The notes under the pieces were generated by a model, which did not search any database, was not told the origin of the DNA, and was given only the letters and a program-made list of their open reading frames with translations. Positions 1 to 64,000 of a stretch of DNA of 64,000 nt are shown one piece after another. Within the stretch, counting starts at the first letter, position 1; each line of letters opens with the position of its first letter. This DNA is from Planctomyces sp. (GTDB taxonomy: Bacteria; Planctomycetota; Planctomycetia; Planctomycetales; Planctomycetaceae): the NCBI GenBank assembly GCA_016795105.1, contig JAEUIH010000011.1, positions 1 to 64,000 on the forward strand, read 5' to 3'. The position numbers were made by a program, and so were the translations under genes.

Positions 1-416
1 GAATGCCGAACTCTCTCATTCTCCTGCCCCCATTTTTCTGCCATCGCCCGAACTCTCGCCCCCCCTGCGATTCTTCCGTCTAGTCCGTGTCTTCCGTGGT
101 CAAAACACCAGCCCTGCCTGCGATTCGAATTCAAACAGCTGCTCGATTCCCTCGACTGAGCATGATTGCGGTTGAGCGAAGCGAAGCCGCGCTGTGGACT
201 TCACGCAGAGTGTGCCTGCTGATTTTTCTCTGAATTCGTTCAGCACTTCATCGTTCTGGACTCGCAAACTGACATGTCGGCTGCCCAGCTCAGGGAACAA
301 TTCTATGTTTCGCTGAAACTCCACACCGGACTCTTGCCGCCAGAGCGACTTTTCTGAATCATTCCCGCGTGAACTGTTGAAAAACACAATTTCTGATTTA
401 GTCAGGTTCATGATTC
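1..416. other. Region upstream of asnS with no convincing gene
   Basis: The 5' edge of the window. A 103-codon minus-strand reading frame (411 to 100) is open here, but it has no Shine-Dalgarno site, starts 5 nt from the asnS start, and its translation resembles no family I recognise. I treat it as probably non-coding. No tRNA or clear terminator is visible. Confidence 0.4.
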
Positions 417-1808
417 ATGCCGGTAACTCGCATTGCAACACTTCTCCGGGACGGACAGCCGGGAGAAAACGTCACGGTCAAAGGCTGGGTTCGTACTCGC
501 CGGGACTCAAAAAACAGCTTCTCGTTCATTGAACTGAACGACGGCAGTTGCATGAAGAACCTGCAGATTGTTGTTGACGGTGCAATTCCGGATTATGAGA
601 CCAGCATTCGACTTGTAACGACGGGCGCGAGTATTTCCGTTGAGGGAGTCCTCAAGGAATCTCCCGGCAAAGGCCAGCGGGTGGAAGTTCATGCAGTATC
701 ACTTGCGGTACTGGGAACTGCGGACTCCACAACATTTCCACTGCAGAAGAAGGGACACAGCCTTGAGTTCCTTCGTGAGATTGCTCACCTGCGGCCACGA
801 ACCAATACGTTTAGTGCGGTTGCGCGAGTTCGGAACTGCATCAGTCGCTCAATTCACAACTTCTTTCAAAGCCGCGGATTTCTGTATATTAATACGCCAA
901 TCATCACGACCAGTGACTGCGAAGGTGCTGGTGAGATGTTTCAGGTCACCACTCTTGACCTTGCGAGGATCGCAAAAATCCAGACGGAGATCGACTGGAA
1001 GCAGGACTTCTTCGGAAAACCGGCTTCGCTCACTGTCAGCGGACAGCTGGAAGCAGAAATTTATGCAACGTCCATTGGGGACTGTTATACATTCGGCCCA
1101 ACGTTTCGGGCCGAGAACAGCAATACCACGAGACATCTCGCTGAATTCTGGATGGTAGAACCTGAAATGCCATTCTATGAACTCACGGACAACATGGACC
1201 TCGCGGAAGCGTTCATCAAGGCCATGATCAATGATGTTCTTGAACAGTGTCCGGAAGATATGGAGTTCTTCAATCAGCGGATCGACACAACGGTGCTCGC
1301 AAAGCTGGAGAACATTCGTTCGAATTCGTTTGAACGTCTTCCCTACACGGACGCCATTGAGATTCTAAAGAACTGCGGGCGCAAGTTCGACTACGCGATC
1401 GAATGGGGAGGCGACCTTCAGACAGAACATGAACGGTACCTCACCGAGGAACATTTCCGTAAGCCCGTGATTCTCTTCAACTATCCTCGCACGCTGAAAC
1501 CATTCTATATGCGTTGCAACGACGATGGACGAACCGTCCGCGCAATGGACGTGCTCGTTCCGGGTGTTGGCGAGATCATTGGCGGCAGCCAGCGTGAAGA
1601 ACGACTCGATGTCCTGACAGAACGAATCCGCGAATGCGGAATGAATCCCGAAGACTATTGGTGGTACATCGATCTTCGCAAATACGGAACAGTTCCCCAC
1701 AGCGGATTCGGGCTTGGCCTCGAACGTGCAGTTCTCCTGATCACGGGTATGACAAATATTCGTGACGTCATCCCGTTCCCTAGAACACCGGGCCATGCAG
1801 AATTCTGA
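417..1808 (+). CDS. asnS: Asparagine--tRNA ligase
   Basis: Class II aminoacyl-tRNA synthetase that charges tRNA-Asn with asparagine in the cytoplasm. The 463-residue product has the family length. An N-terminal OB-fold anticodon-binding domain (about residues 1-105, with [12 protein letters not shown]) is followed by the class II core. Motif 2 appears as [12 protein letters not shown] near residue 226 and motif 3 as [11 protein letters not shown] near residue 430, followed by the C-terminal [12 protein letters not shown] typical of AsnRS. The ribosome-binding site is weak, but the upstream ATG at 410 is out of frame, so 417 is the best start. The downstream U32 gene overlaps it by 14 nt, suggesting co-transcription. 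Identification is secure. Confidence 0.96.
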
Positions 1809-4389
1809 ACTCGCGACGCACCAGTCACCATATGATTTTCGACCGGAATTGCTGGCACCTGCTGGTGACTGGGACTGCGTCAGTGCAGCGGTAGAAAACG
1901 GAGCGGATGCGATTTACCTCGGCCTGGATGATGGCTTCAACGCCCGTGCACGTGCCGCAAATTTCGTACTCGACACCATTCCAAAGCTGATGAAAGACCT
2001 GCATTCCCGCGGAGTCCGTGGCTATGTAACGCTGAATACTCTTGCATTCTCGAATGAACTTCCACGTGTGGAAGAGATCCTTCGCCGGCTTGCGGACGCT
2101 GGCGCAGATGCGGTTCTCGTTCAGGACCTCGGAGTCGCCAGGCTTGCCGCAGCGGTCTGCCCGGAACTTGATCTGCACGCGTCCACACAAATGACACTGA
2201 CCAGTGCCGAGTGCATCGAGGTCGCTGAGCAACTCGGAATCCGAAGAGTTGTTTTGCCTCGAGAAGCATCGATCGACGAGATTCGGGAAATCCACTCAAA
2301 GACTTCAATGCCCCTCGAAGCCTTTGTCCATGGCGCACTGTGTGTCGCATATTCCGGACAGTGCCTGACGAGCGAGTCATTGGGCGGACGCAGCGCGAAC
2401 CGAGGCCAGTGCGCTCAGGCATGCCGACTCCCCTATGAACTTGTGTGCGATGGGAGTTTCATTGATCTTGCGGACCAGAAGTATCTGCTCAGTCCACAGG
2501 ACCTTGCTGCATGGGAGCTACTCCCGGAACTGCTTGACGCAGGGGTTTGCTCCTTCAAGATCGAAGGACGCCTGAAGTCGCCGGAATACGTCGCGAATAT
2601 TACTCAACATTATCGGACAGCCCTCGATCAGGCCATTGCCGGCCGGCGAGTAGAATTCAGTCGTCGCGAAATTCAGCGAATGGAACAGTCATTCTCTCGA
2701 GGATTCTCGCCGGGATGGCTGCAGGGATGTGATCACAAGATGCTGGTGCCGGCAACAAGTTCTTCAAAGCGGGGCGTGCTGCTTGGAGAAGTGACTCACG
2801 TCGGAACAGATCGCGTTGGGGTCCTTCTGGAGTATGAAGTTCGAGCGGGAGACGGAATCGTATTCGATGGAGACCGTACGGAAGGATCTGAACAGGGAGG
2901 GCGAGTCTACCATGTCATCCGAAATGGTGTGCTCTGTGACGAAACCGTTGATCAGGGAGTCGTCGAACTGACGTTCGATCGACGAGCCATCGATTTCGAC
3001 CAGTTGTATCCGGGACTCCGAATCTGGAAAACAGATGACCCGCGACTTACGCAGGAACTTCGGCGTACCTTCGAAACAGCCGACCCCGTCCGTCGAGTTC
3101 CGCTGAATCTGGAGGTTCAGGTGATTACCGGACAGCCCATCAGGCTCGTTGGCCAGACGACAACTGGCTCTCGATGCCTTGCTGTGTCGGAACATATTCC
3201 TGAGACTGCGAGAAAGCACCCGATCTCCGAAGACGTCCTCAGAGAACAATTCGGACGTCTCGGCGGAACGATCTACCAACTCAATCGACTTGAGTGCCGC
3301 ATTGAAGGGAACCCGATGGTTCCCCTGAGCGTCCTCGGTCAGCTTCGCCGAATCATGATTGAGCAACTGGATTCAGGCCTCCCTGAGATCAACAGGAAGA
3401 TTGCCGACGCACCGGCTCTGCCGGCACTGAAGGCAGCGATTCAAACAGCAACACACGATTCGAAGACAAACCGACTGACGCTTCGAGTCATGTGTCGAAC
3501 TCTGCACCAGCTCGAACAACTCCTGAGCCATGCATCCAGCAGACTCGAACATCCGGCAGAACGTATGCCGGGGAGTTCGACCGAACAGCCTGCGCTGGAA
3601 GCCATCGTGGACTTTCAGGACATCAGAGAATATCGACATGCGGTTGAACGATGCTCGGAGGCTGGTGTCGTTCTCTGGCTGGCAACTCCTCGAATACAGA
3701 AGCCCGGAGAGATGGGCCTGTTTCGGGCAATGCGAAAGTATCAGCCAGAGGGAGTTTTGGTCCGGAACCTGAGCGGCCTGAGGTACTTTCGTGACGAAGG
3801 CATTCGGGTTTGTGGCGACTTCTCACTGAATATCACGAATGAACTCACTGCCGATTTTCTGATGGGACTGGGACTCGAACGAATCTCGCCCAGCTATGAT
3901 CTGAACCGAGATCAGCTTTTGGATTTGATTCGAGTGGTACCGGTTTCGTGGCTTGAAATCGTAATTCATCAGCACATGCCCATGTTTCATATGGAGCACT
4001 GCGTGTTTTGTTCGGTTCTTTCGCCCGGAACAAACAAAACCAACTGTGGACGACCGTGCGATGTGCATCAGGTCGAATTGCGAGATCGAACCGGAGTTGA
4101 CCATCCGCTGGTTGCCGATGTGGGCTGTCGAAACACTCTATTTAATGCGGTACCACAAAGTTCGGCGGAGATCACGGGGGAACTTCAAAGACTTGGGATC
4201 ACCCAGTTTCGACTGGAACTGTTGCGGGAAATGGAGACGCAGGTGTCGGAAATTGTGCGGCTTTATGAGCGACTTCTCCTTGGACAAGTGAACAGTTCTA
4301 TTGTCTGGAAAACGCTGAATGCATCAAATCGCGTGGGGGTCACCCGAGGAACGTTGGAAGCGGACCGAAACCCGCTGGCGATTTTGTAA
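1795..4389 (+). CDS. U32 family peptidase-like protein (RlhA/YdcP type, with DUF3656-like middle region)
   Basis: U32 'peptidases' include RlhA and TrhP, which are now known to act in hydroxylation of rRNA or tRNA bases; that role here is inference. The protein is 864 residues from the ATG at 1795, chosen because the next in-frame upstream start (1762) lies deep in asnS. The N-terminus ([11 protein letters not shown]) is the usual TIM-barrel opening. The U32 signature HGALC followed by GQCLTSE and [13 protein letters not shown] lies at about residues 175-210, with Cys residues that could bind an iron-sulfur cluster. A second Cys cluster (HCVFCS and CGRPC) lies near residues 735-760. The middle third fits the DUF3656-like insert of longer family members. 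Confidence 0.88.
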
Positions 4390-4482
4390 GGTAAAATGCC
4401 CACTGGTCGTCAAGTGGCGACAGGAAGAGTGAGACGGTAGAATCCCTGCACGAAACTGTCGTTTGTCCATGGGAGAGGTTTT

Positions 4483-5106
4483 GTGCAAGATTCGATCGCC
4501 TCGGAGCCAGAAAGCTCAGAGCCCCCTGAACTGGACCCGACCCAATGGGTTGACCAGCACGGGGATTACCTTTTCCGTTACGCGTTTTCGCGTCTTCGAG
4601 ACACAAACGCGGCGGAAGAAGTTGTGCAGGAAACATTTCTTGCAGGCATCCGATTTCTGGACAGATACAATGGACGTGGTGCAGAGCGTGCATGGTTATT
4701 GGGAATCCTCAAGCGAAAGCTTGTGGACTATGTGCGCATGCGAGCTCGATTTGACAGAGATGGTTTGACATCGGACGGTGGTGACCCGACAGCTCAGATG
4801 TTCGACGCGAGGGGCAACTGGAGGGCGGGATCGATGAGATTTGATCTTCCGGATCAGTCTCTGGAATCCCAGGAGCTTTGGGAAGTTGTGAAGGGATGCC
4901 TGAGCCATCTACCGCAGGGACAGGCGGATGTGTTTGTCCTGAGTGTGATGGAGAACATGGATTCCGATCAAATCTGTCGAGAGCTGGAAATCACACCATC
5001 GAATCTCTGGGTTCGCCTCCACAGAGCGAGGCTCGCGCTGGCACGTTGTGTGAGTGCACGCTGGATGCAGGAAGAGTCAAACGAGGTTGTAGAAAATGGC
5101 AAGTGA
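4483..5106 (+). CDS. ECF-type RNA polymerase sigma factor
   Basis: A 207-residue sigma-70 family protein with only regions 2 and 4, as expected of ECF sigma factors. Region 2 (about residues 20-90) contains the recognisable segments LFRYAFSRLRDTNAAEEVVQ and RAWLLGILKRKLVDYVR. Region 4 (about residues 135-190) contains a helix-turn-helix in LEITPSNLWVRLHRARLAL. The start is a GTG preceded by GGGAGAGG at 4 nt spacing. The gene overlaps the kinase gene downstream by 11 nt, and ECF factors coupled to Ser/Thr kinases are a known planctomycete arrangement. No anti-sigma factor gene is adjacent, so control by the kinase is a reasonable inference. Confidence 0.92.
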   Translation: MQDSIASEPESSEPPELDPTQWVDQHGDYLFRYAFSRLRDTNAAEEVVQETFLAGIRFLDRYNGRGAERAWLLGILKRKLVDYVRMRARFDRDGLTSDGGDPTAQMFDARGNWRAGSMRFDLPDQSLESQELWEVVKGCLSHLPQGQADVFVLSVMENMDSDQICRELEITPSNLWVRLHRARLALARCVSARWMQEESNEVVENGK

Positions 5107-7246
5107 TCGAGACGCATCAGAGCTGGTTTCGCGTTCATTTTCCGGAATTCTGACATCGAAGCAGTCAGGCGACCTGACCGAGGCAGTCGAGCAGAGCGTG
5201 CCGTTAAGAAATTATGCAAAGCTGTCAGGCATGATTCAGGACTCGGTGAGCGACATTGCAATGCGGGCGGCAGCTGGCGATGATTCGCTCGCCCCAGGTC
5301 TGTCAGCCGATGCAAAGGACCGCATGCGCCGATCGGTCTCGCAGGAACAACTGAAACGCAGTCGGAGCGGAATGGGAATCAGCCGCACACTGGGACTGGA
5401 ATCGAGCACCGTTGCCGACAACCGATCGACAACGGAGACCGGTCGTACCATGTCCTCTGAGTTTACGTTTGTCCGTAAACTGGGTGAAGGTGGACTTGGG
5501 ACAGTGTGGCTGGCTCGCGATGTGAAGCTCAAGAGACTCGTGGCCGTGAAAGAGATGAACGCCGATGCAGCCGAAATTCCTCGGGCATGGGCGCGGTTCC
5601 ACCGCGAAGCAGAGATCACCGGTCACCTTGAACATCCGAGTGTTGTACCGCTGTACCAGTTTGGGACAGATTCCCGCACAGGTCAGCCGTTCTATGCAAT
5701 GCGATTTGTGGGTAAGCGAACACTTGTAAATGCGATTCTCGAGTACCATGAACGTCTGAATGCGGGAAAAGACGTTTCGATGGACCTGCATAATCTGCTG
5801 ACGGCCTTCATTTCTGTGTGCCAGGCAATTGCCTACGCACACTCGCGAGGAGTAATTCACCGCGACCTCAAGCCGGAAAATGTGGCAATCGATAATTTTG
5901 GCCAGGTGATTGTTCTTGACTGGGGCCTGGCAAAGACATCCACAGAATCAGAAATGGGTGCATTTGGCGGCATCAGCGGCATGGCATCTGATCCGGATTT
6001 TGGAAAAACGGTTGCGGGCGAAGTCATTGGAACTCCCCTGTATATGGCGCCTGAACAGGCCGCGGGAAATCTGGACAACATCGATGAACGGACCGACGTC
6101 TACGGTCTGGGAGCGATCCTGTTCTCGATGCTGACCGGATCAGCACCTCATCAGGCGAGCAGCATCAGAGATGGACAACCGGTTCGAATCCACGAGCTTC
6201 TTAAGAGCATCTCGGAGAATCCATCGCCTTCACCTCGGAGTTACCGGCCCAATATTCCATCCGGGCTTGAAGCAATCTGCCTGCGAGCCATGGAACGCCA
6301 TTCACACTCTCGTTATGCATCCGCCATGGATCTGGCGGAAGATGTTCAGAAGTGGATGGCTGGACGGAGTCAAAGACGAGAGCAATACGACAATGCTCGC
6401 AGCGAAGGTCGCGAACTCAGAACGAGCCTGCAGTCATCGGTTCGGGATCTGGAACGCAACGTTCGGTTCATGGCCAGCATACCACCAATTCAGGAGATCG
6501 TTGATGGTGTCCGCAAACATACCAACGTGGAATTACCCGCATGGCGTGAGCGTCTGTCTTTGATTTTCCAGGGTCTGCTCAGGGCAAACTGTGATTTCAG
6601 CTCCGTTTCATTCTGTGAAGTTGCCGATGGGCAATGGCGAGAACTGGTTCGAGTTGAAAGACACAGCACTGATTACTCGAGTGTCCGCGCGATTCCCGGA
6701 AGTCGCCTGGCATCCGGCCCCCTGACTTCGTGTATGCAGACAGCCCTTGATCTGAACCCGGAAGAAGTTCACCTTGCACTGTCTGCCGATTGCGGTACCA
6801 AATCGACCGGCACACCCGGAAAATCAAAACCAAGCATGCTCTCAGCCGGTGTCCCGGTGTACGACTCCCGAACGGAAGAACTCTTTGGCTTCGTTCGTAT
6901 CGAAGCGTCACTCGATCGCCTGATTGAAAGCGAAATGAGAGACCGACTGAAGTCCACAGCAGACCTTGTTGTGCTCGACAATGACTGTTCGATTATCCTG
7001 CATATGAACCGTACAGCAGGACGAATTCGCCAGTCGGAAGGTCGCCCGATGACAGAGTTCCTGTCAGACTGGCCGGAAGTCCGCAGTGCTCTCAAGAATT
7101 CCGGCGAGTTCTACGACGAACACAACCATGCCATCCATGCAACTCGCGTAGATCTCATCCCCGGACGATACTCTTTGGCAATCGTCCAGAGCGTGGCAGA
7201 CCGCCTGACGCCGCGACCCGTTCGTCCTGAAAGCTGTCGAATCTGA
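5096..7246 (+). CDS. Serine/threonine protein kinase with C-terminal PDC/Cache-like sensor region
   Basis: Hanks-type kinase of 716 residues. After a 120-residue N-terminal extension come the glycine loop LGEGGLGTV (near 126), the ATP-binding Lys in VAVKEM, the catalytic loop HRDLKPEN (D257), a metal site written DWG (275-277) instead of DFG, and MAPEQA near 319. The kinase fold ends near residue 425. The rest (about 440-705) starts with a coiled stretch and the RNVRFMASIPPIQEIV pattern seen at the start of Cache/PDC sensors, and continues through FGFVRIEASLDRLI. No transmembrane segment is visible, which is odd for a Cache sensor. The overlap with the ECF sigma gene implies translational coupling. 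DWG is common in planctomycete kinases and is not by itself evidence of inactivity. Confidence 0.93.
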   Translation: MASDRDASELVSRSFSGILTSKQSGDLTEAVEQSVPLRNYAKLSGMIQDSVSDIAMRAAAGDDSLAPGLSADAKDRMRRSVSQEQLKRSRSGMGISRTLGLESSTVADNRSTTETGRTMSSEFTFVRKLGEGGLGTVWLARDVKLKRLVAVKEMNADAAEIPRAWARFHREAEITGHLEHPSVVPLYQFGTDSRTGQPFYAMRFVGKRTLVNAILEYHERLNAGKDVSMDLHNLLTAFISVCQAIAYAHSRGVIHRDLKPENVAIDNFGQVIVLDWGLAKTSTESEMGAFGGISGMASDPDFGKTVAGEVIGTPLYMAPEQAAGNLDNIDERTDVYGLGAILFSMLTGSAPHQASSIRDGQPVRIHELLKSISENPSPSPRSYRPNIPSGLEAICLRAMERHSHSRYASAMDLAEDVQKWMAGRSQRREQYDNARSEGRELRTSLQSSVRDLERNVRFMASIPPIQEIVDGVRKHTNVELPAWRERLSLIFQGLLRANCDFSSVSFCEVADGQWRELVRVERHSTDYSSVRAIPGSRLASGPLTSCMQTALDLNPEEVHLALSADCGTKSTGTPGKSKPSMLSAGVPVYDSRTEELFGFVRIEASLDRLIESEMRDRLKSTADLVVLDNDCSIILHMNRTAGRIRQSEGRPMTEFLSDWPEVRSALKNSGEFYDEHNHAIHATRVDLIPGRYSLAIVQSVADRLTPRPVRPESCRI

Positions 7247-7251
7247 TCTCT

Positions 7252-7289
7252 GTTTTTTGTTCATTGCTCCGTTTTTTGTTCAGTGCTCG
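7252..7289 (+). repeat. Two tandem 19-bp repeats at the start of the STAS gene
   Basis: Two copies of a 19-nt unit beginning GTTTTTTGTTCA (7252-7270 and 7271-7289) fill the gap between the kinase and STAS genes. The second copy includes the proposed GTG start. The copies differ at two or three positions. Confidence 0.7.
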
Positions 7290-7678
7290 TCCCGGATCTG
7301 AAAGAAACATTCACAGTGCCCACACTTCCCCCGGAAATCCAGCAGGTTCAGGGAGTCACCGTAATCAGTCTCGGTGAAGACTACGCAAACCTGTATGAAA
7401 GCCTGCTCGAAAACCTCTCCATTGTAACGCAACTGGCCCAGACAATTTCACCCCCGAGGATGGTGATGGACCTTCGCAATGTGAAGTTCGTCGGGTCCGC
7501 ATTTCTCGGCTTTGCCGTAAACCTGCATAAGATCCTGACTGCACGAGAGGGCGGACGGTTTGCAATCTGCGAACTTAGCCCCTTTTGCCGTACAGCCCTG
7601 ACCGTGTCGCGACTCGAAACCGTCCTTGATCTCTTTGATGATCTTGAATCAGCGACCTTCGCGTTCAAACCAAAGTAG
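7283..7678 (+). CDS. STAS-domain protein (anti-sigma factor antagonist type)
   Basis: A 131-residue single-domain protein. The pattern VMDLRNVKFVGSAFLGFAV at about residues 60-80 is the STAS core, with Ser72 at the position phosphorylated in SpoIIAA/RsbV-type anti-anti-sigma factors. It lies 36 nt downstream of the kinase gene on the same strand, so the kinase is a candidate to phosphorylate it; this is inference. The GTG at 7283 has no Shine-Dalgarno site, and a later GTG at 7316 is possible, so the N-terminus is uncertain. No anti-sigma factor is encoded nearby. Confidence 0.82.
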   Translation: MLVPDLKETFTVPTLPPEIQQVQGVTVISLGEDYANLYESLLENLSIVTQLAQTISPPRMVMDLRNVKFVGSAFLGFAVNLHKILTAREGGRFAICELSPFCRTALTVSRLETVLDLFDDLESATFAFKPK

Positions 7679-7777
7679 TTCCGGCCATTGTCGCCCCGCA
7701 CTGGGCTTCTCTGACAGGTTCGTTAGACTGCGGATCCCGTAGTTTAACAACGTGTCCAGTGAATTTGGGTGATTGCA

Positions 7778-10384
7778 ATGCAGTTGCAGATGTTCTGCCG
7801 GTTAGTGCTCCTTGTGCTTGTCACAGTAGACTTCACGGCCACCGTCTCTGTTTCAGAGGCACATGGTCAGGTGCTGAATAAGCGTGAACAGCTTGAAGCT
7901 CAGTCATTCTGGGACAATCGTGACTGGCAGTGGTATGAAGAACATATTCCATTCTTCGAATGCCCCGATTCGGAACTCACAACAACATGGTACTATCGCT
8001 GGGAACTATTAACCAAACATCTGACGTATGGATCACCGAACAGCGGTTATTCATTCACCGAATTCATTGACAGACCATTCTGGTCAGGTGCATATGGCGC
8101 AATCTCCTGCCCTGCCGGACATCAATTGTATGAATCAAGGTGGCTGCGGAAGCCACGCATTGCAAATGACTATCTGAGGTACTGGTTCCGGACTCCCGGC
8201 GCACAACCTCGAAACTACAGCACCTGGCTGGCAGATTCGGCATGGGCTATTCACCAGGTCCATCCGGACGAACGTCGAATCATTGACCTGCTGCCCGATT
8301 TGATTCGGAACTATGAAAGCTGGGAGGAACGGCATTTTGTTCCGGACGTCGGTTTGTTCTGGCAAACCGGCCACGATGACGGAATGGAGTTCAACATCAA
8401 CAGTCGCCAGACACGCGACATTCTGCGAGGTGCCCCGTCTTTCCGACCATCGTTCAATGCCTATATGTGGGCCGATGCCGTCGCCATCGCCGAAATCGCT
8501 GAACTCGCGGGAAACAATGATGTTGCAGTCCGATCTCGATCCAAAGCTGCGAAGCTCAAAGAGAATGTCCAACAGAAACTGTGGGATCCCAAACGTGAGT
8601 TCTTCTTCCCGATGTTCCGTGACAATGAGGAACGTGATGGACATCGAGTTCAGGCGGGGACACTGACGTACCAGACCGGTCAATTCGCAGGCAGTCCTTA
8701 TGGCCGTGAACTAATTGGATTCGTCCCGTGGCAGTTTCAGATGCTCGATACGAATCGGGGTTTCGAATCCGCATGGAAGACGCTGATGGACAAGGACGCG
8801 TTCTTTGCAAACTTCGGCCCATCAACGGTTGAACGTCGTGATCCGATGTTCCAGCTGCAGACGTGGTGCTGCTGGTGGAGCGGCCAGTCATGGCCTTACG
8901 CAACAACACAGACTCTGAAGGGTATGGCACACCTGCTTCAGACTCAGCCAGAGGGTCCCGTCAGCAGAGCCGACTATATTCGACTGCTGACAATCTACTC
9001 CAACACTCATCGCATGAATGGAAAGCCATTTCTTGCTGAAGCCTGCCATCCGGATACAGGATCTTTTGAGGGGCACAATGGATATAACCACAGCGAACAC
9101 TATTTTCATTCGGGATTCAATGACCTGATCATCACTGGACTCGCTGGCCTAAGGCCACGAGATGATGATTCCCTCGAAATCACGCCGCTTGCACCACCAG
9201 AGTGGGACTGGTGGGCGCTGGATGATGTGGCGTATCACGGTCATCGAGTTACGATCCTCTGGGATCGAGACGGCTCTCGTTATCAACGCGCCAAAGGTCT
9301 GAGCGTACTTGTGGATGGCGTTCAGGTTTATCAAAGTGATTCGCAGGTTGCCGCACTGATCGAAAATGCCGTGAAGCGTGGGAACACGTCTGGAGAACTG
9401 CCAAAAAACGGCTCCGAACTTGTACCAACAAACTTCGTCGTCAATAACGATGGACATTATTTCCCTCGAATCACCGCCAGCTGGAGCAGCGTCTCTGCCC
9501 CGGCCGCAAAGATGTATGACGGAAATTACTGGTATCATCAGCATCCTCCAAATCGCTGGACGTCCGAAGGTTCACCGAATTCTGAGGAAGTGATCGCCGT
9601 CGATCTTGGCACGGAGCGACTCCTGACGTCTGTCGTGGCGATGTTGCTGGACGATGTGAACATTCCAGGAGCAAAGGTGCGAGCGCCTGAGTCCATTCGG
9701 CTTGATATTCTTGAGTCCGGTGAATGGAAGTCTCTGGTTACTGAAAGTTCACCAGAACGACTGGAAGGACACCGGCCTGTCCGACTGAATTTTCCTCCAA
9801 CTGCGATCAGCAGGTTCCGCCTCATCCTTCAACCCAAACCTGGATTTGCAGTCGGCCTGACTGAGATTGAGGCGTGGGGGGATGCGGCACTCCCGGTCGA
9901 GATTCCTCCTCCGCCATCAGGAAATCTGGCGCTGAATCTGAAGTCGACAGACCCGAGGTCATTTCCTAAAGCATCAGCGTCACATACATCGCGCTTCGAC
10001 AAAGTTGAATCTGCCAATGATGGGATCACGATTTTTCAACCGAATCCGAACAATCGCTGGACCAGCTACGAATCCAAATCAGAGTCCGACTGGCTCCAGA
10101 TTGATTTTGGACGGGAGACTGAGTTTCGCAGAGTCGAACTCGCCATCTTTGACGATCGCGGAGGAGTTCAGTCTCCCGAGTCTTATGAAATCCAATATCA
10201 ACAGAGTAACAGCTGGGTGCCCGTCCCAAACGTTGTGTTGACACCGTCCTTGCCCGCGGGTGGTCAGTGGAATCGGGCAACGTTCCCGCCCATAAAGTCC
10301 AGCAGGCTCCGAATTGTGTTCCGACATCGAGGTGAAGCGCGGACTGGTATCAGCGAAATTCTCGTCTGGAATACGGAAGAGTAG
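7778..10384 (+). CDS. Secreted glycoside hydrolase (MGH1/GH63-like) with two discoidin-type domains
   Basis: An exported protein of 868 residues. I prefer the ATG at 7778 to the GTG at 7769, because GGGTG precedes it at 6 nt and the protein then starts directly with a signal peptide (MQLQMFCRLVLLVLV). Residues about 30-520 form an alpha/alpha-toroid like the MGH1/GH63 hydrolases, with the Trp-rich WCCWWSGQSWPYATTQT and the C-terminal GFNDLIITGLAGLRP segments. Two F5/8 type C (discoidin) carbohydrate-binding domains follow at about 565-705 and 717-868, each containing NRWTS. Likely role: oligosaccharide breakdown outside the cytoplasm. The substrate cannot be read from the sequence. It is followed at 23 nt by a PhoD-like gene. 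Confidence 0.85.
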   Translation: MQLQMFCRLVLLVLVTVDFTATVSVSEAHGQVLNKREQLEAQSFWDNRDWQWYEEHIPFFECPDSELTTTWYYRWELLTKHLTYGSPNSGYSFTEFIDRPFWSGAYGAISCPAGHQLYESRWLRKPRIANDYLRYWFRTPGAQPRNYSTWLADSAWAIHQVHPDERRIIDLLPDLIRNYESWEERHFVPDVGLFWQTGHDDGMEFNINSRQTRDILRGAPSFRPSFNAYMWADAVAIAEIAELAGNNDVAVRSRSKAAKLKENVQQKLWDPKREFFFPMFRDNEERDGHRVQAGTLTYQTGQFAGSPYGRELIGFVPWQFQMLDTNRGFESAWKTLMDKDAFFANFGPSTVERRDPMFQLQTWCCWWSGQSWPYATTQTLKGMAHLLQTQPEGPVSRADYIRLLTIYSNTHRMNGKPFLAEACHPDTGSFEGHNGYNHSEHYFHSGFNDLIITGLAGLRPRDDDSLEITPLAPPEWDWWALDDVAYHGHRVTILWDRDGSRYQRAKGLSVLVDGVQVYQSDSQVAALIENAVKRGNTSGELPKNGSELVPTNFVVNNDGHYFPRITASWSSVSAPAAKMYDGNYWYHQHPPNRWTSEGSPNSEEVIAVDLGTERLLTSVVAMLLDDVNIPGAKVRAPESIRLDILESGEWKSLVTESSPERLEGHRPVRLNFPPTAISRFRLILQPKPGFAVGLTEIEAWGDAALPVEIPPPPSGNLALNLKSTDPRSFPKASASHTSRFDKVESANDGITIFQPNPNNRWTSYESKSESDWLQIDFGRETEFRRVELAIFDDRGGVQSPESYEIQYQQSNSWVPVPNVVLTPSLPAGGQWNRATFPPIKSSRLRIVFRHRGEARTGISEILVWNTEE

Positions 10385-10422
10385 TTCTGGAATACAGAAG
10401 AACAGAGATGAAGGGTACGCAG

Positions 10423-11535
10423 ATGAAACGACATGCTGTTCCGGTTTGTGGGCATTTGGTGTTGGTCCTTGCATGGATTGCGTTGGTAACGCTGACGAAT
10501 CGAGCGAACGCGGAAGAGCCGTTGTCCCGAATCTCGTTTGGCTCCTGCGCCAAACAGGATCAGCCTCAGCCGATCTGGGATGCAGTGGTTGCTGCGCAAC
10601 CGGAAATGTTCCTGTTTCTGGGCGATAACATCTATGGCGATACTCATGACATGAGCGTCCTGAAAGCGAAGTACGAATTGCTTGGGCAGCAACCTGGTTT
10701 TCAGAGACTCAGAGCCACCTGTCCGGTGTTTGCCACCTGGGACGACCACGACTTTGGGGGCAACGATGCCGGGGCCGAGTATCCCGAGAGAAAAGAATCT
10801 CAAAAGATTTTTCTCGACTTTTTTGGTGTATCGGCAACAGACGAACGTCACAGCCGTGACGGAGTTTACTCATCGTTCGTGCAGGGGCCGCCCGGCAAAC
10901 GGGTTCAGGTCATTCTGCTCGATACGCGATTCTTTCGCAGTCCACTGAAGAAAGGATTTGATACACGAGAAGCGGGAGATGGCTTCCGGGGCGTTTACGG
11001 ACCTAATCTCGATGCAGATGTGACCGTCCTCGGCCCCACACAGTGGAAATGGCTCGAAGAACAACTCCTTGTACCTGCAGAAATCAGAATCATCGGCTCC
11101 AGCTTTCAGGTTCTCAGCGATCAACATGGCTGGGAAATGTGGGGTAACTTCCCGAAGGAAAGAAGTCGACTGTTTCAACTGCTGAAGGCAACTCAGGCGT
11201 CCGGAGTCATCTTTCTCAGTGGAGATCGTCATCTCGCAGAACTCGCCTGCCTTCCCGCGGATCACCCGCATGGAATCGGATATCCTGTGTTTGAAGTCAC
11301 CAGCAGCAGTCTCAATCAGCCCAGCGGAAACTTCACAAAATCAGGTGTTCGGTTTGCAAATGAGGTGAATCCTTATCGAATCGGCTTAACCTACTTTGAT
11401 GTCAACTTTGGCAATCTGCTGATCGACTGGAGCCAGCCGGATCCTGCGATTCGCATTCAGGTATGCGATGAAAAAGGCGGTGTTGTTCTGCAACAGAAAC
11501 TGCTGTTGAGTGAACTTGGGTCCCGGTTGAAGTGA
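10423..11535 (+). CDS. PhoD-like metallophosphatase / alkaline phosphatase D family
   Basis: A secreted phosphatase or phosphodiesterase of 370 residues from the ATG at 10423, which has AAGG 8 nt upstream and gives a compact signal peptide ending near ANAEE. The ATG at 10408 is an alternative adding five residues. PhoD-family metal-binding motifs are present: FGSCAKQD near residue 39, FLGDNIYGD near 66, TWDDHDFGGND near 105 and LSGDRHLAEL near 266. Members cleave phosphomonoesters or phosphodiesters in the periplasm using Ca and Fe. The gene follows the glycoside hydrolase closely and may be co-transcribed with it. No Pho box could be identified with confidence. Confidence 0.9.
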   Translation: MKRHAVPVCGHLVLVLAWIALVTLTNRANAEEPLSRISFGSCAKQDQPQPIWDAVVAAQPEMFLFLGDNIYGDTHDMSVLKAKYELLGQQPGFQRLRATCPVFATWDDHDFGGNDAGAEYPERKESQKIFLDFFGVSATDERHSRDGVYSSFVQGPPGKRVQVILLDTRFFRSPLKKGFDTREAGDGFRGVYGPNLDADVTVLGPTQWKWLEEQLLVPAEIRIIGSSFQVLSDQHGWEMWGNFPKERSRLFQLLKATQASGVIFLSGDRHLAELACLPADHPHGIGYPVFEVTSSSLNQPSGNFTKSGVRFANEVNPYRIGLTYFDVNFGNLLIDWSQPDPAIRIQVCDEKGGVVLQQKLLLSELGSRLK

Positions 11536-11610
11536 ACGGTCGAAACGTGGCAATACTTCTGTCCGAAACATCTGCGTCATTGAAATTTCCTCTGAACTGA
11601 AAGCACACGA

Positions 11611-13017
11611 ATGCTGAAACGAACTTTTCCCGCGATGTGTCTCTCCTTAGCAGCAATCGTGAATCTGCAGGCCGCCGACTGGATGCGGTTCCGCGGACCA
11701 GATGGCGCGGGAGTCGCGTCAGACCAAAAGATCCCCGCGGAGTTTGGCCCCGAAAAGAATCTGAAATGGAAGATTGAAGTTCCGGCAGGGACGTCATCCC
11801 CCATTATTATCGGCCACCGACTGTTCCTGACATCGCACAAGGACAACCAGAGAACTCTGCACTGCTTTGATACAGTAACCGGAAACAGCATCTGGGAACG
11901 TTCGGTTGAACAGACTCATAAGGAACTTGCAACACCTCCTGCGGGACCATCAACACCAACGCCAGTCAGTGATGGCGAACGCATTTATGTGTTCTTTCCG
12001 GACGCCGGACTCTTCGCATGGACGATGGACGGTGAACAACTCTGGAAGGCGCCATTTACTGCATCCAAGACGATGCACGGACTTTCAAGTTCTCTGATCT
12101 GTGTGAATGGCAAGGTGATTCAGGTTGTGGATCAGCTGAATGATTCGTATATCGCCGCCTACAATTCCGAGAATGGCGAACAGGTCTGGAAGAAAGAACG
12201 TCTGTCCGGACTGACAGGCGGATATTCAACGCCCGCCGTCTATCAGCCTGCAGGAAAGCCGCCGGTATTGATCACCACAGGACCACTTGAAGCAGTCGGT
12301 TATAATCCCGAGACTGGTGAACGAATCTGGTGGCTGCTCGGAAAAACAAATGCGCCTGTCAGTAGCCCGGTCATTCGCGGTGATCGGCTGTATTTCTGTG
12401 AACCAATCGGCGAACCAATCCCAATGAGCATGCTCTCGGGGATGGATGCGAATAAGGATGACAAGATCGATGCCGATGAAGCTGCGCCAAATCCACCAAT
12501 CGCTCGATTGATCGCACGCATCGACGATGCCTGGGGCAACAAAGATTCAGTTGTCGACAATGAAGAATGGAACAAAGCCTTTGGGAGCTTCGAAGGCAAA
12601 GGCGGACTCGTCTCAGTATCTCTTGGAGGAGAAGGCGATATTTCAGAGACTGGTGTTCGCTGGTCATTTGGAAAAGCTCTGCCCTACATCCCCTGTATTC
12701 TGGTTGATCAGGAAGTAGTCTTCGTGGTCGACGATGGTGGCGTCGTCACAACAGTGGATACGGAAACAGGAAAACAAATTCGAAAAGCTCGGCTGAAGCA
12801 GGGATCCAGCCAATACTACGCGTCACCCGTTGCCACAAAAGAGTATGTCGTCGTCGTTGACACCAAAGGTGTCCTCAACGTTGTCCGAAATGCGGGTGAA
12901 TGGGAAACCGTCTCCACGACTATGCTCGAAGAACCCTGCTTTTCAACTCCTGCAATCGCCAACAACAGCTTGTTCCTGAGAACGGCTGGCCATCTGTTCT
13001 GCTTCTCTGAGCAGTAA
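11611..13017 (+). CDS. Exported PQQ-like beta-propeller protein with EF-hand insert
   Basis: A 468-residue protein with a signal peptide (MLKRTFPAMCLSLAAIVNLQA). It has the repeated blades of the pyrroloquinoline-quinone-like propeller family, for example WMRFRGPDGAGV at the N-terminus, HCFDTVTGNSIWERSV and YNSENGEQVWKKE. An insert at about residues 279-317 (MDANKDDKIDADEA and DSVVDNEEWNKAF) has EF-hand spacing, a frequent planctomycete addition. These proteins are commonly annotated as BamB-like, but enzymatic PQQ binding is unproven. The gene converges with the photolyase gene 40 nt downstream. Confidence 0.87.
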   Translation: MLKRTFPAMCLSLAAIVNLQAADWMRFRGPDGAGVASDQKIPAEFGPEKNLKWKIEVPAGTSSPIIIGHRLFLTSHKDNQRTLHCFDTVTGNSIWERSVEQTHKELATPPAGPSTPTPVSDGERIYVFFPDAGLFAWTMDGEQLWKAPFTASKTMHGLSSSLICVNGKVIQVVDQLNDSYIAAYNSENGEQVWKKERLSGLTGGYSTPAVYQPAGKPPVLITTGPLEAVGYNPETGERIWWLLGKTNAPVSSPVIRGDRLYFCEPIGEPIPMSMLSGMDANKDDKIDADEAAPNPPIARLIARIDDAWGNKDSVVDNEEWNKAFGSFEGKGGLVSVSLGGEGDISETGVRWSFGKALPYIPCILVDQEVVFVVDDGGVVTTVDTETGKQIRKARLKQGSSQYYASPVATKEYVVVVDTKGVLNVVRNAGEWETVSTTMLEEPCFSTPAIANNSLFLRTAGHLFCFSEQ

Positions 13018-13057
13018 ACAGGCGCCACGGCAATCGCCGCAAACTGGAACGAATGAG

Positions 13058-14548
13058 CTACAGACGTTTTGAGTACTGGCGGAGATATCCAGTCATGTTC
13101 AACTTTCGAACTGTACTGTCGGATGTCATGTACCGGATCTTCCCATAGATCGGACGCTCCGGGCCCCATGCCCGATCATATCTCCCCAGTACCCAGAAAA
13201 TTCCGGAATAGGAGTTCGGATTTCTTCCGTCGACCGCATAGCGATTGTTCAGCTCAATCAATCGATCCAGCGCTTCCTGAGGAGAGGGGGACCACTCGAG
13301 AATCTTCTTTCCCCAGAGCATTCTCAGATAGTTATGCATTCGACCTTCAGTCACCAGCTGGTTTTGAGCAGCGTTCCAGACACGGTCGTGCGTGCGGCTT
13401 TCATCGAGCTCCTCAAATGAGTAGCAATAAGGCCTTGGGTCATTCGCATGCTCGGCCAATGTCTGCTTTGCCCAGCTGGGCAGCGATTCGTACTGATCAT
13501 AATTGGCCTGCTGGTAACACATGTTGAATCCCAGTTCTCTCCATGTGACAAGCTCATCCAGAAACGATTCGGCCGCTTCTGACATCCCCCACCATCCCTC
13601 ACGCGAACCCTTCGTTTTCCGAGCGTCTGCAAGTCGGTCCGTAGTCCAGCCCTCCTGCCCGGACAACTGTGCAAAGACCTGATGAGCCGACACATGTCCA
13701 AAGTGGAGATACGGAGACAGCCCACTCGCTGCGTCTGAGTCCGGATGATTGCGATCCGTCCCGTACTTTCCCAACTGCACCTGAAGAAACCGCTGCAGTC
13801 GCCGGTCTCCCGCCTCACTCCCACCTTCCATGACCGCCGGCTGAACCTGATGGTCGATCGGCAGCCGACTCAGAATCCTGTCAGGGTTCTCAAGCTCCTC
13901 CTCCGAAACACAGAGCCACTGCTGAAGAATTGGAGTCAGGTGAACGTCACTCAGGGCCGGAAGTCTCCTGCCCTCGAATGGATTCCTGAGTGGAAGACGA
14001 GGAAGTTCCGGACCAAGGTTCTTTTGAAGGAACCGCCGAAACGCATACGCAGTTGGAAATACCTGCGACGCCGATCGCATCGGTAACAGTCCATTGGAAT
14101 CAACAGACTCAAACGTGACTCCAATAATGGAGGCGATATACCTGTTTACAGCCGGCAGAAAGAAGCAGGGAAAGTCGTCGCCAACAATCACACATGCCTT
14201 TCGACACAACTCCTCAACCAAACCTCGACCAGCACCACCACTGGGCTCAATATACGGCAAATACGTGACAGGCAAGTCTCGAGACCGCTTCAGATTAGCA
14301 CGCATTCCCTCGAGGACAAATTGATGAATACGATCACTCGCCCAGCGATAGTCGGAGCGTATTGCTTCGAGGATCAATAACGGCCTGCCCAGCGTTACGC
14401 TGTGCTCAACAGCTCTCTGCAGTGAGTAATTGTATGACAACCGCCGATTCGCTGTCATCCAGTACAAGACGTACTCGCCGTCGGCCCGTAGTGGCTGATT
14501 GTTGAGCTTTACGATTCGAACGGCCGGCACCTCCAACGATCCAGGCAT
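13058..14548 (-). CDS. phr: Class II deoxyribodipyrimidine photolyase
   Basis: Light-driven repair of cyclobutane pyrimidine dimers with a reduced FAD cofactor. The product is 496 residues from the ATG at 14548, chosen because it overlaps the stop of the upstream gene in a TGATG junction; a longer frame starting nine codons upstream is less likely. Class II features are clear: the N-terminal photolyase domain (GEYVLYWMTANRRLSYNYSL), HFGHVSAHQVF, and the C-terminal FAD-domain segments HNYLRMLWGKKILEWS, LNNRYAVDGRNPNSYSGIFW and GRYDRAWGPERPIYGKIRYM. It is co-transcribed with the SRPBCC gene, and a sigma factor gene is divergent from that operon. Confidence 0.95.
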   Translation of the reverse strand: MPGSLEVPAVRIVKLNNQPLRADGEYVLYWMTANRRLSYNYSLQRAVEHSVTLGRPLLILEAIRSDYRWASDRIHQFVLEGMRANLKRSRDLPVTYLPYIEPSGGAGRGLVEELCRKACVIVGDDFPCFFLPAVNRYIASIIGVTFESVDSNGLLPMRSASQVFPTAYAFRRFLQKNLGPELPRLPLRNPFEGRRLPALSDVHLTPILQQWLCVSEEELENPDRILSRLPIDHQVQPAVMEGGSEAGDRRLQRFLQVQLGKYGTDRNHPDSDAASGLSPYLHFGHVSAHQVFAQLSGQEGWTTDRLADARKTKGSREGWWGMSEAAESFLDELVTWRELGFNMCYQQANYDQYESLPSWAKQTLAEHANDPRPYCYSFEELDESRTHDRVWNAAQNQLVTEGRMHNYLRMLWGKKILEWSPSPQEALDRLIELNNRYAVDGRNPNSYSGIFWVLGRYDRAWGPERPIYGKIRYMTSDSTVRKLNMTGYLRQYSKRL

Positions 14549-15090
14549 CACACACCTGCTCCTGAGTCCGAACAAAAGATCTCCAGCATTGCCTGCTGCC
14601 GAAAGGAGAAGATTTTCTCGAGGTCATTCTTCACAAAAAGCCGATGGATCAAGTCACCGCCAGGCACACGGTAACGCACCTCGTCGGTCATCAAGGTCCC
14701 CGCAGGCACGTCTTCAAAGACATGCAAGTGTTCCCACAACTGGTACGGACCACGCAACTGACGATCAACGAATCGAACGTCTGGCTCCCACTCACTGATC
14801 TCCGTTTGCCATCGAATCGGGATTCCCCGAAGACGAATTCGGTAGTCAATAAGACAGCCCTTCCCAATCTCGATCGGCGCAGGCGTCAGAATTTTGAAAT
14901 TCAACCATGGTGGTGTAATCCGTTCGAGCTGAAAGGCGTCACTGAAGAAATGAAAGACTTCATTTCGACTTTTCGGCAGACATGTAACGGTCTTTAACAC
15001 ATAGGCTCGCTGATCCGAATCCCAGCGGATCGACACTTCCGGATCAGAAACCGCAGCTTCTTGCTGAACACCTGTCTGCAACGCATTCAT
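14548..15090 (-). CDS. SRPBCC-family protein linked to photolyase
   Basis: A 180-residue START/polyketide-cyclase-fold protein. The segments FKILTPAPIEIGKGC, DYRIRLRGIPIRWQTEI, WEPDVRFVDRQLRGPYQLW and HLHVFEDVPAGTLMTDEVRY match the small SRPBCC proteins that often sit beside photolyase or short-chain dehydrogenase genes in light-induced operons. No ligand is known for this branch as far as I can say. The start ATG has AGGAG at 6 nt, and the stop overlaps the photolyase start, so translation is coupled. A perfect TATAAT lies upstream on the same strand at 15156-15161. Confidence 0.85.
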   Translation of the reverse strand: MNALQTGVQQEAAVSDPEVSIRWDSDQRAYVLKTVTCLPKSRNEVFHFFSDAFQLERITPPWLNFKILTPAPIEIGKGCLIDYRIRLRGIPIRWQTEISEWEPDVRFVDRQLRGPYQLWEHLHVFEDVPAGTLMTDEVRYRVPGGDLIHRLFVKNDLEKIFSFRQQAMLEIFCSDSGAGV

Positions 15091-15155
15091 TTCTCACTCC
15101 TGACGCCGGCAAAATCAGCCTGGCTGGGTCTCTGGTCCGCGATCTCTCATGAACG

Positions 15156-15161
15156 ATTATA
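15156..15161 (-). promoter_or_regulatory. Candidate -10 element for the SRPBCC-phr operon
   Basis: TATAAT on the minus strand, about 65 nt upstream of the SRPBCC start. The -35 position at 17 nt spacing reads AGTACA, only half matching the consensus, so use by the housekeeping sigma factor is uncertain. Confidence 0.4.
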
Positions 15162-15262
15162 CGATCACTGGATGTTTTTGTACTCTGATTGCCTCAAAAA
15201 CCAAAATTCAATTTTCCAGTTTTTTCCACAAATTATCAGTTTGTTTTGCAAAGAGCCAACGG

Positions 15263-15293
15263 TTGACAGTACGAGAACGTTTTGTAATAGTAT
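15263..15293 (+). promoter_or_regulatory. Candidate promoter of the sigma-70 factor gene
   Basis: A perfect TTGACA at 15263-15268 is followed by TAATAG at 15285 (16 nt spacing) or TAGTAT at 15288 (19 nt spacing). The coding start is at 15333, giving a leader of about 35 nt. The region around it is AT-rich compared with its surroundings, as expected of a divergent promoter region. Confidence 0.5.
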
Positions 15294-15332
15294 GAACGTT
15301 GTGACTGTTTTGGCCGTTTATTGGAGCATGCG

Positions 15333-16307
15333 ATGACAACAGCAGTAAGAAAATCGGCCGTATCAGAAATTTCCCCAGCCCTCCAAAAGCGAACTGATGA
15401 CCTGCTTCAGCAGGAAATCCGATTCGTCTACTGCGACGAACTGGAATCGTTCGGTGATCAACAGACACCGGTTCTGGAAGCCGCCGCACTACTGGATGAA
15501 CTCCAGGCGGCTGGCTGTGTCAGCGAAGCGGCAATCGACGCGATGTCGTCAAACGATTCAGACGACGGGCCTGTTGTGCGAGGCTGGACTGCTCCAGACC
15601 CTCTTCTCACCTTCGAACAGGAACAGGTACTCTTCCGCGCACTGAATCTTCTCAGATTTCGTGTGAACAGAATGCGAGCTCGCCTGTCTCCACGGAAACC
15701 GTCATTGAAGTCCGTTGAAGAAATGGAGAGGATGCTTGATCTTGCAGAACGTATCCGTGCTCAACTCGTAAAGTCGAACCTCAGACTTGTTTCAAGCATC
15801 GCCAGAAAGTTCTCATCTTCAAACGGCGACGTCGATGACTTCAGCAGTGACGGCTGCATGATTCTGCTTGGTGCGATCGATCGCTTCGACTACTCTCGCG
15901 GCTTTCGATTCAGCACCTACGCGACTCATTCGATTCAAAGACATTTCTTCAGAGCATGGAAGGTGCGACAGAAACGTCGTGAACGCTTCCCAAATGCTGC
16001 ATCAGATATGCTCGGTGAAATTGCAGAATGCCCTCAGGAAGGGCCAATCTGCGCGGACCCTGAGGAAGTCGTTGGCAAGCTGCTGTCCCGAGCTGATGAA
16101 ATCCTTGATCATCGCGAACAGCAAATTCTGTTGAATCGATTTGGCCTCGACGAATCGCGCGAACCACGGACGTTAAGAGAGATCGCAGCGGATCTGGGAA
16201 TTTCGAAAGAACGAGTCCGACAGCTTCAAATGAAGGCACTTGATAAGCTCAAGGAATTGCTCGAACTGGACGGAATCAGTATGGATTCATTAATCGTGCC
16301 GTGCTAG
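15333..16307 (+). CDS. Sigma-70 family RNA polymerase sigma factor (non-ECF)
   Basis: A 324-residue sigma factor with regions 2, 3 and 4. Region 2 lies at about residues 150-220 (VKSNLRLVSSIARKF, FSSDGCMILLGAIDRFDY and GFRFSTYATHSIQRHFFRAW). Region 4 lies at about 253-316 (LGISKERVRQLQMKALDKL). It lacks the long region 1.1 of a housekeeping RpoD, so it is an alternative factor. The ATG at 15333 is preferred to the TTG at 15321; an ATG at 15328 is out of frame. It is divergent from the SRPBCC-photolyase operon, and a role in light or UV response is plausible but only inferred from position. Confidence 0.92.
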   Translation: MTTAVRKSAVSEISPALQKRTDDLLQQEIRFVYCDELESFGDQQTPVLEAAALLDELQAAGCVSEAAIDAMSSNDSDDGPVVRGWTAPDPLLTFEQEQVLFRALNLLRFRVNRMRARLSPRKPSLKSVEEMERMLDLAERIRAQLVKSNLRLVSSIARKFSSSNGDVDDFSSDGCMILLGAIDRFDYSRGFRFSTYATHSIQRHFFRAWKVRQKRRERFPNAASDMLGEIAECPQEGPICADPEEVVGKLLSRADEILDHREQQILLNRFGLDESREPRTLREIAADLGISKERVRQLQMKALDKLKELLELDGISMDSLIVPC

Positions 16308-16345
16308 GCAATTTCGAGTCCGGTCAGGTGGGCAATTTGTCCAAA

Positions 16346-16389
16346 TCCAAAAAGAAACGGGCTGAACTTCGATTGGAAGTTCAGCCCGT
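16346..16389 (-). terminator. Rho-independent terminator, probably bidirectional
   Basis: A perfect 14-bp stem (16357-16370 with 16376-16389) closes a 5-nt loop. On the minus strand it is followed by a T-rich tract (TTTCTTTTT), so it mainly ends the exported glycine-rich gene. On the plus strand the stem lies 49 nt after the sigma factor stop and may also end that transcript. Confidence 0.85.
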
Positions 16390-16420
16390 TGTCACGTGAT
16401 GGTTGCGTTTGTCGATTCGA

Positions 16421-17437
16421 CTACGGCTGCTGAACCGCAACAGCTGGAAGTACAATTCGAATTTCGGTTGAGAAGATCACCTTTGCTTCGGCATCCGCCA
16501 CAAAAATCGCAGCTGGGACTTCAGATGCCAAAAGCAATGTTGGCATCTGAACAGTCACGACACCCGGCTGCCACGCCGTCACCTCAACCATGACCGGCTG
16601 ATCGTTGACGACCAGTGCCACTTTTCCCTGCACTTCAGTCGCCCCTGAAATCAAAAGCGTCAACTCTACACCATTCTCGACGGCTGGGATCGCTGAAGAC
16701 GCTGGCACCTCAATTGGAACTGGTACGATTTCCGGCCCAACAACAATTGGAGATGGTACGGTTACGATTGGTACACAGAATCCAGGAACGGGACATGGTG
16801 CTGGACAGTAGCCATGATTGAAGAACCCCTCAATCCAAATGTGCACGTCCGGATCGTTGCAGCCACCGCCTCCATTGCCACCGCCTCCGTTGCCGCCATT
16901 CAGATTATCCAGAATTCCGTCAATGACTCCTGGGTTTGGCTTAATGATGGATGGATCACCAGGCTTTGGCTTCAAAATATCCTGGAGGTTCGGGCCGAAC
17001 CCTGGAGGAACCTGAATCGGTGCCGGAGATCTGGAACCGCCGCCATTGATCGGTGATGGGATCCGAACCTGCGGGAATCCGCCGGGAGGAAGCTTTATCC
17101 TGCCTCCCTGGCTGCCACCCAGTCCATTTGAAATGACCGAACTACCACCAGACGAACTTCCTCCGATCTGCGGTATCGGAAGCTTGATTCGCCCACCGCC
17201 GCTACCAAGTCCACCGGGTTGTCCAGAACCACCTCCACTTGCCGGAGGCAGCTGGATTCCTGGAACTTTGAAGCTCGGATCATTGATCACTCGAGCACCC
17301 CCTCGGTTCCCACCCGTTTGGCTTTGACCAATCCATGAGCCTGAACGCCCTTTGCCTTTTGAGTCTCCGTTTGCCGACGTTGACAACACGAGGCCAGTCA
17401 TGAAGCAGACCAGCACTATGTTTTTGATGTTTCTCAT
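16421..17437 (-). CDS. Exported glycine/proline-rich protein with C-terminal beta-sandwich-like domain
   Basis: A 338-residue protein starting at the ATG at 17437, which has GGGGAG upstream and gives a signal peptide (MRNIKNIVLVCFMTGLVLS). A longer frame to 17557 adds 40 residues with no signal-peptide character. Residues about 25-210 are low-complexity Gly/Pro/Ser sequence with recurring GGRIKLP and GGGGNGG. The C-terminal 120 residues (VELTLLISGATEVQGKVALV to the end) alternate hydrophobic residues like an Ig or IPT fold. It is probably a cell-envelope protein. I do not recognise a family. It is followed by a strong terminator. Confidence 0.75.
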   Translation of the reverse strand: MRNIKNIVLVCFMTGLVLSTSANGDSKGKGRSGSWIGQSQTGGNRGGARVINDPSFKVPGIQLPPASGGGSGQPGGLGSGGGRIKLPIPQIGGSSSGGSSVISNGLGGSQGGRIKLPPGGFPQVRIPSPINGGGSRSPAPIQVPPGFGPNLQDILKPKPGDPSIIKPNPGVIDGILDNLNGGNGGGGNGGGGCNDPDVHIWIEGFFNHGYCPAPCPVPGFCVPIVTVPSPIVVGPEIVPVPIEVPASSAIPAVENGVELTLLISGATEVQGKVALVVNDQPVMVEVTAWQPGVVTVQMPTLLLASEVPAAIFVADAEAKVIFSTEIRIVLPAVAVQQP

Positions 17438-17866
17438 AACCGTTCTCCCCTGGAACAGAAATCTTGTTTTGGGACATTTGCCCTGACGATTGGGCACTAC
17501 CACATATGGGGAACCTGGGTAACTGTTACAAGAAATCCGAACATCCTGAAACGACACCTCAAAGTGTTACCAACAAACAACTTAAGGCGAATCACCGCAT
17601 CGAATTTTGTTCGCCACGCTCAAATGCACGCAGAAACCGCAAATTTGACAATGCCGATCCCGCCGGTTCGGAGGATTGAGATAACTATTCCGAACAGGTA
17701 GACTGCGAGGATTGGCGCGGCCCGGGAGTGCGGGTCAGAAAAGCCGATCAGAGAACTTATGATCGATGTTCTGCATTTCGAGGAATTGCGGTTTTTGTCG
17801 CACCGATAAAGGAAGCGGGAGAATCGCGGCTGTCGCTTGCAGACAGACTTGGAGGAGGGGACGGAA
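17438..17866. other. Divergent intergenic region
   Basis: About 430 nt between two divergently transcribed exported-protein genes. It must contain both promoters. A TTGACA at 17645-17650 has no good -10 partner at 16-18 nt. No small gene, RNA or clear repeat was recognised. Confidence 0.5.
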
Positions 17867-20035
17867 TTGAAACGCTTCATAAAGACCGGACTGTGGAAAA
17901 GACGGACAGCCACAGGCACCATGCTGGCATCGCTTGCTCTTTTGGGTGCATCCTGTATTCAGAACGCACCACTGATTGCGGTGCAGGAAGAGGCGGCCGA
18001 GCAACCCGTCGCTCAAACTCGCGAACTCCGAATTCCATCTGATATCTCAGAGGAATCGATAGAAGGAGTTGACGCTGCACTGGCTTCTTCAATTTCTCCA
18101 TTGTTGTCCACAGTGTTCAACAGTGAAGAATCTGCAGAGGCACGAAAAGCGGCTGTCGCGGAACTCGAAAAACAGATTTCAGCAATTAGCACGACAGCCC
18201 CTGGTTCAACCGAGCTGAAGACTCGACTGGAGCGTCGTGTATCACTGATGTCCGCTGCAATCAACGCGATGGAAGTCGCTGATGTTTCTCCGCCTACAGC
18301 AAGTTCACTTGCCGCGGTTGCAGCTGAGGCAGAAGCAATTGGCACCTGGCTCAAGGGTGTTCGAAACGGAGATCTGTGGTCTGTTTATCTTCACCTCGAA
18401 GAACTTAAATCCAGTGAAAAAGCCGCAGGCGCTCTGGCACAGGTGTCTCAGAATCTTATCGTCGGCGAGGGAATGAGTGACGACCAGAAAGCGTTTCTTG
18501 CCCGACCTCGACTTGAAGGACTTCGCGAGAAAATCGCTGCAGCAGTTGCTGCGGCGGCGAGCACAACCGACGAAGCCACGGCTCGTGCAGAGCTAAAGTC
18601 TCATGTCAATGACCTTGTCATCAGCATCCTGAGCTACGAACGAGACAGTCTCGTGGCCGATGCTGAGAAGTCACGAGCAGCATACCTTGGAATTCGAAAT
18701 CGATTTCCGGCTGCAGCCGATGTGCTGCGACCGGTGATCATGTCTTACTATTTCAACCACAACCTCCACATTACGGTTTCGGAAACGCTTCTTTCTCGAC
18801 TCGTCTCTGACTACCGAACGGAATCGGGTTGTATTGCAGACTGTATCATGGGTGCGTGGGTCACCGGATCACAGTCGACTGACCTGCAGGTTTCTGCGGA
18901 CATTCGACCTTCAGCATCGGTAGCCAGCTTTCAGATCCAGGTGAACGGCAATACCCGTTCCAATACAACGGCTCAGAAAGATCCTGCCACTGTATTTACT
19001 CGCGGTGACCATTATTTCTTCATGGCAAAGCCAGTGACGTTTTCAGGACGCAGTGTCGTAGGCGGCCCTGCCGGAATCAGTGTTGATGTTAACAGCACAA
19101 CCACGGGTGTCCGTACAAAGTATGACGGTATCCCGCTGTTCGGCGGCATCATCAACAACATTGCACGCAAAGAAGTTGCAAAGAGTAAGCCACAGTCCGA
19201 AGCAGTCACGAAAGATCGTCTGACCGAAGAAGCTCTCCCCAAGTTTGAGACGGAAGTTGGCAATCAGCTGCGAGAGCTGAACGACACTCTGTCAAAGACT
19301 CTGAATTCACTTGACAGCCGCGGAGTAGGTCCTGAGAGCATTAGTGCTCGATCGAGTAACACTCATATTGCTGTCAGCTCACGAACAATGAACAGCGGAC
19401 GCCTGGGTGGCTCAGTGCAGCCTCCAACGCTGCTGTCTCCGCGAGGAATGGCCGTTCATGTTCATGAGACGGCACTGAACAACTCCCTTGATGCACTGGG
19501 CTTTAACGGCCGTTCAATTCCTGAGGATCAGGTTGTTGTTGAACTGGAAAAGGCACTCAGTGACCTTCTCCAACGAGACGTCAAGCTCAGTAAGGATGAA
19601 GAAAAGCCGGCGGAAGAAGCTCCGAAAGAAGGCGAAGCGCCTGAGCCTCCAACAACCTTTGTCTTCAGCAAGACAGATCCGATCCGAGTCCACTTCTCGG
19701 GAAATCAGATCGTCCTGATCCTCCGAACTGGTGTTCAGCAGGAAGGTAAAGAAGAAATTCCTGAACAGGAAATTACAGTACCAATCGGTATGTCAGTATC
19801 CGCTGGAAAGCTGGTCATGGAACCTTCAGAAATCAAGGTCAGCAGCCGCGAAGAAACCAACCGCGCAAAGCAGGTGACTCGAGCTGCACAGATTCGCCGA
19901 ATCCTGAATCGTCGAATCGTCCGTCGGGAAATTGATGCGACCTTTGACCTTCAGGCAGCTGGTGATAAGAGCCTTCCGCTGACATTGACGTTGATGGAAC
20001 TGGCTGACGGCTGGCTGACGGCTGAAATCCAGTAG
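17867..20035 (+). CDS. Large exported protein of unknown function
   Basis: A 722-residue protein. I place the start at the TTG at 17867, because the strong site GGAGGAGGGG lies 6 nt upstream; the frame could begin at another TTG at 17837. The N-terminus is basic (KRFIKTGLWKRR) and then hydrophobic (MLASLALLGASC), compatible with a signal peptide and perhaps a lipid-anchored Cys. Residues about 30-290 are rich in Ala and Glu and probably helical. The middle (about 290-560) is Ser/Thr/Asn-rich and beta-like. A charged EEKPAEEAPKEGEAPEPP linker precedes a C-terminal domain. I recognise no named family. It is monocistronic, followed by a strong terminator. Confidence 0.75.
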   Translation: MKRFIKTGLWKRRTATGTMLASLALLGASCIQNAPLIAVQEEAAEQPVAQTRELRIPSDISEESIEGVDAALASSISPLLSTVFNSEESAEARKAAVAELEKQISAISTTAPGSTELKTRLERRVSLMSAAINAMEVADVSPPTASSLAAVAAEAEAIGTWLKGVRNGDLWSVYLHLEELKSSEKAAGALAQVSQNLIVGEGMSDDQKAFLARPRLEGLREKIAAAVAAAASTTDEATARAELKSHVNDLVISILSYERDSLVADAEKSRAAYLGIRNRFPAAADVLRPVIMSYYFNHNLHITVSETLLSRLVSDYRTESGCIADCIMGAWVTGSQSTDLQVSADIRPSASVASFQIQVNGNTRSNTTAQKDPATVFTRGDHYFFMAKPVTFSGRSVVGGPAGISVDVNSTTTGVRTKYDGIPLFGGIINNIARKEVAKSKPQSEAVTKDRLTEEALPKFETEVGNQLRELNDTLSKTLNSLDSRGVGPESISARSSNTHIAVSSRTMNSGRLGGSVQPPTLLSPRGMAVHVHETALNNSLDALGFNGRSIPEDQVVVELEKALSDLLQRDVKLSKDEEKPAEEAPKEGEAPEPPTTFVFSKTDPIRVHFSGNQIVLILRTGVQQEGKEEIPEQEITVPIGMSVSAGKLVMEPSEIKVSSREETNRAKQVTRAAQIRRILNRRIVRREIDATFDLQAAGDKSLPLTLTLMELADGWLTAEIQ

Positions 20036-20095
20036 TCCACATGGTCTGGCAGCAGTGAGACGATTTTGAATCGTCTTCAATGTCATGATGCATTG

Positions 20096-20130
20096 GAGCC
20101 CGCGAAGTCATTCGCGGGCTCTTTGCATTT
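20096..20130 (+). terminator. Rho-independent terminator
   Basis: An 11-bp perfect stem (20096-20106 with 20111-20121, GAGCCCGCGAA and its complement) with a 4-nt loop, followed by TTTGCATTT. It lies 60 nt after the stop of the 722-residue exported protein gene. Confidence 0.85.
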
Positions 20131-20173
20131 CAGTGCAATCGCATTCGTTGGCAGCTGAACCCGTAGCGACACA

Positions 20174-20389
20174 TTATTCCTGCGACAGGAATTCAAACCG
20201 AGCCCTGCGTTGACCGTCCACCTCAACCAACTCCTCAAACATCGCACGCGGACGTACCCACAAACTCCGATCGCCATAATCCGGTCGATAAACAACCAGT
20301 TCTTCTTCCGTTTCACTGTGACGTGCAACTCCGATCACAATGTACTCTCGCCCCTTATAATGGCGATATCGCCCAGTCTGAATCACCAT
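20174..20389 (-). CDS. DUF1653 domain protein
   Basis: A small protein of 71 residues from the ATG at 20389, which has AGAGGGGA upstream. The pattern GRYRHYKGREYIVIGVARHSETEE, then VVYRP and LWVRPRAMFEE, is the DUF1653 fold, a small beta-barrel found across bacteria with no established function. A longer frame starting at 20419 runs into the tandem repeat and is not preferred. The gene is isolated, convergent with the upstream exported-protein gene. Confidence 0.85.
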   Translation of the reverse strand: MVIQTGRYRHYKGREYIVIGVARHSETEEELVVYRPDYGDRSLWVRPRAMFEELVEVDGQRRARFEFLSQE

Positions 20390-20406
20390 TTTCAAATCCC
20401 CTCTAA

Positions 20407-20508
20407 GTAGGATGGGCATTCCTGCCCGTCACACCCCCGCTCTCCGTAGGATGGGCATTCCTGCCCGTCACGCCCCCGCTCTCCGTAGGATGGGCATTCC
20501 TGCCCGTC
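20407..20508 (+). repeat. Three tandem copies of a GGGCATTCCTGCCC repeat
   Basis: A 39-bp period starting at 20407, 20446 and 20485. Each copy carries GTAGGATGGGCATTCC followed by TGCCCGTC. The core GGGCA-TTCC-TGCCC is an inverted repeat able to form a short hairpin. The same core occurs in the opposite orientation at 37671-37817. The near-identical spacers and lack of cas genes rule out a CRISPR array. Confidence 0.9.
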
Positions 20509-20967
20509 CACATCACTGCGCCCGATCCGCCTCCCCGTCCCTCCGCTGAATCCCAGCCACACAATCTGCCAAAAGCACCATCCAAAGTAATACAAACCGC
20601 GAATTCCAATCGAGCTGGGCCACCATGCAAGCTAAGTCGAGGAAAGCGACCATGAAAGCAGACTGAAGCGTATGCGGCTACAGCGGCAATGCCTACCCAA
20701 CTCGACTCGGGTTTGTCGCTTCCGTCCTGCTACGTTCCTGCCCCCTATGCCACAAGCATTTGACTCAATGATTCTCCAATTTCGACACAGGCCCTTCTCG
20801 TGCACAATCTGCACGAGAAGCATTCGTTTGGAACCAAGCACTTGCGTCTCTCCACATTCTATTGTGAAATCGAATCGCCGCATTTCCCTTGCGATTGCTT
20901 AGATCTTTCCAGGGTTTCTATCAACACACTCGAACAATTTCGCTTGATTGAGGACCAGAGGGTCAAC
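20509..20967. other. Intergenic region with one hairpin, no convincing gene
   Basis: About 460 nt with several short overlapping frames on both strands, none with a ribosome-binding site or recognisable translation. An 11-bp perfect inverted repeat (CTTCTCGTGCA with its complement, loop CAATC) lies at 20794-20820. It is not followed by a T tract. Confidence 0.5.
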
Positions 20968-21330
20968 ATGGAATTTAACCTCGACGGAAAGACGTTTCGG
21001 TCTGCTGCAAATACGAAGAATGGCGAGGTCGGTGCTGATACAGTGTTCCACTACCACCAGAAAGAACGCGTCGTCTGGGCCGAATATGAAGGTGGCGACA
21101 TCGTGAAAGGCCATCTTGTGGCGAACGTATTGCCGTCGGGCCAGCTCGATATGCGGTATCACCATGTCAATCTGCGCGGCGAAATCATGATTGGCAAGTG
21201 CCTGTCCACACCAGAAGTTATGAGTGACGGCAGGATCAGGATCAAAGAAGAGTGGCAGTGGTTGTGTGGCGACATGTCATCCGGCTATTCAGAAATCGTC
21301 GAGTGCGAAGCTGAAAGTTTTAACGCGTAA
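20968..21330 (+). CDS. Small conserved protein (annotated in relatives as N-acetylglutamate synthase-like)
   Basis: A 120-residue protein from the ATG at 20968, preceded by AGAGGG at 6 nt; the frame extends further upstream without support. The sequence FNLDGKTFRSAANTKNGEV, then FHYHQKERVVWAEYEGGDIVKGHLVA and LDMRYHHVN, matches a short family often labelled 'n-acetylglutamate synthase', a label that is probably transferred rather than demonstrated. It looks like a lipocalin-like beta-barrel. It lies 34 nt upstream of the XRE regulator start. Confidence 0.7.
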   Translation: MEFNLDGKTFRSAANTKNGEVGADTVFHYHQKERVVWAEYEGGDIVKGHLVANVLPSGQLDMRYHHVNLRGEIMIGKCLSTPEVMSDGRIRIKEEWQWLCGDMSSGYSEIVECEAESFNA

Positions 21331-21335
21331 AGCTC

Positions 21336-21363
21336 TTGACATCGCAGCAACATGATGGACAAT
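21336..21363 (+). promoter_or_regulatory. Candidate promoter of the XRE-cupin operon
   Basis: TTGACA at 21336-21341 and GACAAT at 21358-21363 with 16 nt between them. The predicted transcription start would be near 21370, essentially at the coding start, and the -10 lies within the palindromic operator. Confidence 0.5.
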
Positions 21364-21379
21364 CATGTCCATCATGTTG
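21348..21379. promoter_or_regulatory. Perfect 14-bp palindromic operator over the XRE gene start
   Basis: CAACATGATGGACA (21348-21361), a 4-nt spacer, and its exact complement TGTCCATCATGTTG (21366-21379). It covers the candidate -10 box and both possible ATG starts of the regulator gene (21365 and 21374). This is the expected position for autorepression by the XRE protein. Confidence 0.75.
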
Positions 21380-21976
21380 GATACCACAGTCGATGTGAAT
21401 CAACGAATTGCAGCGACAGTCCGGCGGTTGAGAGCGGCGGCAGGACTGTCGCTGGATGCATTGGCAGCCAGAACCGGAGTCAGTCGGTCGATGTTGTCAC
21501 TCGTGGAGCGTGCTGAATGCAGTCCAACGGCCGTGATTCTTGAAAAACTTGCTGCCGGCCTGAATGTGACTCTGGCGACGTTGTTTGAAGCGGATGTCGA
21601 GAGTCACGTTTCATCCGAACCCATTCAGCGGCGGGCATCGCAGGAAGAATGGCGTGATCCCGAGACGGGGTATGTCCGGAGAAACCTGTCGCCACGGCAT
21701 GTGGAACAGCCGCTTCAACTTGTGGAGATCGAGTTCCCGGCTAAGGCTCGCGTCGTTTTCGAGAGCCACGGACGAGAGGTGACGATTTATCAACAAGTCG
21801 TATTGCTGGAGGGAACCATTGAGATCACCTTCGCGAACCAGTGCCATCGCCTCAAAGCGGGAGACTGCCTGGCCATGAAAGTCGAGGGGACCAACGTCTT
21901 TGAGAATCCTGCACGCAAGCCTGCTCGCTATCTGGTGGCCTCAGTGACGGAAGTCAACTCCAGGAGAAGAACGTGA
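21365..21976 (+). CDS. XRE-family transcriptional regulator with C-terminal cupin domain
   Basis: A 203-residue regulator. The N-terminal helix-turn-helix spans about residues 12-70 (RIAATVRRLRAAAGLSLDAL then TGVSRSMLSLVERAECSPTA). The C-terminal cupin spans about 110-195 (VVLLEGTIEITF and RLKAGDCLAM). Such proteins sense a small molecule through the cupin and repress adjacent genes. Starts at 21365 or 21374 are both in frame. The stop shares TGATG with the GNAT gene. A perfect palindrome spans the start codon, pointing to autoregulation of the three-gene operon. Confidence 0.92.
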   Translation: MSIMLDTTVDVNQRIAATVRRLRAAAGLSLDALAARTGVSRSMLSLVERAECSPTAVILEKLAAGLNVTLATLFEADVESHVSSEPIQRRASQEEWRDPETGYVRRNLSPRHVEQPLQLVEIEFPAKARVVFESHGREVTIYQQVVLLEGTIEITFANQCHRLKAGDCLAMKVEGTNVFENPARKPARYLVASVTEVNSRRRT

Positions 21977-22533
21977 TGAATCAGCAGATCATCGAGCGTC
22001 CGAAAGAACTCACGAACGAACACATTCAAGGCCTGAGCGACGTGCTTGTGGATTGCGTTGAGGGCGGAGCTTCGATCGGCTTCATGTCCCCTTTTCCTCG
22101 CGAACGAGCGTTTGAATTCTGGAGTCGTATCGCACAGGGAGTCGCAACTGGCGAGCGGGCTTTGCTGATCGCTCGGGACGAATTCGGAATCTGCGGCACA
22201 GTTCAACTGATACTGAATCTTCCTGAGAATCAGCCGCATCGGGCCGATGTAGCAAAGATGCTCATCCATCGTCGAGCGAGGCGAAAAGGACTGGGAGCCA
22301 TCGTGATGCAGGCAGCGGAATCACTGGCTCGCCATTTAGGCAAAACGCTGCTCGTATTGGATACCGTCACAAACGGAGATGCCGCTCGACTCTACGAACG
22401 ACTGGGCTGGGTCCGAGCTGGGGATGTTCCCAACTTCGCTCTTATGCCTGATGGCGCACCTTGCAGCACCACGTATTACTATCGCAATTTGACTGAATCA
22501 GTCAGCGACGAACAGCGGAACGCGAAAACATGA
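21976..22533 (+). CDS. GNAT-family N-acetyltransferase
   Basis: A 185-residue acetyltransferase from the ATG at 21976, which shares one base with the regulator stop. The acetyl-CoA loop is visible as MLIHRRARRKGLGAIVMQAAE (R/Q-x-x-G-x-G/A type) near residues 95-115, and the C-terminal LDTVTNGDAARLYERLGWVRAG is typical of GNAT proteins. The substrate is unknown. The stop overlaps the next start (ATGATG), so all three genes are translationally coupled. Confidence 0.9.
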   Translation: MNQQIIERPKELTNEHIQGLSDVLVDCVEGGASIGFMSPFPRERAFEFWSRIAQGVATGERALLIARDEFGICGTVQLILNLPENQPHRADVAKMLIHRRARRKGLGAIVMQAAESLARHLGKTLLVLDTVTNGDAARLYERLGWVRAGDVPNFALMPDGAPCSTTYYYRNLTESVSDEQRNAKT

Positions 22534-22895
22534 TGAACACCCCCATCAATTTCATTGAGAAACTCAGCAAATTCCAGGATCAGTGGTCACCGAAAGTCAT
22601 CGCCGAACTCAATGACTATCAATTCAAACTTGTCAAAGTCCAGGGGGAGTTTGTCTGGCATGAACATGCGGAAACAGACGAAGCATTCATCGTCCTGGCT
22701 GGCCGATTGAAAATCGAACTCCCGGAATCGACTGTCGAATTAACTGCGGGGGAATTGTACGTGGTGCCGCGCGGAATCCAGCATAAACCATCAGCGGAAC
22801 AGGAGTGCCATGTGCTGGTAATCGAGCCACGCGGCGTCGTCAACACCGGCAACATCGGTGGCGACATGACCGCTCCGAACGATGTGTGGCTCTGA
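22530..22895 (+). CDS. Single-domain cupin protein
   Basis: A 121-residue cupin. Cupin motif 1 appears as WHEHAETDEAFIVLAGRLKI and motif 2 as LYVVPRGIQHKPSAE, with the metal-binding His and Glu residues in place. It is the third gene of the regulator-GNAT-cupin operon and begins at an ATG overlapping the GNAT stop. It is followed 1 nt later by a truncated osmC remnant, so the operon was probably longer. Confidence 0.9.
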   Translation: MMNTPINFIEKLSKFQDQWSPKVIAELNDYQFKLVKVQGEFVWHEHAETDEAFIVLAGRLKIELPESTVELTAGELYVVPRGIQHKPSAEQECHVLVIEPRGVVNTGNIGGDMTAPNDVWL

Positions 22896-22896
22896 C

Positions 22897-23034
22897 ATGG
22901 TTTTCACTGACAAGCGTTACAGTCGTGCACATTCATGGCAGTTCGATGGCGGTCGCACAGTGCCTGCGTCGTCTTCGCCGCACATCGTTCCGCTTCCGTT
23001 CTCTGATGAGTCAGCAGTGGATCGCCGCCGCTAA
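22897..23034 (+). pseudogene. 5' fragment of an OsmC-family gene
   Basis: An ATG 1 nt after the cupin stop opens 45 codons that translate to FTDKRYSRAHSWQFDGG, TVPASSSPHIVPLPFSDE and AVD, the conserved N-terminus of OsmC-family peroxiredoxins found in such operons. The match stops after AVD, where intact proteins continue with PEEAFVASLSSCH; here the frame ends within four codons. The remaining two thirds, including both reactive Cys residues, are absent. The break coincides with the start of the DinB fragment in another frame. Confidence 0.75.
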
Positions 23035-23260
23035 CTATCAGGAGAGCGACTGGGAATCATTGGTGGAACTTTGGTATCACTACAATCGGCTGATTGCAGT
23101 ACTCATTCGCAATATGCGAGAGGCCAGCTTGTCGACGCGATGTACTATCACACCGTACGAAACATGCAAACTTGCATTCCTCGTGAGGGACTACCTGGAT
23201 CACATGAAACACCACCTCAATAAAATTGCTGATCGCGCCCTAAAGACAAAAGCGATATAA
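23018..23260 (+). pseudogene. 3' fragment of a DinB-family gene
   Basis: From about 23018, in the frame +1 to the OsmC remnant, the sequence translates to SLVELWYHYNRLIAVLIRNM, TITPYETCKLAFLVRDYLDH and MKHHLNKI, the C-terminal half of a DinB-type four-helix protein. No start codon or N-terminal helices with the first metal ligand are present. Together with the OsmC fragment this reads as the product of a deletion that joined two neighbouring genes. Confidence 0.7.
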
Positions 23261-23473
23261 CCTGGATATTCACACCCTGCCGCATGTAGCCCACGAACAG
23301 TGCTTCATCGCCGCCCTGGTGAAAACGGATGTCCGCTGTGAATCGGTACTATAGCTTTCTGACATTTCGTGCAGGTCACTGCGGGTTGTTCCGTCGATTG
23401 GAATCCAGATGTTCAGGCCAGCAGCCCGGAGGGCTGACACATCGCGATTCTTGCATGCTCGTGCTCTGCAAAG
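23261..23473. other. Degenerate segment between dinB fragment and group II intron
   Basis: About 210 nt with no intact gene. It contains the palindrome CAGCCC-GGA-GGGCTG at 23422-23436. On the minus strand a frame gives ADIRFHQGGDEALFVGYMRQ, which looks protein-like and might be a gene remnant, but I cannot assign it. On the minus strand this is the 3' flank of the group II intron. Confidence 0.45.
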
Positions 23474-24306
23474 ATAGGGGTAGGGAGGACCAATTGATTT
23501 TGGCCCCCCTCCCTCCGAACCGGACTGGCAGATTTCCCGCATCCGGCTCTCCGGTTGATGGTCTTACCTTCGTGAGGATTAACCGACTGACATGTGGGCG
23601 GTCACGAGACTGTACAGCCCGAGGTCAGTGAAGGAGCGATTTGCCTCCTTCCACTCCGTTTAGCAGAGTCGTCAACATGCGTAATGTCCAGACGCACGGT
23701 TTCGCGGTCGGCCACACAGGGTGTGGGACTTCGTCTCCGGCATGTTGAGCCACTGGCACTGACGCCGGTGTGGGTTCCGTTTGTCTGTTCATGACACCTT
23801 CCATCTTCCTGGAACCCTTCGCTCCCCTGGAGTTACCCAGCTTCAACGCTACTATGGCTCCTCTGACTTCTGCCCGGCGGCTCTTCGCATCCACACTGCG
23901 GCTGACGTCTTTCGACCGCCGTCTCGGACGATGAACACCGGTCTCTCCGGACAGATCTCTTTGCTTTATGAATCAAACCTTCCGGACGTTCCGACTCCAA
24001 CCACCCCCTGCCGCCCGAGACACCATGAGTTTGTGTTTTATGTCTCGGTCTAACCACGGATCACTGGTTTCACGCAGTGACCGGTCCTTTCGGGACTCTG
24101 TATGGCACTTCGGCTTCGCCATTAGCTAGCAGGCTCGCCGCGACAACAGGCCGAATCGAGTTCACTTGCGTTTCGGACCGCCCATTCGCCTTCCAATGCT
24201 CTCCACCCCGCCTCGCGGCGACGCAGTTTTGGTCAGCTACAGTTTCAAACTCTAACCTCCTGACGGGGACTTGCACCCCGCTGATTTGATTCACTCGCAA
24301 ACGCAC
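23474..24306 (-). mobile_element. Group II intron with most of its reverse transcriptase deleted
   Basis: Read on the minus strand, the element starts with the intron consensus GTGCG at 24306, continues through domain I features (for example GGGGTGCAAGTCCCC near 24275) and a truncated intron-encoded protein, and ends with a domain V-like hairpin at 23549-23517 (GAGCCGGATGCGG-GAAA loop and complementary arm ending GTCCGGTTC) and a domain VI-like stem up to CCCCTAT at 23474. Domain V is 33 nt, one less than usual, with the AGC triad kept. The total of 833 nt is about a third of a complete intron. The 5' junction lies in the last base step of a hairpin repeat arm. Confidence 0.8.
23625..23804 (-). 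pseudogene. Remnant of group II intron-encoded reverse transcriptase/maturase
   Basis: A 59-codon frame begins MEGVMNRQTEPTPAS and contains CVWTLRMLTTLLNGVEGGK. This matches the N-terminal leader of intron-encoded proteins of the type VWTxRMLTALExGVKGGKW. The frame stops five residues later, where an intact protein would continue into the reverse transcriptase domain. The YADD motif, maturase and any endonuclease domain are missing. About 75 nt later the sequence reaches domain V, so the loss is one deletion inside domain IV. Confidence 0.75.
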
Positions 24307-24403
24307 TAGCAGGCACTCTCCGAGTGCCGTTCGCAACGCGTGCCCCTGCGTTTCCAACCTATCTGGAACTCAAAGCGGACGGCAGACGGAGTCTGCCTGC
24401 TAC
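24307..24403. repeat. GTAGCAGGCA hairpin repeat element, copy 1
   Basis: Two inverted arms flank a 40-nt spacer. The left arm is 24307-24334 and the right arm, read on the minus strand, is 24403-24375. Each arm reads (G)TAGCAGGCA, a hairpin GGCANNN-TCC-N'N'N'TGCC, then CGTYCGC. The left arm lacks its first G because the group II intron is inserted there. The spacer begins AACGCG, as in the copy at 34122-34200. The right arm supplies the TAG stop of the TSUP gene. Confidence 0.85.
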
Positions 24404-25191
24404 AGTAAAAACTCGCGAGTGAAGTACCAGGTTGTGAGGACGAGGCCGATTCCGATGACGACACGTCGGACAAGCTGTTTGTTCAGAGTTCTCGCCCATG
24501 CGGCGCCTGCCCATCCGCCGATCATGGCAGAGACGATCATGGGGACTGCATAACGCCAGTCGACAACTCCCTGCCAGACAAAGATGACCACCGAAACTCC
24601 GTTGATGAGCGAGGCAAGAATCGTTTTCAGGCCGTTGACGTGATGGATATTTCCGATGTGCAGCATGCTGAGCGAACTGAGCATGAGAATTCCTATCCCT
24701 GCACCGAAGTAGCCACCATAGATGCCAATGAGCAGCTGCAGGGCAAAGACGATCCACCGGTATTCGGCGGATCGGCTGGAGAAGTCCTGTCCGGCCGGGC
24801 TGGCGCGGACGAGTTTTGGCTGCAGGATGAACAAGACAGTGGCCAACCCGATGAGCCACGGCACCATTGCCTTGAAAGAGGATTCCGGCGACCAGACAAC
24901 GATTAGTGAGCCGACGACTCCGCCCACAATACTGGGGATCGCCAGCCAGCGAGCCCAGTCGAGAATTTGATTCAGTTCGCGGCGATAGGCCCAGGTTCCG
25001 GTCACTGAACCAGGACACAATGCCACAGTGTTCGTAGCGTTCGCGACAATAGCGGCCCCGGGAGCGTTTCCCAGCACCAGCATGAGTGCCGGAAAGGTAA
25101 TCAACGTACCGCCACCTGCAATCGAATTGATCGCTCCACCCAGAGCTGCTGCCGGACACAGAACCAAACAGGCTTCCCACCACGTCCACAT
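24400..25191 (-). CDS. TSUP-family (TauE/SafE) membrane transporter
   Basis: A 263-residue integral membrane protein of the sulfite exporter TauE/SafE family. About seven or eight hydrophobic segments are visible, starting with ACLVLCPAAALGGAINSIAG. The family hallmark GGGTLITFPALM follows, and a second half-repeat contains IGIYGGYFGAGIGILML. Members export sulfite, sulfoacetate or other organosulfur anions; the substrate here cannot be inferred. It lies 27 nt after the amidohydrolase gene. Its TAG stop is formed by the end of the hairpin repeat element, so the original C-terminus may have differed by a few residues. Confidence 0.92.
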   Translation of the reverse strand: MWTWWEACLVLCPAAALGGAINSIAGGGTLITFPALMLVLGNAPGAAIVANATNTVALCPGSVTGTWAYRRELNQILDWARWLAIPSIVGGVVGSLIVVWSPESSFKAMVPWLIGLATVLFILQPKLVRASPAGQDFSSRSAEYRWIVFALQLLIGIYGGYFGAGIGILMLSSLSMLHIGNIHHVNGLKTILASLINGVSVVIFVWQGVVDWRYAVPMIVSAMIGGWAGAAWARTLNKQLVRRVVIGIGLVLTTWYFTREFLL

Positions 25192-25218
25192 GATTCATTC
25201 AGTTTCGTTCGTAGTGTT

Positions 25219-26952
25219 TTATTCGGGCTGTGATTTTTCATAAACAACCTGACCACCCAGCCATGTTTGCTCCACGGTGATGGAACGAATCTCATCAACC
25301 GGACATGTCAGGTAATCTCTGTCGATCACAATAAAGTCGGCCAGCTTACCGGCCTCGAGTGATCCCTTTTCGTGTTCCTCAAACGTCAGCCACGCGTTGT
25401 TGATTGTATAGAATCGAAGCGCCTGTTCGCGTGTCACGATCTGTTCAGGGTGAAGTGGCTGATCAGTCCAGCGAGGCAGTCGAGTGAGCATCGTCCAGAG
25501 TCCCAGAAAAGGGTTGTACGGATTGACTGACCTAAGGCTGCCAATCTTCTGCATGTGGTCCGAACCACCGCCGACCATGACTCCCTCTTCAAACAGTGTC
25601 TTATATGGCTGAAACCATGTCAGGCGTTCATTGCCAAACTGTCGATGCAGAGTCTTCCCGTCGAGATACAGCCAGACTGGCTGAATGTCAGCGACGATCC
25701 CCAGTTGTTTCATGGACTCAATCGCCTCTTCACTCATGAAGTTGCAGTGAGTAATGCACGGGCGGCGATCTTTGACCGGCAGCTCTTCATTGACTCGTCG
25801 ATAAGCATCGATCAGTGTGTGAACGGCTCCGTCTCCGACAGCGTGAGCAGTGATCTGCAGGTCGTTTTGCAGGCAAAGCCGAGCGACTTCGAAGAGTCTT
25901 TCAGGTTCGATGTTGAGGACTCCCCGATAGTCCGGGTCATTGATAGAGTAGATTGTGCTGACACCCCAGGGCTTTCGCATATATGCACTGCCCGTGAGCA
26001 TACCGCCATCCAGAAATACCTTCACGCCTCGTACCCAGAGCATGTTATTGTACTCGTGAGCCGGATGTCTGGCGGCAGTGAGAATCTGTTCAGACACATC
26101 CTTCCATTCACCGGTCGGGTTGATACCCCAGCAGAGAAATGTGCGACAGGTCAACTGTTTGTCATCCAGAAGGCTCTGAAACAGCTGAACGGCCGACTCA
26201 TCGGCGCTGCGCTGCACGATGCTGGTGATACCGGAAGCGTTGTAGTCGGCGAGCAGCTTTCGAAGTGCTTCTTTCTGCTGAGTCGCATCCGGATTTCGAT
26301 CTGGATTGTCCGTCTTGATGAATCGACCAGCACTGCGGATGATTCCGTTGGGCTCACCAGTTTCAGGGTCGGTTTCAATTCGGCCCGGCTGGCCGTCGGT
26401 GATTCGAAAATCTTTGTCGATGCCGCATAACTTCAGTGCCAGAGAGTTGAGGGCAGCATCAGGGCCTGTTCGAAATGCAACCGGGTTGTTGGGAGCAACT
26501 TCATCGAGCTCCCATCGTGTTGGAAATCTTTGATCGCGGAGTCGGGTCACAAAGACCTGGTTCAGCAGGATCCACTGGCCGTCTTCCAGCGAGTCGGCTC
26601 GCCGACGGACGTACTCCAGCACATCGGTGATGGTTTCCATTTCCGGAATCGGATGGTCGAATTCGTAGACCGCAGCTCCCGTCGCATGGACGTGTGAATC
26701 AATCAGTCCAGGAAGTATCATCTTCCCGAGCAGATCAATTTTCCGGGTCGTCGGTACCGCCAGTTTTTGAACGTCGGAGTCACTTCCAGCCAGAACAATG
26801 CGGTCACCGCGGATTGCTAATGCTGTTGCGATTGTGAACTGCTGGTCTACCGTAACGATGCGGCCGCCGGTGAAGATGACATCCGGCGGCTGAGCAGCGA
26901 TGGATGAGGTGAAGAACACCAAAGTGAGGCAGATCAGCACGAGGTTCTTCAT
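25219..26952 (-). CDS. Exported amidohydrolase (YtcJ-like)
   Basis: A metal-dependent hydrolase of 577 residues with a signal peptide (MKNLVLICLTLVFFTSSIAAQ). The amidohydrolase metal motif is in LPGLIDSHVHATG near residue 85, and further ligands probably include those in LQITAHAVGDGAVH and the SDHM segment. YtcJ-like proteins hydrolyse amide or ester bonds of small molecules; this one is probably periplasmic. It lies 39 nt after the zinc-ribbon gene and 27 nt before the TSUP gene, all on the minus strand, compatible with one operon. Confidence 0.9.
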   Translation of the reverse strand: MKNLVLICLTLVFFTSSIAAQPPDVIFTGGRIVTVDQQFTIATALAIRGDRIVLAGSDSDVQKLAVPTTRKIDLLGKMILPGLIDSHVHATGAAVYEFDHPIPEMETITDVLEYVRRRADSLEDGQWILLNQVFVTRLRDQRFPTRWELDEVAPNNPVAFRTGPDAALNSLALKLCGIDKDFRITDGQPGRIETDPETGEPNGIIRSAGRFIKTDNPDRNPDATQQKEALRKLLADYNASGITSIVQRSADESAVQLFQSLLDDKQLTCRTFLCWGINPTGEWKDVSEQILTAARHPAHEYNNMLWVRGVKVFLDGGMLTGSAYMRKPWGVSTIYSINDPDYRGVLNIEPERLFEVARLCLQNDLQITAHAVGDGAVHTLIDAYRRVNEELPVKDRRPCITHCNFMSEEAIESMKQLGIVADIQPVWLYLDGKTLHRQFGNERLTWFQPYKTLFEEGVMVGGGSDHMQKIGSLRSVNPYNPFLGLWTMLTRLPRWTDQPLHPEQIVTREQALRFYTINNAWLTFEEHEKGSLEAGKLADFIVIDRDYLTCPVDEIRSITVEQTWLGGQVVYEKSQPE

Positions 26953-26991
26953 GGTATCGAGCTTTGTGGGGCGTTTCGTATTAAGCGGTGT

Positions 26992-28329
26992 TCAATTTTG
27001 TACGAGGGCAAACAGACCGCCAATTCCCATCACAGCAGCCGCCACGGCAAAGAAGATCTTCCACGCACTATATGGGCGTTCGCCCTGAACTTCACCTGTC
27101 GCCGCGTTGATGAAGATTTGATAGGTCTTTCCGTGATAGCGATAGGCCATCAGCCACGTTGGAAGCAGGAGGTGTTTGAAAGTGATCGCTTCGTATCGAC
27201 TGCGAACATCATCAACCTGTTGCGTATCACCACCGATCCGTGCACGGACTTCCGCATGAATGGCAGAGACGATTCTGTCTTTGGCATCGCCGAAGCTCTG
27301 ATCAAGCTCGATGTCGTATGTTCGAGCCAGAAAGCCAGCGAGCATTTCCTGCTTAAAGGGGATGACCAGATTGAGTGGCCATGGTTCGAGAGCAAGCATA
27401 TAGTCGCGGCGAAGGCCTGTGTTTGCCAGCACCAGCACATCATCAAAAAATCTCTGAAATGCGCCGGAAGCGGGATACCAGCGAGTCCGTCGTTCCTGCC
27501 GACGATTTTTGCCAGTCCCGACGGTCACGTAATAGTACTCGCCCCTCTTCCCGGTGTAGCTGTTGAAGGTCAGCGAATCGAATGTGAAGTATGAGAGATA
27601 GATGCCACTGAACTTTCCTTCGGCGCCCTGCTTTCGGAAGTTATTGGGCGCAAACCAGCGAGATGCAACCCATTGGGCGAGGTTCTGTTTGGCGCGATTT
27701 CTATCGACCTGGAATGGCAATACACCGTCAACCGGAATCCGATCTTCGTCGCTCTTATGAGCCTTCTCCAGCTGAACCGGCGCATTGCAGTACGGACAGT
27801 GGGTACTTGTCAGTGTGCCGATAAACTCGACATTACCACCACAGGATTCGCACCGGATTTCTTTGCGATCTTCTTTGTTTCCCGGGTCGGCTTCTTCGGG
27901 ATGATTTTTCTTTCGAGCTTCTCGCAGTTCGCGGATTCTCATCAGCATGTGATGAAAATCCTGCTCCACCAGCATCGCCTCAGCTTCCTGATGAATCTCC
28001 TTCACATGCCCGCACCACGGGCACTTCAGCGATTGCTGGCCGATATGAAATTCAAGATCTCCGCCGCAGTTTTCGCACGGGAAGACGCGTCCCTTCCCGT
28101 CATCAAACGTGCGACCGGCGTCAACAGTCGTCGCACCTCGATTATGGTCTCCAGGCTCGCCGTCTTTAATGAACTGATCATCACCAACGGGGTCTCCATT
28201 GGTCACGGGAGATCCGCTATTCACGGACCGACCACCATTTTGTGGTGGGGAAGAGTTGTCCACGGCTTCGAACGCCGAAGCCGGGACTTCTTCGATGGAC
28301 TTGCCCTGCAGTCTCCGCGGGTCGCTCAT
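26992..28329 (-). CDS. TFIIB-type zinc-ribbon membrane protein (YdjG-like)
   Basis: A 445-residue protein with two zinc ribbons: CENCGG...CPWCGH near residues 85-108 and CESCGG...CPYCNA near 158-180. A long middle domain follows, and a single C-terminal transmembrane helix (AWKIFFAVAAAVMGIGGLFALV). The layout resembles Bacillus subtilis YdjG, which works with the SPFH protein YdjI in a PspA membrane-stress system. Here the adjacent upstream gene encodes an SPFH protein, supporting the comparison, but no PspA gene is in the window. The Ser/Gly-rich first 70 residues look disordered. Confidence 0.85.
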   Translation of the reverse strand: MSDPRRLQGKSIEEVPASAFEAVDNSSPPQNGGRSVNSGSPVTNGDPVGDDQFIKDGEPGDHNRGATTVDAGRTFDDGKGRVFPCENCGGDLEFHIGQQSLKCPWCGHVKEIHQEAEAMLVEQDFHHMLMRIRELREARKKNHPEEADPGNKEDRKEIRCESCGGNVEFIGTLTSTHCPYCNAPVQLEKAHKSDEDRIPVDGVLPFQVDRNRAKQNLAQWVASRWFAPNNFRKQGAEGKFSGIYLSYFTFDSLTFNSYTGKRGEYYYVTVGTGKNRRQERRTRWYPASGAFQRFFDDVLVLANTGLRRDYMLALEPWPLNLVIPFKQEMLAGFLARTYDIELDQSFGDAKDRIVSAIHAEVRARIGGDTQQVDDVRSRYEAITFKHLLLPTWLMAYRYHGKTYQIFINAATGEVQGERPYSAWKIFFAVAAAVMGIGGLFALVQN

Positions 28330-28398
28330 AAGGACATTTACCCTGTGGTAATGGTCTGGACAATGCCGCCCTGTCTTACCGATCTCCGCAGAACCGGA

Positions 28399-29505
28399 TT
28401 ATGGAGCCGGCGGTGCTGGAGGTGGCGGAGGAGTTGGTGGACCGAACACCGCGGCGAGCTGTGGCACCTGCGCTGCCGCCAGCCAGTTAGGCATTCCTGC
28501 ACACCATACCAGGGTTTGGCGGTTCACTTGTCCTGCTGCAACTCCCGCGGCCAGCTGCTCGGCAGAAAATGGGCCGGTTGCCTGACCGTTCACTGCCACA
28601 TGCCATGCAGCGGGAGGTGCCGGAGGTGCTACACCCGGCATTCCGGCCGAAGCGCCCGGCTGCATCATTCGTCCAGCCATGGCAACACCAAGTCCAAGAC
28701 CGAGGCCCTCAGAAGCGCCACCGCCAGGGTTTGCTGCTGCTGTTGTGAGCGCCTGTCCCATCTGATACTGCTGATACTTATCCATATCGCCGATGACACC
28801 CATACTCGTTCGTGTATCCAGTGCCTTTTCGACAGCTTCAGGCAATGAGATATTTACGATCATCAGCTGAGGAATCATCAGGCCATATTCGTCGTCGATT
28901 CGCTCCTGAACGGCTTTGCGAAGAGTCTCACCGAACTGCTGGTACTTGCTGGCAAGATCCAGAGCGGCAACATTTGATGTCCCCAGTACATCTGCAAGCG
29001 TACTGATGATGATCGATCGAAGCAGCTCCGTAACTTCGTCTGCATCGAATTCACTGTCGGTTCCGACCAGTTCCTTGAGCAGTATTTTTGCATCGTTGGC
29101 CTTAACCGCATATGTACCAAACGCCCGAATTCGGATTGGCCCGAACTCCGGATCTCGCAACATAATCGGGTTCGGGGTTCCCCACTTCAGATCCGTAATC
29201 TGCTTCGTGCTGACAAAGTAGACCTCTGATCGAAATGGGCTGTTGAATCCATACTTCCACCCTGCAATTGTGCTGAGAAGCGGAAGATTGTCTGTCTTGA
29301 GTTCGTAGTGGCCAGGTTCGAACATATCGGCAATCTGACCACGGTGGACCATGACAGCCACCTGACCCGGGCGAACAATCAGCTGTGCACCATTCTTGAT
29401 TTCATTCTGGTATCGAGGGAATCGCCAGACGATCGTGTGCCGCGAATCATCGACCCATTCAATAATGTCAATCAGTTCATTTCGCAGCTTGTCGAACAAA
29501 CCCAT
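28399..29505 (-). CDS. SPFH-domain protein with C-terminal GYF_2 domain (YdjI-like)
   Basis: A 368-residue protein. The SPFH/band-7 domain covers about residues 30-245 (IVRPGQVAVMVHRGQIAD, RIRAFGTYAVKANDAKILL and DEYGLMIPQLMIVNISLPEA). A Gly-rich linker follows, then a GYF_2 (DUF4339) domain at about 300-358 (WHVAVNGQATGPFSAEQLA and WCAGMPNWLAA), and a proline-rich tail. It has no obvious transmembrane segment. SPFH proteins scaffold membrane microdomains; with the zinc-ribbon gene 69 nt downstream it forms a YdjI/YdjG-like pair. The GYF_2 domain suggests proline-rich partner binding, possibly its own tail. Confidence 0.9.
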   Translation of the reverse strand: MGLFDKLRNELIDIIEWVDDSRHTIVWRFPRYQNEIKNGAQLIVRPGQVAVMVHRGQIADMFEPGHYELKTDNLPLLSTIAGWKYGFNSPFRSEVYFVSTKQITDLKWGTPNPIMLRDPEFGPIRIRAFGTYAVKANDAKILLKELVGTDSEFDADEVTELLRSIIISTLADVLGTSNVAALDLASKYQQFGETLRKAVQERIDDEYGLMIPQLMIVNISLPEAVEKALDTRTSMGVIGDMDKYQQYQMGQALTTAAANPGGGASEGLGLGLGVAMAGRMMQPGASAGMPGVAPPAPPAAWHVAVNGQATGPFSAEQLAAGVAAGQVNRQTLVWCAGMPNWLAAAQVPQLAAVFGPPTPPPPPAPPAP

Positions 29506-29670
29506 CGCGTGTCTCCACAGACTTTCTCAACTGGATGTAACGTCACAAAACGATCCACGAACCTTAAGTAGTCTACAACACTTCCGGCAGTTTCGACTAC
29601 TGATTCCGACCGCAGAAAAGGTTCGGACGATCGATCGAGGCGAGTTGAAACGAAATCTTCGTGTTTTGGA

Positions 29671-30759
29671 TCACGGTTCCGGCTCGCTTTTGGCAATTTT
29701 CCGGGATTTGTCCCACCAGAAGTCAAACACCACGATTCGATGGTCAGAGCCCATCTCCGGTAACACCGCCTGCCTGACTCCATTCAGGTCTTCACTACAC
29801 AGCCCATGGTCGAGCATCAGGCCAAACGGAAACGCTCGACGCGCATACCACGTGGGAGTTAGTCCAGTGCCGGCGGATGCGTTTTTCAGCCCGGCATCTC
29901 GACAAAAATCATCAAATACAGGAGACCACGGAGTGAGATTCAGGTCACCGACCAGAATTGTATCCGCAGGCGACTCGGTGACGGGTTTGCGAATCACGTT
30001 GGCCAGCATTCTGAGTTGTGAGTTCCGCATCTGGAATCCTCGTCGAAACATTGGTGGCACCGGATGAGTTGCAATCACTCGAACCGATCGGCCCTCAAAC
30101 TCAACCTGAGCCTGAATCGACGGCAGCCAGGGAGTTTCAAAATCGAAAACCTCGGGGGACGTGAGAGGCAAACGCGACAGCAAACCAATTCCAAAGTTGC
30201 CGTCCGACTGAGGTTGCCAGACACTTGCCGGGTACTCGTCACTCAACTCCCCCTTCATGCGTTCCATGAGTTCCGGAGTCAGCTCGAGAACGGCTACGAT
30301 ATCAGCATCCGAGTCCCGGATTTGGTCTATGATCTCCTGGTGTCGATGATTTGAAGACAGGACATTCGCCGTACAGACTCTCAGGCACTGACGCCTCTCA
30401 ATGATCGCACTTTGGCTATTGCCTCCGGAGGTGTCCCAGACTGCCGAAAGGCACCACCAGGCATGGCAGAAGCCCAAAACCAGGGCGGCAACTCCATGCC
30501 GATAGCGATGCACAGCGAAAGAAAACAAGGCCACACTCGAAGCCATCAGGATCAGCTGAACTCGCAGGTTGGCCAGAATGTCGGCGGCCCACCACGATCG
30601 AGCAAACAGAGACACGCCCAACGCCATTGCGCAAGCCAGACAAAGCGGCCAGACCAGGCCTGAAAGCAGCGCCAGAACGAATCGTGCAGAAAGCAGCGTC
30701 AGAACGAATCGGCCGCATTTCTTTACATCAGTACTCACGCGGCTGATACTCCAGACCAC
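29671..30759 (-). CDS. Membrane-anchored endonuclease/exonuclease/phosphatase family protein
   Basis: A 362-residue protein with three N-terminal hydrophobic segments in residues about 15-100, followed by an EEP (DNase I-like) domain. Motifs include VCTANVLSSNHRHQEI, DIVAVLELTPE (catalytic Glu), THPVPP, ILVGDLNLTPWS and GSDHRIVVFDFWW (His-Asp pair). The substrate could be a phosphodiester in a lipid, sugar or nucleic acid. In the first membrane segment a 27-bp imperfect direct duplication (30662-30684 and 30689-30711) encodes the repeated FVLxLLS pattern. The gene is 165 nt upstream of the SPFH gene. Confidence 0.87.
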   Translation of the reverse strand: MVWSISRVSTDVKKCGRFVLTLLSARFVLALLSGLVWPLCLACAMALGVSLFARSWWAADILANLRVQLILMASSVALFSFAVHRYRHGVAALVLGFCHAWWCLSAVWDTSGGNSQSAIIERRQCLRVCTANVLSSNHRHQEIIDQIRDSDADIVAVLELTPELMERMKGELSDEYPASVWQPQSDGNFGIGLLSRLPLTSPEVFDFETPWLPSIQAQVEFEGRSVRVIATHPVPPMFRRGFQMRNSQLRMLANVIRKPVTESPADTILVGDLNLTPWSPVFDDFCRDAGLKNASAGTGLTPTWYARRAFPFGLMLDHGLCSEDLNGVRQAVLPEMGSDHRIVVFDFWWDKSRKIAKSEPEP

Positions 30760-30909
30760 TTTGTCAGAGGTTTCTCACTCTGCTGCACGATTTTTCCTCG
30801 GCCATCGCTGGCAACACGTGCCGGATTGCCGACAATCCCGTTTTCTGCAGTTCATTCGCTGGAACGCAGCATTCCAGCAGTCCCCCGAGGAAACAAAGGC
30901 AGTCGTTTC

Positions 30910-31365
30910 ATGGTTCTCGATCTTTCAGGATGCCTTCAGCATTATGATAACCACGGCATCTTTTTTGAGTATCCTGACATCTGGGAAATCACCGAGGAGA
31001 TCGAACCGGACGGGGATGTGCTGATCACTGTGAGTGCCGACGGAGCCTGTTTTTGGGCAATTCGGATTCTCGCCTCAAGCCCGGCACCGCCGGATGTCGT
31101 CGGTTCCTGTGTATCCGCGTTTCAGGAAGAATACGAAGACGTGGACGAGTATCCATCCAGTGGACAACTGGCTCAAATGCCGGCATATGGTCGAGATCTG
31201 GAATTTTCGTGCTTCGAACTGCTGAATACCGTGTCTTTGAAGAGTGTTCGAGGTCCGGAGTTTACAATTCTGGTGTGGTGGCAGGGGACCGATCACGAAC
31301 TTGGCGATGTTCGCCCAGTCTTCGAACAGATTACAAGTACTGTTCGCATCAAGAAACTGATGTAG
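30910..31365 (+). CDS. Hypothetical protein with PsbP/DUF1795-like look
   Basis: A 151-residue protein from the ATG at 30910; the frame is open further upstream only from a TTG at 30826. The segment GIFFEYPDIWEITEEIEPDG, followed by alternating beta strands and VFEQITSTVRI at the C-terminus, resembles proteins of the PsbP or DUF1795 fold, which often start with a similar YPxxW motif. There is no signal peptide. It lies 57 nt upstream of trpE on the same strand. The family assignment is tentative. Confidence 0.65.
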   Translation: MVLDLSGCLQHYDNHGIFFEYPDIWEITEEIEPDGDVLITVSADGACFWAIRILASSPAPPDVVGSCVSAFQEEYEDVDEYPSSGQLAQMPAYGRDLEFSCFELLNTVSLKSVRGPEFTILVWWQGTDHELGDVRPVFEQITSTVRIKKLM

Positions 31366-31422
31366 ACATACATACACACGACAAACGCATACACACAGAA
31401 CACAAGCATTCAGGACCTGAAG

Positions 31423-32967
31423 ATGTCACGCACAACCCTGCCGTCCGCGGAAGAATTTGCGGGCTACGCGCGGGAAGCTCGTTTTGTCCCCGTCTATCGT
31501 CAGCTGACCTCAGACACGCTGACTCCCGTGACTGCGTACCAGAGGATCTCCGGAGGACAATGGGCCTTTCTTTTTGAAAGCGTTGTCGGCGGCGAACGAA
31601 TTGGCCGTTACAGCTTTGTTGGCTGTCAGCCATTTATGTCACTCACGGCCTCCGGTCGCACCGTGACAATCGAAGAAAGCGGGAGTGTTGTTCGTACGTT
31701 TGAAAGCAGCGACCCGCTCAAGGATCTGGATCAGCTGGTTCAGCAGTTTCGATCTGTATCGATCCCTGGATTGCCAGGGTTCAGTGGCGGGGCTGTTGGC
31801 TATGCCGCCTATGACGTGATCCGTTATACCGAAAACCTGCCGAATGTGCCGGCCGATGATCGTGGTGTGCCGGACATGTGCTTTGCTTTGTTTGATTCCA
31901 TGATCGTATTTGATCATATCCGCAAAGTGACGCTGGTGATTTGTCTCGCAGATACTCAGGGTCAAAGTCTCAACGATGCGAGAAATAAAGCCGAAACACG
32001 AATTGATGAGCTTTGTCAGCGGCTTGCTCAAACTTCCGGCTCATCGTCTGGTACAGGGCAAACTTCGAAGCCTGTACCTGAAGAAGTTCGCCTGACGGAT
32101 ATCGATCTAACCGTCGAGCCGAAGTTCGAAGTCGCATCGAACTTCACAGAACCCGAATTTATCTCGGCCGTTGACCGATGTCGCGAATACATCAAAGCGG
32201 GCGATATTTTCCAGGTGGTGATCAGCCAGCGATTTCGTCATCGCAGTTCAGCAACACCCCTGGACGTTTATCGCTCGCTCCGAATGGTCAACCCAAGTCC
32301 ATTTATGTTTCTGTTACGTACGCCCTCTGTAAATCTGGTTGGCAGCAGTCCGGAGATTATGGTTCGAGTGGAAGACGGCGAAACCACCATTCGACCGCTC
32401 GCCGGAACTCGCCGACGCGGTGCCACCCCGCAGGAAGATCGAGCGCTTGCCGAGGAGCTTCTTTCGGATCCCAAAGAGCGGGCTGAGCACGTGATGCTGA
32501 TTGACCTGGCTCGCAATGATGTTGGCCGTGTGGCTCAGTTTGGTTCTGTTCAGCTGACGGATGTGATGGTGGTGGAACGCTACAGTCATGTGATGCACAT
32601 CACGTCAAATGTCAGTGGCATGCTGAAGCCGGGATTGTCAGCCGTGGAAGCTCTGCGTGCCGGTCTGCCGGCGGGAACGGTTTCCGGAGCACCGAAGGTT
32701 CGAGCGATGGAAGTCATCGACGAAGTTGAACCTCAGAAGCGAGGTCCCTACGGAGGAGCTGTGGGATATATTGACTTCACCGGCAATATGGATACCTGTA
32801 TTGCATTGCGGACGCTTGTTATGAAGGACGGAATCATTGATATTCAGGCCGGGGCAGGAATCGTTGCTGATAGTGTGCCGGCCATGGAGTATCAGGAAAC
32901 GATCAACAAGGCCCGAGCAATGCTGAAGGCCATTCATATTGCTGAAACTCAGCTGCATTCCTCATAA
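31423..32967 (+). CDS. trpE: Anthranilate synthase component I
   Basis: Converts chorismate and glutamine-derived ammonia to anthranilate, the first step of tryptophan synthesis. The 514-residue length fits TrpE. The N-terminal tryptophan-binding region includes [19 protein letters not shown]. The catalytic chorismate domain includes [69 protein letters not shown] and [12 protein letters not shown]. No trpG, trpD or trpC is adjacent, so the pathway genes are dispersed. No trp leader peptide or attenuator was recognised in the short upstream gap. Confidence 0.96.
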
Positions 32968-33061
32968 AGGTGCCACTCAACGTTTAGGTTTCTTTCCACA
33001 TTAAGGTCTCCGCAAAAACTCCGGGGCTGGTTCACAAGAATGGCCTCCAGGGAAAACTGAA

Positions 33062-34120
33062 ATGGTGTCAGTCTGGTCAGAACTTCGTGGTCACTCAGGT
33101 CAGCGCGAACTGTTTCAGCGTTCGATCGCGCGAGGACGACTGTCTCATGCCTACGTGCTAACCGGTCCCGAAGGAATTGGGAAGCTGCAGTTTGCACGTT
33201 TGCTGGCGAAGTCACTTTTCTGCCGAGAGCGAACTCCGGAGCAGGTCGATGCATGTGGTGAGTGCCGAGCCTGTCGGAGTTTTGATGTCGCAAGCTGGCC
33301 GGATTACTATGAGATTCGCTGCCCGGACGGGAAAACAGAAATCCCAATTGACCTGCTGATTGGCTCTCCGGAAAAACGCGGCCGCGAAGGGATGTGCTTC
33401 GAACTTGCAATGTCGCCTCAGGCCTCGCTCCGCAGAATTGCGGTGATCAATGATGCTCAGCTGCTGAACGATGCGGGGGCAAACGCCATTCTTAAGACGC
33501 TGGAAGAACCGCCAGCCGAAGCACTCATGATTTTGATCTGTAACAACCCTGATGCTCTCCTGCCAACCATCCGTTCACGCTGTCAGATCATTCGTTTCTT
33601 TCCACTGCCTGATCAGGACGTTGCCGAATTGCTCGTTCATCTAAACCACGTGGAAGATAACGAAGAGGCGAAGACGATTGCGTCGATGTCTGAGGGAAGC
33701 CTTGCGGTCGCAGGCCAGCTGCTGAACCCGGACCTTCGAAATCTGCGAAATGCAATCGTTGAGCAGTTGTCGAAACTTGAAAAGATGCAACCGCTCGTGC
33801 TCGCAGATCATGTCGCCGATGAACTCGAACGCTTCTCTTCCAGCGTTGAAGATCAGCGGCGAAACGCCCGATGGCTGCTCCGCTTTGCTTCCGATTTTCT
33901 TCGCGAGCGACTGCACCACCTCGCGAAAGGTGATCTTTCGGACGCACTCACTCAGAGACTCGGTGTTCGAATCGGCGTTGATCTTCTCAGCCCAATGCTG
34001 GATCGAGTCATTCAGGCAAATAATCTGATAGACGCTAATTCGCCAGTCCGCCTTGTACTCGAAACCACCTTCGATGATCTCGCCAGACAACTCCGCATTG
34101 GCCCCATAACAGCGCGTTAA
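33062..34120 (+). CDS. holB: DNA polymerase III delta' subunit-like clamp-loader ATPase
   Basis: A 352-residue AAA+ clamp-loader protein. Visible are HAYVLTGPEGIGKLQFARL (P-loop, near residue 37), the four-Cys zinc module with CGECRAC near 65, the DEAD-like region replaced by IAVINDAQLLNDAGANAILK, and the SRC motif in TIRSRCQIIRF. It works in the cytoplasm to load the sliding clamp. Its length and the lack of DnaX C-terminal domains favour delta'. The stop lies 1 nt before the hairpin repeat element, and it converges with the M56 gene. Confidence 0.9.
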   Translation: MVSVWSELRGHSGQRELFQRSIARGRLSHAYVLTGPEGIGKLQFARLLAKSLFCRERTPEQVDACGECRACRSFDVASWPDYYEIRCPDGKTEIPIDLLIGSPEKRGREGMCFELAMSPQASLRRIAVINDAQLLNDAGANAILKTLEEPPAEALMILICNNPDALLPTIRSRCQIIRFFPLPDQDVAELLVHLNHVEDNEEAKTIASMSEGSLAVAGQLLNPDLRNLRNAIVEQLSKLEKMQPLVLADHVADELERFSSSVEDQRRNARWLLRFASDFLRERLHHLAKGDLSDALTQRLGVRIGVDLLSPMLDRVIQANNLIDANSPVRLVLETTFDDLARQLRIGPITAR

Positions 34121-34121
34121 A

Positions 34122-34200
34122 GTAGCAGGCACATTCCATGTGCCGTCCGCAACGCGGTAGCAGTGCGGTAGGCGGACGGCATTCGGAGAATGCCTGCTAC
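34122..34200. repeat. GTAGCAGGCA hairpin repeat element, copy 2
   Basis: A complete element that exactly fills the gap between the convergent holB and M56 genes. Arm 34122-34150 and the inverted arm 34200-34172 (each 29 nt) flank a 21-nt spacer beginning AACGCGG. Each arm has its own hairpin (GGCACAT-TCC-ATGTGCC and GGCATTC-TCC-GAATGCC). The two arms can also pair with each other through the shared ends. The right end supplies the TAG stop of the M56 gene. A bidirectional terminator role is likely but inferred. Confidence 0.9.
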
Positions 34201-37106
34201 TTTCGAATCGGCCTCGGATGGGCGACTTCGATTTCGTGAATGCTGATTGGGGCGCTGTTCGTGAGCTGGATGCTCACCCAGATACTTCCACGAGGCGGTA
34301 CTCCTTGCTGAAGTGATGATGGCTGCTGATATTTCACCAGAAATTCTCCGGGCCCTGACTGTTCTGCAGTGGAAGGCCAGTCTGAAGGCCAATCGACCGG
34401 ATCACTGCTCAGAAGACTATGTCGCACGGGCCGGACAATCGCTTCCTGCACTGGATAGCCGTTTTGATCAAACACAGAAAACTGCAGGGCGTGAAAGCCA
34501 TCGTCTGTCTGTTGTGGAAAGATCGCGGGTTCCACAGGCGCACTGGATTTTCGCATGGTCAGTTGAATGCGTTCCTTTCTGCCTGGAACAATATTCGCCA
34601 CAAACGTATCGATACCTGCGATGTAGTGAATGTTTGGCACAAGCAAATAGCCGGGAAGTACGCACTGAACCAGTTCAGAAGCAGCCGGCAGGTTTTTGAT
34701 GACTGCCCTGCCGTGTGCGTCTGAAAGGCGAGTCCATGTAAAACTCGAGGTCTTTGTTCGATGGAATCCCCCGGAAGACTCGTGACTGGGTTCCATGCTG
34801 ACGAGGTAGTCAATGGAGCGAAGAGTGGAGTTCAGTGGGATGCTTCCATTCCGAGTCACCCGACACGGGCTTATGTAAATCATCGCATCCGGTAGCGGAT
34901 TGCCGGACGTATCGACGACTTCAAACTCGATCGTCCCGGACTGAGCCATCTGCAGAGAGATCGAGACGGGCTGATCTTCGATACGAACAGGAGTGGAAAC
35001 GAAGGATCCAGGCTGAGAGAACTGTGAAAAGTTAGTACCGAATTCCTGATCGTATGTATGATGCATTTCTGTGGACGGTTGCGAAATCCAGCCATCGATG
35101 ATGGCCGAGACTTCCACATGCGAATTAGGCGGGAGAGATTCAAACGAGAACGTTCCTTCGGGAGTGACTTCCGTCACATCCTGCCAGCTGATTCCACTGC
35201 CGTTCCCACCTTCTCTGATTGCCGCGACGACATATCCACCGGCTGCAATGGGCCGTGGGACATTTTGAGAAAGTGCACCACTCAGTGAAACACCGGGTGC
35301 AACCGAAATCGTTGGCGAAAGGACTCTGGATTCTGTAGGCAGTGTGGCTGCGTCAATCATACTGCTGAAACGAAGATCAAGGCGATCCGCAGGAACATGG
35401 ACGATTCGGAAATACCTGTTCGCCCCGTCGGTGTTTCCCATCAGGCCCGATCGCAGCCGTCCTTCTTTCATTGTCCACTCTAAGCGAGGATAGCCACTCG
35501 AAATCGCATACAGACCAGACTGCAGTTCCTGCCCGTCCGGATCAAGAACAACGGGTTCAATGACGTGACCGGCACTCAGCACGATTGGCGCAGTATCCCT
35601 GACAAAATGCGTTGGCCGGTGTTCTGCGGCAAACTCGGGATGCTCTACTGTGAAGGACAGGAAGGTGATTTGTCCTGTCTCTCGGGGAATTGCATTGAGT
35701 TGTTCAGTTGATAACTCGATGGAGGCCACTCCTTCGCGATTCGTGCTGTAATGTGCGGGCCAGACCCCATTCAGCCATGACCACCCAACTCCGTTTCCGG
35801 TTCCAAAGCCAGTGGGGGAGATCGTCGCGTTGGTCACTGGCTTACCGGATTGATCAATCACTTTCAGTTCGTGAACGAATGGCCCCTTCGATCGCGGCTC
35901 TGTGAATTCGGGTGATGAGTTCTCCGGAATAAATTCTGTTGGAGGTGGAGGCAGCGGTAATTCGTCGGATTCTTCAGCCACTCCGATTACAGGCTGCACC
36001 ATGCAAAGACCACAGGCAACGCATGTGACCGCGATCATAAGTATCGCAAGGCTCCTGCGACGAAGCGGAACATGAGAACGAAGTACGTCAGAATTCAAAA
36101 TCGAACGAACTCGCTGCTCCAGTGTTCCCCGACGTGAAACCTCCGCGATGGCAAACCCCAGACCGGGGCCAAGAGAATCAAGAGCCAGTGTTCTCAGTTC
36201 TTCAGCATAGCGAATGGGGGACACGCCGCAGCAGACCACAAGATCATCGCATGCATATTCCTGCTCTCTGCGGAGTTGATGCAGCCCCAGCCAGGCAAGT
36301 GGGTGAAACCAGAACAGGATCACAGAGAATTGAGAGAGCGTCTGTGTCAGTGTGTCGAATCGACGAATATGGGCCAGTTCATGGATCAAAACCGCTTCGA
36401 GGCGAGATTCCGGCCACTGAACTGCTGACGCCGGCAGCACAATGCATGGTCGAAACAGTCCTGCGGTGATGGGGACAATATTCCCGGTGTGCATTCGAAT
36501 CGATGGTGTAAACGACAGGTTGAGTCGGCTCGCCAGGCGTCCCATTAGAGTCCGAATCGAGTGGTCTGTAGCGGTTGTCGTTGTCCGAACAAAGCTCCAC
36601 GTGCGAAAGAGACCAATTAGCAACCGAACTGACAGCAGAACACACCCAAGGAACCAGATCGTTGACAAGACCGAATCGAGGCTGGGAAAGGGTGCTGATT
36701 TTTGAAGCTGCGAAGCCGTCGTGGCTGGTATCACAGGCTGCCGGAGAAAATGGTTAGGGGGTTGAGCAGACGAGACAGCAGGCCGCAGGACCGGAGTCAA
36801 TTCAGAACCCGATTCTGAGGTGATCAAGCCGATCTCAGATTCTGAAGTTTGTGGATGATCGGCTTCAATGAGCTCTTCTGGAGCGTACGGTTGCGGTGAC
36901 GAGATTGATAGCGTTGGCTGCCAGATTGGTGGAAGGAGTCCGGATGCGGGAACCAACAGTGGCAAACAGATCAGGCTGATCGCCCAGATCGCATGTCGCA
37001 CTGCGGCGGAGCGCCGCGACAGAAGTTGCGAGATGATCGCCACACAGGTGAGGACCAGCGTTGCGCGAGCGAGTACCATCCATGGAATTTCGTGATCGAG
37101 AATCAT
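34197..37106 (-). CDS. M56-family (BlaR1-type) membrane metallopeptidase with Ig-like sensor domains
   Basis: A 969-residue signal-transducing protease. Three N-terminal transmembrane segments (about residues 10-30, 38-58 and 150-172) precede the zinc motif HELAH at 242-246, and a fourth follows near 345-365 (LAILMIAVTCVACGLCMVQP). The exterior part, residues 370-969, lacks the penicillin-binding domain of BlaR1 and instead has several carboxypeptidase-regulatory-like units (VIDQSGKPVTNATISPTG, VVDTSGNPLPDAMIYIS and VFDQNGYPVQEAIVRPV). The start overlaps the BlaI-type gene stop by 4 nt. The family cleaves its cognate repressor in response to an external signal; the signal here is unknown. Confidence 0.9.
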   Translation of the reverse strand: MILDHEIPWMVLARATLVLTCVAIISQLLSRRSAAVRHAIWAISLICLPLLVPASGLLPPIWQPTLSISSPQPYAPEELIEADHPQTSESEIGLITSESGSELTPVLRPAVSSAQPPNHFLRQPVIPATTASQLQKSAPFPSLDSVLSTIWFLGCVLLSVRLLIGLFRTWSFVRTTTTATDHSIRTLMGRLASRLNLSFTPSIRMHTGNIVPITAGLFRPCIVLPASAVQWPESRLEAVLIHELAHIRRFDTLTQTLSQFSVILFWFHPLAWLGLHQLRREQEYACDDLVVCCGVSPIRYAEELRTLALDSLGPGLGFAIAEVSRRGTLEQRVRSILNSDVLRSHVPLRRRSLAILMIAVTCVACGLCMVQPVIGVAEESDELPLPPPPTEFIPENSSPEFTEPRSKGPFVHELKVIDQSGKPVTNATISPTGFGTGNGVGWSWLNGVWPAHYSTNREGVASIELSTEQLNAIPRETGQITFLSFTVEHPEFAAEHRPTHFVRDTAPIVLSAGHVIEPVVLDPDGQELQSGLYAISSGYPRLEWTMKEGRLRSGLMGNTDGANRYFRIVHVPADRLDLRFSSMIDAATLPTESRVLSPTISVAPGVSLSGALSQNVPRPIAAGGYVVAAIREGGNGSGISWQDVTEVTPEGTFSFESLPPNSHVEVSAIIDGWISQPSTEMHHTYDQEFGTNFSQFSQPGSFVSTPVRIEDQPVSISLQMAQSGTIEFEVVDTSGNPLPDAMIYISPCRVTRNGSIPLNSTLRSIDYLVSMEPSHESSGGFHRTKTSSFTWTRLSDAHGRAVIKNLPAASELVQCVLPGYLLVPNIHYIAGIDTFVANIVPGRKERIQLTMRKSSAPVEPAIFPQQTDDGFHALQFSVFDQNGYPVQEAIVRPVRHSLLSSDPVDWPSDWPSTAEQSGPGEFLVKYQQPSSLQQGVPPRGSIWVSIQLTNSAPISIHEIEVAHPRPIRK

Positions 37107-37495
37107 AGTTCCTTCTTTCTGGCTTCCTCTATGAGAGCCTGGATTCGATCAAGTTCCTCCTGATCGATCTTTCGTCCCTGAACGTCGAGAATTGCGGCAA
37201 CCGCCTCTGATGGCGATCCGGAAAAGAACACGTTGAGCAGTTTTCGAACGGCCGATTTTCCTGCAGTCGTTCGAGATTGTGTCGGACGATAGACATATCG
37301 CTTTCCGTCCTGGCGATGTTTCAGCAGTCCCTTCGATTCAAGGTGCCGAATCATGGTCCGGACCGCCGAATAACTGGGAGCATCGGCAAGCCGTTCATGA
37401 ACCTGCCCAACAGACGCTTCCCCCAACAAATGGATTACATCCATGATCTGCTGCTCTCTCCGAGCCAGCCCATGAGCAGCCGTTTTGTTGTCCAA
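37103..37495 (-). CDS. BlaI/MecI/CopY-family transcriptional repressor
   Basis: A 130-residue winged-helix repressor. I choose the TTG at 37495, because AGGAGGT lies 8 nt upstream and it gives the normal family length. The frame is open to 37585, but that extension covers the promoter and operator. The DNA-binding part includes LARREQQIMDVIHLLGEASV and YSAVRTMIRHLESKGLL, with the usual wing HRQDGKRYVYRP; the C-terminal dimerisation helix follows. It is cotranscribed with the M56 protease gene (ATGA overlap), the classical repressor-sensor pair. Confidence 0.93.
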   Translation of the reverse strand: MDNKTAAHGLARREQQIMDVIHLLGEASVGQVHERLADAPSYSAVRTMIRHLESKGLLKHRQDGKRYVYRPTQSRTTAGKSAVRKLLNVFFSGSPSEAVAAILDVQGRKIDQEELDRIQALIEEARKKEL

Positions 37496-37532
37496 GTACT
37501 GATACCTCCTGAAACGCTGTCCATACACAAAC

Positions 37533-37568
37533 ATGGCAATCAGTTGCCATATGGCAATTATTTGCCAC
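37533..37568. promoter_or_regulatory. Tandem palindromic operator of the BlaI/M56 operon
   Basis: Two 18-bp palindromes back to back: ATGGCAA-TCAG-TTGCCAT at 37533-37550 and ATGGCAA-TTAT-TTGCCAC at 37551-37568. Together they cover the -10 box and the predicted transcription start. The central TTGCCATATGGCAA is itself palindromic. The sequence differs from the TACA-N-TGTA core of known BlaI/MecI operators. Confidence 0.8.
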
Positions 37569-37585
37569 ATCAACAGTTTTGTCAA
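37557..37585 (-). promoter_or_regulatory. Sigma-70-type promoter of the BlaI/M56 operon
   Basis: On the minus strand, TTGACA (37585-37580) is separated by exactly 17 nt from AATAAT (37562-37557), which matches the -10 consensus at five of six positions. The start codon at 37495 leaves a leader of about 55 nt. Confidence 0.8.
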
Positions 37586-37610
37586 GACAGTTCCAACACC
37601 ACCCCAAAAT

Positions 37611-37833
37611 GTAGCTTGGGCATTCCTGCCCGAGCCGCTGCTGGGCTGAACTGGCGCCGAACCAGTGCGGGACGGGCAGGAATGCCCATCCTACATTTGA
37701 TCCAGTGCGGGACGGGCAGGAATTGCCCATCCTACGATTTGAACCAGTGCGGGACGGGCAGGAATGCCCATCCTACATTTGAACCAGTGCGGCGACGGGC
37801 AGGAATGCCCATCCTACGATTTGAAACTGGGTG
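37611..37833 (-). repeat. Cluster of GGGCATTCCTGCCC repeats
   Basis: One copy in plus orientation (37611-37634) and four in minus orientation (37671-37694, 37711-37735, 37753-37776, 37794-37817), the latter spaced 40-42 nt apart with similar spacers containing GAACCAGTGCGG. The third copy has an extra T in the core. The same 24-nt core is found at 20407-20508. The array lies between the BlaI promoter and argG. Confidence 0.9.
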
Positions 37834-37849
37834 GAGATGTTAGTTCCGG

Positions 37850-37871
37850 GAAACCCCAAAAACGGGGTTTC
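37850..37871 (+). other. Small hairpin upstream of argG
   Basis: An 8-bp stem GAAACCCC with GGGGTTTC around a 6-nt A-rich loop, followed 7 nt later by GTTTTT. It could be a weak terminator separating the repeat cluster from argG, or part of the argG leader. No ARG box was identified. Confidence 0.4.
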
Positions 37872-38000
37872 GTGAGTGTTTTTGGACCGGCGAGGTGACG
37901 GACCATTGGTGGGTCGTTACCATGGTTGGTTCAACTCATTCGCTGGAGGGCGTTGCTACCTTTGCGATGGTATTCGAAATCTGAACTGGAGACCGGGAAC

Positions 38001-39218
38001 GTGGCTGATTCGGTGGTTTTGGCGTATAGCGGTGGCCTGGACACTTCTGTACTGGTTGGATGGCTGCAGGACGAAGGTTACGACGTCCATTGCGTGTATG
38101 TCGATCTGGGTCAGCCGTGTGAGGATCGCGCTGCCATCATGAAGAAGGCACGTGATATTGGCGCGAAATCTGCTGAGTTGATCGACGCGCGTGAGGAGCT
38201 CTGTAGGGACTTTGCGTTTCCCGTTTTGCAGTGGCAGGCGAAGTATGAGAATATTTATCTGCTGGGAACATCAATCGCTCGACCATTGATTGCCAAAGTC
38301 TGCGTGCAGCGCGCTCGCGACGTGGGTGCAGTGGCATTCGTGCATGGAGCAACCGGGAAGGGGAATGATCAGTGCCGTTTTCAGCTTGCGGCAGAGGCAC
38401 TGGAACCATCGATCAAAATTATCGCACCGTGGCGAATTCAGAGCTTTCGAGATCAGTTTCCGGGCCGAACGGAGATGCTTGAGTATTGTGAGCAAAAGAG
38501 GATCCCCGTGAAAGCCACGGCTCGCAAGCCATATTCGAGCGATGAAAACTGCCTGCATATCAGTTACGAAGCTGGTGATCTGGAAGATCCAACTGTCGAT
38601 GGGCAATCGGTCATTGACTTCGGTATGACAGTTTCTCCGCAGGAAGCACCGGACAAAGAAGAAACGGTCACGATTGGGTTTGAATCCGGCGTTCCAAAAG
38701 TGGTGAACGGTAAAGCGTTGTCCCCCGCTGCACTTGTCGAAGAACTCAACAGGATTGGCGGGCGTAATGGAGTGGGACGCATTGACATTGTCGAAAACCG
38801 TTTTGTCGGCATGAAGAGCCGAGGGGTCTACGAGTCCCCTGGAATGACGCTGTTGTATTCAGCGCATCAGGCGCTGGAGCAGATGACGCTGGATCGGGAT
38901 CTGACTCATCTGAGAGATCAGCTCAGCCCGCAGGTGGCCGAGATGGTTTACTACGGATTCTGGTACTGTGCGAAGATGGATGCCCTGATGGCCTTTATTC
39001 AGGAGACTCAGAAGCCGGTCACAGGCGAAGTCACACTGACACTGTACAAGGGCAACATCCGAGTCAGCAGCCGCACATCTCCATACAGCCTCTACAAGGC
39101 AGATATCGCCAGCATGGAGAAGGGCGGAACTTACGATCAGACTGACGCCGAGGGATTCCTCCGCATCATGGGTCTGCCAGGCCGAGTTCAGGGAAGCGTC
39201 CGTCCTCGCAAGTACTGA
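38001..39218 (+). CDS. argG: Argininosuccinate synthase
   Basis: Joins citrulline and aspartate with ATP to give argininosuccinate in arginine synthesis. The GTG at 38001 gives a 405-residue product starting ADSVVLAYSGGLDTS, the expected N-terminus with the ATP pyrophosphatase P-loop SGGLDTS. An upstream ATG at 37926 adds 25 unrelated residues. Further family motifs are HGATGKGNDQCRF, RIQSFRDQFPGRTEML, AGDLEDP and KSRGVYESPGMTLLY. The stop codon directly abuts the mtnA stop on the other strand with no terminator between. Confidence 0.96.
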   Translation: MADSVVLAYSGGLDTSVLVGWLQDEGYDVHCVYVDLGQPCEDRAAIMKKARDIGAKSAELIDAREELCRDFAFPVLQWQAKYENIYLLGTSIARPLIAKVCVQRARDVGAVAFVHGATGKGNDQCRFQLAAEALEPSIKIIAPWRIQSFRDQFPGRTEMLEYCEQKRIPVKATARKPYSSDENCLHISYEAGDLEDPTVDGQSVIDFGMTVSPQEAPDKEETVTIGFESGVPKVVNGKALSPAALVEELNRIGGRNGVGRIDIVENRFVGMKSRGVYESPGMTLLYSAHQALEQMTLDRDLTHLRDQLSPQVAEMVYYGFWYCAKMDALMAFIQETQKPVTGEVTLTLYKGNIRVSSRTSPYSLYKADIASMEKGGTYDQTDAEGFLRIMGLPGRVQGSVRPRKY

Positions 39219-40250
39219 TCATCGCGGGACCTGACTCGGCGGAAACACGCCCCGTTCGGTAATAATTGCGGTAATCAGTTCTGCCGGAGTGACATCAAAT
39301 GCCGGATTGTAAGCGAGAGCTTCATCCGGCATTGTTGTTTTTCCGAATCCACAGGCAATCTCCGATCGGTCCCGCTGTTCGATCGGAATCAATCCGCCAT
39401 GAGGAAGACTCAGATCGAACGTGCTGTACGGTGCGGCAACATAGAATGGAATCCTGTGATATCCTGCCAGAATCGCGAGTCCATAAGTTCCTATTTTATT
39501 TGCAGCATCTCCATTTGCAGCAATGCGGTCAGCTCCCACAACAACAGCACTGATCCGTCCTTCTTTCATGACCTGAGCTGCCATATTGTCGCAGATCACG
39601 GTGACGGGAATGCTTCTCCGACAGAGTTCCCATGCGGTCAGACGAGCTCCCTGTAATAACGGGCGTGTTTCGTCTGCAAAGACGTGCAGTTTCTTTCCGG
39701 ATTCAACGGCAGAGAAAATCACGGAAAGTGCAGTACCGTTTCCGGCGGTTGCCAGTCCACCGGCATTGCAGTGAGTCAGGACTGACATGCCATCATTCAG
39801 CAGAGTGCTTCCGTGGCGACCGATTTGGTCGCACATTTCGCGATCTTCCAGGTCAATGCGTTTTGCTTCCCGCAACAGCAAATCGTGACGCTCTGTGGAT
39901 GGCCGTGCAGCGTTAAGGCTGGCATTTTGCTTCATGCGATCGAGTGCCCAGAACAGATTGACGGCTGTTGGCCGGCTCGTCGCAAGATAATTCGTGACCT
40001 CAGCAAGTCTGTTTTCAAAGCTGCTTTGGGCATCGTTTCGAACACTCTGTAGTCCTGTGACGACACCATAAGCCGCTGCAACGCCGATTGCTGGTGCACC
40101 ACGAACACGGAGTGACCGAATCGACTCCCATACAGCCTCGACGTTCTGACACCGAATCTCTCGATACTCGCCAGGAAGCAAAGTCTGGTCGATCATCGCC
40201 AACTGCCCGGTTGCGTCACCGATCCACCACAAAGTCTGATAGTTGGCCAT
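39219..40250 (-). CDS. mtnA: S-methyl-5-thioribose-1-phosphate isomerase
   Basis: Isomerises methylthioribose-1-phosphate to methylthioribulose-1-phosphate in the methionine salvage pathway. The 343-residue product is related to eIF2B subunits. Evidence: VRGAPAIGVAAAYGV near residue 50, the catalytic Cys in LTHCNAGGLATAGNGTALS near 160, and the catalytic Asp in VVGADRIAANGDAANKIGTY near 240. No other mtn genes are adjacent. It is convergent with argG, and the two stop codons abut (39218/39219). Confidence 0.95.
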   Translation of the reverse strand: MANYQTLWWIGDATGQLAMIDQTLLPGEYREIRCQNVEAVWESIRSLRVRGAPAIGVAAAYGVVTGLQSVRNDAQSSFENRLAEVTNYLATSRPTAVNLFWALDRMKQNASLNAARPSTERHDLLLREAKRIDLEDREMCDQIGRHGSTLLNDGMSVLTHCNAGGLATAGNGTALSVIFSAVESGKKLHVFADETRPLLQGARLTAWELCRRSIPVTVICDNMAAQVMKEGRISAVVVGADRIAANGDAANKIGTYGLAILAGYHRIPFYVAAPYSTFDLSLPHGGLIPIEQRDRSEIACGFGKTTMPDEALAYNPAFDVTPAELITAIITERGVFPPSQVPR

Positions 40251-40392
40251 GGTCTGCGCTTTACGTTACCTGAAACTTCTTAACTCTTTGAAATCAACAT
40301 CCCTCAATCAGGTGGAACGATAGCGAAACCAGGTGATGACCGCTAAAACGTAAGCTCGATTTTTCTGTTCCTGCGAAATCAGAGGCCTGAAC

Positions 40393-41961
40393 ATGACTTT
40401 TCCAACGGTGCCGGCAGCCCTGCGTTCCCTGCTGATGCTTCTTCCGGCGATTCTTTCGTTTTCTCAGCTTGTCGCAGATGAAATTGCTCCTGTATCGATC
40501 GAGGAAATCGATGCCCGAATCGCGGGTATGAGAGAATCGTGGGGAGTGCCCGGTCTGGCGGTTGCGATCATTAAAGATGGCGAGGTCGTCCTTGCAAAGG
40601 GATATGGAGTTCGCGAGCTTGGGAAGCCGGAGACAGTCGATGCTGACACCCTCTTCGCGATCGCTTCCAACACCAAAGCGTTCACTGCTGCGGCCATCGC
40701 CATGCTCGAAGAAGAAGATAAGCTGAACTGGAATGACAAGGTTCAACAGCATCTGCCTTATTTTCAGCTGTACGATCCGTGGGTGTCCGCGGAAATGCGA
40801 GTCGACGATTTGCTTTGTCATCGCAGTGGGCTGGGAACATTCAGTGGCGACCTGCTCTGGTGGGGAACACCGTGGACTCCGGAAGAGGTCATCCGCCGGA
40901 CTCGACATCTGAAACCTGAAGGATCTTTCCGAGCACACTACGGCTATTCCAATCTGATGTTTCTTGCCGCTGGTGAAGTGATCGTAAAGTCAAGTGGCAG
41001 CTCATGGCCGGAGTTCATGCAGCAGCGGATCTTTCAGCCGCTTGAGATGACCCGATCCGTGACGACGATTCAAAATCTGTCACAGATCGAAAATGTGGCT
41101 ACACCGCACAAACCGGATCTCGAGTCCACACGCCCGATCCCATGGTACAACTGGGACACAATGGCTGCTGCCGGAGGGATCATCTCCAGTGTAAACGATA
41201 TGTCGAAGTGGCTGAAAGTCCAGCTGAATCGCGGACAGATCGATGAGACTCGCCGACTCTTTTCGGAAGCGTCATCGCACCGAATGTGGAGTCCGCACAC
41301 TCCGATGACTGTCTCAGAATCTGCTCGACGAAAGACCCCATCGACTCATTTTCGTTCGTATGGACTTGGCTGGGTTCTGCATGACTATAAAGGACAAATG
41401 GTTGTCTCCCATGGCGGAGGTTACGATGGGATGTACTCCTATGTTGCGATGGTTCCGGAACAGCAACTGGGGATCGTTGTTCTCACGAACAGCATGACCG
41501 GAGTTTCCACTCCCATCGCCAACCACATCATTGACGACTATCTTGGTGGGGAAAAACGGAACTGGGATGCCGAAGGACTTGAACGAGACAAATCATCACG
41601 TACTGAATTTTACGAGCGGATTGCAAAGGCGATCAGCCCGAAGGCCGAGAATACTCAGCCAAGTCACCCGCTCGAGGCCTACACGGGAACGTTCACCGGT
41701 GAGCTCTATGGTGATGCCAGCGTAACTCAGGAAGAAGGTAGACTTGTCCTGAAGTTCGCAGCGAATCCTGATCTTGTGGCTGACTTGAAACACCTTCACT
41801 TTGACACCTTTGTGATGCACTGGCGAAAGGAGTCAGCGTGGTTCCGGGAAGGAACAGCCCTGTTCCAGACGAATGCGGACGGAAAAATCGAGGAGATTCG
41901 GCTTGATGTCCCCAACGACGACCTTTGGTTTCACGAGCTGGAACTGAAGAAGAAACCGTAA
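40393..41961 (+). CDS. Exported serine hydrolase (class C beta-lactamase/DD-peptidase fold)
   Basis: A 522-residue protein with a signal peptide (residues 1-30). The penicillin-recognising active-site motifs are all present: SNTK (Ser92, Lys95), YSN in HYGYSNLMF, and HGG in VSHGGGYDGM. The C-terminal 110 residues (LEAYTGTFTGELYGDASV onward) match the DUF3471-type beta domain often attached to these hydrolases. The substrate could be a peptide, ester or peptidoglycan fragment; beta-lactamase activity should not be assumed. It lies 10 nt upstream of murA, which hints at a link to cell-wall metabolism. Confidence 0.9.
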   Translation: MTFPTVPAALRSLLMLLPAILSFSQLVADEIAPVSIEEIDARIAGMRESWGVPGLAVAIIKDGEVVLAKGYGVRELGKPETVDADTLFAIASNTKAFTAAAIAMLEEEDKLNWNDKVQQHLPYFQLYDPWVSAEMRVDDLLCHRSGLGTFSGDLLWWGTPWTPEEVIRRTRHLKPEGSFRAHYGYSNLMFLAAGEVIVKSSGSSWPEFMQQRIFQPLEMTRSVTTIQNLSQIENVATPHKPDLESTRPIPWYNWDTMAAAGGIISSVNDMSKWLKVQLNRGQIDETRRLFSEASSHRMWSPHTPMTVSESARRKTPSTHFRSYGLGWVLHDYKGQMVVSHGGGYDGMYSYVAMVPEQQLGIVVLTNSMTGVSTPIANHIIDDYLGGEKRNWDAEGLERDKSSRTEFYERIAKAISPKAENTQPSHPLEAYTGTFTGELYGDASVTQEEGRLVLKFAANPDLVADLKHLHFDTFVMHWRKESAWFREGTALFQTNADGKIEEIRLDVPNDDLWFHELELKKKP

Positions 41962-41971
41962 GGCGACGTCC

Positions 41972-43282
41972 ATGGACATTTTCCGGATTCAGGGTGGTCG
42001 ACGACTTGAAGGATGCGTGCCGGTGGAGGGTTCGAAGAACGCCTGTCTCCCAATCCTCGCCGCAACTATTTCCCTCAACGGTACCGCAGTGATTGAACGA
42101 GTTCCCTGGCTGAACGACGTTCAGACCATGTCCGAGCTGTTAAAGTCGATTGGGGTTCGCGTTCAGCGAAGTGCTGCGTCCCAGCTGACAATCGATCCTT
42201 CATCTGCCGCGAATCCCGTCGCTCCGTACGAACTTGTGCGAAAGATGAGAGCGGGAGTTTGTGTTCTTGGGCCATTGCTTTCCCGCTTTGGATACGCGTG
42301 TGTGTCACTCCCAGGAGGCTGCAACATCGGACATCGTCCCATCGACCTGCACCTAAAAGGTCTGGGCGCACTGGGGGCCGACATTCGAATCCAGCAGGGG
42401 TATGTGATTGCCGAATGCAAACGTCTTTCTGGAGCCGACATCAATCTCGGCGGCCCGTTCGGGAGCACAGTGACAGGGACATGCAACGTGATGGTTGCAG
42501 CAGCAACTGCCAGAGGGCAGACCATCATTCGATGTGCCGCAATGGAACCGGAAGTCTGCGACGTGGGGCGATTTCTGATCGCTGCTGGTGCAAAGATTGA
42601 CGGACTTGGAACGCCTGTGATTGAGATTCAGGGTGTTGAGCAGCTGGGTCATGTTCATCACTCAGTCATTACAGATCGAATTGAAGCCGGGACTCTCGCG
42701 ATCGCCATCGCGATGACTCATGGCAAAGCTGAAATCCTCAATGCCCCAATCGCTGACATGACATCCACTCTGTCGGCTCTGCGAGAAATGAATGTCATCG
42801 CTGAGGTGAAACGACCGGTCGCCGCAACTGACAGGCAGTCCGATATCGGCGGTGAAATTCTTGAGATCGACGGAACGGCAGATCATCGCTCTGGAGACCT
42901 GGTGGCACAGCCCTACCCTGGCCTGCCAACCGATATGCAGGCGCAGTTCATGGCAATGATGTGCGTTACGCCGGGTGTGAGCGTGGTAACCGATCGAGTT
43001 TTTCCCGATCGTTTCATTCACGCCGCGGAACTGGTGCGGATGGGGGCAGACATCAAAGTCAACAACGGCTCAGCCGTCATTCGCGGCGTGCGAACACTCA
43101 GCGGCGCTTGTGTTATGGCGTCCGACCTTCGTGCGAGCGCCGCTCTCGTACTGGCAGCACTTGCTGCTGAGGGAGAGTCGGAAATCCACCGAGTCTATCA
43201 TCTGGATCGAGGTTACTTTGAATTCGAAAAGAAGCTGAATCTGCTGGGCGGACGTGTTGTTCGAGAACACGCAGAGGAATAA
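41972..43282 (+). CDS. murA: UDP-N-acetylglucosamine 1-carboxyvinyltransferase
   Basis: Catalyses the first committed step of peptidoglycan synthesis, transferring enolpyruvate from PEP to UDP-GlcNAc. The 436-residue protein has VEGSKNACLPILAATI (substrate-binding Lys-Asn), the active-site Cys117 in LPGGCNIGHRPIDLHL, and FPDRFIHAAELVRMGADI near the C-terminus. Because the Cys is kept, fosfomycin sensitivity of the enzyme would be expected. Its presence agrees with the demonstration that planctomycetes make peptidoglycan. It is probably cotranscribed with the serine hydrolase 10 nt upstream. Confidence 0.96.
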   Translation: MDIFRIQGGRRLEGCVPVEGSKNACLPILAATISLNGTAVIERVPWLNDVQTMSELLKSIGVRVQRSAASQLTIDPSSAANPVAPYELVRKMRAGVCVLGPLLSRFGYACVSLPGGCNIGHRPIDLHLKGLGALGADIRIQQGYVIAECKRLSGADINLGGPFGSTVTGTCNVMVAAATARGQTIIRCAAMEPEVCDVGRFLIAAGAKIDGLGTPVIEIQGVEQLGHVHHSVITDRIEAGTLAIAIAMTHGKAEILNAPIADMTSTLSALREMNVIAEVKRPVAATDRQSDIGGEILEIDGTADHRSGDLVAQPYPGLPTDMQAQFMAMMCVTPGVSVVTDRVFPDRFIHAAELVRMGADIKVNNGSAVIRGVRTLSGACVMASDLRASAALVLAALAAEGESEIHRVYHLDRGYFEFEKKLNLLGGRVVREHAEE

Positions 43283-43318
43283 CCGACATCAGCAAACGCT
43301 GCTCCCACAACAGTTGGT

Positions 43319-44350
43319 TCAGGCGGATTCGACGAGGGAAACGACAACTCCCTGATGATGTCCGACCGCCGTGAGTGAACGACCATCGGCATTTAGATCG
43401 ATATCGTGTACGTGCATTGGCGCCTTGTCCTGAACCAGCAGCTTGCCGTCTGCCATGTTGTAAACGCTGACAAATCCGCTGTTATCTCCTCCGGCCGCCA
43501 CGAGGAATCCGTCGCCGGCACCAAATCGCAATGCTTCAACAAGTCCCTTGAGCTTGCCGTCTTCAATCTCGTAACGTCGTTCAGCGGATTGCCACCGAAA
43601 GACTTCAATACGCGAATGCCCTTCAAGATGATCGATGTTTCCGACCTTTCCCATGCCGCCGACAGCCAGTTGCGTCGAATCCGCTGAGAATGCCAGAGAA
43701 CGTATTCCCCCAATGGAATGCCGCCTCGCCTTTGGGTCCCAGGTATACATCACCGGAGTCTCCAGCGTCACCGCAATGTGGCCGGTTGAGACATCTCGAA
43801 TCAAAACACGGCCTGTCTTGTCGCCCGTTGCGAGCCATTTTCCATCCGGCGAATAGGTGACGGTGTAGAGCATTGAGGGGAAGCCGTGGGGCGTCGTGGT
43901 TTCGTAGTCACCATATGTCGCTATGCATTCCCCGGTCGACACGTCCCAAATCTTTGTCTGCATATCGTCAGCGACGCTCGCAACGCGAGTCCCGTCCGGA
44001 CTGACAGCGAGTTTACGAATCCACTTCGCGTGAGCATCAGTAACTTTTCGCAGCACTTCTCCCGTGCCTGAATTCCACCAGATCAGTGAGCAGTCGTAGC
44101 TTCCGGAAATCAATGTCTGTCCGGATCGCACAAGTCCAGTGACATAACTGCTGTGTCCACCGGTTCCCAGGCTGACGGATTCGAGTTTCTCTGCCGTCAA
44201 CTGAGTTCGATAGACAGAATAGTCTGACAGACCGGTATAGATTTGAGAACGATCTTCGGCCGGGGTCAGGCACAATCCAATACCGGGCAGTGAAAAACTG
44301 CCGGTGACCTTTACGATGTTCGGAACAATTGAAGAAGATTCCTGAATCAT
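43319..44350 (-). CDS. WD40-repeat protein
   Basis: A 343-residue beta-propeller from the ATG at 44350. This start has GAGGTG 6 nt upstream, overlapping the stop of the DUF1501 gene; a frame to 44425 is longer but lies inside that gene. WD-type blades are seen in LISGSYDCSLIWWNSGTGEV, RVASVADDMQTKIWDVSTGE, LATGDKTGRVLIRDVSTGH and VSVYNMADGKLL. There is no signal peptide. It is the last gene of a DUF1549-DUF1501-WD40 cluster, a common planctomycete arrangement of unknown biochemical function. Confidence 0.88.
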   Translation of the reverse strand: MIQESSSIVPNIVKVTGSFSLPGIGLCLTPAEDRSQIYTGLSDYSVYRTQLTAEKLESVSLGTGGHSSYVTGLVRSGQTLISGSYDCSLIWWNSGTGEVLRKVTDAHAKWIRKLAVSPDGTRVASVADDMQTKIWDVSTGECIATYGDYETTTPHGFPSMLYTVTYSPDGKWLATGDKTGRVLIRDVSTGHIAVTLETPVMYTWDPKARRHSIGGIRSLAFSADSTQLAVGGMGKVGNIDHLEGHSRIEVFRWQSAERRYEIEDGKLKGLVEALRFGAGDGFLVAAGGDNSGFVSVYNMADGKLLVQDKAPMHVHDIDLNADGRSLTAVGHHQGVVVSLVESA

Positions 44351-44360
44351 TGATTGCACC

Positions 44361-45689
44361 TCACGCAAGAACTTCTGCAATGGGTTCGGAACCAAAGTCG
44401 GCAAGCGGTACAGGTCGGGAACCAATCATGTATTCGTGCTTATGATCGATTCCAATTGCCTTGAAGATCGTGGCAAACAGGTCGCCGGCTGTCGCTTCAC
44501 CTTCGGCGACAGTATGTCCTTCCGGATCCGTTTTTCCATACGCGACACCGCCTCGAATTCCCATCCCGGAAAGACTACAGCTCCATGCACTTGCAAAGTG
44601 ATCGCGGCCGAGACTGGAATTAATCCCAGGAGTCCTGCCAAATTCCCCCAAAGTGATGACCAGTGTATTCTTCAGGAGTCCCCGCTGATCCAGATCATCG
44701 AGCAGCACAGACATGGAATGGTCGAGATCAGCACAGAGTTCAAGATGAGTTTCAAAGTTCTGACCATGGCTATCCCACCACGCTCTGGCCACTTTGACAA
44801 ACGGAACGCCAGCTTCCACCAGTCGTCGAGCAATCAGGCACTGGTGTCCAAACTGTGTGGGTCCGTAACGTGCCTGAACTTCGGCGGGTTCCTTTGAGAT
44901 GTCAAACAATTCGGCGCTTGCCATCAGCCCCTGAACGCGTTGATAGGCTGATAACTGACTATCGACTACCGAATTTCTGCGATTCTGCACAAACCGCATT
45001 GCGAGCACATCTCTGAGTGCAGCACGATCACGATGGTCAATCTCTGAGATTGAATCCAGCTTTGAAATATTTGGCGGTATCATGCTCTCCGAGAGAAACA
45101 TCGGAGCATATCGGGCCCCGAGGAACCCGCTTGTCCCCCGTCGCCGCCCTTCCGTTTCCGTGTAGAGTGAAACGTAATCCGGAACTCGGCTTTCAATTCT
45201 GCCAAGTTCTCGTGCGACAACGGCACCAAGATCAGGATACTGGATTCCGGGATCTTTGATTCGCCCCGTATCCATCAAATCTGCTCCACCACCATGATCG
45301 GCGTTCTTTGTGTTCAGCGATCTGATCACAGCGGTGTGCTGCATTCGCTGAGCAAGTTGTGGAAGCAGTTCGCTGATCTGAACTCCCGCAGCATTTGTCT
45401 GGATGGCTCGAAACGGGCCGCCCGTCTTTGTGCCTGGCTTGGGGTCCCAGGTCTCAAACTGACTTGCTCCACCAGCCAGCCACAACAGAATGACTCGCTT
45501 ATCCTGTTTTTTCAGTTCTGCTGCGACATCCTCAGTGCGAAGGGCGTGGACCTTTCGCATGTCGGCCGCATATCCTCCAACAAACCCTGCAGCTGCCGCT
45601 GACCACATAGCGGCGTCGGCCAGAAATCCTCGACGATCACCGCCATGCTGCGCGGGAGTACAAATGCCGGCTGGGCTCTTTCGATTCAT
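44361..45689 (-). CDS. DUF1501 protein (sulfatase-like fold, exported)
   Basis: A 442-residue protein of the DUF1501 family, related to alkaline phosphatases and sulfatases. The N-terminus GGDRRGFLADAAMWSAAAAG resembles a Tat-type signal (R-R-x-F-L). Family segments follow: VILLWLAGGASQFETWDPKPG, FRAIQTNAAGVQISELLPQLA, NADHGGGADLM and FGRTPGINSSLGRDHFASAWS. The pairing of DUF1501 with the DUF1549 gene just upstream is conserved in planctomycetes, but the substrate is unknown. It ends 10 nt before the WD40 gene start. Confidence 0.92.
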   Translation of the reverse strand: MNRKSPAGICTPAQHGGDRRGFLADAAMWSAAAAGFVGGYAADMRKVHALRTEDVAAELKKQDKRVILLWLAGGASQFETWDPKPGTKTGGPFRAIQTNAAGVQISELLPQLAQRMQHTAVIRSLNTKNADHGGGADLMDTGRIKDPGIQYPDLGAVVARELGRIESRVPDYVSLYTETEGRRRGTSGFLGARYAPMFLSESMIPPNISKLDSISEIDHRDRAALRDVLAMRFVQNRRNSVVDSQLSAYQRVQGLMASAELFDISKEPAEVQARYGPTQFGHQCLIARRLVEAGVPFVKVARAWWDSHGQNFETHLELCADLDHSMSVLLDDLDQRGLLKNTLVITLGEFGRTPGINSSLGRDHFASAWSCSLSGMGIRGGVAYGKTDPEGHTVAEGEATAGDLFATIFKAIGIDHKHEYMIGSRPVPLADFGSEPIAEVLA

Positions 45690-45721
45690 GTTTCTTCCTT
45701 CTCAGTGACTAAACCGAATCC

Positions 45722-47479
45722 TCAGTGATTAAACCGAAACTCGGGCCCTGCCAGCAGTGCCCACAGCAATTGCTTCCTCAGTTCCTGACGTTTCCCTGCA
45801 TCTTCGGCGCCTTCGCTCGTATTGCCTCCACCAGCAGCGGCCACAATCCGTTGTTCAAGCCATATGGTTGCTTCTGCCAGTTCCTCAGCCGTTGGATTTC
45901 GACACAGCACATTCAGCCAGAGCTGTTCGATGACCAACTGATTTTCAGTGGCCTGCATCAGGCTGCCGAGCAATCGATCCCCTGAATCCCGCAGCAGGTC
46001 GTCCTGTATTCGTGGGTTGTTACTGAAGAACAATGCTTCATCGACAGCAATCTGGAAGTTCTCGCGAGGTTGTTCGAACTCTCTCACCCAACCATTTGCA
46101 TGGTTCTCTAGTTCCAGCCTCTGTTTTGCCCACTCTTCTGTCTGTTCGAATTTCGGCCAGGACGCTGCACTCCGAACAGCTACATTCAAAGAGGCTCCGA
46201 GCTGTCTGGGTGTCAATGCACGGGTCTGAGCAATCGCATATGTCGCAGGTGCCGGGGGATCGCTTTCAGAAGACCACTCGCTTGATCGACTATATGTGTC
46301 ACTCAACACAACTCCATGGATCAGCAGTCGGACATCATAGTGATTATTGATCAACTGATCAGCGAGCGAGTTGAGAAGTTCAGGGTGGCTGGCCGGATTT
46401 CCACTGTGCATTTGATCCAAAGGATCGACAAGCCCTCGCCCCATCAGCCGTGCCCAGATTCGGTTCGCAATGTTCTTTGCAAAGAAACGTTCTTTATTGT
46501 CACGCAGAGCAGCCTCAACCAGTTCATCACGAGGACGAAACTCCGGCACATACAGCTCTGCCTCGACATCCTCATTTTCAAGTTTTCGGACTCGCTCTTC
46601 AAGCTGCTTCTTCTCCTCGTCTGCAACCTGAGGGGTCCGGTCAGGCACAACTTCTCCAGTGAGAAACATGAACGGAGCCTGGCGACTCTCACCACTCACC
46701 GTTGCAAACTTCACTTCACCGAACGGGCGTTCTGCGAGCAGCGACTGCTTTCGAGTCTGATAGGTCCGCTGGAAGAATGCCTGCATCCCATAGAAATGAT
46801 CCTGCTTCCAGTCAGCAACCAGAGGATGATCGTGGCACTTTGCACAACTGATGTTCACACCGAAAAACAAAATTGCCGTGTCATTCGTCAGATCATCCAG
46901 CTGTCGGACTCGCGACCGAAGAAAAACGGCGGCTCCCTTGTCGGGCTCTGATGTTGAGGATGCCCCCATGACATTGCGGAAGATCGTCTCCCAGGAGCGT
47001 TTCTCCTGTACCGCAGCGAGCAGGTAATTTCGGAACTCATCGTTATAAGGCTGATCCGGCAGCAGAAACTCGTCAAGCCAGTTTCGCTGGTGGTAATTGA
47101 AATCCGGCAGTGCCACGAGACGTGAAGCAAGTTGAATTCGGCGTTCCGACTCAGGCAGCGTCAAGTACCATTCTCTTTCTGCGGCGATAGGGATCCGCCC
47201 CGCAAGATCGAGCGTCATTCTGCGGAGTATCGTCAGGTCGTCCGCAAGTGGTCCGGCTGTCACACCCTGAACCACATGCCCAGCGGCTATGTGCCGATCA
47301 ATCTCTTCTGCGATTCCTCGAACCTGTGTGAGCGATGAGTCAGGTTCAACGGCGCTGACGGGGTCAACTGCAATGACGGGGTCTTCTGCTGCCTCGCATG
47401 TCCCGCGAAGCTCAATCAACTGATTCTGCAGCACAAGGCTGCAGGCAAGACTCAGAAGGAACCTCGTGGTGAATCGCAT
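45722..47479 (-). CDS. DUF1549/DUF1553 protein with CxxCH motif
   Basis: A 585-residue exported protein. I place the start at the ATG at 47479, which follows GAGGAA at 8 nt and opens a signal peptide (MRFTTRFLLSLACSLVL); a longer frame to 47590 adds 37 unlikely residues. DUF1549 covers about residues 60-260 and includes the heme-type motif CAKCH at 212-216 (in FGVNISCAKCHDHPLVADW). DUF1553 covers about 320-580 (RIWARLMGRGLVDPLDQM and LLWALLAGPEFRFNH). It is followed by the DUF1501 gene. It is likely a periplasmic protein, possibly binding heme c. Confidence 0.92.
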   Translation of the reverse strand: MRFTTRFLLSLACSLVLQNQLIELRGTCEAAEDPVIAVDPVSAVEPDSSLTQVRGIAEEIDRHIAAGHVVQGVTAGPLADDLTILRRMTLDLAGRIPIAAEREWYLTLPESERRIQLASRLVALPDFNYHQRNWLDEFLLPDQPYNDEFRNYLLAAVQEKRSWETIFRNVMGASSTSEPDKGAAVFLRSRVRQLDDLTNDTAILFFGVNISCAKCHDHPLVADWKQDHFYGMQAFFQRTYQTRKQSLLAERPFGEVKFATVSGESRQAPFMFLTGEVVPDRTPQVADEEKKQLEERVRKLENEDVEAELYVPEFRPRDELVEAALRDNKERFFAKNIANRIWARLMGRGLVDPLDQMHSGNPASHPELLNSLADQLINNHYDVRLLIHGVVLSDTYSRSSEWSSESDPPAPATYAIAQTRALTPRQLGASLNVAVRSAASWPKFEQTEEWAKQRLELENHANGWVREFEQPRENFQIAVDEALFFSNNPRIQDDLLRDSGDRLLGSLMQATENQLVIEQLWLNVLCRNPTAEELAEATIWLEQRIVAAAGGGNTSEGAEDAGKRQELRKQLLWALLAGPEFRFNH

Positions 47480-47619
47480 GTGCGGGATTCCTCGGAGGAA
47501 GTCAGGAGGGGGGATTGAGGTCAGCAGCGGGATGTGAAAAAGTAACATCCTCGCAGCCCGGAAACAATCCCATCCCTCGCTCAACGACATGATTCACCGA
47601 GGAACGTACCTAATTTGAC

Positions 47620-49314
47620 TTACTTCACCGGTGGCAGAGTGATCTCCGGACCGGATTCCAGCTGGTAGGCAAACTTGGTGAACTTGCGTTTGGCCATCCA
47701 TTCGGTCATGGCCTTTGCACCTGCTTCAAGATCCTGATCTTTCTTCGGGATCACATTGAAATAACAGCGTTTGCCATCACAGTGGAACGATGCAGCACCA
47801 TCTGAGAGCCCCTGTTCCTTGATGAATACTTCGGCTTCTTTGATCGCCAGTTGAGCAGACTCTTCATCCGGCGCCATGCCAACAATCGTCACCGAAGTTG
47901 GAAGGTGATATTCCTTTTCCTTAAACGGAAGGATTTCAGGTATGACTCGAACACCGGTTGTCACTTTGAATGGCACTGGTCCGCCGACATCGTAGGTCAG
48001 TTCAACAAAATAGGCTGTCCAGCCTTTCTCAGGTTTTGTTACATTTGCAACATATGACCCGGGAACTTCAGGCTCAAGAACTGTACTCGTGAATTTTGGT
48101 CCAAGTGTTTCGAGTCGGAAGTCACGTGCTTCGGGATTTGTTGCCTGCCACAGTCGAACCTCTTTTGGCGTCGATGTTGTCATGACTCGAATTGAACCAT
48201 CATCGCCGTAGGTCCACATATACTGGGGAGGTGTCTTGTCTGTAATGATCTGGTGATAAAAGGCGATCAGGCTTTCGACTCCGTCGGTACCATCCAGCCC
48301 ATGGTCGCCGTTGGGGACATAGCGGAGATACTTCTCCCCTCGCAGTTCATTCCAATAGAAATTCGAAGAGTCCGGCAGGAAGAACTGGTCACCCGATGCG
48401 TTCAGGATGAACTTGGGCATGGTGAGGCGGTGGCGATAATAGTATGGGTCGACCAGACGATAGAGTTCCATGGTGCGAGGGTGTTCCATTCGCTGCATCA
48501 GTGAATGAGTCACATAGTCACCGATTGACGGTGCCCAGAATCCATACGCTGCAAAATGGTGTTCCATGGATTCACGAGTATTGAGCACATCGATCACGAT
48601 GGGAGCAATCGCAACAACTCGTTCATCCAGCGCACCGGTCAGCCAGGTTGTCCATCCGCGTTTTGAACCGCCGGCAACCACAAAACGATCAACCGTCTGA
48701 TTTCCGCCCGTTTCGGATGCCATGACTGCAGTCATTGTATCCATGGCACGAACAGCACTCTTGATCATCGCATTTCGCGCTGGCCATGAAGGATCACCGG
48801 TCTTGATGAACTGGTCCCAGGTGTAGCCAATCAGATCATCTTCGAATCGAGGCTTTCCATCGTTGTGGAAGATCAGAGGCTGATTTGGAACCATCTTCAG
48901 TTCAGCCACGCAGGTCCCGGTTGCCTGGGCAATTTTCAGAATTCGATCGTTGGGAGCTTTCGGAGCATCACCCCCGTTTCGACCGCCTCCAATAAACAGC
49001 ATCCCGATATCAGACTTCACATTTTCAGGACATGCAATCGTCAACCAGTGCTGCCATACAGGTCGATCCACTTCCTCTTTGGTTCGCCAGGTCTGCGAGA
49101 CCATGTCAATGACAATGGTCTTCATTCCATTGGCAGATCCGGTACTGACAACCTTCCATGAATAACTGTCGTCGGGCTTCTGAATGTAATCATCGAGTGC
49201 CGTTCGGCGAGGCAGCGGCTCCTGACCGCTGACGGTCGCTGCAACCGACAACATCATGACCATGAACAGGAAATGCGAACACCGGTTGTGCTTAAACTTT
49301 GCTGCTGAAATCAT
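47620..49314 (-). CDS. PhoPQ-activated pathogenicity-related (PqaA-like) alpha/beta hydrolase
   Basis: A 564-residue exported protein from the ATG at 49314, chosen because it begins directly before a signal peptide (FLFMVMMLSVAATVSG); the frame can extend to 49362. The PqaA family features include QHWLTIACPENVKSDIGMLF, the nucleophile-elbow-like GGSKRGWTTW, HHFAAYGFWAPSIGDYV and the His-containing PNGDHGLDGTD. It belongs to the alpha/beta hydrolases; the substrate is not known. Despite the name, a link to PhoPQ or pathogenicity is not implied here. It is 140 nt upstream of the DUF1549 gene. Confidence 0.9.
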   Translation of the reverse strand: MISAAKFKHNRCSHFLFMVMMLSVAATVSGQEPLPRRTALDDYIQKPDDSYSWKVVSTGSANGMKTIVIDMVSQTWRTKEEVDRPVWQHWLTIACPENVKSDIGMLFIGGGRNGGDAPKAPNDRILKIAQATGTCVAELKMVPNQPLIFHNDGKPRFEDDLIGYTWDQFIKTGDPSWPARNAMIKSAVRAMDTMTAVMASETGGNQTVDRFVVAGGSKRGWTTWLTGALDERVVAIAPIVIDVLNTRESMEHHFAAYGFWAPSIGDYVTHSLMQRMEHPRTMELYRLVDPYYYRHRLTMPKFILNASGDQFFLPDSSNFYWNELRGEKYLRYVPNGDHGLDGTDGVESLIAFYHQIITDKTPPQYMWTYGDDGSIRVMTTSTPKEVRLWQATNPEARDFRLETLGPKFTSTVLEPEVPGSYVANVTKPEKGWTAYFVELTYDVGGPVPFKVTTGVRVIPEILPFKEKEYHLPTSVTIVGMAPDEESAQLAIKEAEVFIKEQGLSDGAASFHCDGKRCYFNVIPKKDQDLEAGAKAMTEWMAKRKFTKFAYQLESGPEITLPPVK

Positions 49315-49401
49315 CTGGCGATCCAAAATCTCACAGGGTTTTGAGAATACTTCTTCAGGCATGCCTGGCAGTATATCGGATCGCGCAATCGTATTCCAAT
49401 T

Positions 49402-51237
49402 TCAGCTGTCTTTTCCTCGGCGCCCCCCAAGAAACGAGGATGCAGCCAGTTGCTTGCGGAACCTCTGAGTACGATCGTGAAGTTCCTGAAGCTGCCGACG
49501 ATCTTCCACAATTGAATGGCACGCCATTTCCAGCGATGGAAACAGTCCATGCGGCAATCGATGATCAGCCATTTGCGAAGCCAGTTGTTCAATTCGAGTC
49601 GTCAATCCGCGTCGAATCCCCCAGGTAAAGCTCAAAACGAGCACCCCCGACCAGATCAGCAGAAAGATGGATGCTGGCACATAGAAATCGACCGAAAGCA
49701 AAGGTTCAGCCTCCACACCGTCTCGCAGGATCGGAGCGAGGAACGAACTCCAGAAGAAGTTGTATCCGATCCGGCTCAGCAGAAAGGCCGGAAACAACAT
49801 GAATACAGCTTCGTAGCGAATTCGAGTCAGTCGACTGCAGTGAGCAGCGGCAAGCTCTTCGATCAGCCGATCAATTCCGCGACGCGCATCCAGCAGAAAT
49901 TCATTTTCAACGGCTGCTGCCTGCCTTCGGAGCTGTGCAAAGTCCTGTTGCCCCGTGGCATCTTCGCCCTGACTGATTCCTGCGGATCGAACATATCCCG
50001 CGATGACCATTCTAGCTGTCTGCAGTTCACCGTCCGAAAGACCAAATGAAGCGAGTCGATCCAGTGAAACGCCTGCTTCGTTCTCTTCAGCCCTTGACTT
50101 CAGCCAGCGTGCCCCCTGAATTGCGCCGATCAACGCCATCTGAGCTGATGTTCTCGCTCGAAACAAACTGAGCGAAGCAACGAATGCGCCGAGACCATTA
50201 TAGATTCTCAGGACTGCTGAAAATGGACTGAACCCCCACATGTCTGTCACAGCACTCAGGAGACGCCGCTCCCAGAGATTTTGATTCAGCAGAAGTTCAT
50301 TTCGCAGCTGCTGAGTTAAAGACCTTCGAAGCTGTCCCCGCTGGTCTTCGAGTGAAGCCATCAGCCGATCAACTGCCGGCATCGCGGCCGAGTAATCCAG
50401 GAGACTGGAGGCAATCGCTTCCTCAAGCAGATCGATCAGGTTCGCTCGACGAATCGCGATCCGCCGAGCTGTTCCCAGCTGATGGGTGAGAAGTTCGAGC
50501 AGCCGACCAAAGTCACCTCCAGCACGCTGTCCCTGCTGTTGTTCCTTCATTGCCCGAACAGAATCCACGAAGAACATTTCCGGAACCTGCCACGTACTGC
50601 TGAGACAGTGTTTCCAGTCGTCCCGGATGTCGGAATCCATGTCGGCATGCGTTTGTACGAATACAAGCCGGCAGCCACCAGCAACGTCAGCCAGCTCTTC
50701 CACAACACGAGCACTTCGATACTTCTGTTGAGTCGACGTGTAGATCAAAACGTCGCAGTGTGGAACGATTGCCCTCAACAAAGCCAGATTGCTTCCCGCA
50801 GCTGAAGTCTCGCTGGTATCCGGATCCGGACAGTCGATGATCACAATGTCTTTGAGTACCGGAGCATCGGTAACTCGAACCTGAAACTCTGAGACATCGA
50901 ATCCGAGTGATTGAGGATCCAGGTCCGGATGGATCAGGAGGACAGGAGTCTTTGTTGTTGGGCGCTGCCGTCCGGAAGGCGTCACCTCCTGTCCGACCAG
51001 CGCGTTCACCAGCGTACTCTTGCCGGTTCCGGTGCCGCCAAAGGTCGCAACCACCAGCGGTGTTTCAAGGCGAATCCGAAGGGACTCGACACGACTCAGA
51101 ATTCGGCCAACCAGTGCTCGTGCGTGTTCGGCGGCATCCCACGCCGGCCCCGACTTATGCCACTGACGAACTCGTCGTATCAGATCATCGATTTCTGCCA
51201 GGACGGCCAGCTGTTCCAGTTCCGATGAGCTGGTCAT
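49402..51237 (-). CDS. Dynamin-like GTPase with membrane segments
   Basis: A 611-residue GTPase. The P-loop GGTGTGKST is at residues 67-75, the switch region is in PTTKTPVLL, and the G3 element is IIDCPDPD rather than DxPG. G4 is likely QTHAD, as in dynamin/YfjP-type proteins that use xKAD-like variants. A long helical region (about 260-470) with hydrophobic stretches follows, then two membrane segments near 488-508 and 530-555 (YVPASIFLLIWSGVLVLSF). The start overlaps the stop of the upstream GTPase gene by 4 nt, so the two are made together. The role is unknown; membrane remodelling is a family-based guess. Confidence 0.85.
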   Translation of the reverse strand: MTSSSELEQLAVLAEIDDLIRRVRQWHKSGPAWDAAEHARALVGRILSRVESLRIRLETPLVVATFGGTGTGKSTLVNALVGQEVTPSGRQRPTTKTPVLLIHPDLDPQSLGFDVSEFQVRVTDAPVLKDIVIIDCPDPDTSETSAAGSNLALLRAIVPHCDVLIYTSTQQKYRSARVVEELADVAGGCRLVFVQTHADMDSDIRDDWKHCLSSTWQVPEMFFVDSVRAMKEQQQGQRAGGDFGRLLELLTHQLGTARRIAIRRANLIDLLEEAIASSLLDYSAAMPAVDRLMASLEDQRGQLRRSLTQQLRNELLLNQNLWERRLLSAVTDMWGFSPFSAVLRIYNGLGAFVASLSLFRARTSAQMALIGAIQGARWLKSRAEENEAGVSLDRLASFGLSDGELQTARMVIAGYVRSAGISQGEDATGQQDFAQLRRQAAAVENEFLLDARRGIDRLIEELAAAHCSRLTRIRYEAVFMLFPAFLLSRIGYNFFWSSFLAPILRDGVEAEPLLSVDFYVPASIFLLIWSGVLVLSFTWGIRRGLTTRIEQLASQMADHRLPHGLFPSLEMACHSIVEDRRQLQELHDRTQRFRKQLAASSFLGGRRGKDS

Positions 51238-53234
51238 TCGCGCCTCAACCTTTCTTGCTGATCAGCGGTGTGTTCGTTTCGTATGGTTGCATTGCTGAAT
51301 TTCACGGTTGAGGCAGACAGCTGCCGCAGTTCTGTCAGTACCTCTGTCAATCGCTGATAGGATTGGCCGCGTGTGACGCGTGCTGCCGCTCGAAGATCTT
51401 CAGGAAGAGTCCCGAGGAGTTCCGTATGGATGACTTCTGTCAGCCAGCCAGCGCGACGAGCCGTAAACGCTGAATGCAGCCGGTGAAACCAGGTCTGAAG
51501 AAAGCCGGTCCCCTTGCTGGCTGCTTCAGACACAGCAGCCTCTCCAGCGATCGCCGCTGTTGCTCCGCCCGCAACATCAGCCACTACATGCACCACGGCC
51601 TGAGCTGCTGCACCGGCAACGAATGGTGCAACCGCTTCACCCGCAGGACCAAATCCCAGACTAAACAACACCACGCTTGTCATCGGACGCACAGCCGCGG
51701 TTGCATTGTGAAGCTGTCGGTACAGTTGAAACAAGTCGGGGCTGTTCGCCTGAAAGCTGGTCATCTCACGATCAATCACGACCGAGAGTTCCTGTTCGAA
51801 GGAAACCGCATCGTGGCGTTTGCGGAGTTCCGTCAGGAATTCTGATCGAGCCGATCCTTCGAGAATCTGATCCATCCGAGGGCGGATCAGGCGATTTCCA
51901 CTTTCCGCCATCCACTGCAGTTTTTCAAACAGCTCTTCAACAACTGTCAGGATCGCTTCCCATTCCCGTTCACGATACGAGTCCATCGCCGGAATTGGTT
52001 CACCCTGAATTGCATTTCTGAGTTTGCGAACAGGCCATAGGATTCCTTCTCCAACCGTGTTGTAAACCTGATTGACTCGACGAGCCCAGCCTTCCTGACG
52101 TGAATTCCACCAATTGCGAATCTCGGATACCATCACCGAATTCGCGATCGATGGCCAGTTGCGAATTCGAAGTACTGTCTCACCCGAAAGGCGTTCGGCG
52201 GTTAATGCCAGTTCGTCGCTCGCCAATGCGAGTTCATTCATCCATTCCGGGGCACCACGTTCCGGATGAAGAAATTCCGCCAGAGCACCATGCAGTGTCT
52301 TCATGCGGATCTCATGAAAATGCAAACCCGCAAGTTCTCTTCCAAGGCTGGTGGATACTTCCTGTCCGCTATCCGGAATGCGATTTGGCGAACTGCTGAA
52401 ATCTTTCTCGACGACTCCAGTGATTGGGGGAATCGGCCAGTCGCGCCGAGAAAACGGAAGTCGAAGTTCTTCAGCGGCGCGACGGTCCGCAGGTGTCAAA
52501 TACACGAGTTCCGGCGATACACCTGTCTCGCGACAAAATGTATCGAGCCAAATGGGCCAGTAGGGCTCGTCTTCCGGAATCAAACACTGGTTAAACACGA
52601 CAATCACGGTCTTGTCTTCCGCTGCCGCCTTCCGAAAGAACTCCTTCACTGCCGCGTCGTTATACTTCTGCTGTGTCAGCACTGCGATCAGCACATCCGC
52701 ACATCGACGAACCGCATCTGCTCTGATCCAGTTGATTCTGGCATCGCTGTCAATGTCGGGAGTGTCAAGAACAATCAAATTGGGAGGCAGTTCAGCGGCT
52801 GTTCTCCAGAAAAGTCGATGAGCGCCCGATTCTTCGAGTGCCTCCGTTGCGCCGCTCCATTCATGAAGTTCAAAATCGGGAAAGACGTCGGACAGCTGAT
52901 GATGAGTCTGAAAATTTCGGGGTACCAGACACACCGGATGTTTTGTACCGGATGCCAATGGACTGCTGGCACTCGCTCGACCTCCTGCCAGGTGATTAAA
53001 GATCACACTTTTTCCGATATTGGTTCCACCCACAACGGCAACAACCAGCCATGCATCGGCTCCAAGTTGCGGAAGAAGCTTCTGGCGAAGAATCTCATAC
53101 CATTCCCGCCCCTGAGGGGGAGGCACCTGCAGAAATGCGGCCTCAGACACTAATCGATCCAGCAGCCCCTGAAGCTCCCGCACCAGCACTGCATTGCGTT
53201 GAAAAATTTCTGAAGATTCAGCCGCAGATGTCAT
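51234..53234 (-). CDS. Dynamin-like GTPase, upstream partner
   Basis: A 666-residue GTPase with P-loop VVGGTNIGKSVIFN (residues 68-80), G3 VLDTPDIDSD and G4 VVFNQC (Asn-Gln-Cys, replacing NKxD). A helical middle region follows; near 550-595 there is an Ala/Gly/Val-rich, possibly membrane-inserting stretch (FGPAGEAVAPFVAGAAAQAV). It precedes and overlaps the second GTPase gene by 4 nt. Bacterial dynamin-like proteins often occur as such tandem pairs that hetero-oligomerise; that applies here only by analogy. No further genes join the operon. Confidence 0.85.
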   Translation of the reverse strand: MTSAAESSEIFQRNAVLVRELQGLLDRLVSEAAFLQVPPPQGREWYEILRQKLLPQLGADAWLVVAVVGGTNIGKSVIFNHLAGGRASASSPLASGTKHPVCLVPRNFQTHHQLSDVFPDFELHEWSGATEALEESGAHRLFWRTAAELPPNLIVLDTPDIDSDARINWIRADAVRRCADVLIAVLTQQKYNDAAVKEFFRKAAAEDKTVIVVFNQCLIPEDEPYWPIWLDTFCRETGVSPELVYLTPADRRAAEELRLPFSRRDWPIPPITGVVEKDFSSSPNRIPDSGQEVSTSLGRELAGLHFHEIRMKTLHGALAEFLHPERGAPEWMNELALASDELALTAERLSGETVLRIRNWPSIANSVMVSEIRNWWNSRQEGWARRVNQVYNTVGEGILWPVRKLRNAIQGEPIPAMDSYREREWEAILTVVEELFEKLQWMAESGNRLIRPRMDQILEGSARSEFLTELRKRHDAVSFEQELSVVIDREMTSFQANSPDLFQLYRQLHNATAAVRPMTSVVLFSLGFGPAGEAVAPFVAGAAAQAVVHVVADVAGGATAAIAGEAAVSEAASKGTGFLQTWFHRLHSAFTARRAGWLTEVIHTELLGTLPEDLRAAARVTRGQSYQRLTEVLTELRQLSASTVKFSNATIRNEHTADQQERLRRE

Positions 53235-53412
53235 GTGGGAATATGCTGTCTACAGGGAAAATGCGGATTCGACAGGTAGTAGATTCGCTGCAAAACGTAT
53301 TTCATCGGCATAAAACGCCCGGAACAAGAACCATGGCCGATTCGCCAGGATTTTTCCCGAACCACTCTGTTGCCGAAAGGGTCAATCCTCAGTATCATTC
53401 TCACTCACACGC

Positions 53413-53494
53413 GCAAGTGGCGAAATCGGCAGACGCGCTAGCTTCAGGAGCTAGTGAGGTAACACTCGTGGAGGTTCAAATCCTCTCTTGCGCA
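53413..53494 (+). tRNA. tRNA-Leu (anticodon CAG)
   Basis: An 82-nt class II tRNA. The acceptor arm GCGCAAG pairs with CTTGCGC at 53487-53493, and the discriminator is A. The anticodon stem CTAGC/GCTAG closes loop TTCAGGA, giving anticodon CAG. A long variable arm and a T arm with GGTTCAAATCC complete the fold. The 3' CCA is not encoded. Confidence 0.95.
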
Positions 53495-53807
53495 TTTCTC
53501 CTCACAGGGCCTTGCTTTGCTCTGTCAGTCTTGAGCTGCTCGCGATTCCCGGTCTTCAGCTGCTCGCGCTGTTGAGCCCGTTTCAGCCAGATGTTACCCC
53601 TGTCGCCCAGCGGCCTTTCTGCAGCTGTCTGTTCGCGTTGCTCCCGGCGGGGGACTCGTTATCATGCGGTCTCTCTTCTCTGTTGTGCAAACCTTCGCTC
53701 TGCCTGGCAGACACACTGTCTGTCATAGAAACCTGCAGACTGTTGTGGAAGGCTGTGTTGGCGTCGCGGCTTGTGTCTTCGAATCCCTGTTCAGGTTGCA
53801 TTGAACT
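53495..53807. other. Intergenic region after tRNA-Leu
   Basis: About 310 nt between the tRNA and the response regulator gene. A plus-strand frame of 107 codons is open (53488 to 53811) but overlaps the tRNA, has no ribosome-binding site and is rich in Ser, Cys and Leu. I see no supported feature. Confidence 0.5.
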
Positions 53808-54491
53808 ATGAAAGTCCTGGTCGCTGAAGATGATCGGCTGACTCGCGAAGGACTGGTCGAAGTACTGGAGGCCGAGGGCTATACCGTAATCGCGGCTCCG
53901 GATGGGCAGGAAGCGATTCGACTTTTTCAGCGGGAATCTCCCCAGTTTGTCTGCCTCGACATCATGATGCCGTCGCGAAGTGGTTATGAAGCCTGTCGGA
54001 GCATTCGCGCAATCAGCCCTGACGTCCCGATCATTTTTATCAGTGCAAAAGCTGAAGAAATCGATCGACTCGTTGGGTTTGATCTCGGTGCTGATGACTT
54101 CATCGTCAAGCCGTTTAGCGTTCGGGAAGTCGTCGCCCGAATCCGTGCAGTGGCACGCCGCTGTACCGCCAAACAACATCCTCAGGTTCCCGATTTTCAA
54201 ATGCATGACCTGCATGTTGTTCCGTCCGAACTGAGAGCTCGACGAGGCGAACAGATGATTGAACTGAGTCCTCGTGATGTCGCAATCCTGCAGTTGCTGT
54301 TTTTGAACCCTGGAAAGGTGCTGGATCGAAATCTGATTTTTCGACATGCATGGGGAGAAGATTACTTCCCGAACAGCCGAACGCTCGACCAGCACATTTC
54401 ACAACTCCGCAAACGAATTGAACTGGATCCCCGGAACCCACGAATCATCCAGACCATCCATGGCGCCGGATATCGATTCGATTCTGAATAA
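53808..54491 (+). CDS. OmpR-family response regulator
   Basis: A 227-residue two-component regulator. The receiver domain (1-118) has the acidic pair in VLVAEDD, the phospho-acceptor Asp51 in CLDIMMP, the switch residue in FISAK and the conserved Lys in IVKPF. The winged-helix DNA-binding domain (about 130-225) ends with HISQLRKRIELDP and IQTIHGAGYRF. No histidine kinase gene is adjacent, so it is an orphan within this window; the cognate kinase must lie elsewhere. There is no clear Shine-Dalgarno site. Confidence 0.95.
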   Translation: MKVLVAEDDRLTREGLVEVLEAEGYTVIAAPDGQEAIRLFQRESPQFVCLDIMMPSRSGYEACRSIRAISPDVPIIFISAKAEEIDRLVGFDLGADDFIVKPFSVREVVARIRAVARRCTAKQHPQVPDFQMHDLHVVPSELRARRGEQMIELSPRDVAILQLLFLNPGKVLDRNLIFRHAWGEDYFPNSRTLDQHISQLRKRIELDPRNPRIIQTIHGAGYRFDSE

Positions 54492-54532
54492 CCTTCGCTC
54501 AGCTTCTCAATTCGACCGGTTCATCTTTCCTG

Positions 54533-57500
54533 CTACTTTGCTGCCGGCGCAGGCTTTCCATGAGAAGCATCCACCGGAGTGACCGTCTTCAGGAACTCAA
54601 CAAGGTCACGAATATCGCTGCGTGAGATGTTTTTGCTGATGTCCACAGGCATACCGGACAGACCGCTTGCTCGTTCTTCTATGTCGGATTTAGCGATTGA
54701 GATCAGGGCTCCCTGAGGATTCATCAGCTGAACGATCTGATCATCTTCGCGTTTCAGAATGCCGGAGTGAATTTGTCCTTCGACGGTGACGATCACCAGA
54801 GTTTCAAATCCCTTTGCAATTTTCGCATTCGGATCAACGATCGCTTCCAGCAGATAGTTGCGGTCCTTTTCCAGACCGGATCGACTCAAATCCGGCCCCA
54901 CTTCTCCACCACTCGAATTGATCTTGTGACATCGGCGGCATGAAGCTGCACTTCGTCCAAAGAAGATCTCCCGACCTCGCGACGCGTCTCCGCCCTCGAG
55001 GCATTCTGACCACTTGGCAAGTATCGAGCCCTGCTCTTCCTGCTGCTTCCGAAACTGACTGATGGCCTGTCGCAACGACGATGTGCCTCGAACTTCTGCT
55101 GCATCCAGCAGGTCGAGGTGAACAGCGGCCGGAAGCGTTCCACCGTTGAGGGATACAAACTCATTCAGCAGGAGGTCTTCACTTTCGTCCGTTGCGATTG
55201 TTGCCAGCAGCCGAACAGCTTTCTGTCGTCCGGCAATCGTACCGGTCATCAGCTGATCTTTCAGAGCGGGGATTGCCCGATCCGGAGTACTTCGGACCAG
55301 CAAATCGAGCGCCGTCAGTCGAACTCGGTCGTCCGAATCCTTTAAACCTTCTGCGATCAGCGAATCCTTCTCGTTTGACAGTCGCGCAAGCGCTTCGAAC
55401 GCTGCAGCCCTGAGAGCAGCCGGGGACTTGTCATTCTTGTAGAGGACCTTCAGTTCAGGCACCAGGTCACGGATCCCAAGCTCGGCAGCGAGGCCAACTG
55501 CAGCTTCACGGATCGGTTCTGGCCCTGCCAGCATTCCCGGCAGGCTGCTGTGAACGGCATCGTTCAGCCCTTCCACTTCACGCACAGCAACAGGCCGCCA
55601 TTTGCCGGTAACAGTGTCGGTTTTTGATGGGTTGTTCCATGTAGCCAGCATGTTCACCGCAACTTTACGGATCGATTCCGAATACTCGCCCGACCCGGCG
55701 ATTGCGGCAATCTGCCTCGCATATTCCTGAGTTCCAATTCGATAGGCGGCATTGAGTACTCGACGGAGCATTGCATCGCTCATGCCCGGCAATCCGAGGC
55801 AGTCAGCAAGCGCCTTTTCGCCGAACGCAAGATCTTCATCATGAATCGCACGAGCAGCTTCCGTCATGATCTGGTGGTCAGCATCCTTCAAAAACACCGT
55901 CAACGCTGGATCCTGAAGGCGTCTCATTGCAAGCACCAGTCCCAGTCGACCGGCTGCACCTGGGTAAGAAACGAGGCCCCCAAGCAAGCCGGGGTGACGT
56001 TGTCCAAGCTTCATCAGGCCCATAGATGCCTGATGACGGAGCACAGGATCAGCATTGTTTGCTCGATCCAGCAGCGACAACAGAACCGCAGCATCAACAC
56101 CGGAACCTGTCTGGCCGACAAGGACCGCGGAGAATCCTGCAAGTCGCAAGTCTTCAGAAATGACTGTCATCAAAACTGTTGCTTTGATTCGTTCTCGAAC
56201 TTCGTTGTCCGAAACCAAACCCGCACCATAACGCGAAATCAAATCCGATATCACTCGAATCGCCTGAACCTGCTCTTCACCCTTCAGTCCCTGTACAATT
56301 CCGGACAATGATGCGGTGATACGCTGAGCATCGACGCTGCTGCGAAGCCCTGTCTGCCAAAGGCCCCAGATTGCATGTCGTCGAGCAACTGCAACAGATG
56401 AGGATTCAATGAAAGACAACAAATCGGATTCGGCATTTCGGCGGACAAGTTCAAACTGAGCTTCCTGTCGAACACGACGGTCTGCGTGTCCCAGCATCTC
56501 AAACAGTTCCTGGTGTCCAAGAGAGCGAATTCCGCCTCCAAGAAGCGACGCAACCCCAGCGGCAGTTGCCACAGATGGTTCATGAACAAATCGATAGACA
56601 CGCCCCTTCCCTTCTCCGACCCAGCCATTCACCCAGTCGCTGATCAGAACGCTCCCATCTGGTGCGAAGTCCACATCTGTTGCAAGGATTGACCAGATCC
56701 ATTCATGCGAATCCGTCAATTCGAAGGTCGCTCCTCGAGGCTTCATCGCAAAACTTCGGATTCCGCTATTCCCTGCGGTTCCTCGAAAGTCCGCGAGGAA
56801 AAAGTGTCCCGCATAGCGATCCGGGAGGCCGGTTCCTGGATAATAGGTCAGTCCGGATGGTCCGTCACCGAGATTAATGATGGGAGGCAACGTTGATGCG
56901 GGCTGAACCTCGGTTGTCTGTTCGTCTGCTCGATAGGGAAGCCAGATGCGTTCCCGGTTCCAGGGGCCTCGATCATCCAGGTATTGATAGTACATCCTCC
57001 AGCCGGTGTCGCCATCCTGTACAACATAGACCCATCGTGCCTGATCACCACTGTCCGAATTGTTGTCGCCCGTGAACAGATTTCCGGCATCATCAAATGC
57101 CAGTTCCTGAGGGTTTCTCAAACCATACGCAAACACCTCCAGATTTGAACCATCTGCATCACAGCGAAACACAGCACCGGTGTCGGGGCGTTTCAGTCGT
57201 GCACCTTCACGAGTCACAACATTGTACCCGCGGTCGCCAAGACTGAAGTAGATCCGACCATCCGGCCCAACCGTCAGACCATGCAGGTCGTGGCCGCGAA
57301 ACGCAACACGGACTCCATAACCATGGTGCAGGGCAGACTTCTCTTCTGCGATGCCGTCGTTGTTCTTGTCTTCCAGCATCCATAGTTTCGGTATGCAGGT
57401 GTAGTAGACCCTGCCGTTGTATTCAATCACTCCCGCTCCGGTACCATCCATCAGATCGTTGAAGCCGTCAGCGAAGACGGTGTCCTGATCGTAGGCTCCG

Positions 57501-57931
57501 TCCCCGTCTGTATCGCGGAGCATGCGGACGCGATCATGATGTACGCCCCACGCTCCGATCTCTGCTCCGCGAAAACGGCGGAACATGGCAAGGCGTTCTT
57601 CGACCGATTCCAGCTGCAAATCCTGCTCGAGCCAATCCATGTGAGATCGATTGTCTTCGACCCCCACTTCCTGTCGAAATGTTTCACAGACGTATAAATG
57701 TCCTTCACTGCTGATTGTGAAGGCGACGGGATTCGCAAGAAGAGGCTCAGCGGCCGCGACAGTTCCTTTGATACCTTCAGGCAGTCGAAACCCCTGAAGC
57801 GCCAACTCGGCTTCTCGGGACGGACCTGCAATTCGGGGATCGTACTTCTCCTGTCCCTGAACTCGACAATCTAAATGAACAACGAATATCAACACTGCAA
57901 TCGCAGTGAACAGGCTCCGAAACAACCACAT
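54533..57931 (-). CDS. PVC-type heme-binding CxxCH protein (membrane-bound dehydrogenase-like)
   Basis: A large exported protein of 1132 residues with a signal peptide (MWLFRSLFTAIAVLIFVVHL). Residues about 35-470 form a glucose/sorbosone dehydrogenase-like beta-propeller (HGLTVGPDGRIYFSLGDRGY and GLRNPQELAFDDAGNLFTGD). HEAT-like helical repeats follow at about 480-950. A cytochrome c-type heme site CRRCH lies at 998-1002, in a C-terminal domain ending in SRSDIRDLVEFLKTV. This combination is characteristic of the planctomycete-verrucomicrobia-chlamydia group and suggests a periplasmic redox enzyme on sugar-like substrates; the substrate is not known. Confidence 0.93.
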   Translation of the reverse strand: MWLFRSLFTAIAVLIFVVHLDCRVQGQEKYDPRIAGPSREAELALQGFRLPEGIKGTVAAAEPLLANPVAFTISSEGHLYVCETFRQEVGVEDNRSHMDWLEQDLQLESVEERLAMFRRFRGAEIGAWGVHHDRVRMLRDTDGDGAYDQDTVFADGFNDLMDGTGAGVIEYNGRVYYTCIPKLWMLEDKNNDGIAEEKSALHHGYGVRVAFRGHDLHGLTVGPDGRIYFSLGDRGYNVVTREGARLKRPDTGAVFRCDADGSNLEVFAYGLRNPQELAFDDAGNLFTGDNNSDSGDQARWVYVVQDGDTGWRMYYQYLDDRGPWNRERIWLPYRADEQTTEVQPASTLPPIINLGDGPSGLTYYPGTGLPDRYAGHFFLADFRGTAGNSGIRSFAMKPRGATFELTDSHEWIWSILATDVDFAPDGSVLISDWVNGWVGEGKGRVYRFVHEPSVATAAGVASLLGGGIRSLGHQELFEMLGHADRRVRQEAQFELVRRNAESDLLSFIESSSVAVARRHAIWGLWQTGLRSSVDAQRITASLSGIVQGLKGEEQVQAIRVISDLISRYGAGLVSDNEVRERIKATVLMTVISEDLRLAGFSAVLVGQTGSGVDAAVLLSLLDRANNADPVLRHQASMGLMKLGQRHPGLLGGLVSYPGAAGRLGLVLAMRRLQDPALTVFLKDADHQIMTEAARAIHDEDLAFGEKALADCLGLPGMSDAMLRRVLNAAYRIGTQEYARQIAAIAGSGEYSESIRKVAVNMLATWNNPSKTDTVTGKWRPVAVREVEGLNDAVHSSLPGMLAGPEPIREAAVGLAAELGIRDLVPELKVLYKNDKSPAALRAAAFEALARLSNEKDSLIAEGLKDSDDRVRLTALDLLVRSTPDRAIPALKDQLMTGTIAGRQKAVRLLATIATDESEDLLLNEFVSLNGGTLPAAVHLDLLDAAEVRGTSSLRQAISQFRKQQEEQGSILAKWSECLEGGDASRGREIFFGRSAASCRRCHKINSSGGEVGPDLSRSGLEKDRNYLLEAIVDPNAKIAKGFETLVIVTVEGQIHSGILKREDDQIVQLMNPQGALISIAKSDIEERASGLSGMPVDISKNISRSDIRDLVEFLKTVTPVDASHGKPAPAAK

Positions 57932-58177
57932 GTCTGAATGTTCCTCAAGTCAATAACAGATTCCGGGAGTGCATCCGCAACGTCTCCGGTTTACGACCGT
58001 CGAAAAACTCTCAAAGTGTAACCCGTGCAGTCCGTTCCTAAAAACAAAAAAAGGTCAGGCAGTATGCCCTGGGCAGCATTCCGTCAGCCTCGACGGAACA
58101 AGTGGAAACGGTCATACTTCGCTGAGAAATGGCTGAATTGGGGTTCGAAACCGGCTGAATTGCTGAAAACACGAGTG

Positions 58178-59677
58178 ATGGCATCATCTGAATATACGGT
58201 TGTGGTTGGCCTGGAAGTTCACGTACAGCTAAAAACAGAATCCAAGCTGTTCTGCGGCTGTTCTACCAGATTTGCACCCGATGACCCGAATACTCAAACG
58301 TGTCCGGTCTGCCTCGGACTCCCGGGATCGTTGCCCGTGATGAATCACCGTGCTTTCGAGCTGGCCGTTCGAACAGCCCTGGCTCTGGACTGCGAAATCG
58401 CTCAGTTTACCAAATGGGATCGCAAACAATACTACTATCCGGACCTTCCCAAGGCATATCAGATCAGCCAGTATGACCTTCCGTTTAGCTCTTGGGGCCA
58501 CTTGACGATCGCCTCCGATGATGCGAACGGAGAAGCTCGAAGGATTCGCATTACACGAGCTCACCTCGAAGAAGATGCAGGGAAAAATATTCACGACGAA
58601 TCAGGGCGAGGAGGAGACAGTCGGGTTGATCTGAATCGAACGGGGACTCCTCTGCTGGAAATCGTCAGCGAGCCCGACCTTCGATCCGCAGCGGAAGCTC
58701 GGCGTTACCTCGAGCAGCTTCGTTCGATTCTGCTTTTCATCGATGTCTCCGACTGCAACATGCAGGAAGGCAGTCTGCGATGCGACGCGAATGTCAATCT
58801 GCATATCCATAACCCGGATGGGACAAAAACAGCGACGCCGATCGTAGAGCTGAAAAACATGAACAGCTTTCGAAACGTCGAGCTGGCGATTGAGCATGAA
58901 GTCAAACGACAGTTCAGCCAGTGGAAGAAGACCGGCCAAAAGCTGGGCGACGCACCGAAACAGACACGCGGCTGGGATGCGGAACGTGGTGTGACGTTTG
59001 TGCAAAGAGAGAAAGAAGAGTCATCCGATTATCGTTACTTCCCCGACCCTGACCTCGTACCGGTTGTAATGACCACTGAACAGATCGATGCGATTCGCAG
59101 GCAGCTTCCGGAGTCCCCGGTCAAACGCCGAGAACGATTTGTCAGTCAGCTTGGACTTTCAGACTATGACGCAGCCGTAATTATCGATCAGGGACCAATC
59201 CTGACAGAATGGTTTGAAGAAGTCGCGGCATTGTGTGGGGATGGAAAGACCGCCGCAAACTGGGTGACTCAGGACGTTCTGCGGGACTTGAACTCCGCCG
59301 CATTGAGCATCGATCAGTTTGAACTCTCTGCCGAAATCCTTGGTACCTTGCTGAAATGGATCACCGGAGAACGCATCACAACCAAGAGCGGTCGTGAGGT
59401 CTACGCGGCTTTGCGGGAAATGGTACAGTCGGGCCACACGATCAGTGTTGCAACTGTGGAAGAGTTGATTCGCCAGCGAGGCCTTGAAATCTTGCGAGAT
59501 ACCGGAGCACTTCAAGCCGCAATCGAGGCAGCCATTGCTGCCAGACCGGAAGCTGCGGCAGATGTGAGAAATGGAAAGCTGGCCGCTGCCGGCCCGTTGA
59601 TTGGAATGATTATGAAGCAAGTCGCCGGCGCCGACCCCAAACAGGTCCGTGAGTTACTTCTCCAGACTCTGAAGTAG
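58178..59677 (+). CDS. gatB: Aspartyl/glutamyl-tRNA(Asn/Gln) amidotransferase subunit B
   Basis: Part of the GatCAB complex, which converts mischarged Glu-tRNA-Gln or Asp-tRNA-Asn to the correct amide. The ATG at 58178 gives a 499-residue product beginning with the canonical [20 protein letters not shown]; a frame from 58025 adds 51 unrelated residues. Other motifs are [15 protein letters not shown], the kinase-fold site [19 protein letters not shown] and the C-terminal YqeY-like tail. As asnS is also in the window, this complex may mainly serve glutamine. gatA and gatC are not adjacent. Confidence 0.96.
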
Positions 59678-59690
59678 AACCGATCGCAAA

Positions 59691-59764
59691 GTACTCATCA
59701 CGACGGAGCGTGATGAGTACAATCTGCAGCGCATGAAGAAACCCGGACTGGAAAGTCCGGGTTT
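59691..59764. terminator. Two hairpins between convergent gatB and lipoprotein genes
   Basis: A 12-bp perfect stem at 59691-59720 (loop ACGGAG) has no T tract and may be an RNA-stabilising structure for gatB. An 11-bp perfect stem at 59739-59764 (AAACCCGGACT, loop GGAA) is flanked on the minus strand by TTTCTTC, so it likely terminates the lipoprotein gene and, on the plus strand, perhaps gatB. Confidence 0.75.
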
Positions 59765-59790
59765 CGGTGATTCAGATGTTCACAGGCCAA

Positions 59791-60375
59791 TTACTGAACA
59801 GTTGGACCTGCACAGCGGATCAGATGGTCTTTGTCGATGTAGACAACTTCCTGAGTCTGATCGACATGAGTGAACGGGATTGGCCAGTAGGAACGAATAA
59901 CCTTGTCGTAGTAGACAGTGCACTTATAGTGACAGTGATGCAAACGGCAAGGACCGACCAGTGGATACACCTTGCACTCATCAAGACGGTCAACCAACTG
60001 CTCGACGACAATGCGAACATTGTTCATCTGAGTTTCCTGGAAGAAGGCGACACCTCCTGCCGGGTCATCGGGCAGAGCCCGGATCACCTGATCTTCGCTC
60101 GGTGGGTCCACGCAGAAGATTGGAGCATTCTCGCCTCCGACAGGATCAAGGACCGGCACACGATTATAGTATTCATCTTCGTGCAGCTTGTCTTCGATCA
60201 ACTGGCTTTGATAAGCCGGGACCGGAACTGGAGGAAGCGTCTTCCAAAACACCATGTACTGCCACAGTACACCCGCAAAACCGCTGGTCAGCGTGCAACC
60301 ACTGTTCGCGAACGTCATCAGGCAGATCGCCGTCAGCACGACCCCTCGTCGTATATGTCTGCCAAACGTCTGCAT
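59791..60375 (-). CDS. Small exported protein, possibly a lipoprotein
   Basis: A 194-residue protein from the ATG at 60375, which follows AGGGAAGAA; a frame extends to 60570 but adds 65 residues with no signal-peptide character. The N-terminus (RHIRRGVVLTAICLMTFANSGC) is a signal sequence, with a Cys that may be lipidated though the lipobox is imperfect. The rest is rich in aromatic and acidic residues and has several Cys and His (GPCRLHHCHYKC). I recognise no family. It is single, convergent with gatB, with strong hairpins downstream. Confidence 0.7.
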   Translation of the reverse strand: MQTFGRHIRRGVVLTAICLMTFANSGCTLTSGFAGVLWQYMVFWKTLPPVPVPAYQSQLIEDKLHEDEYYNRVPVLDPVGGENAPIFCVDPPSEDQVIRALPDDPAGGVAFFQETQMNNVRIVVEQLVDRLDECKVYPLVGPCRLHHCHYKCTVYYDKVIRSYWPIPFTHVDQTQEVVYIDKDHLIRCAGPTVQ

Positions 60376-60857
60376 TGCGTTCTTCCCTGAAAAGTCTGTG
60401 GGCCTTGCCCGAATCGAACATTCCGTCATCCCGGTGAAACGAACTCCCCAGTGAGTCGATTGACTCCTTTGGTTCGTGTAACCGGACCTCAGAATTGGTA
60501 TCGATCGTTCCGGTTGGGGAACTTGTGAAAATATTTCGATTTTGCGGATCGATCCGGTGGAATCGAACATACCACCTGAACTTTTTCCCGCGAACTCACT
60601 GTATTTGGACCACTATTTCACGTTTTTTGGTTGAAAGCAGTGAGACAATGTCAACCATCGGCAGAACCTGCTGACTCTATAATCCAGTCGAGGAAGAATG
60701 CTTTCAGACAAAAAATCGTTCAGAATTGGTCCGGAATCTGTGGTTCGCAGGAATCCACGGAGTTTACTGAGTCGACGGACACCCCTGGGCGTCCGATAAT
60801 GCAGCAAGTGGCTGAACGCTGTTTTGTAAATCCCTAGTTTTCTTCAAGGAACCGGTC
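60376..60857. other. Divergent intergenic region with a TATAAT box
   Basis: About 480 nt between the minus-strand lipoprotein-like gene and the plus-strand large membrane protein. A perfect TATAAT is at 60678-60683 on the plus strand, but no good -35 lies 16-18 nt upstream. No small gene or RNA is supported. Confidence 0.45.
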
Positions 60858-63800
60858 GTGGCCACAGTGACTGAAACAACAGTGCAAGGCTATGCCGAAT
60901 GCGATCAGTTCATCCAGCACCAACTGGATGTGGCTCGCCGACGAATCCGCTGGACGGATTTGCTGACGGCCAGCGTTGTGGCCGGTTTGCTGCTCGTCTC
61001 GTACATCCTTGTCTTCACGGTTCTCGATCACTGGGTCATTGATGGCGGATTCAGCCCATGGACCCGAGCAGCGATGCTGATCCTCGTGCTGGTACTTTGT
61101 GCCGGAATCATATTTCGCTATGTTGTCCAGCCTTGGTTCAGACAAGTACATCCACTTTATGCTGCTCGGATTCTCGACGCACACGGAAAAGATCAAACCG
61201 GGGCTCTGGTCACGTTGATCGACCTGCAGGTTGCCGGACGCCCCTTTGACGAAAGTATTGCCAAGACTCTGGAGAAACGAGCGGCCGTTCAAATTTCAGA
61301 GGTGAGTGTCGATGATGCGGTTGATCGACGACTCCTCGTTCATTTGGGATCGCTCTTGCTGGCACTCGTTGTCGCGACGTGCGTCTATGCCGTTCTCAGT
61401 CCAAAATCAATCAATCTGTTACGTCCTTTGACTCTGTTTCAATCGTCCGTCGCTACCCGAACGGTCATTCTGAACGTAAAGCCGGGCCATCAGGTGATTC
61501 CGGCTGGAAGTCGAGTGGAAATCATCGCAGACATCGGCGGCGTGATACCAGACGATGTTGCCGTTTACTACACGACCTCAGATCGTCAGTTTGTGAATGA
61601 AAAACTGCAGATGAAGGGCAAAGTCGACGAAGGTCGCTTCCGCGTTCAAATGCTGGGTGACAAAGATCGAGGAATTCGTCAGTCCCTCACCTATTTTATC
61701 TCCGCAGGAGATGCAAGGTCTGAAGAGTACACTCTGCAGGTTGATGAAGCACCATCAGCGCAGGTTACGAAGCTGGATTACGAATATCCGGCTTATACAA
61801 CTCTGCCTCCTCGATCGGAAGAGTCCGGGAATATCAACGCCTGGGAAGGCACCAAAGTACGCATTACAGCCTCAAGCAGCGTTGAAGTCACAAAAGCAAT
61901 TCTGAAACTCTCAGACGATGCAACATTCAAAATACCTGGTGAGGAAATTGGTCTGCAGATCGATCAGACAAAGCTCACAGGAGAATTTGTCCTGAGTCCG
62001 CGTAAGGACGGTACTTTCCCGGCCTTCTACCAAATTCATGTGGAAGACGCGAACGGTGATGTGAATCGGGAACCAACCGTGTACTCGATCCAGGTTCGAC
62101 GAGATCAGGCACCCGTGATCGCACTTCTCGATCCGACCCGCGATCTGGATGTACCTGCAAATTCGGTGATCCCGTTGCTCGTTGAAGCCGAAGACCCCGA
62201 CTTCCTGCTTGCGAATGTCGCCCTGCACATGGCAATCAATGGTGTCCCAGTCGAACCACCCGAAATGGTGTTCGATGCATTTGAAGCCGGCTATCAGAAA
62301 AAGTTTATCGGTACATGGGACTTTAAACTCACTCGGCTTGGAGTGAAAGCAGGTGACACAGTCACATACTACATGTCCGCCCGTGACAATAAGCCGCCAT
62401 TAGGAAATCAATCCCGCACCGAAGAACTGCATCTTAAGATTCTCGACGAAGTCGCCGGCGATGTTGCTCGACAACAACTCGAACAGGATCGACAGATTCA
62501 GGAACAAATCCTGAAGGACAAACAACCGCCTCAGACTCCGGAGGAAGGCTCCGAATCAGAGGCTGGCAATGGAAATTCGGGAGTTGAGCCGAGGGAAAAT
62601 TCTGAACAGCCAACGGAGAACCCGGCAGAACAGCCGGGCTCTACGAACGCGACTGGAGACCAGGAACAAAAGACGAGTGCCGCAGATGGGAATAGTGCTG
62701 GCCAGAATCCTCAGGCCGAGAACACGGGAAATGAGAGGCACAGCGACCCAGGTGAGTCTGCTCCAGGCAGTGAGAAGAACGGTACGAATCCTTCTCAGGA
62801 GGATAAGAAGCCTGCCGATGACCATGAAGCTCTTTACAAGATGTTCAGTCGGCTGAAGCCAGATCCAGCCGACGAACCTCAATCTGACGACGGTAAGCCT
62901 CAGCAAGGCAATCAGCCGGGTGAGAAGTCTGAAGATGGAAAGCCACAGGAAGGCAACCAGCCGGGCGAAAAGTCCGAAGATGGGAAGCCTCAGGAAGGCA
63001 ACCAGCCGGGCCATAAGTCCGAAGATGGAAAGCCTCAGGAAGGTAACCAGCCGGGCGAAAAGTCCGAAGATGGAAAGCCTCAGGAAGGCAACCAGCCGGG
63101 TGAGAAGTCCGAAGATGGAAAGCCTCAGGAAGGTAATCAGCCGGGCGAAAAGTCCGAAGATGGAAAGCCTCAGGATGGTAATCAGCCGGGCGAGAAGTCC
63201 GAAGATGGAAAGCCTCAAGGTGGTAACCAGCAACAAGGTGGCAACAAGCAACAAGGCGGCAACCAGCAACAAGGCGGTAACCAGCAACAGGGCGGCAACC
63301 AGCAACAAGGCGGTAACCAGCAACAAGGCGGCAACCAGCAACAGGGTGGTAACCAGCAACAAGGCGGCGACCAGAAACAAGGTGGCGACCAGAAACAAGG
63401 TGGCGACCAGAAACAAGGCGGCGACCAGAAACAAGGTGGCGACCAGAAACAAGGTGGCGACCAGAAACAAGGCGGCAACCAGCAACAGGGCGGTAACCAG
63501 CAACACGGTGGCGACCAGCAACAGGGCGGCAACCAGCAACAGGGCGGTAACCAGCAACAGGGCGGTAACCAGCAACAAGGTGGCGACCAGAAACAGGGCG
63601 GCAACCAGCAACAGGGCGGCAACCAGCAACAGGGCGGTAACCAGCAACAGGGCGGCAGTCCTTCACAAGGTGGATCTCAGGAAGGAGGTGCTCAGCAGGG
63701 TGGCAATCAATCGGGCGGCGCTCAGGGTGGAAACGGTGGATCCGGAGATGGCACCTCGACGGCGGCCGGTAGCGCAGGAAAAACCGGACTGGGATCTGGC

Positions 63801-64000
63801 GCGTTCGCTGAACCTGACGGTGTTGGTCGAAAAGGTGATGATTCCCAGTCTCCAGCATCTCCTCGCGATCCGAATGCCAAGTTTGATTCGCCAAAGTCAA
63901 CAAAGCCGGAGAATCCAGACGAGGCAGACCCGGAAGATGCGGCTCGGGCGGCAAGCCTTATCCTCAAACGAATCCGCCGTGACATGGAACGTGGTCAAGT
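60858..64000 (+). CDS. Large membrane-anchored DUF4175-like protein with tandem-repeat region (incomplete at window end)
   Basis: At least 1047 residues, open at the window edge. The GTG at 60858 has AAGGA 7 nt upstream. Two transmembrane segments lie at about residues 35-55 and 70-90 and a third near 160-182. A beta-rich region follows (about 190-530, e.g. TKLDYEYPAYTTLPPRSEES and VTYYMSARDNKPPLGNQSRT), then a charged coil near 540-560. The protein then becomes low-complexity: about 7.5 copies of a 15-residue unit (QPGEKSEDGKPQEGN, residues about 679-790), then about 24 copies of GGNQQQ or GGDQKQ (about 789-934). The C-terminal part (SLILKRIRRDMERGQ) is helical. A similar layout is seen in DUF4175-like planctomycete proteins; the function is unknown. 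Confidence 0.85.
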   Translation, partial: MATVTETTVQGYAECDQFIQHQLDVARRRIRWTDLLTASVVAGLLLVSYILVFTVLDHWVIDGGFSPWTRAAMLILVLVLCAGIIFRYVVQPWFRQVHPLYAARILDAHGKDQTGALVTLIDLQVAGRPFDESIAKTLEKRAAVQISEVSVDDAVDRRLLVHLGSLLLALVVATCVYAVLSPKSINLLRPLTLFQSSVATRTVILNVKPGHQVIPAGSRVEIIADIGGVIPDDVAVYYTTSDRQFVNEKLQMKGKVDEGRFRVQMLGDKDRGIRQSLTYFISAGDARSEEYTLQVDEAPSAQVTKLDYEYPAYTTLPPRSEESGNINAWEGTKVRITASSSVEVTKAILKLSDDATFKIPGEEIGLQIDQTKLTGEFVLSPRKDGTFPAFYQIHVEDANGDVNREPTVYSIQVRRDQAPVIALLDPTRDLDVPANSVIPLLVEAEDPDFLLANVALHMAINGVPVEPPEMVFDAFEAGYQKKFIGTWDFKLTRLGVKAGDTVTYYMSARDNKPPLGNQSRTEELHLKILDEVAGDVARQQLEQDRQIQEQILKDKQPPQTPEEGSESEAGNGNSGVEPRENSEQPTENPAEQPGSTNATGDQEQKTSAADGNSAGQNPQAENTGNERHSDPGESAPGSEKNGTNPSQEDKKPADDHEALYKMFSRLKPDPADEPQSDDGKPQQGNQPGEKSEDGKPQEGNQPGEKSEDGKPQEGNQPGHKSEDGKPQEGNQPGEKSEDGKPQEGNQPGEKSEDGKPQEGNQPGEKSEDGKPQDGNQPGEKSEDGKPQGGNQQQGGNKQQGGNQQQGGNQQQGGNQQQGGNQQQGGNQQQGGNQQQGGDQKQGGDQKQGGDQKQGGDQKQGGDQKQGGDQKQGGNQQQGGNQQHGGDQQQGGNQQQGGNQQQGGNQQQGGDQKQGGNQQQGGNQQQGGNQQQGGSPSQGGSQEGGAQQGGNQSGGAQGGNGGSGDGTSTAAGSAGKTGLGSGAFAEPDGVGRKGDDSQSPASPRDPNAKFDSPKSTKPENPDEADPEDAARAASLILKRIRRDMERGQ
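62892..63660 (+). repeat. Two adjacent coding tandem arrays (45-bp and 18-bp units)
   Basis: 62892-63227 holds about 7.5 copies of a 45-bp unit; 63222-63660 holds about 24 copies of an 18-bp unit with two variants (NQQQ and DQKQ). The unit lengths are multiples of three, so copy-number changes keep the frame. Long open frames on the minus strand here are by-products of the array. Confidence 0.95.

Follow-up and report, generated by a model that had tools for sequence, protein, structure and literature searches.

Paired REP hairpins with exchangeable stems, probably spread by a RAYT transposase, in a Planctomyces genome

Two palindromic elements in the window (the whole 64,000-nucleotide stretch of Planctomyces sp. 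DNA that was analysed) are very probably REPINs, paired REP hairpins that owe their spread to a RAYT working on single-stranded DNA. Both are inverted pairs of a 29-nt arm, GTAGCAGGCA-NNN-TCC-N'N'N'-TGCCGTCCGC (Table 1). The initial annotation had described these four arms with perfectly paired stem triplets, and direct reading of the sequence bears this out: all four triplets (CTC/GAG, GAC/GTC, CAT/ATG and TTC/GAA) are Watson-Crick paired. It had also given every arm the same (G)TAG start, which has to be corrected, as the GTAG foot is present in three of the four arms and the first begins with CTAG; the tail of the other three arms is CGTCCGC. Among sampled copies with flanks from the same genome (hereafter the own genome), G precedes TAG in 120 of 128. 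The proposed common spacer start, AACGCG, does follow the CTC and CAT arms of the two elements but is absent from most other pairs in the genome. A single arm folds as a 7-bp hairpin with a TCC loop (−6.3 to −7.1 kcal/mol, DNA parameters), and a single long hairpin, in which the unlike triplets form bubbles, is another fold open to each element (−29.6 and −28.2 kcal/mol). The only zero-mismatch matches to GGCANNNTCCNNNTGCC in the window are the four arms; with up to two mismatches there are 23 matches compared with 21.9 expected by shuffling, so that the loose pattern alone is uninformative. A plasmid similarity search with positions 34100-34220 gave zero matches, and an Rfam search of the window at gathering thresholds gave nothing beyond one tRNA and one group II intron match.

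Table 1 Repeat features in the window
Feature	Class or sequence	Position	Strand	Basis or remark
REP arm, element 1	CTC/GAG, head CTAG, tail CGTTCGC	24306..24334	+	sequence; 7-bp hairpin
Spacer, element 1		24335..24374	.	spacers differ among copies
REP arm, element 1	GAC/GTC	24375..24403	-	sequence; hairpin folded 24376-24403
REP arm, element 2	CAT/ATG	34122..34150	+	sequence; hairpin
Spacer, element 2		34151..34171	.	spacers differ among copies
REP arm, element 2	TTC/GAA	34172..34200	-	sequence; hairpin folded 34173-34200
Second GTAG REP family, three direct copies, 39-bp period	GTAGGATGGGCATTCCTGCCCGTC	20407..20508	+	sequence matches
Second REP family, one copy at 37611	CTT/GAG	within 37611..37817	+	sequence matches
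Second REP family, copies 37671, 37753 and 37794, facing 37611	GAT/GTC	within 37611..37817	-	

These arms belong to a large family. With up to two mismatches, AGCAGGCANNNTCCNNNTGCCG has 463 matches (217 + 246) throughout the own genome, which spans 8.9 Mb in 391 contigs, compared with 5 (3 + 2) for the reversed pattern as a control; there are thus hundreds of copies, not merely two. A shorter REP pattern, allowing one mismatch, was used to scan 170 genomes of the family and was present in 47 of them, many of the genomes with one or two matches being at control level. Counts with this pattern were 445 in the own genome, 171 in G110, 124 in G001, 70 in G111, 51 in G140, 43 in G142 and 30 in G084, and zero in G012, a 100% complete genome of the same genus. 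In a scan of named genomes the matches listed came mostly from planctomycete-labelled contigs, with a few from Poribacteria. The contigs labelled Candidatus Poribacteria that carry the same REP (L074, L098, L110, L128, L137 and L143) may reflect either lateral spread or mis-binning. The arrangement of copies was followed in a 1.48-Mb sample of the own genome, made up of whole large contigs and of stretches picked for REPs or Y1 genes, with the window included, a choice that biases its REP density. In 47 clusters, neighbouring copies formed 43 head-outside, 26 head-to-head and 15 same-strand pairs, and where heads touched they were 3 nt apart in every case (26/26). Single arms and same-strand arrays also occur.

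Stem sequences in the own genome fall into a few copied classes and are not freely variable. Among 131 sampled copies, 43 were CAT/ATG, 27 GAC/GTC, 27 TTC/GAA and 21 CTC/GAG; of the 13 copies outside these four fixed classes, 3 were fully Watson-Crick paired, a G-T pair occurred in 4 and the remaining 6 were mismatched. Since 118 of the 131 copies belong to the four classes, the window displays four copied subfamilies and not four independent compensations. The claim of a compensatory change in every arm therefore overstates the number of independent events, although the underlying covariation holds across genomes. At 87 loci in named genomes, 139 of 150 copies had all three triplet positions paired, with nine pair types.

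Arms at RAYT loci, where 73 lie outside genes, gave a second view of the same pattern. We compared 26 arms that differ from one another within the first 24 bases, taken from the surroundings of RAYT genes for their foot and loop and joined by the CTC arm of the window (23 RAYT-locus arms, two of L169 and the window arm). Pairing was found in 95.2% of 208 cells compared with 65.0 in shuffles, with 52 two-sided changes compared with 11.8, and fell to 21-47% when the partner was slid as a control; the 8-bp frame had its outermost position unpaired in 9 of the 26 arms, those of the window REP family, whose stem is 7 bp. Counting the pairs in which both sides changed gave 7, a value that 34 of 500 shuffles reached, and this measure is weak. 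This set favours pairing because it omits 20 of 71 arms (8 distinct, from six loci; the 71 are counted without the two of L169) that pair at only 1-3 of 8 positions in a fixed register. With these restored and one extra base allowed in the eight, 34 distinct arms were 96.0% paired compared with 64.9 in shuffles, with 77 two-sided cells compared with 21.6; seven of the eight then paired at 8/8 positions and one at 7/8, while pairing over all 34 arms was 84.2% when the extra base was disallowed. Across genomes, the stem covaries strongly and GTAG and TCC stay constant.

The own genome has nine Y1_Tnp matches, two of them within one reading frame, and one RAYT-type gene (C42:175-834) runs directly into a REP, the TAG of which is its stop codon. 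The initial annotation's reading of a mobile, REP/BIME-like palindrome agrees both with the copy number and with this RAYT, which has matching ends. REPs lie at positions 831, 911 and 991 (+) and 1045 (-) of contig C42, on the downstream side of the gene alone; the contig starts 174 bp upstream, and that stretch contains none. The encoded protein matches Pfam Y1_Tnp at 27.6 bits (cut-off 23), and its best NCBIfam match is REP_Tyr_transpos (NF047646) at 63.6 bits, under the cut-off of 80. A profile of 26 homologues searched against the PDB had 4er8, 'TnpArep', as its top match (E = 7.1e-5); the same search with the single protein found no RAYT. Aligned homologues keep N135 (28/28), H136 (28/28), H138 (27/28) and Y196 (28/28), an N-H-x-H (HUH) motif together with a tyrosine predicted to be the catalytic one. 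A single-sequence structure prediction for the L061 homologue reached a pLDDT of 34 and was unusable.

The association of RAYT and REP recurs in relatives. At 30 RAYT loci (the best RAYT match per genome, from the own genome and 29 others of its family), GTAG-N9-TCC arms were found within 300 bp on both sides in 18, on one side in 2 and on neither in 10, the probability of any arm arising by chance being about 0.07 per locus. The one-sided loci are those of the own genome and G056, in which the upstream contig end is near, and at four of the ten loci lacking a GTAG arm, a scan that requires pairing found hairpins with GTGG or GTCG as their foot on either side of the gene. REPs lie on both sides of the RAYT at L146, L147, L150 and L061, and L169 also has arms on both sides. 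The L061 protein (MAG contig REEF01000269.1, 1-900) is 68% identical to that of the own genome and is encoded between copies of the window REP. The L061 reading frame itself does not stop at the downstream REP but crosses it, being out of frame with the TAG.

A dependence of the copies on a close RAYT within their own genome was not upheld. Five REP-rich genomes (G110, G111, G140, G142 and G084) lack a close C42-type RAYT: the best match is 36% identical in G110 and 39% identical, with two internal stops, in G111, and the other three are absent among the genomes with a C42-type match. In eight REP-bearing genomes with 80 Y1_Tnp matches, none of the 30 matches examined had the window REP in the stretch of flank covered.

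Each element is best described as a REPIN in which two inverted REP hairpins, with GTAG heads outside, enclose a free spacer. When single-stranded, an arm would form a 7-bp stem with a TCC loop beside an unpaired GTAG foot, and the C42 RAYT, an HUH/Y1 transposase, most likely reads foot and loop. We infer that it would then cut and rejoin single strands, would spread whole two-arm units and may serve all four stem classes. The initial annotation had left RNA and single-stranded DNA as alternatives for the selected hairpin; single-stranded DNA read by a RAYT seems to fit better. The combination of an unvarying foot and loop and a stem that is free as long as it is paired matches cutting data for REPtron Sm, in which loop changes or stem mismatches hurt cutting and swaps of stem sequence do so much less, according to the passages of PMC8266576 that describe it, and for this reason we take the elements to be REPINs moved by a RAYT. 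We stop short of full certainty because some REP-rich genomes lack a close RAYT, the family model score is under its cut-off and no insertion was caught by comparison with relatives, whose divergence is too great to leave a clean empty site.

REP-RAYT systems are already known, and such repeats are well known; what is added here is a well-populated example in planctomycete-type genomes. It is also a natural experiment, in which loop and foot are constant and the stem can change while it stays paired, that predicts what the transposase reads. R. baltica is a planctomycete. Di Nocera et al. 2013 (PMC3733652) name REPs in R. baltica, and in their text description, with which we compare (the consensuses of their Figure 1 aside), GTAG-tagged REPs resemble ours in the GTAG foot, the short stem with a 2-3-nt loop, the head-outside dimers, the clusters, the TAG stop codons supplied by REP ends and the division of families into subfamilies with alternative complementary stem residues. 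The parts of PMC8266576 on the Stenotrophomonas REPtron Sm (group 3 TnpAREP) describe a similar GTAG followed by a palindrome interrupted by 3 nt; that palindrome is perfect and 16 nt long, and its loop is GCT, whereas the loop here is TCC. The same source's account of E. coli BIMEs, the y-z1/y-z2 mosaics, offers a likeness in inverted pairs of two REP types and in tandem copies, but BIME stems need a bulge and the classes here are paired swaps in a plain stem. The inverted REP pair as a mobile unit is the REPIN as set out by Bertels and Rainey 2011 (PMC3116915), with similar wording in PMC3686654; unlike those REPINs, the arms here are mostly of different class.

That facing arms in the own genome almost always have different stems is its one unusual trait. 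When each class pair was allowed a single count per cluster, like arms occurred in 1 of 31 inward pairs compared with 8.05 expected (P = 0.00065), and same-strand neighbours were alike in 13 of 15 cases. A second GTAG family in the same genome, with the consensus GTAG-NNN-GGGCA-TTCC-TGCCC-N'N'N', behaves similarly. It has 755 matches (371 + 384) with up to one mismatch, seven of them in the window, and its own RAYT (G000:C350:342-857) with copies on both sides; its inward pairs were unlike in 20 of 20 cases (alike in 0, compared with 9.28 expected; P = 5e-5) and its same-strand neighbours alike in 61 of 69. Unlike arms are nevertheless no general rule, being contradicted by G111. There, over all 70 copies, 31 of 31 inward pairs were alike (16 CAT/CAT, 11 CAC/CAC and 4 CAC with a point mutant) and none paired CAT with CAC, the classes being assigned by eye. 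Pairs in G110 (50 of 171 places), G056 and G084 also look alike by eye among the matches listed, and those listed for G001 are by eye mixed, mostly CAT/CAT with some CAT with CTC. Common to all genomes compared is that the copied unit is the pair and not the single arm. A genome-specific pressure that enforces unlike arms across two REP families with separate RAYTs seems to us unlikely; candidates may be a nuclease active against long perfect palindromes, which it would remove, or a transposase with a need to distinguish the left arm from the right. Genomes with like and unlike arms together provide a simple handle on the copying of two-arm units.

Several arms sit at the 3' ends of genes. The TAG at 24402-24400 in the GAC/GTC arm is the stop codon of ORF 24400-25191, which we take to be TauE-like (NCBIfam PRK10621, 70.9 bits, under cut-off), and the TAG at 34199-34197 in the TTC/GAA arm that of a BlaR1-like ORF (34197-37106; 82.2 bits, under cut-off), so two of the four heads in the window are used as gene stop codons. 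The arm at 34122 starts 1 nt past the TAA (34118-34120) of a HolB-like ORF. For the window family, an open frame of 120 codons or longer is closed by the TAG of 15 of 52 outer heads, compared with 1 and 0 in the other frames, and for the second family by that of 15 of 52, compared with 1 and 3; heads were left out of the count if they lacked TAG, had a further REP on the head side no more than 250 bp away or lay within 1,500 bp of a segment end. For three genes ended by a REP TAG, presumably TauE, TruA and PrmC, the ends of orthologues lay no more than 3 amino acids from the end set by the REP in 10 of 12, 2 of 13 and 18 of 22 cases, respectively, and were mostly slightly later; matches came from 16, 22 and 24 other genomes, of which those that were weak, split or short were dropped. 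These comparisons addressed the candidate reading that REPs may insert precisely at a GTAG stop codon already in place. TAG stop codons from REP ends have already been described in the text of PMC3733652.

This position raises the alternative that the pairs act as intrinsic terminators of transcription or as hairpins for mRNA stability. The whole elements fold well as single strands (z = −6.6 and −7.0, DNA parameters), and side roles of this kind are credited to REPs in part of PMC3733652. We nonetheless consider it quite improbable as their primary nature, because a consensus scan of positions 24000-34500 found 7 terminator-like sites (8.9 expected by shuffling) and none at either element, contrary to the terminator role first suggested for them, and because tandem arrays and linkage to a RAYT are unexpected of terminators; a terminator role could be secondary. 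Host sites for a chromosome protein or nuclease, kept by host selection and not spread by transposition, would account for the many copies that persist in genomes lacking a close RAYT, but are very hard to reconcile with counts that range from 0 to 445 inside one family and with the absence of matches at up to one mismatch from the complete genome of the same genus. That the elements are MITEs belonging to some transposon with no relation to RAYT, as their shortness, many copies and inverted-repeat ends might suggest, is extremely improbable given the Y1 RAYT genes beside or between the same arms in several genomes and the occurrence of single arms and same-strand arrays.

About 750 bp from element 1, the group II intron match from Rfam lies at 23474-23551 on the reverse strand (54.5 bits). 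Since no ORF longer than 151 amino acids overlaps positions 22800-24300, it is probably an intron remnant.
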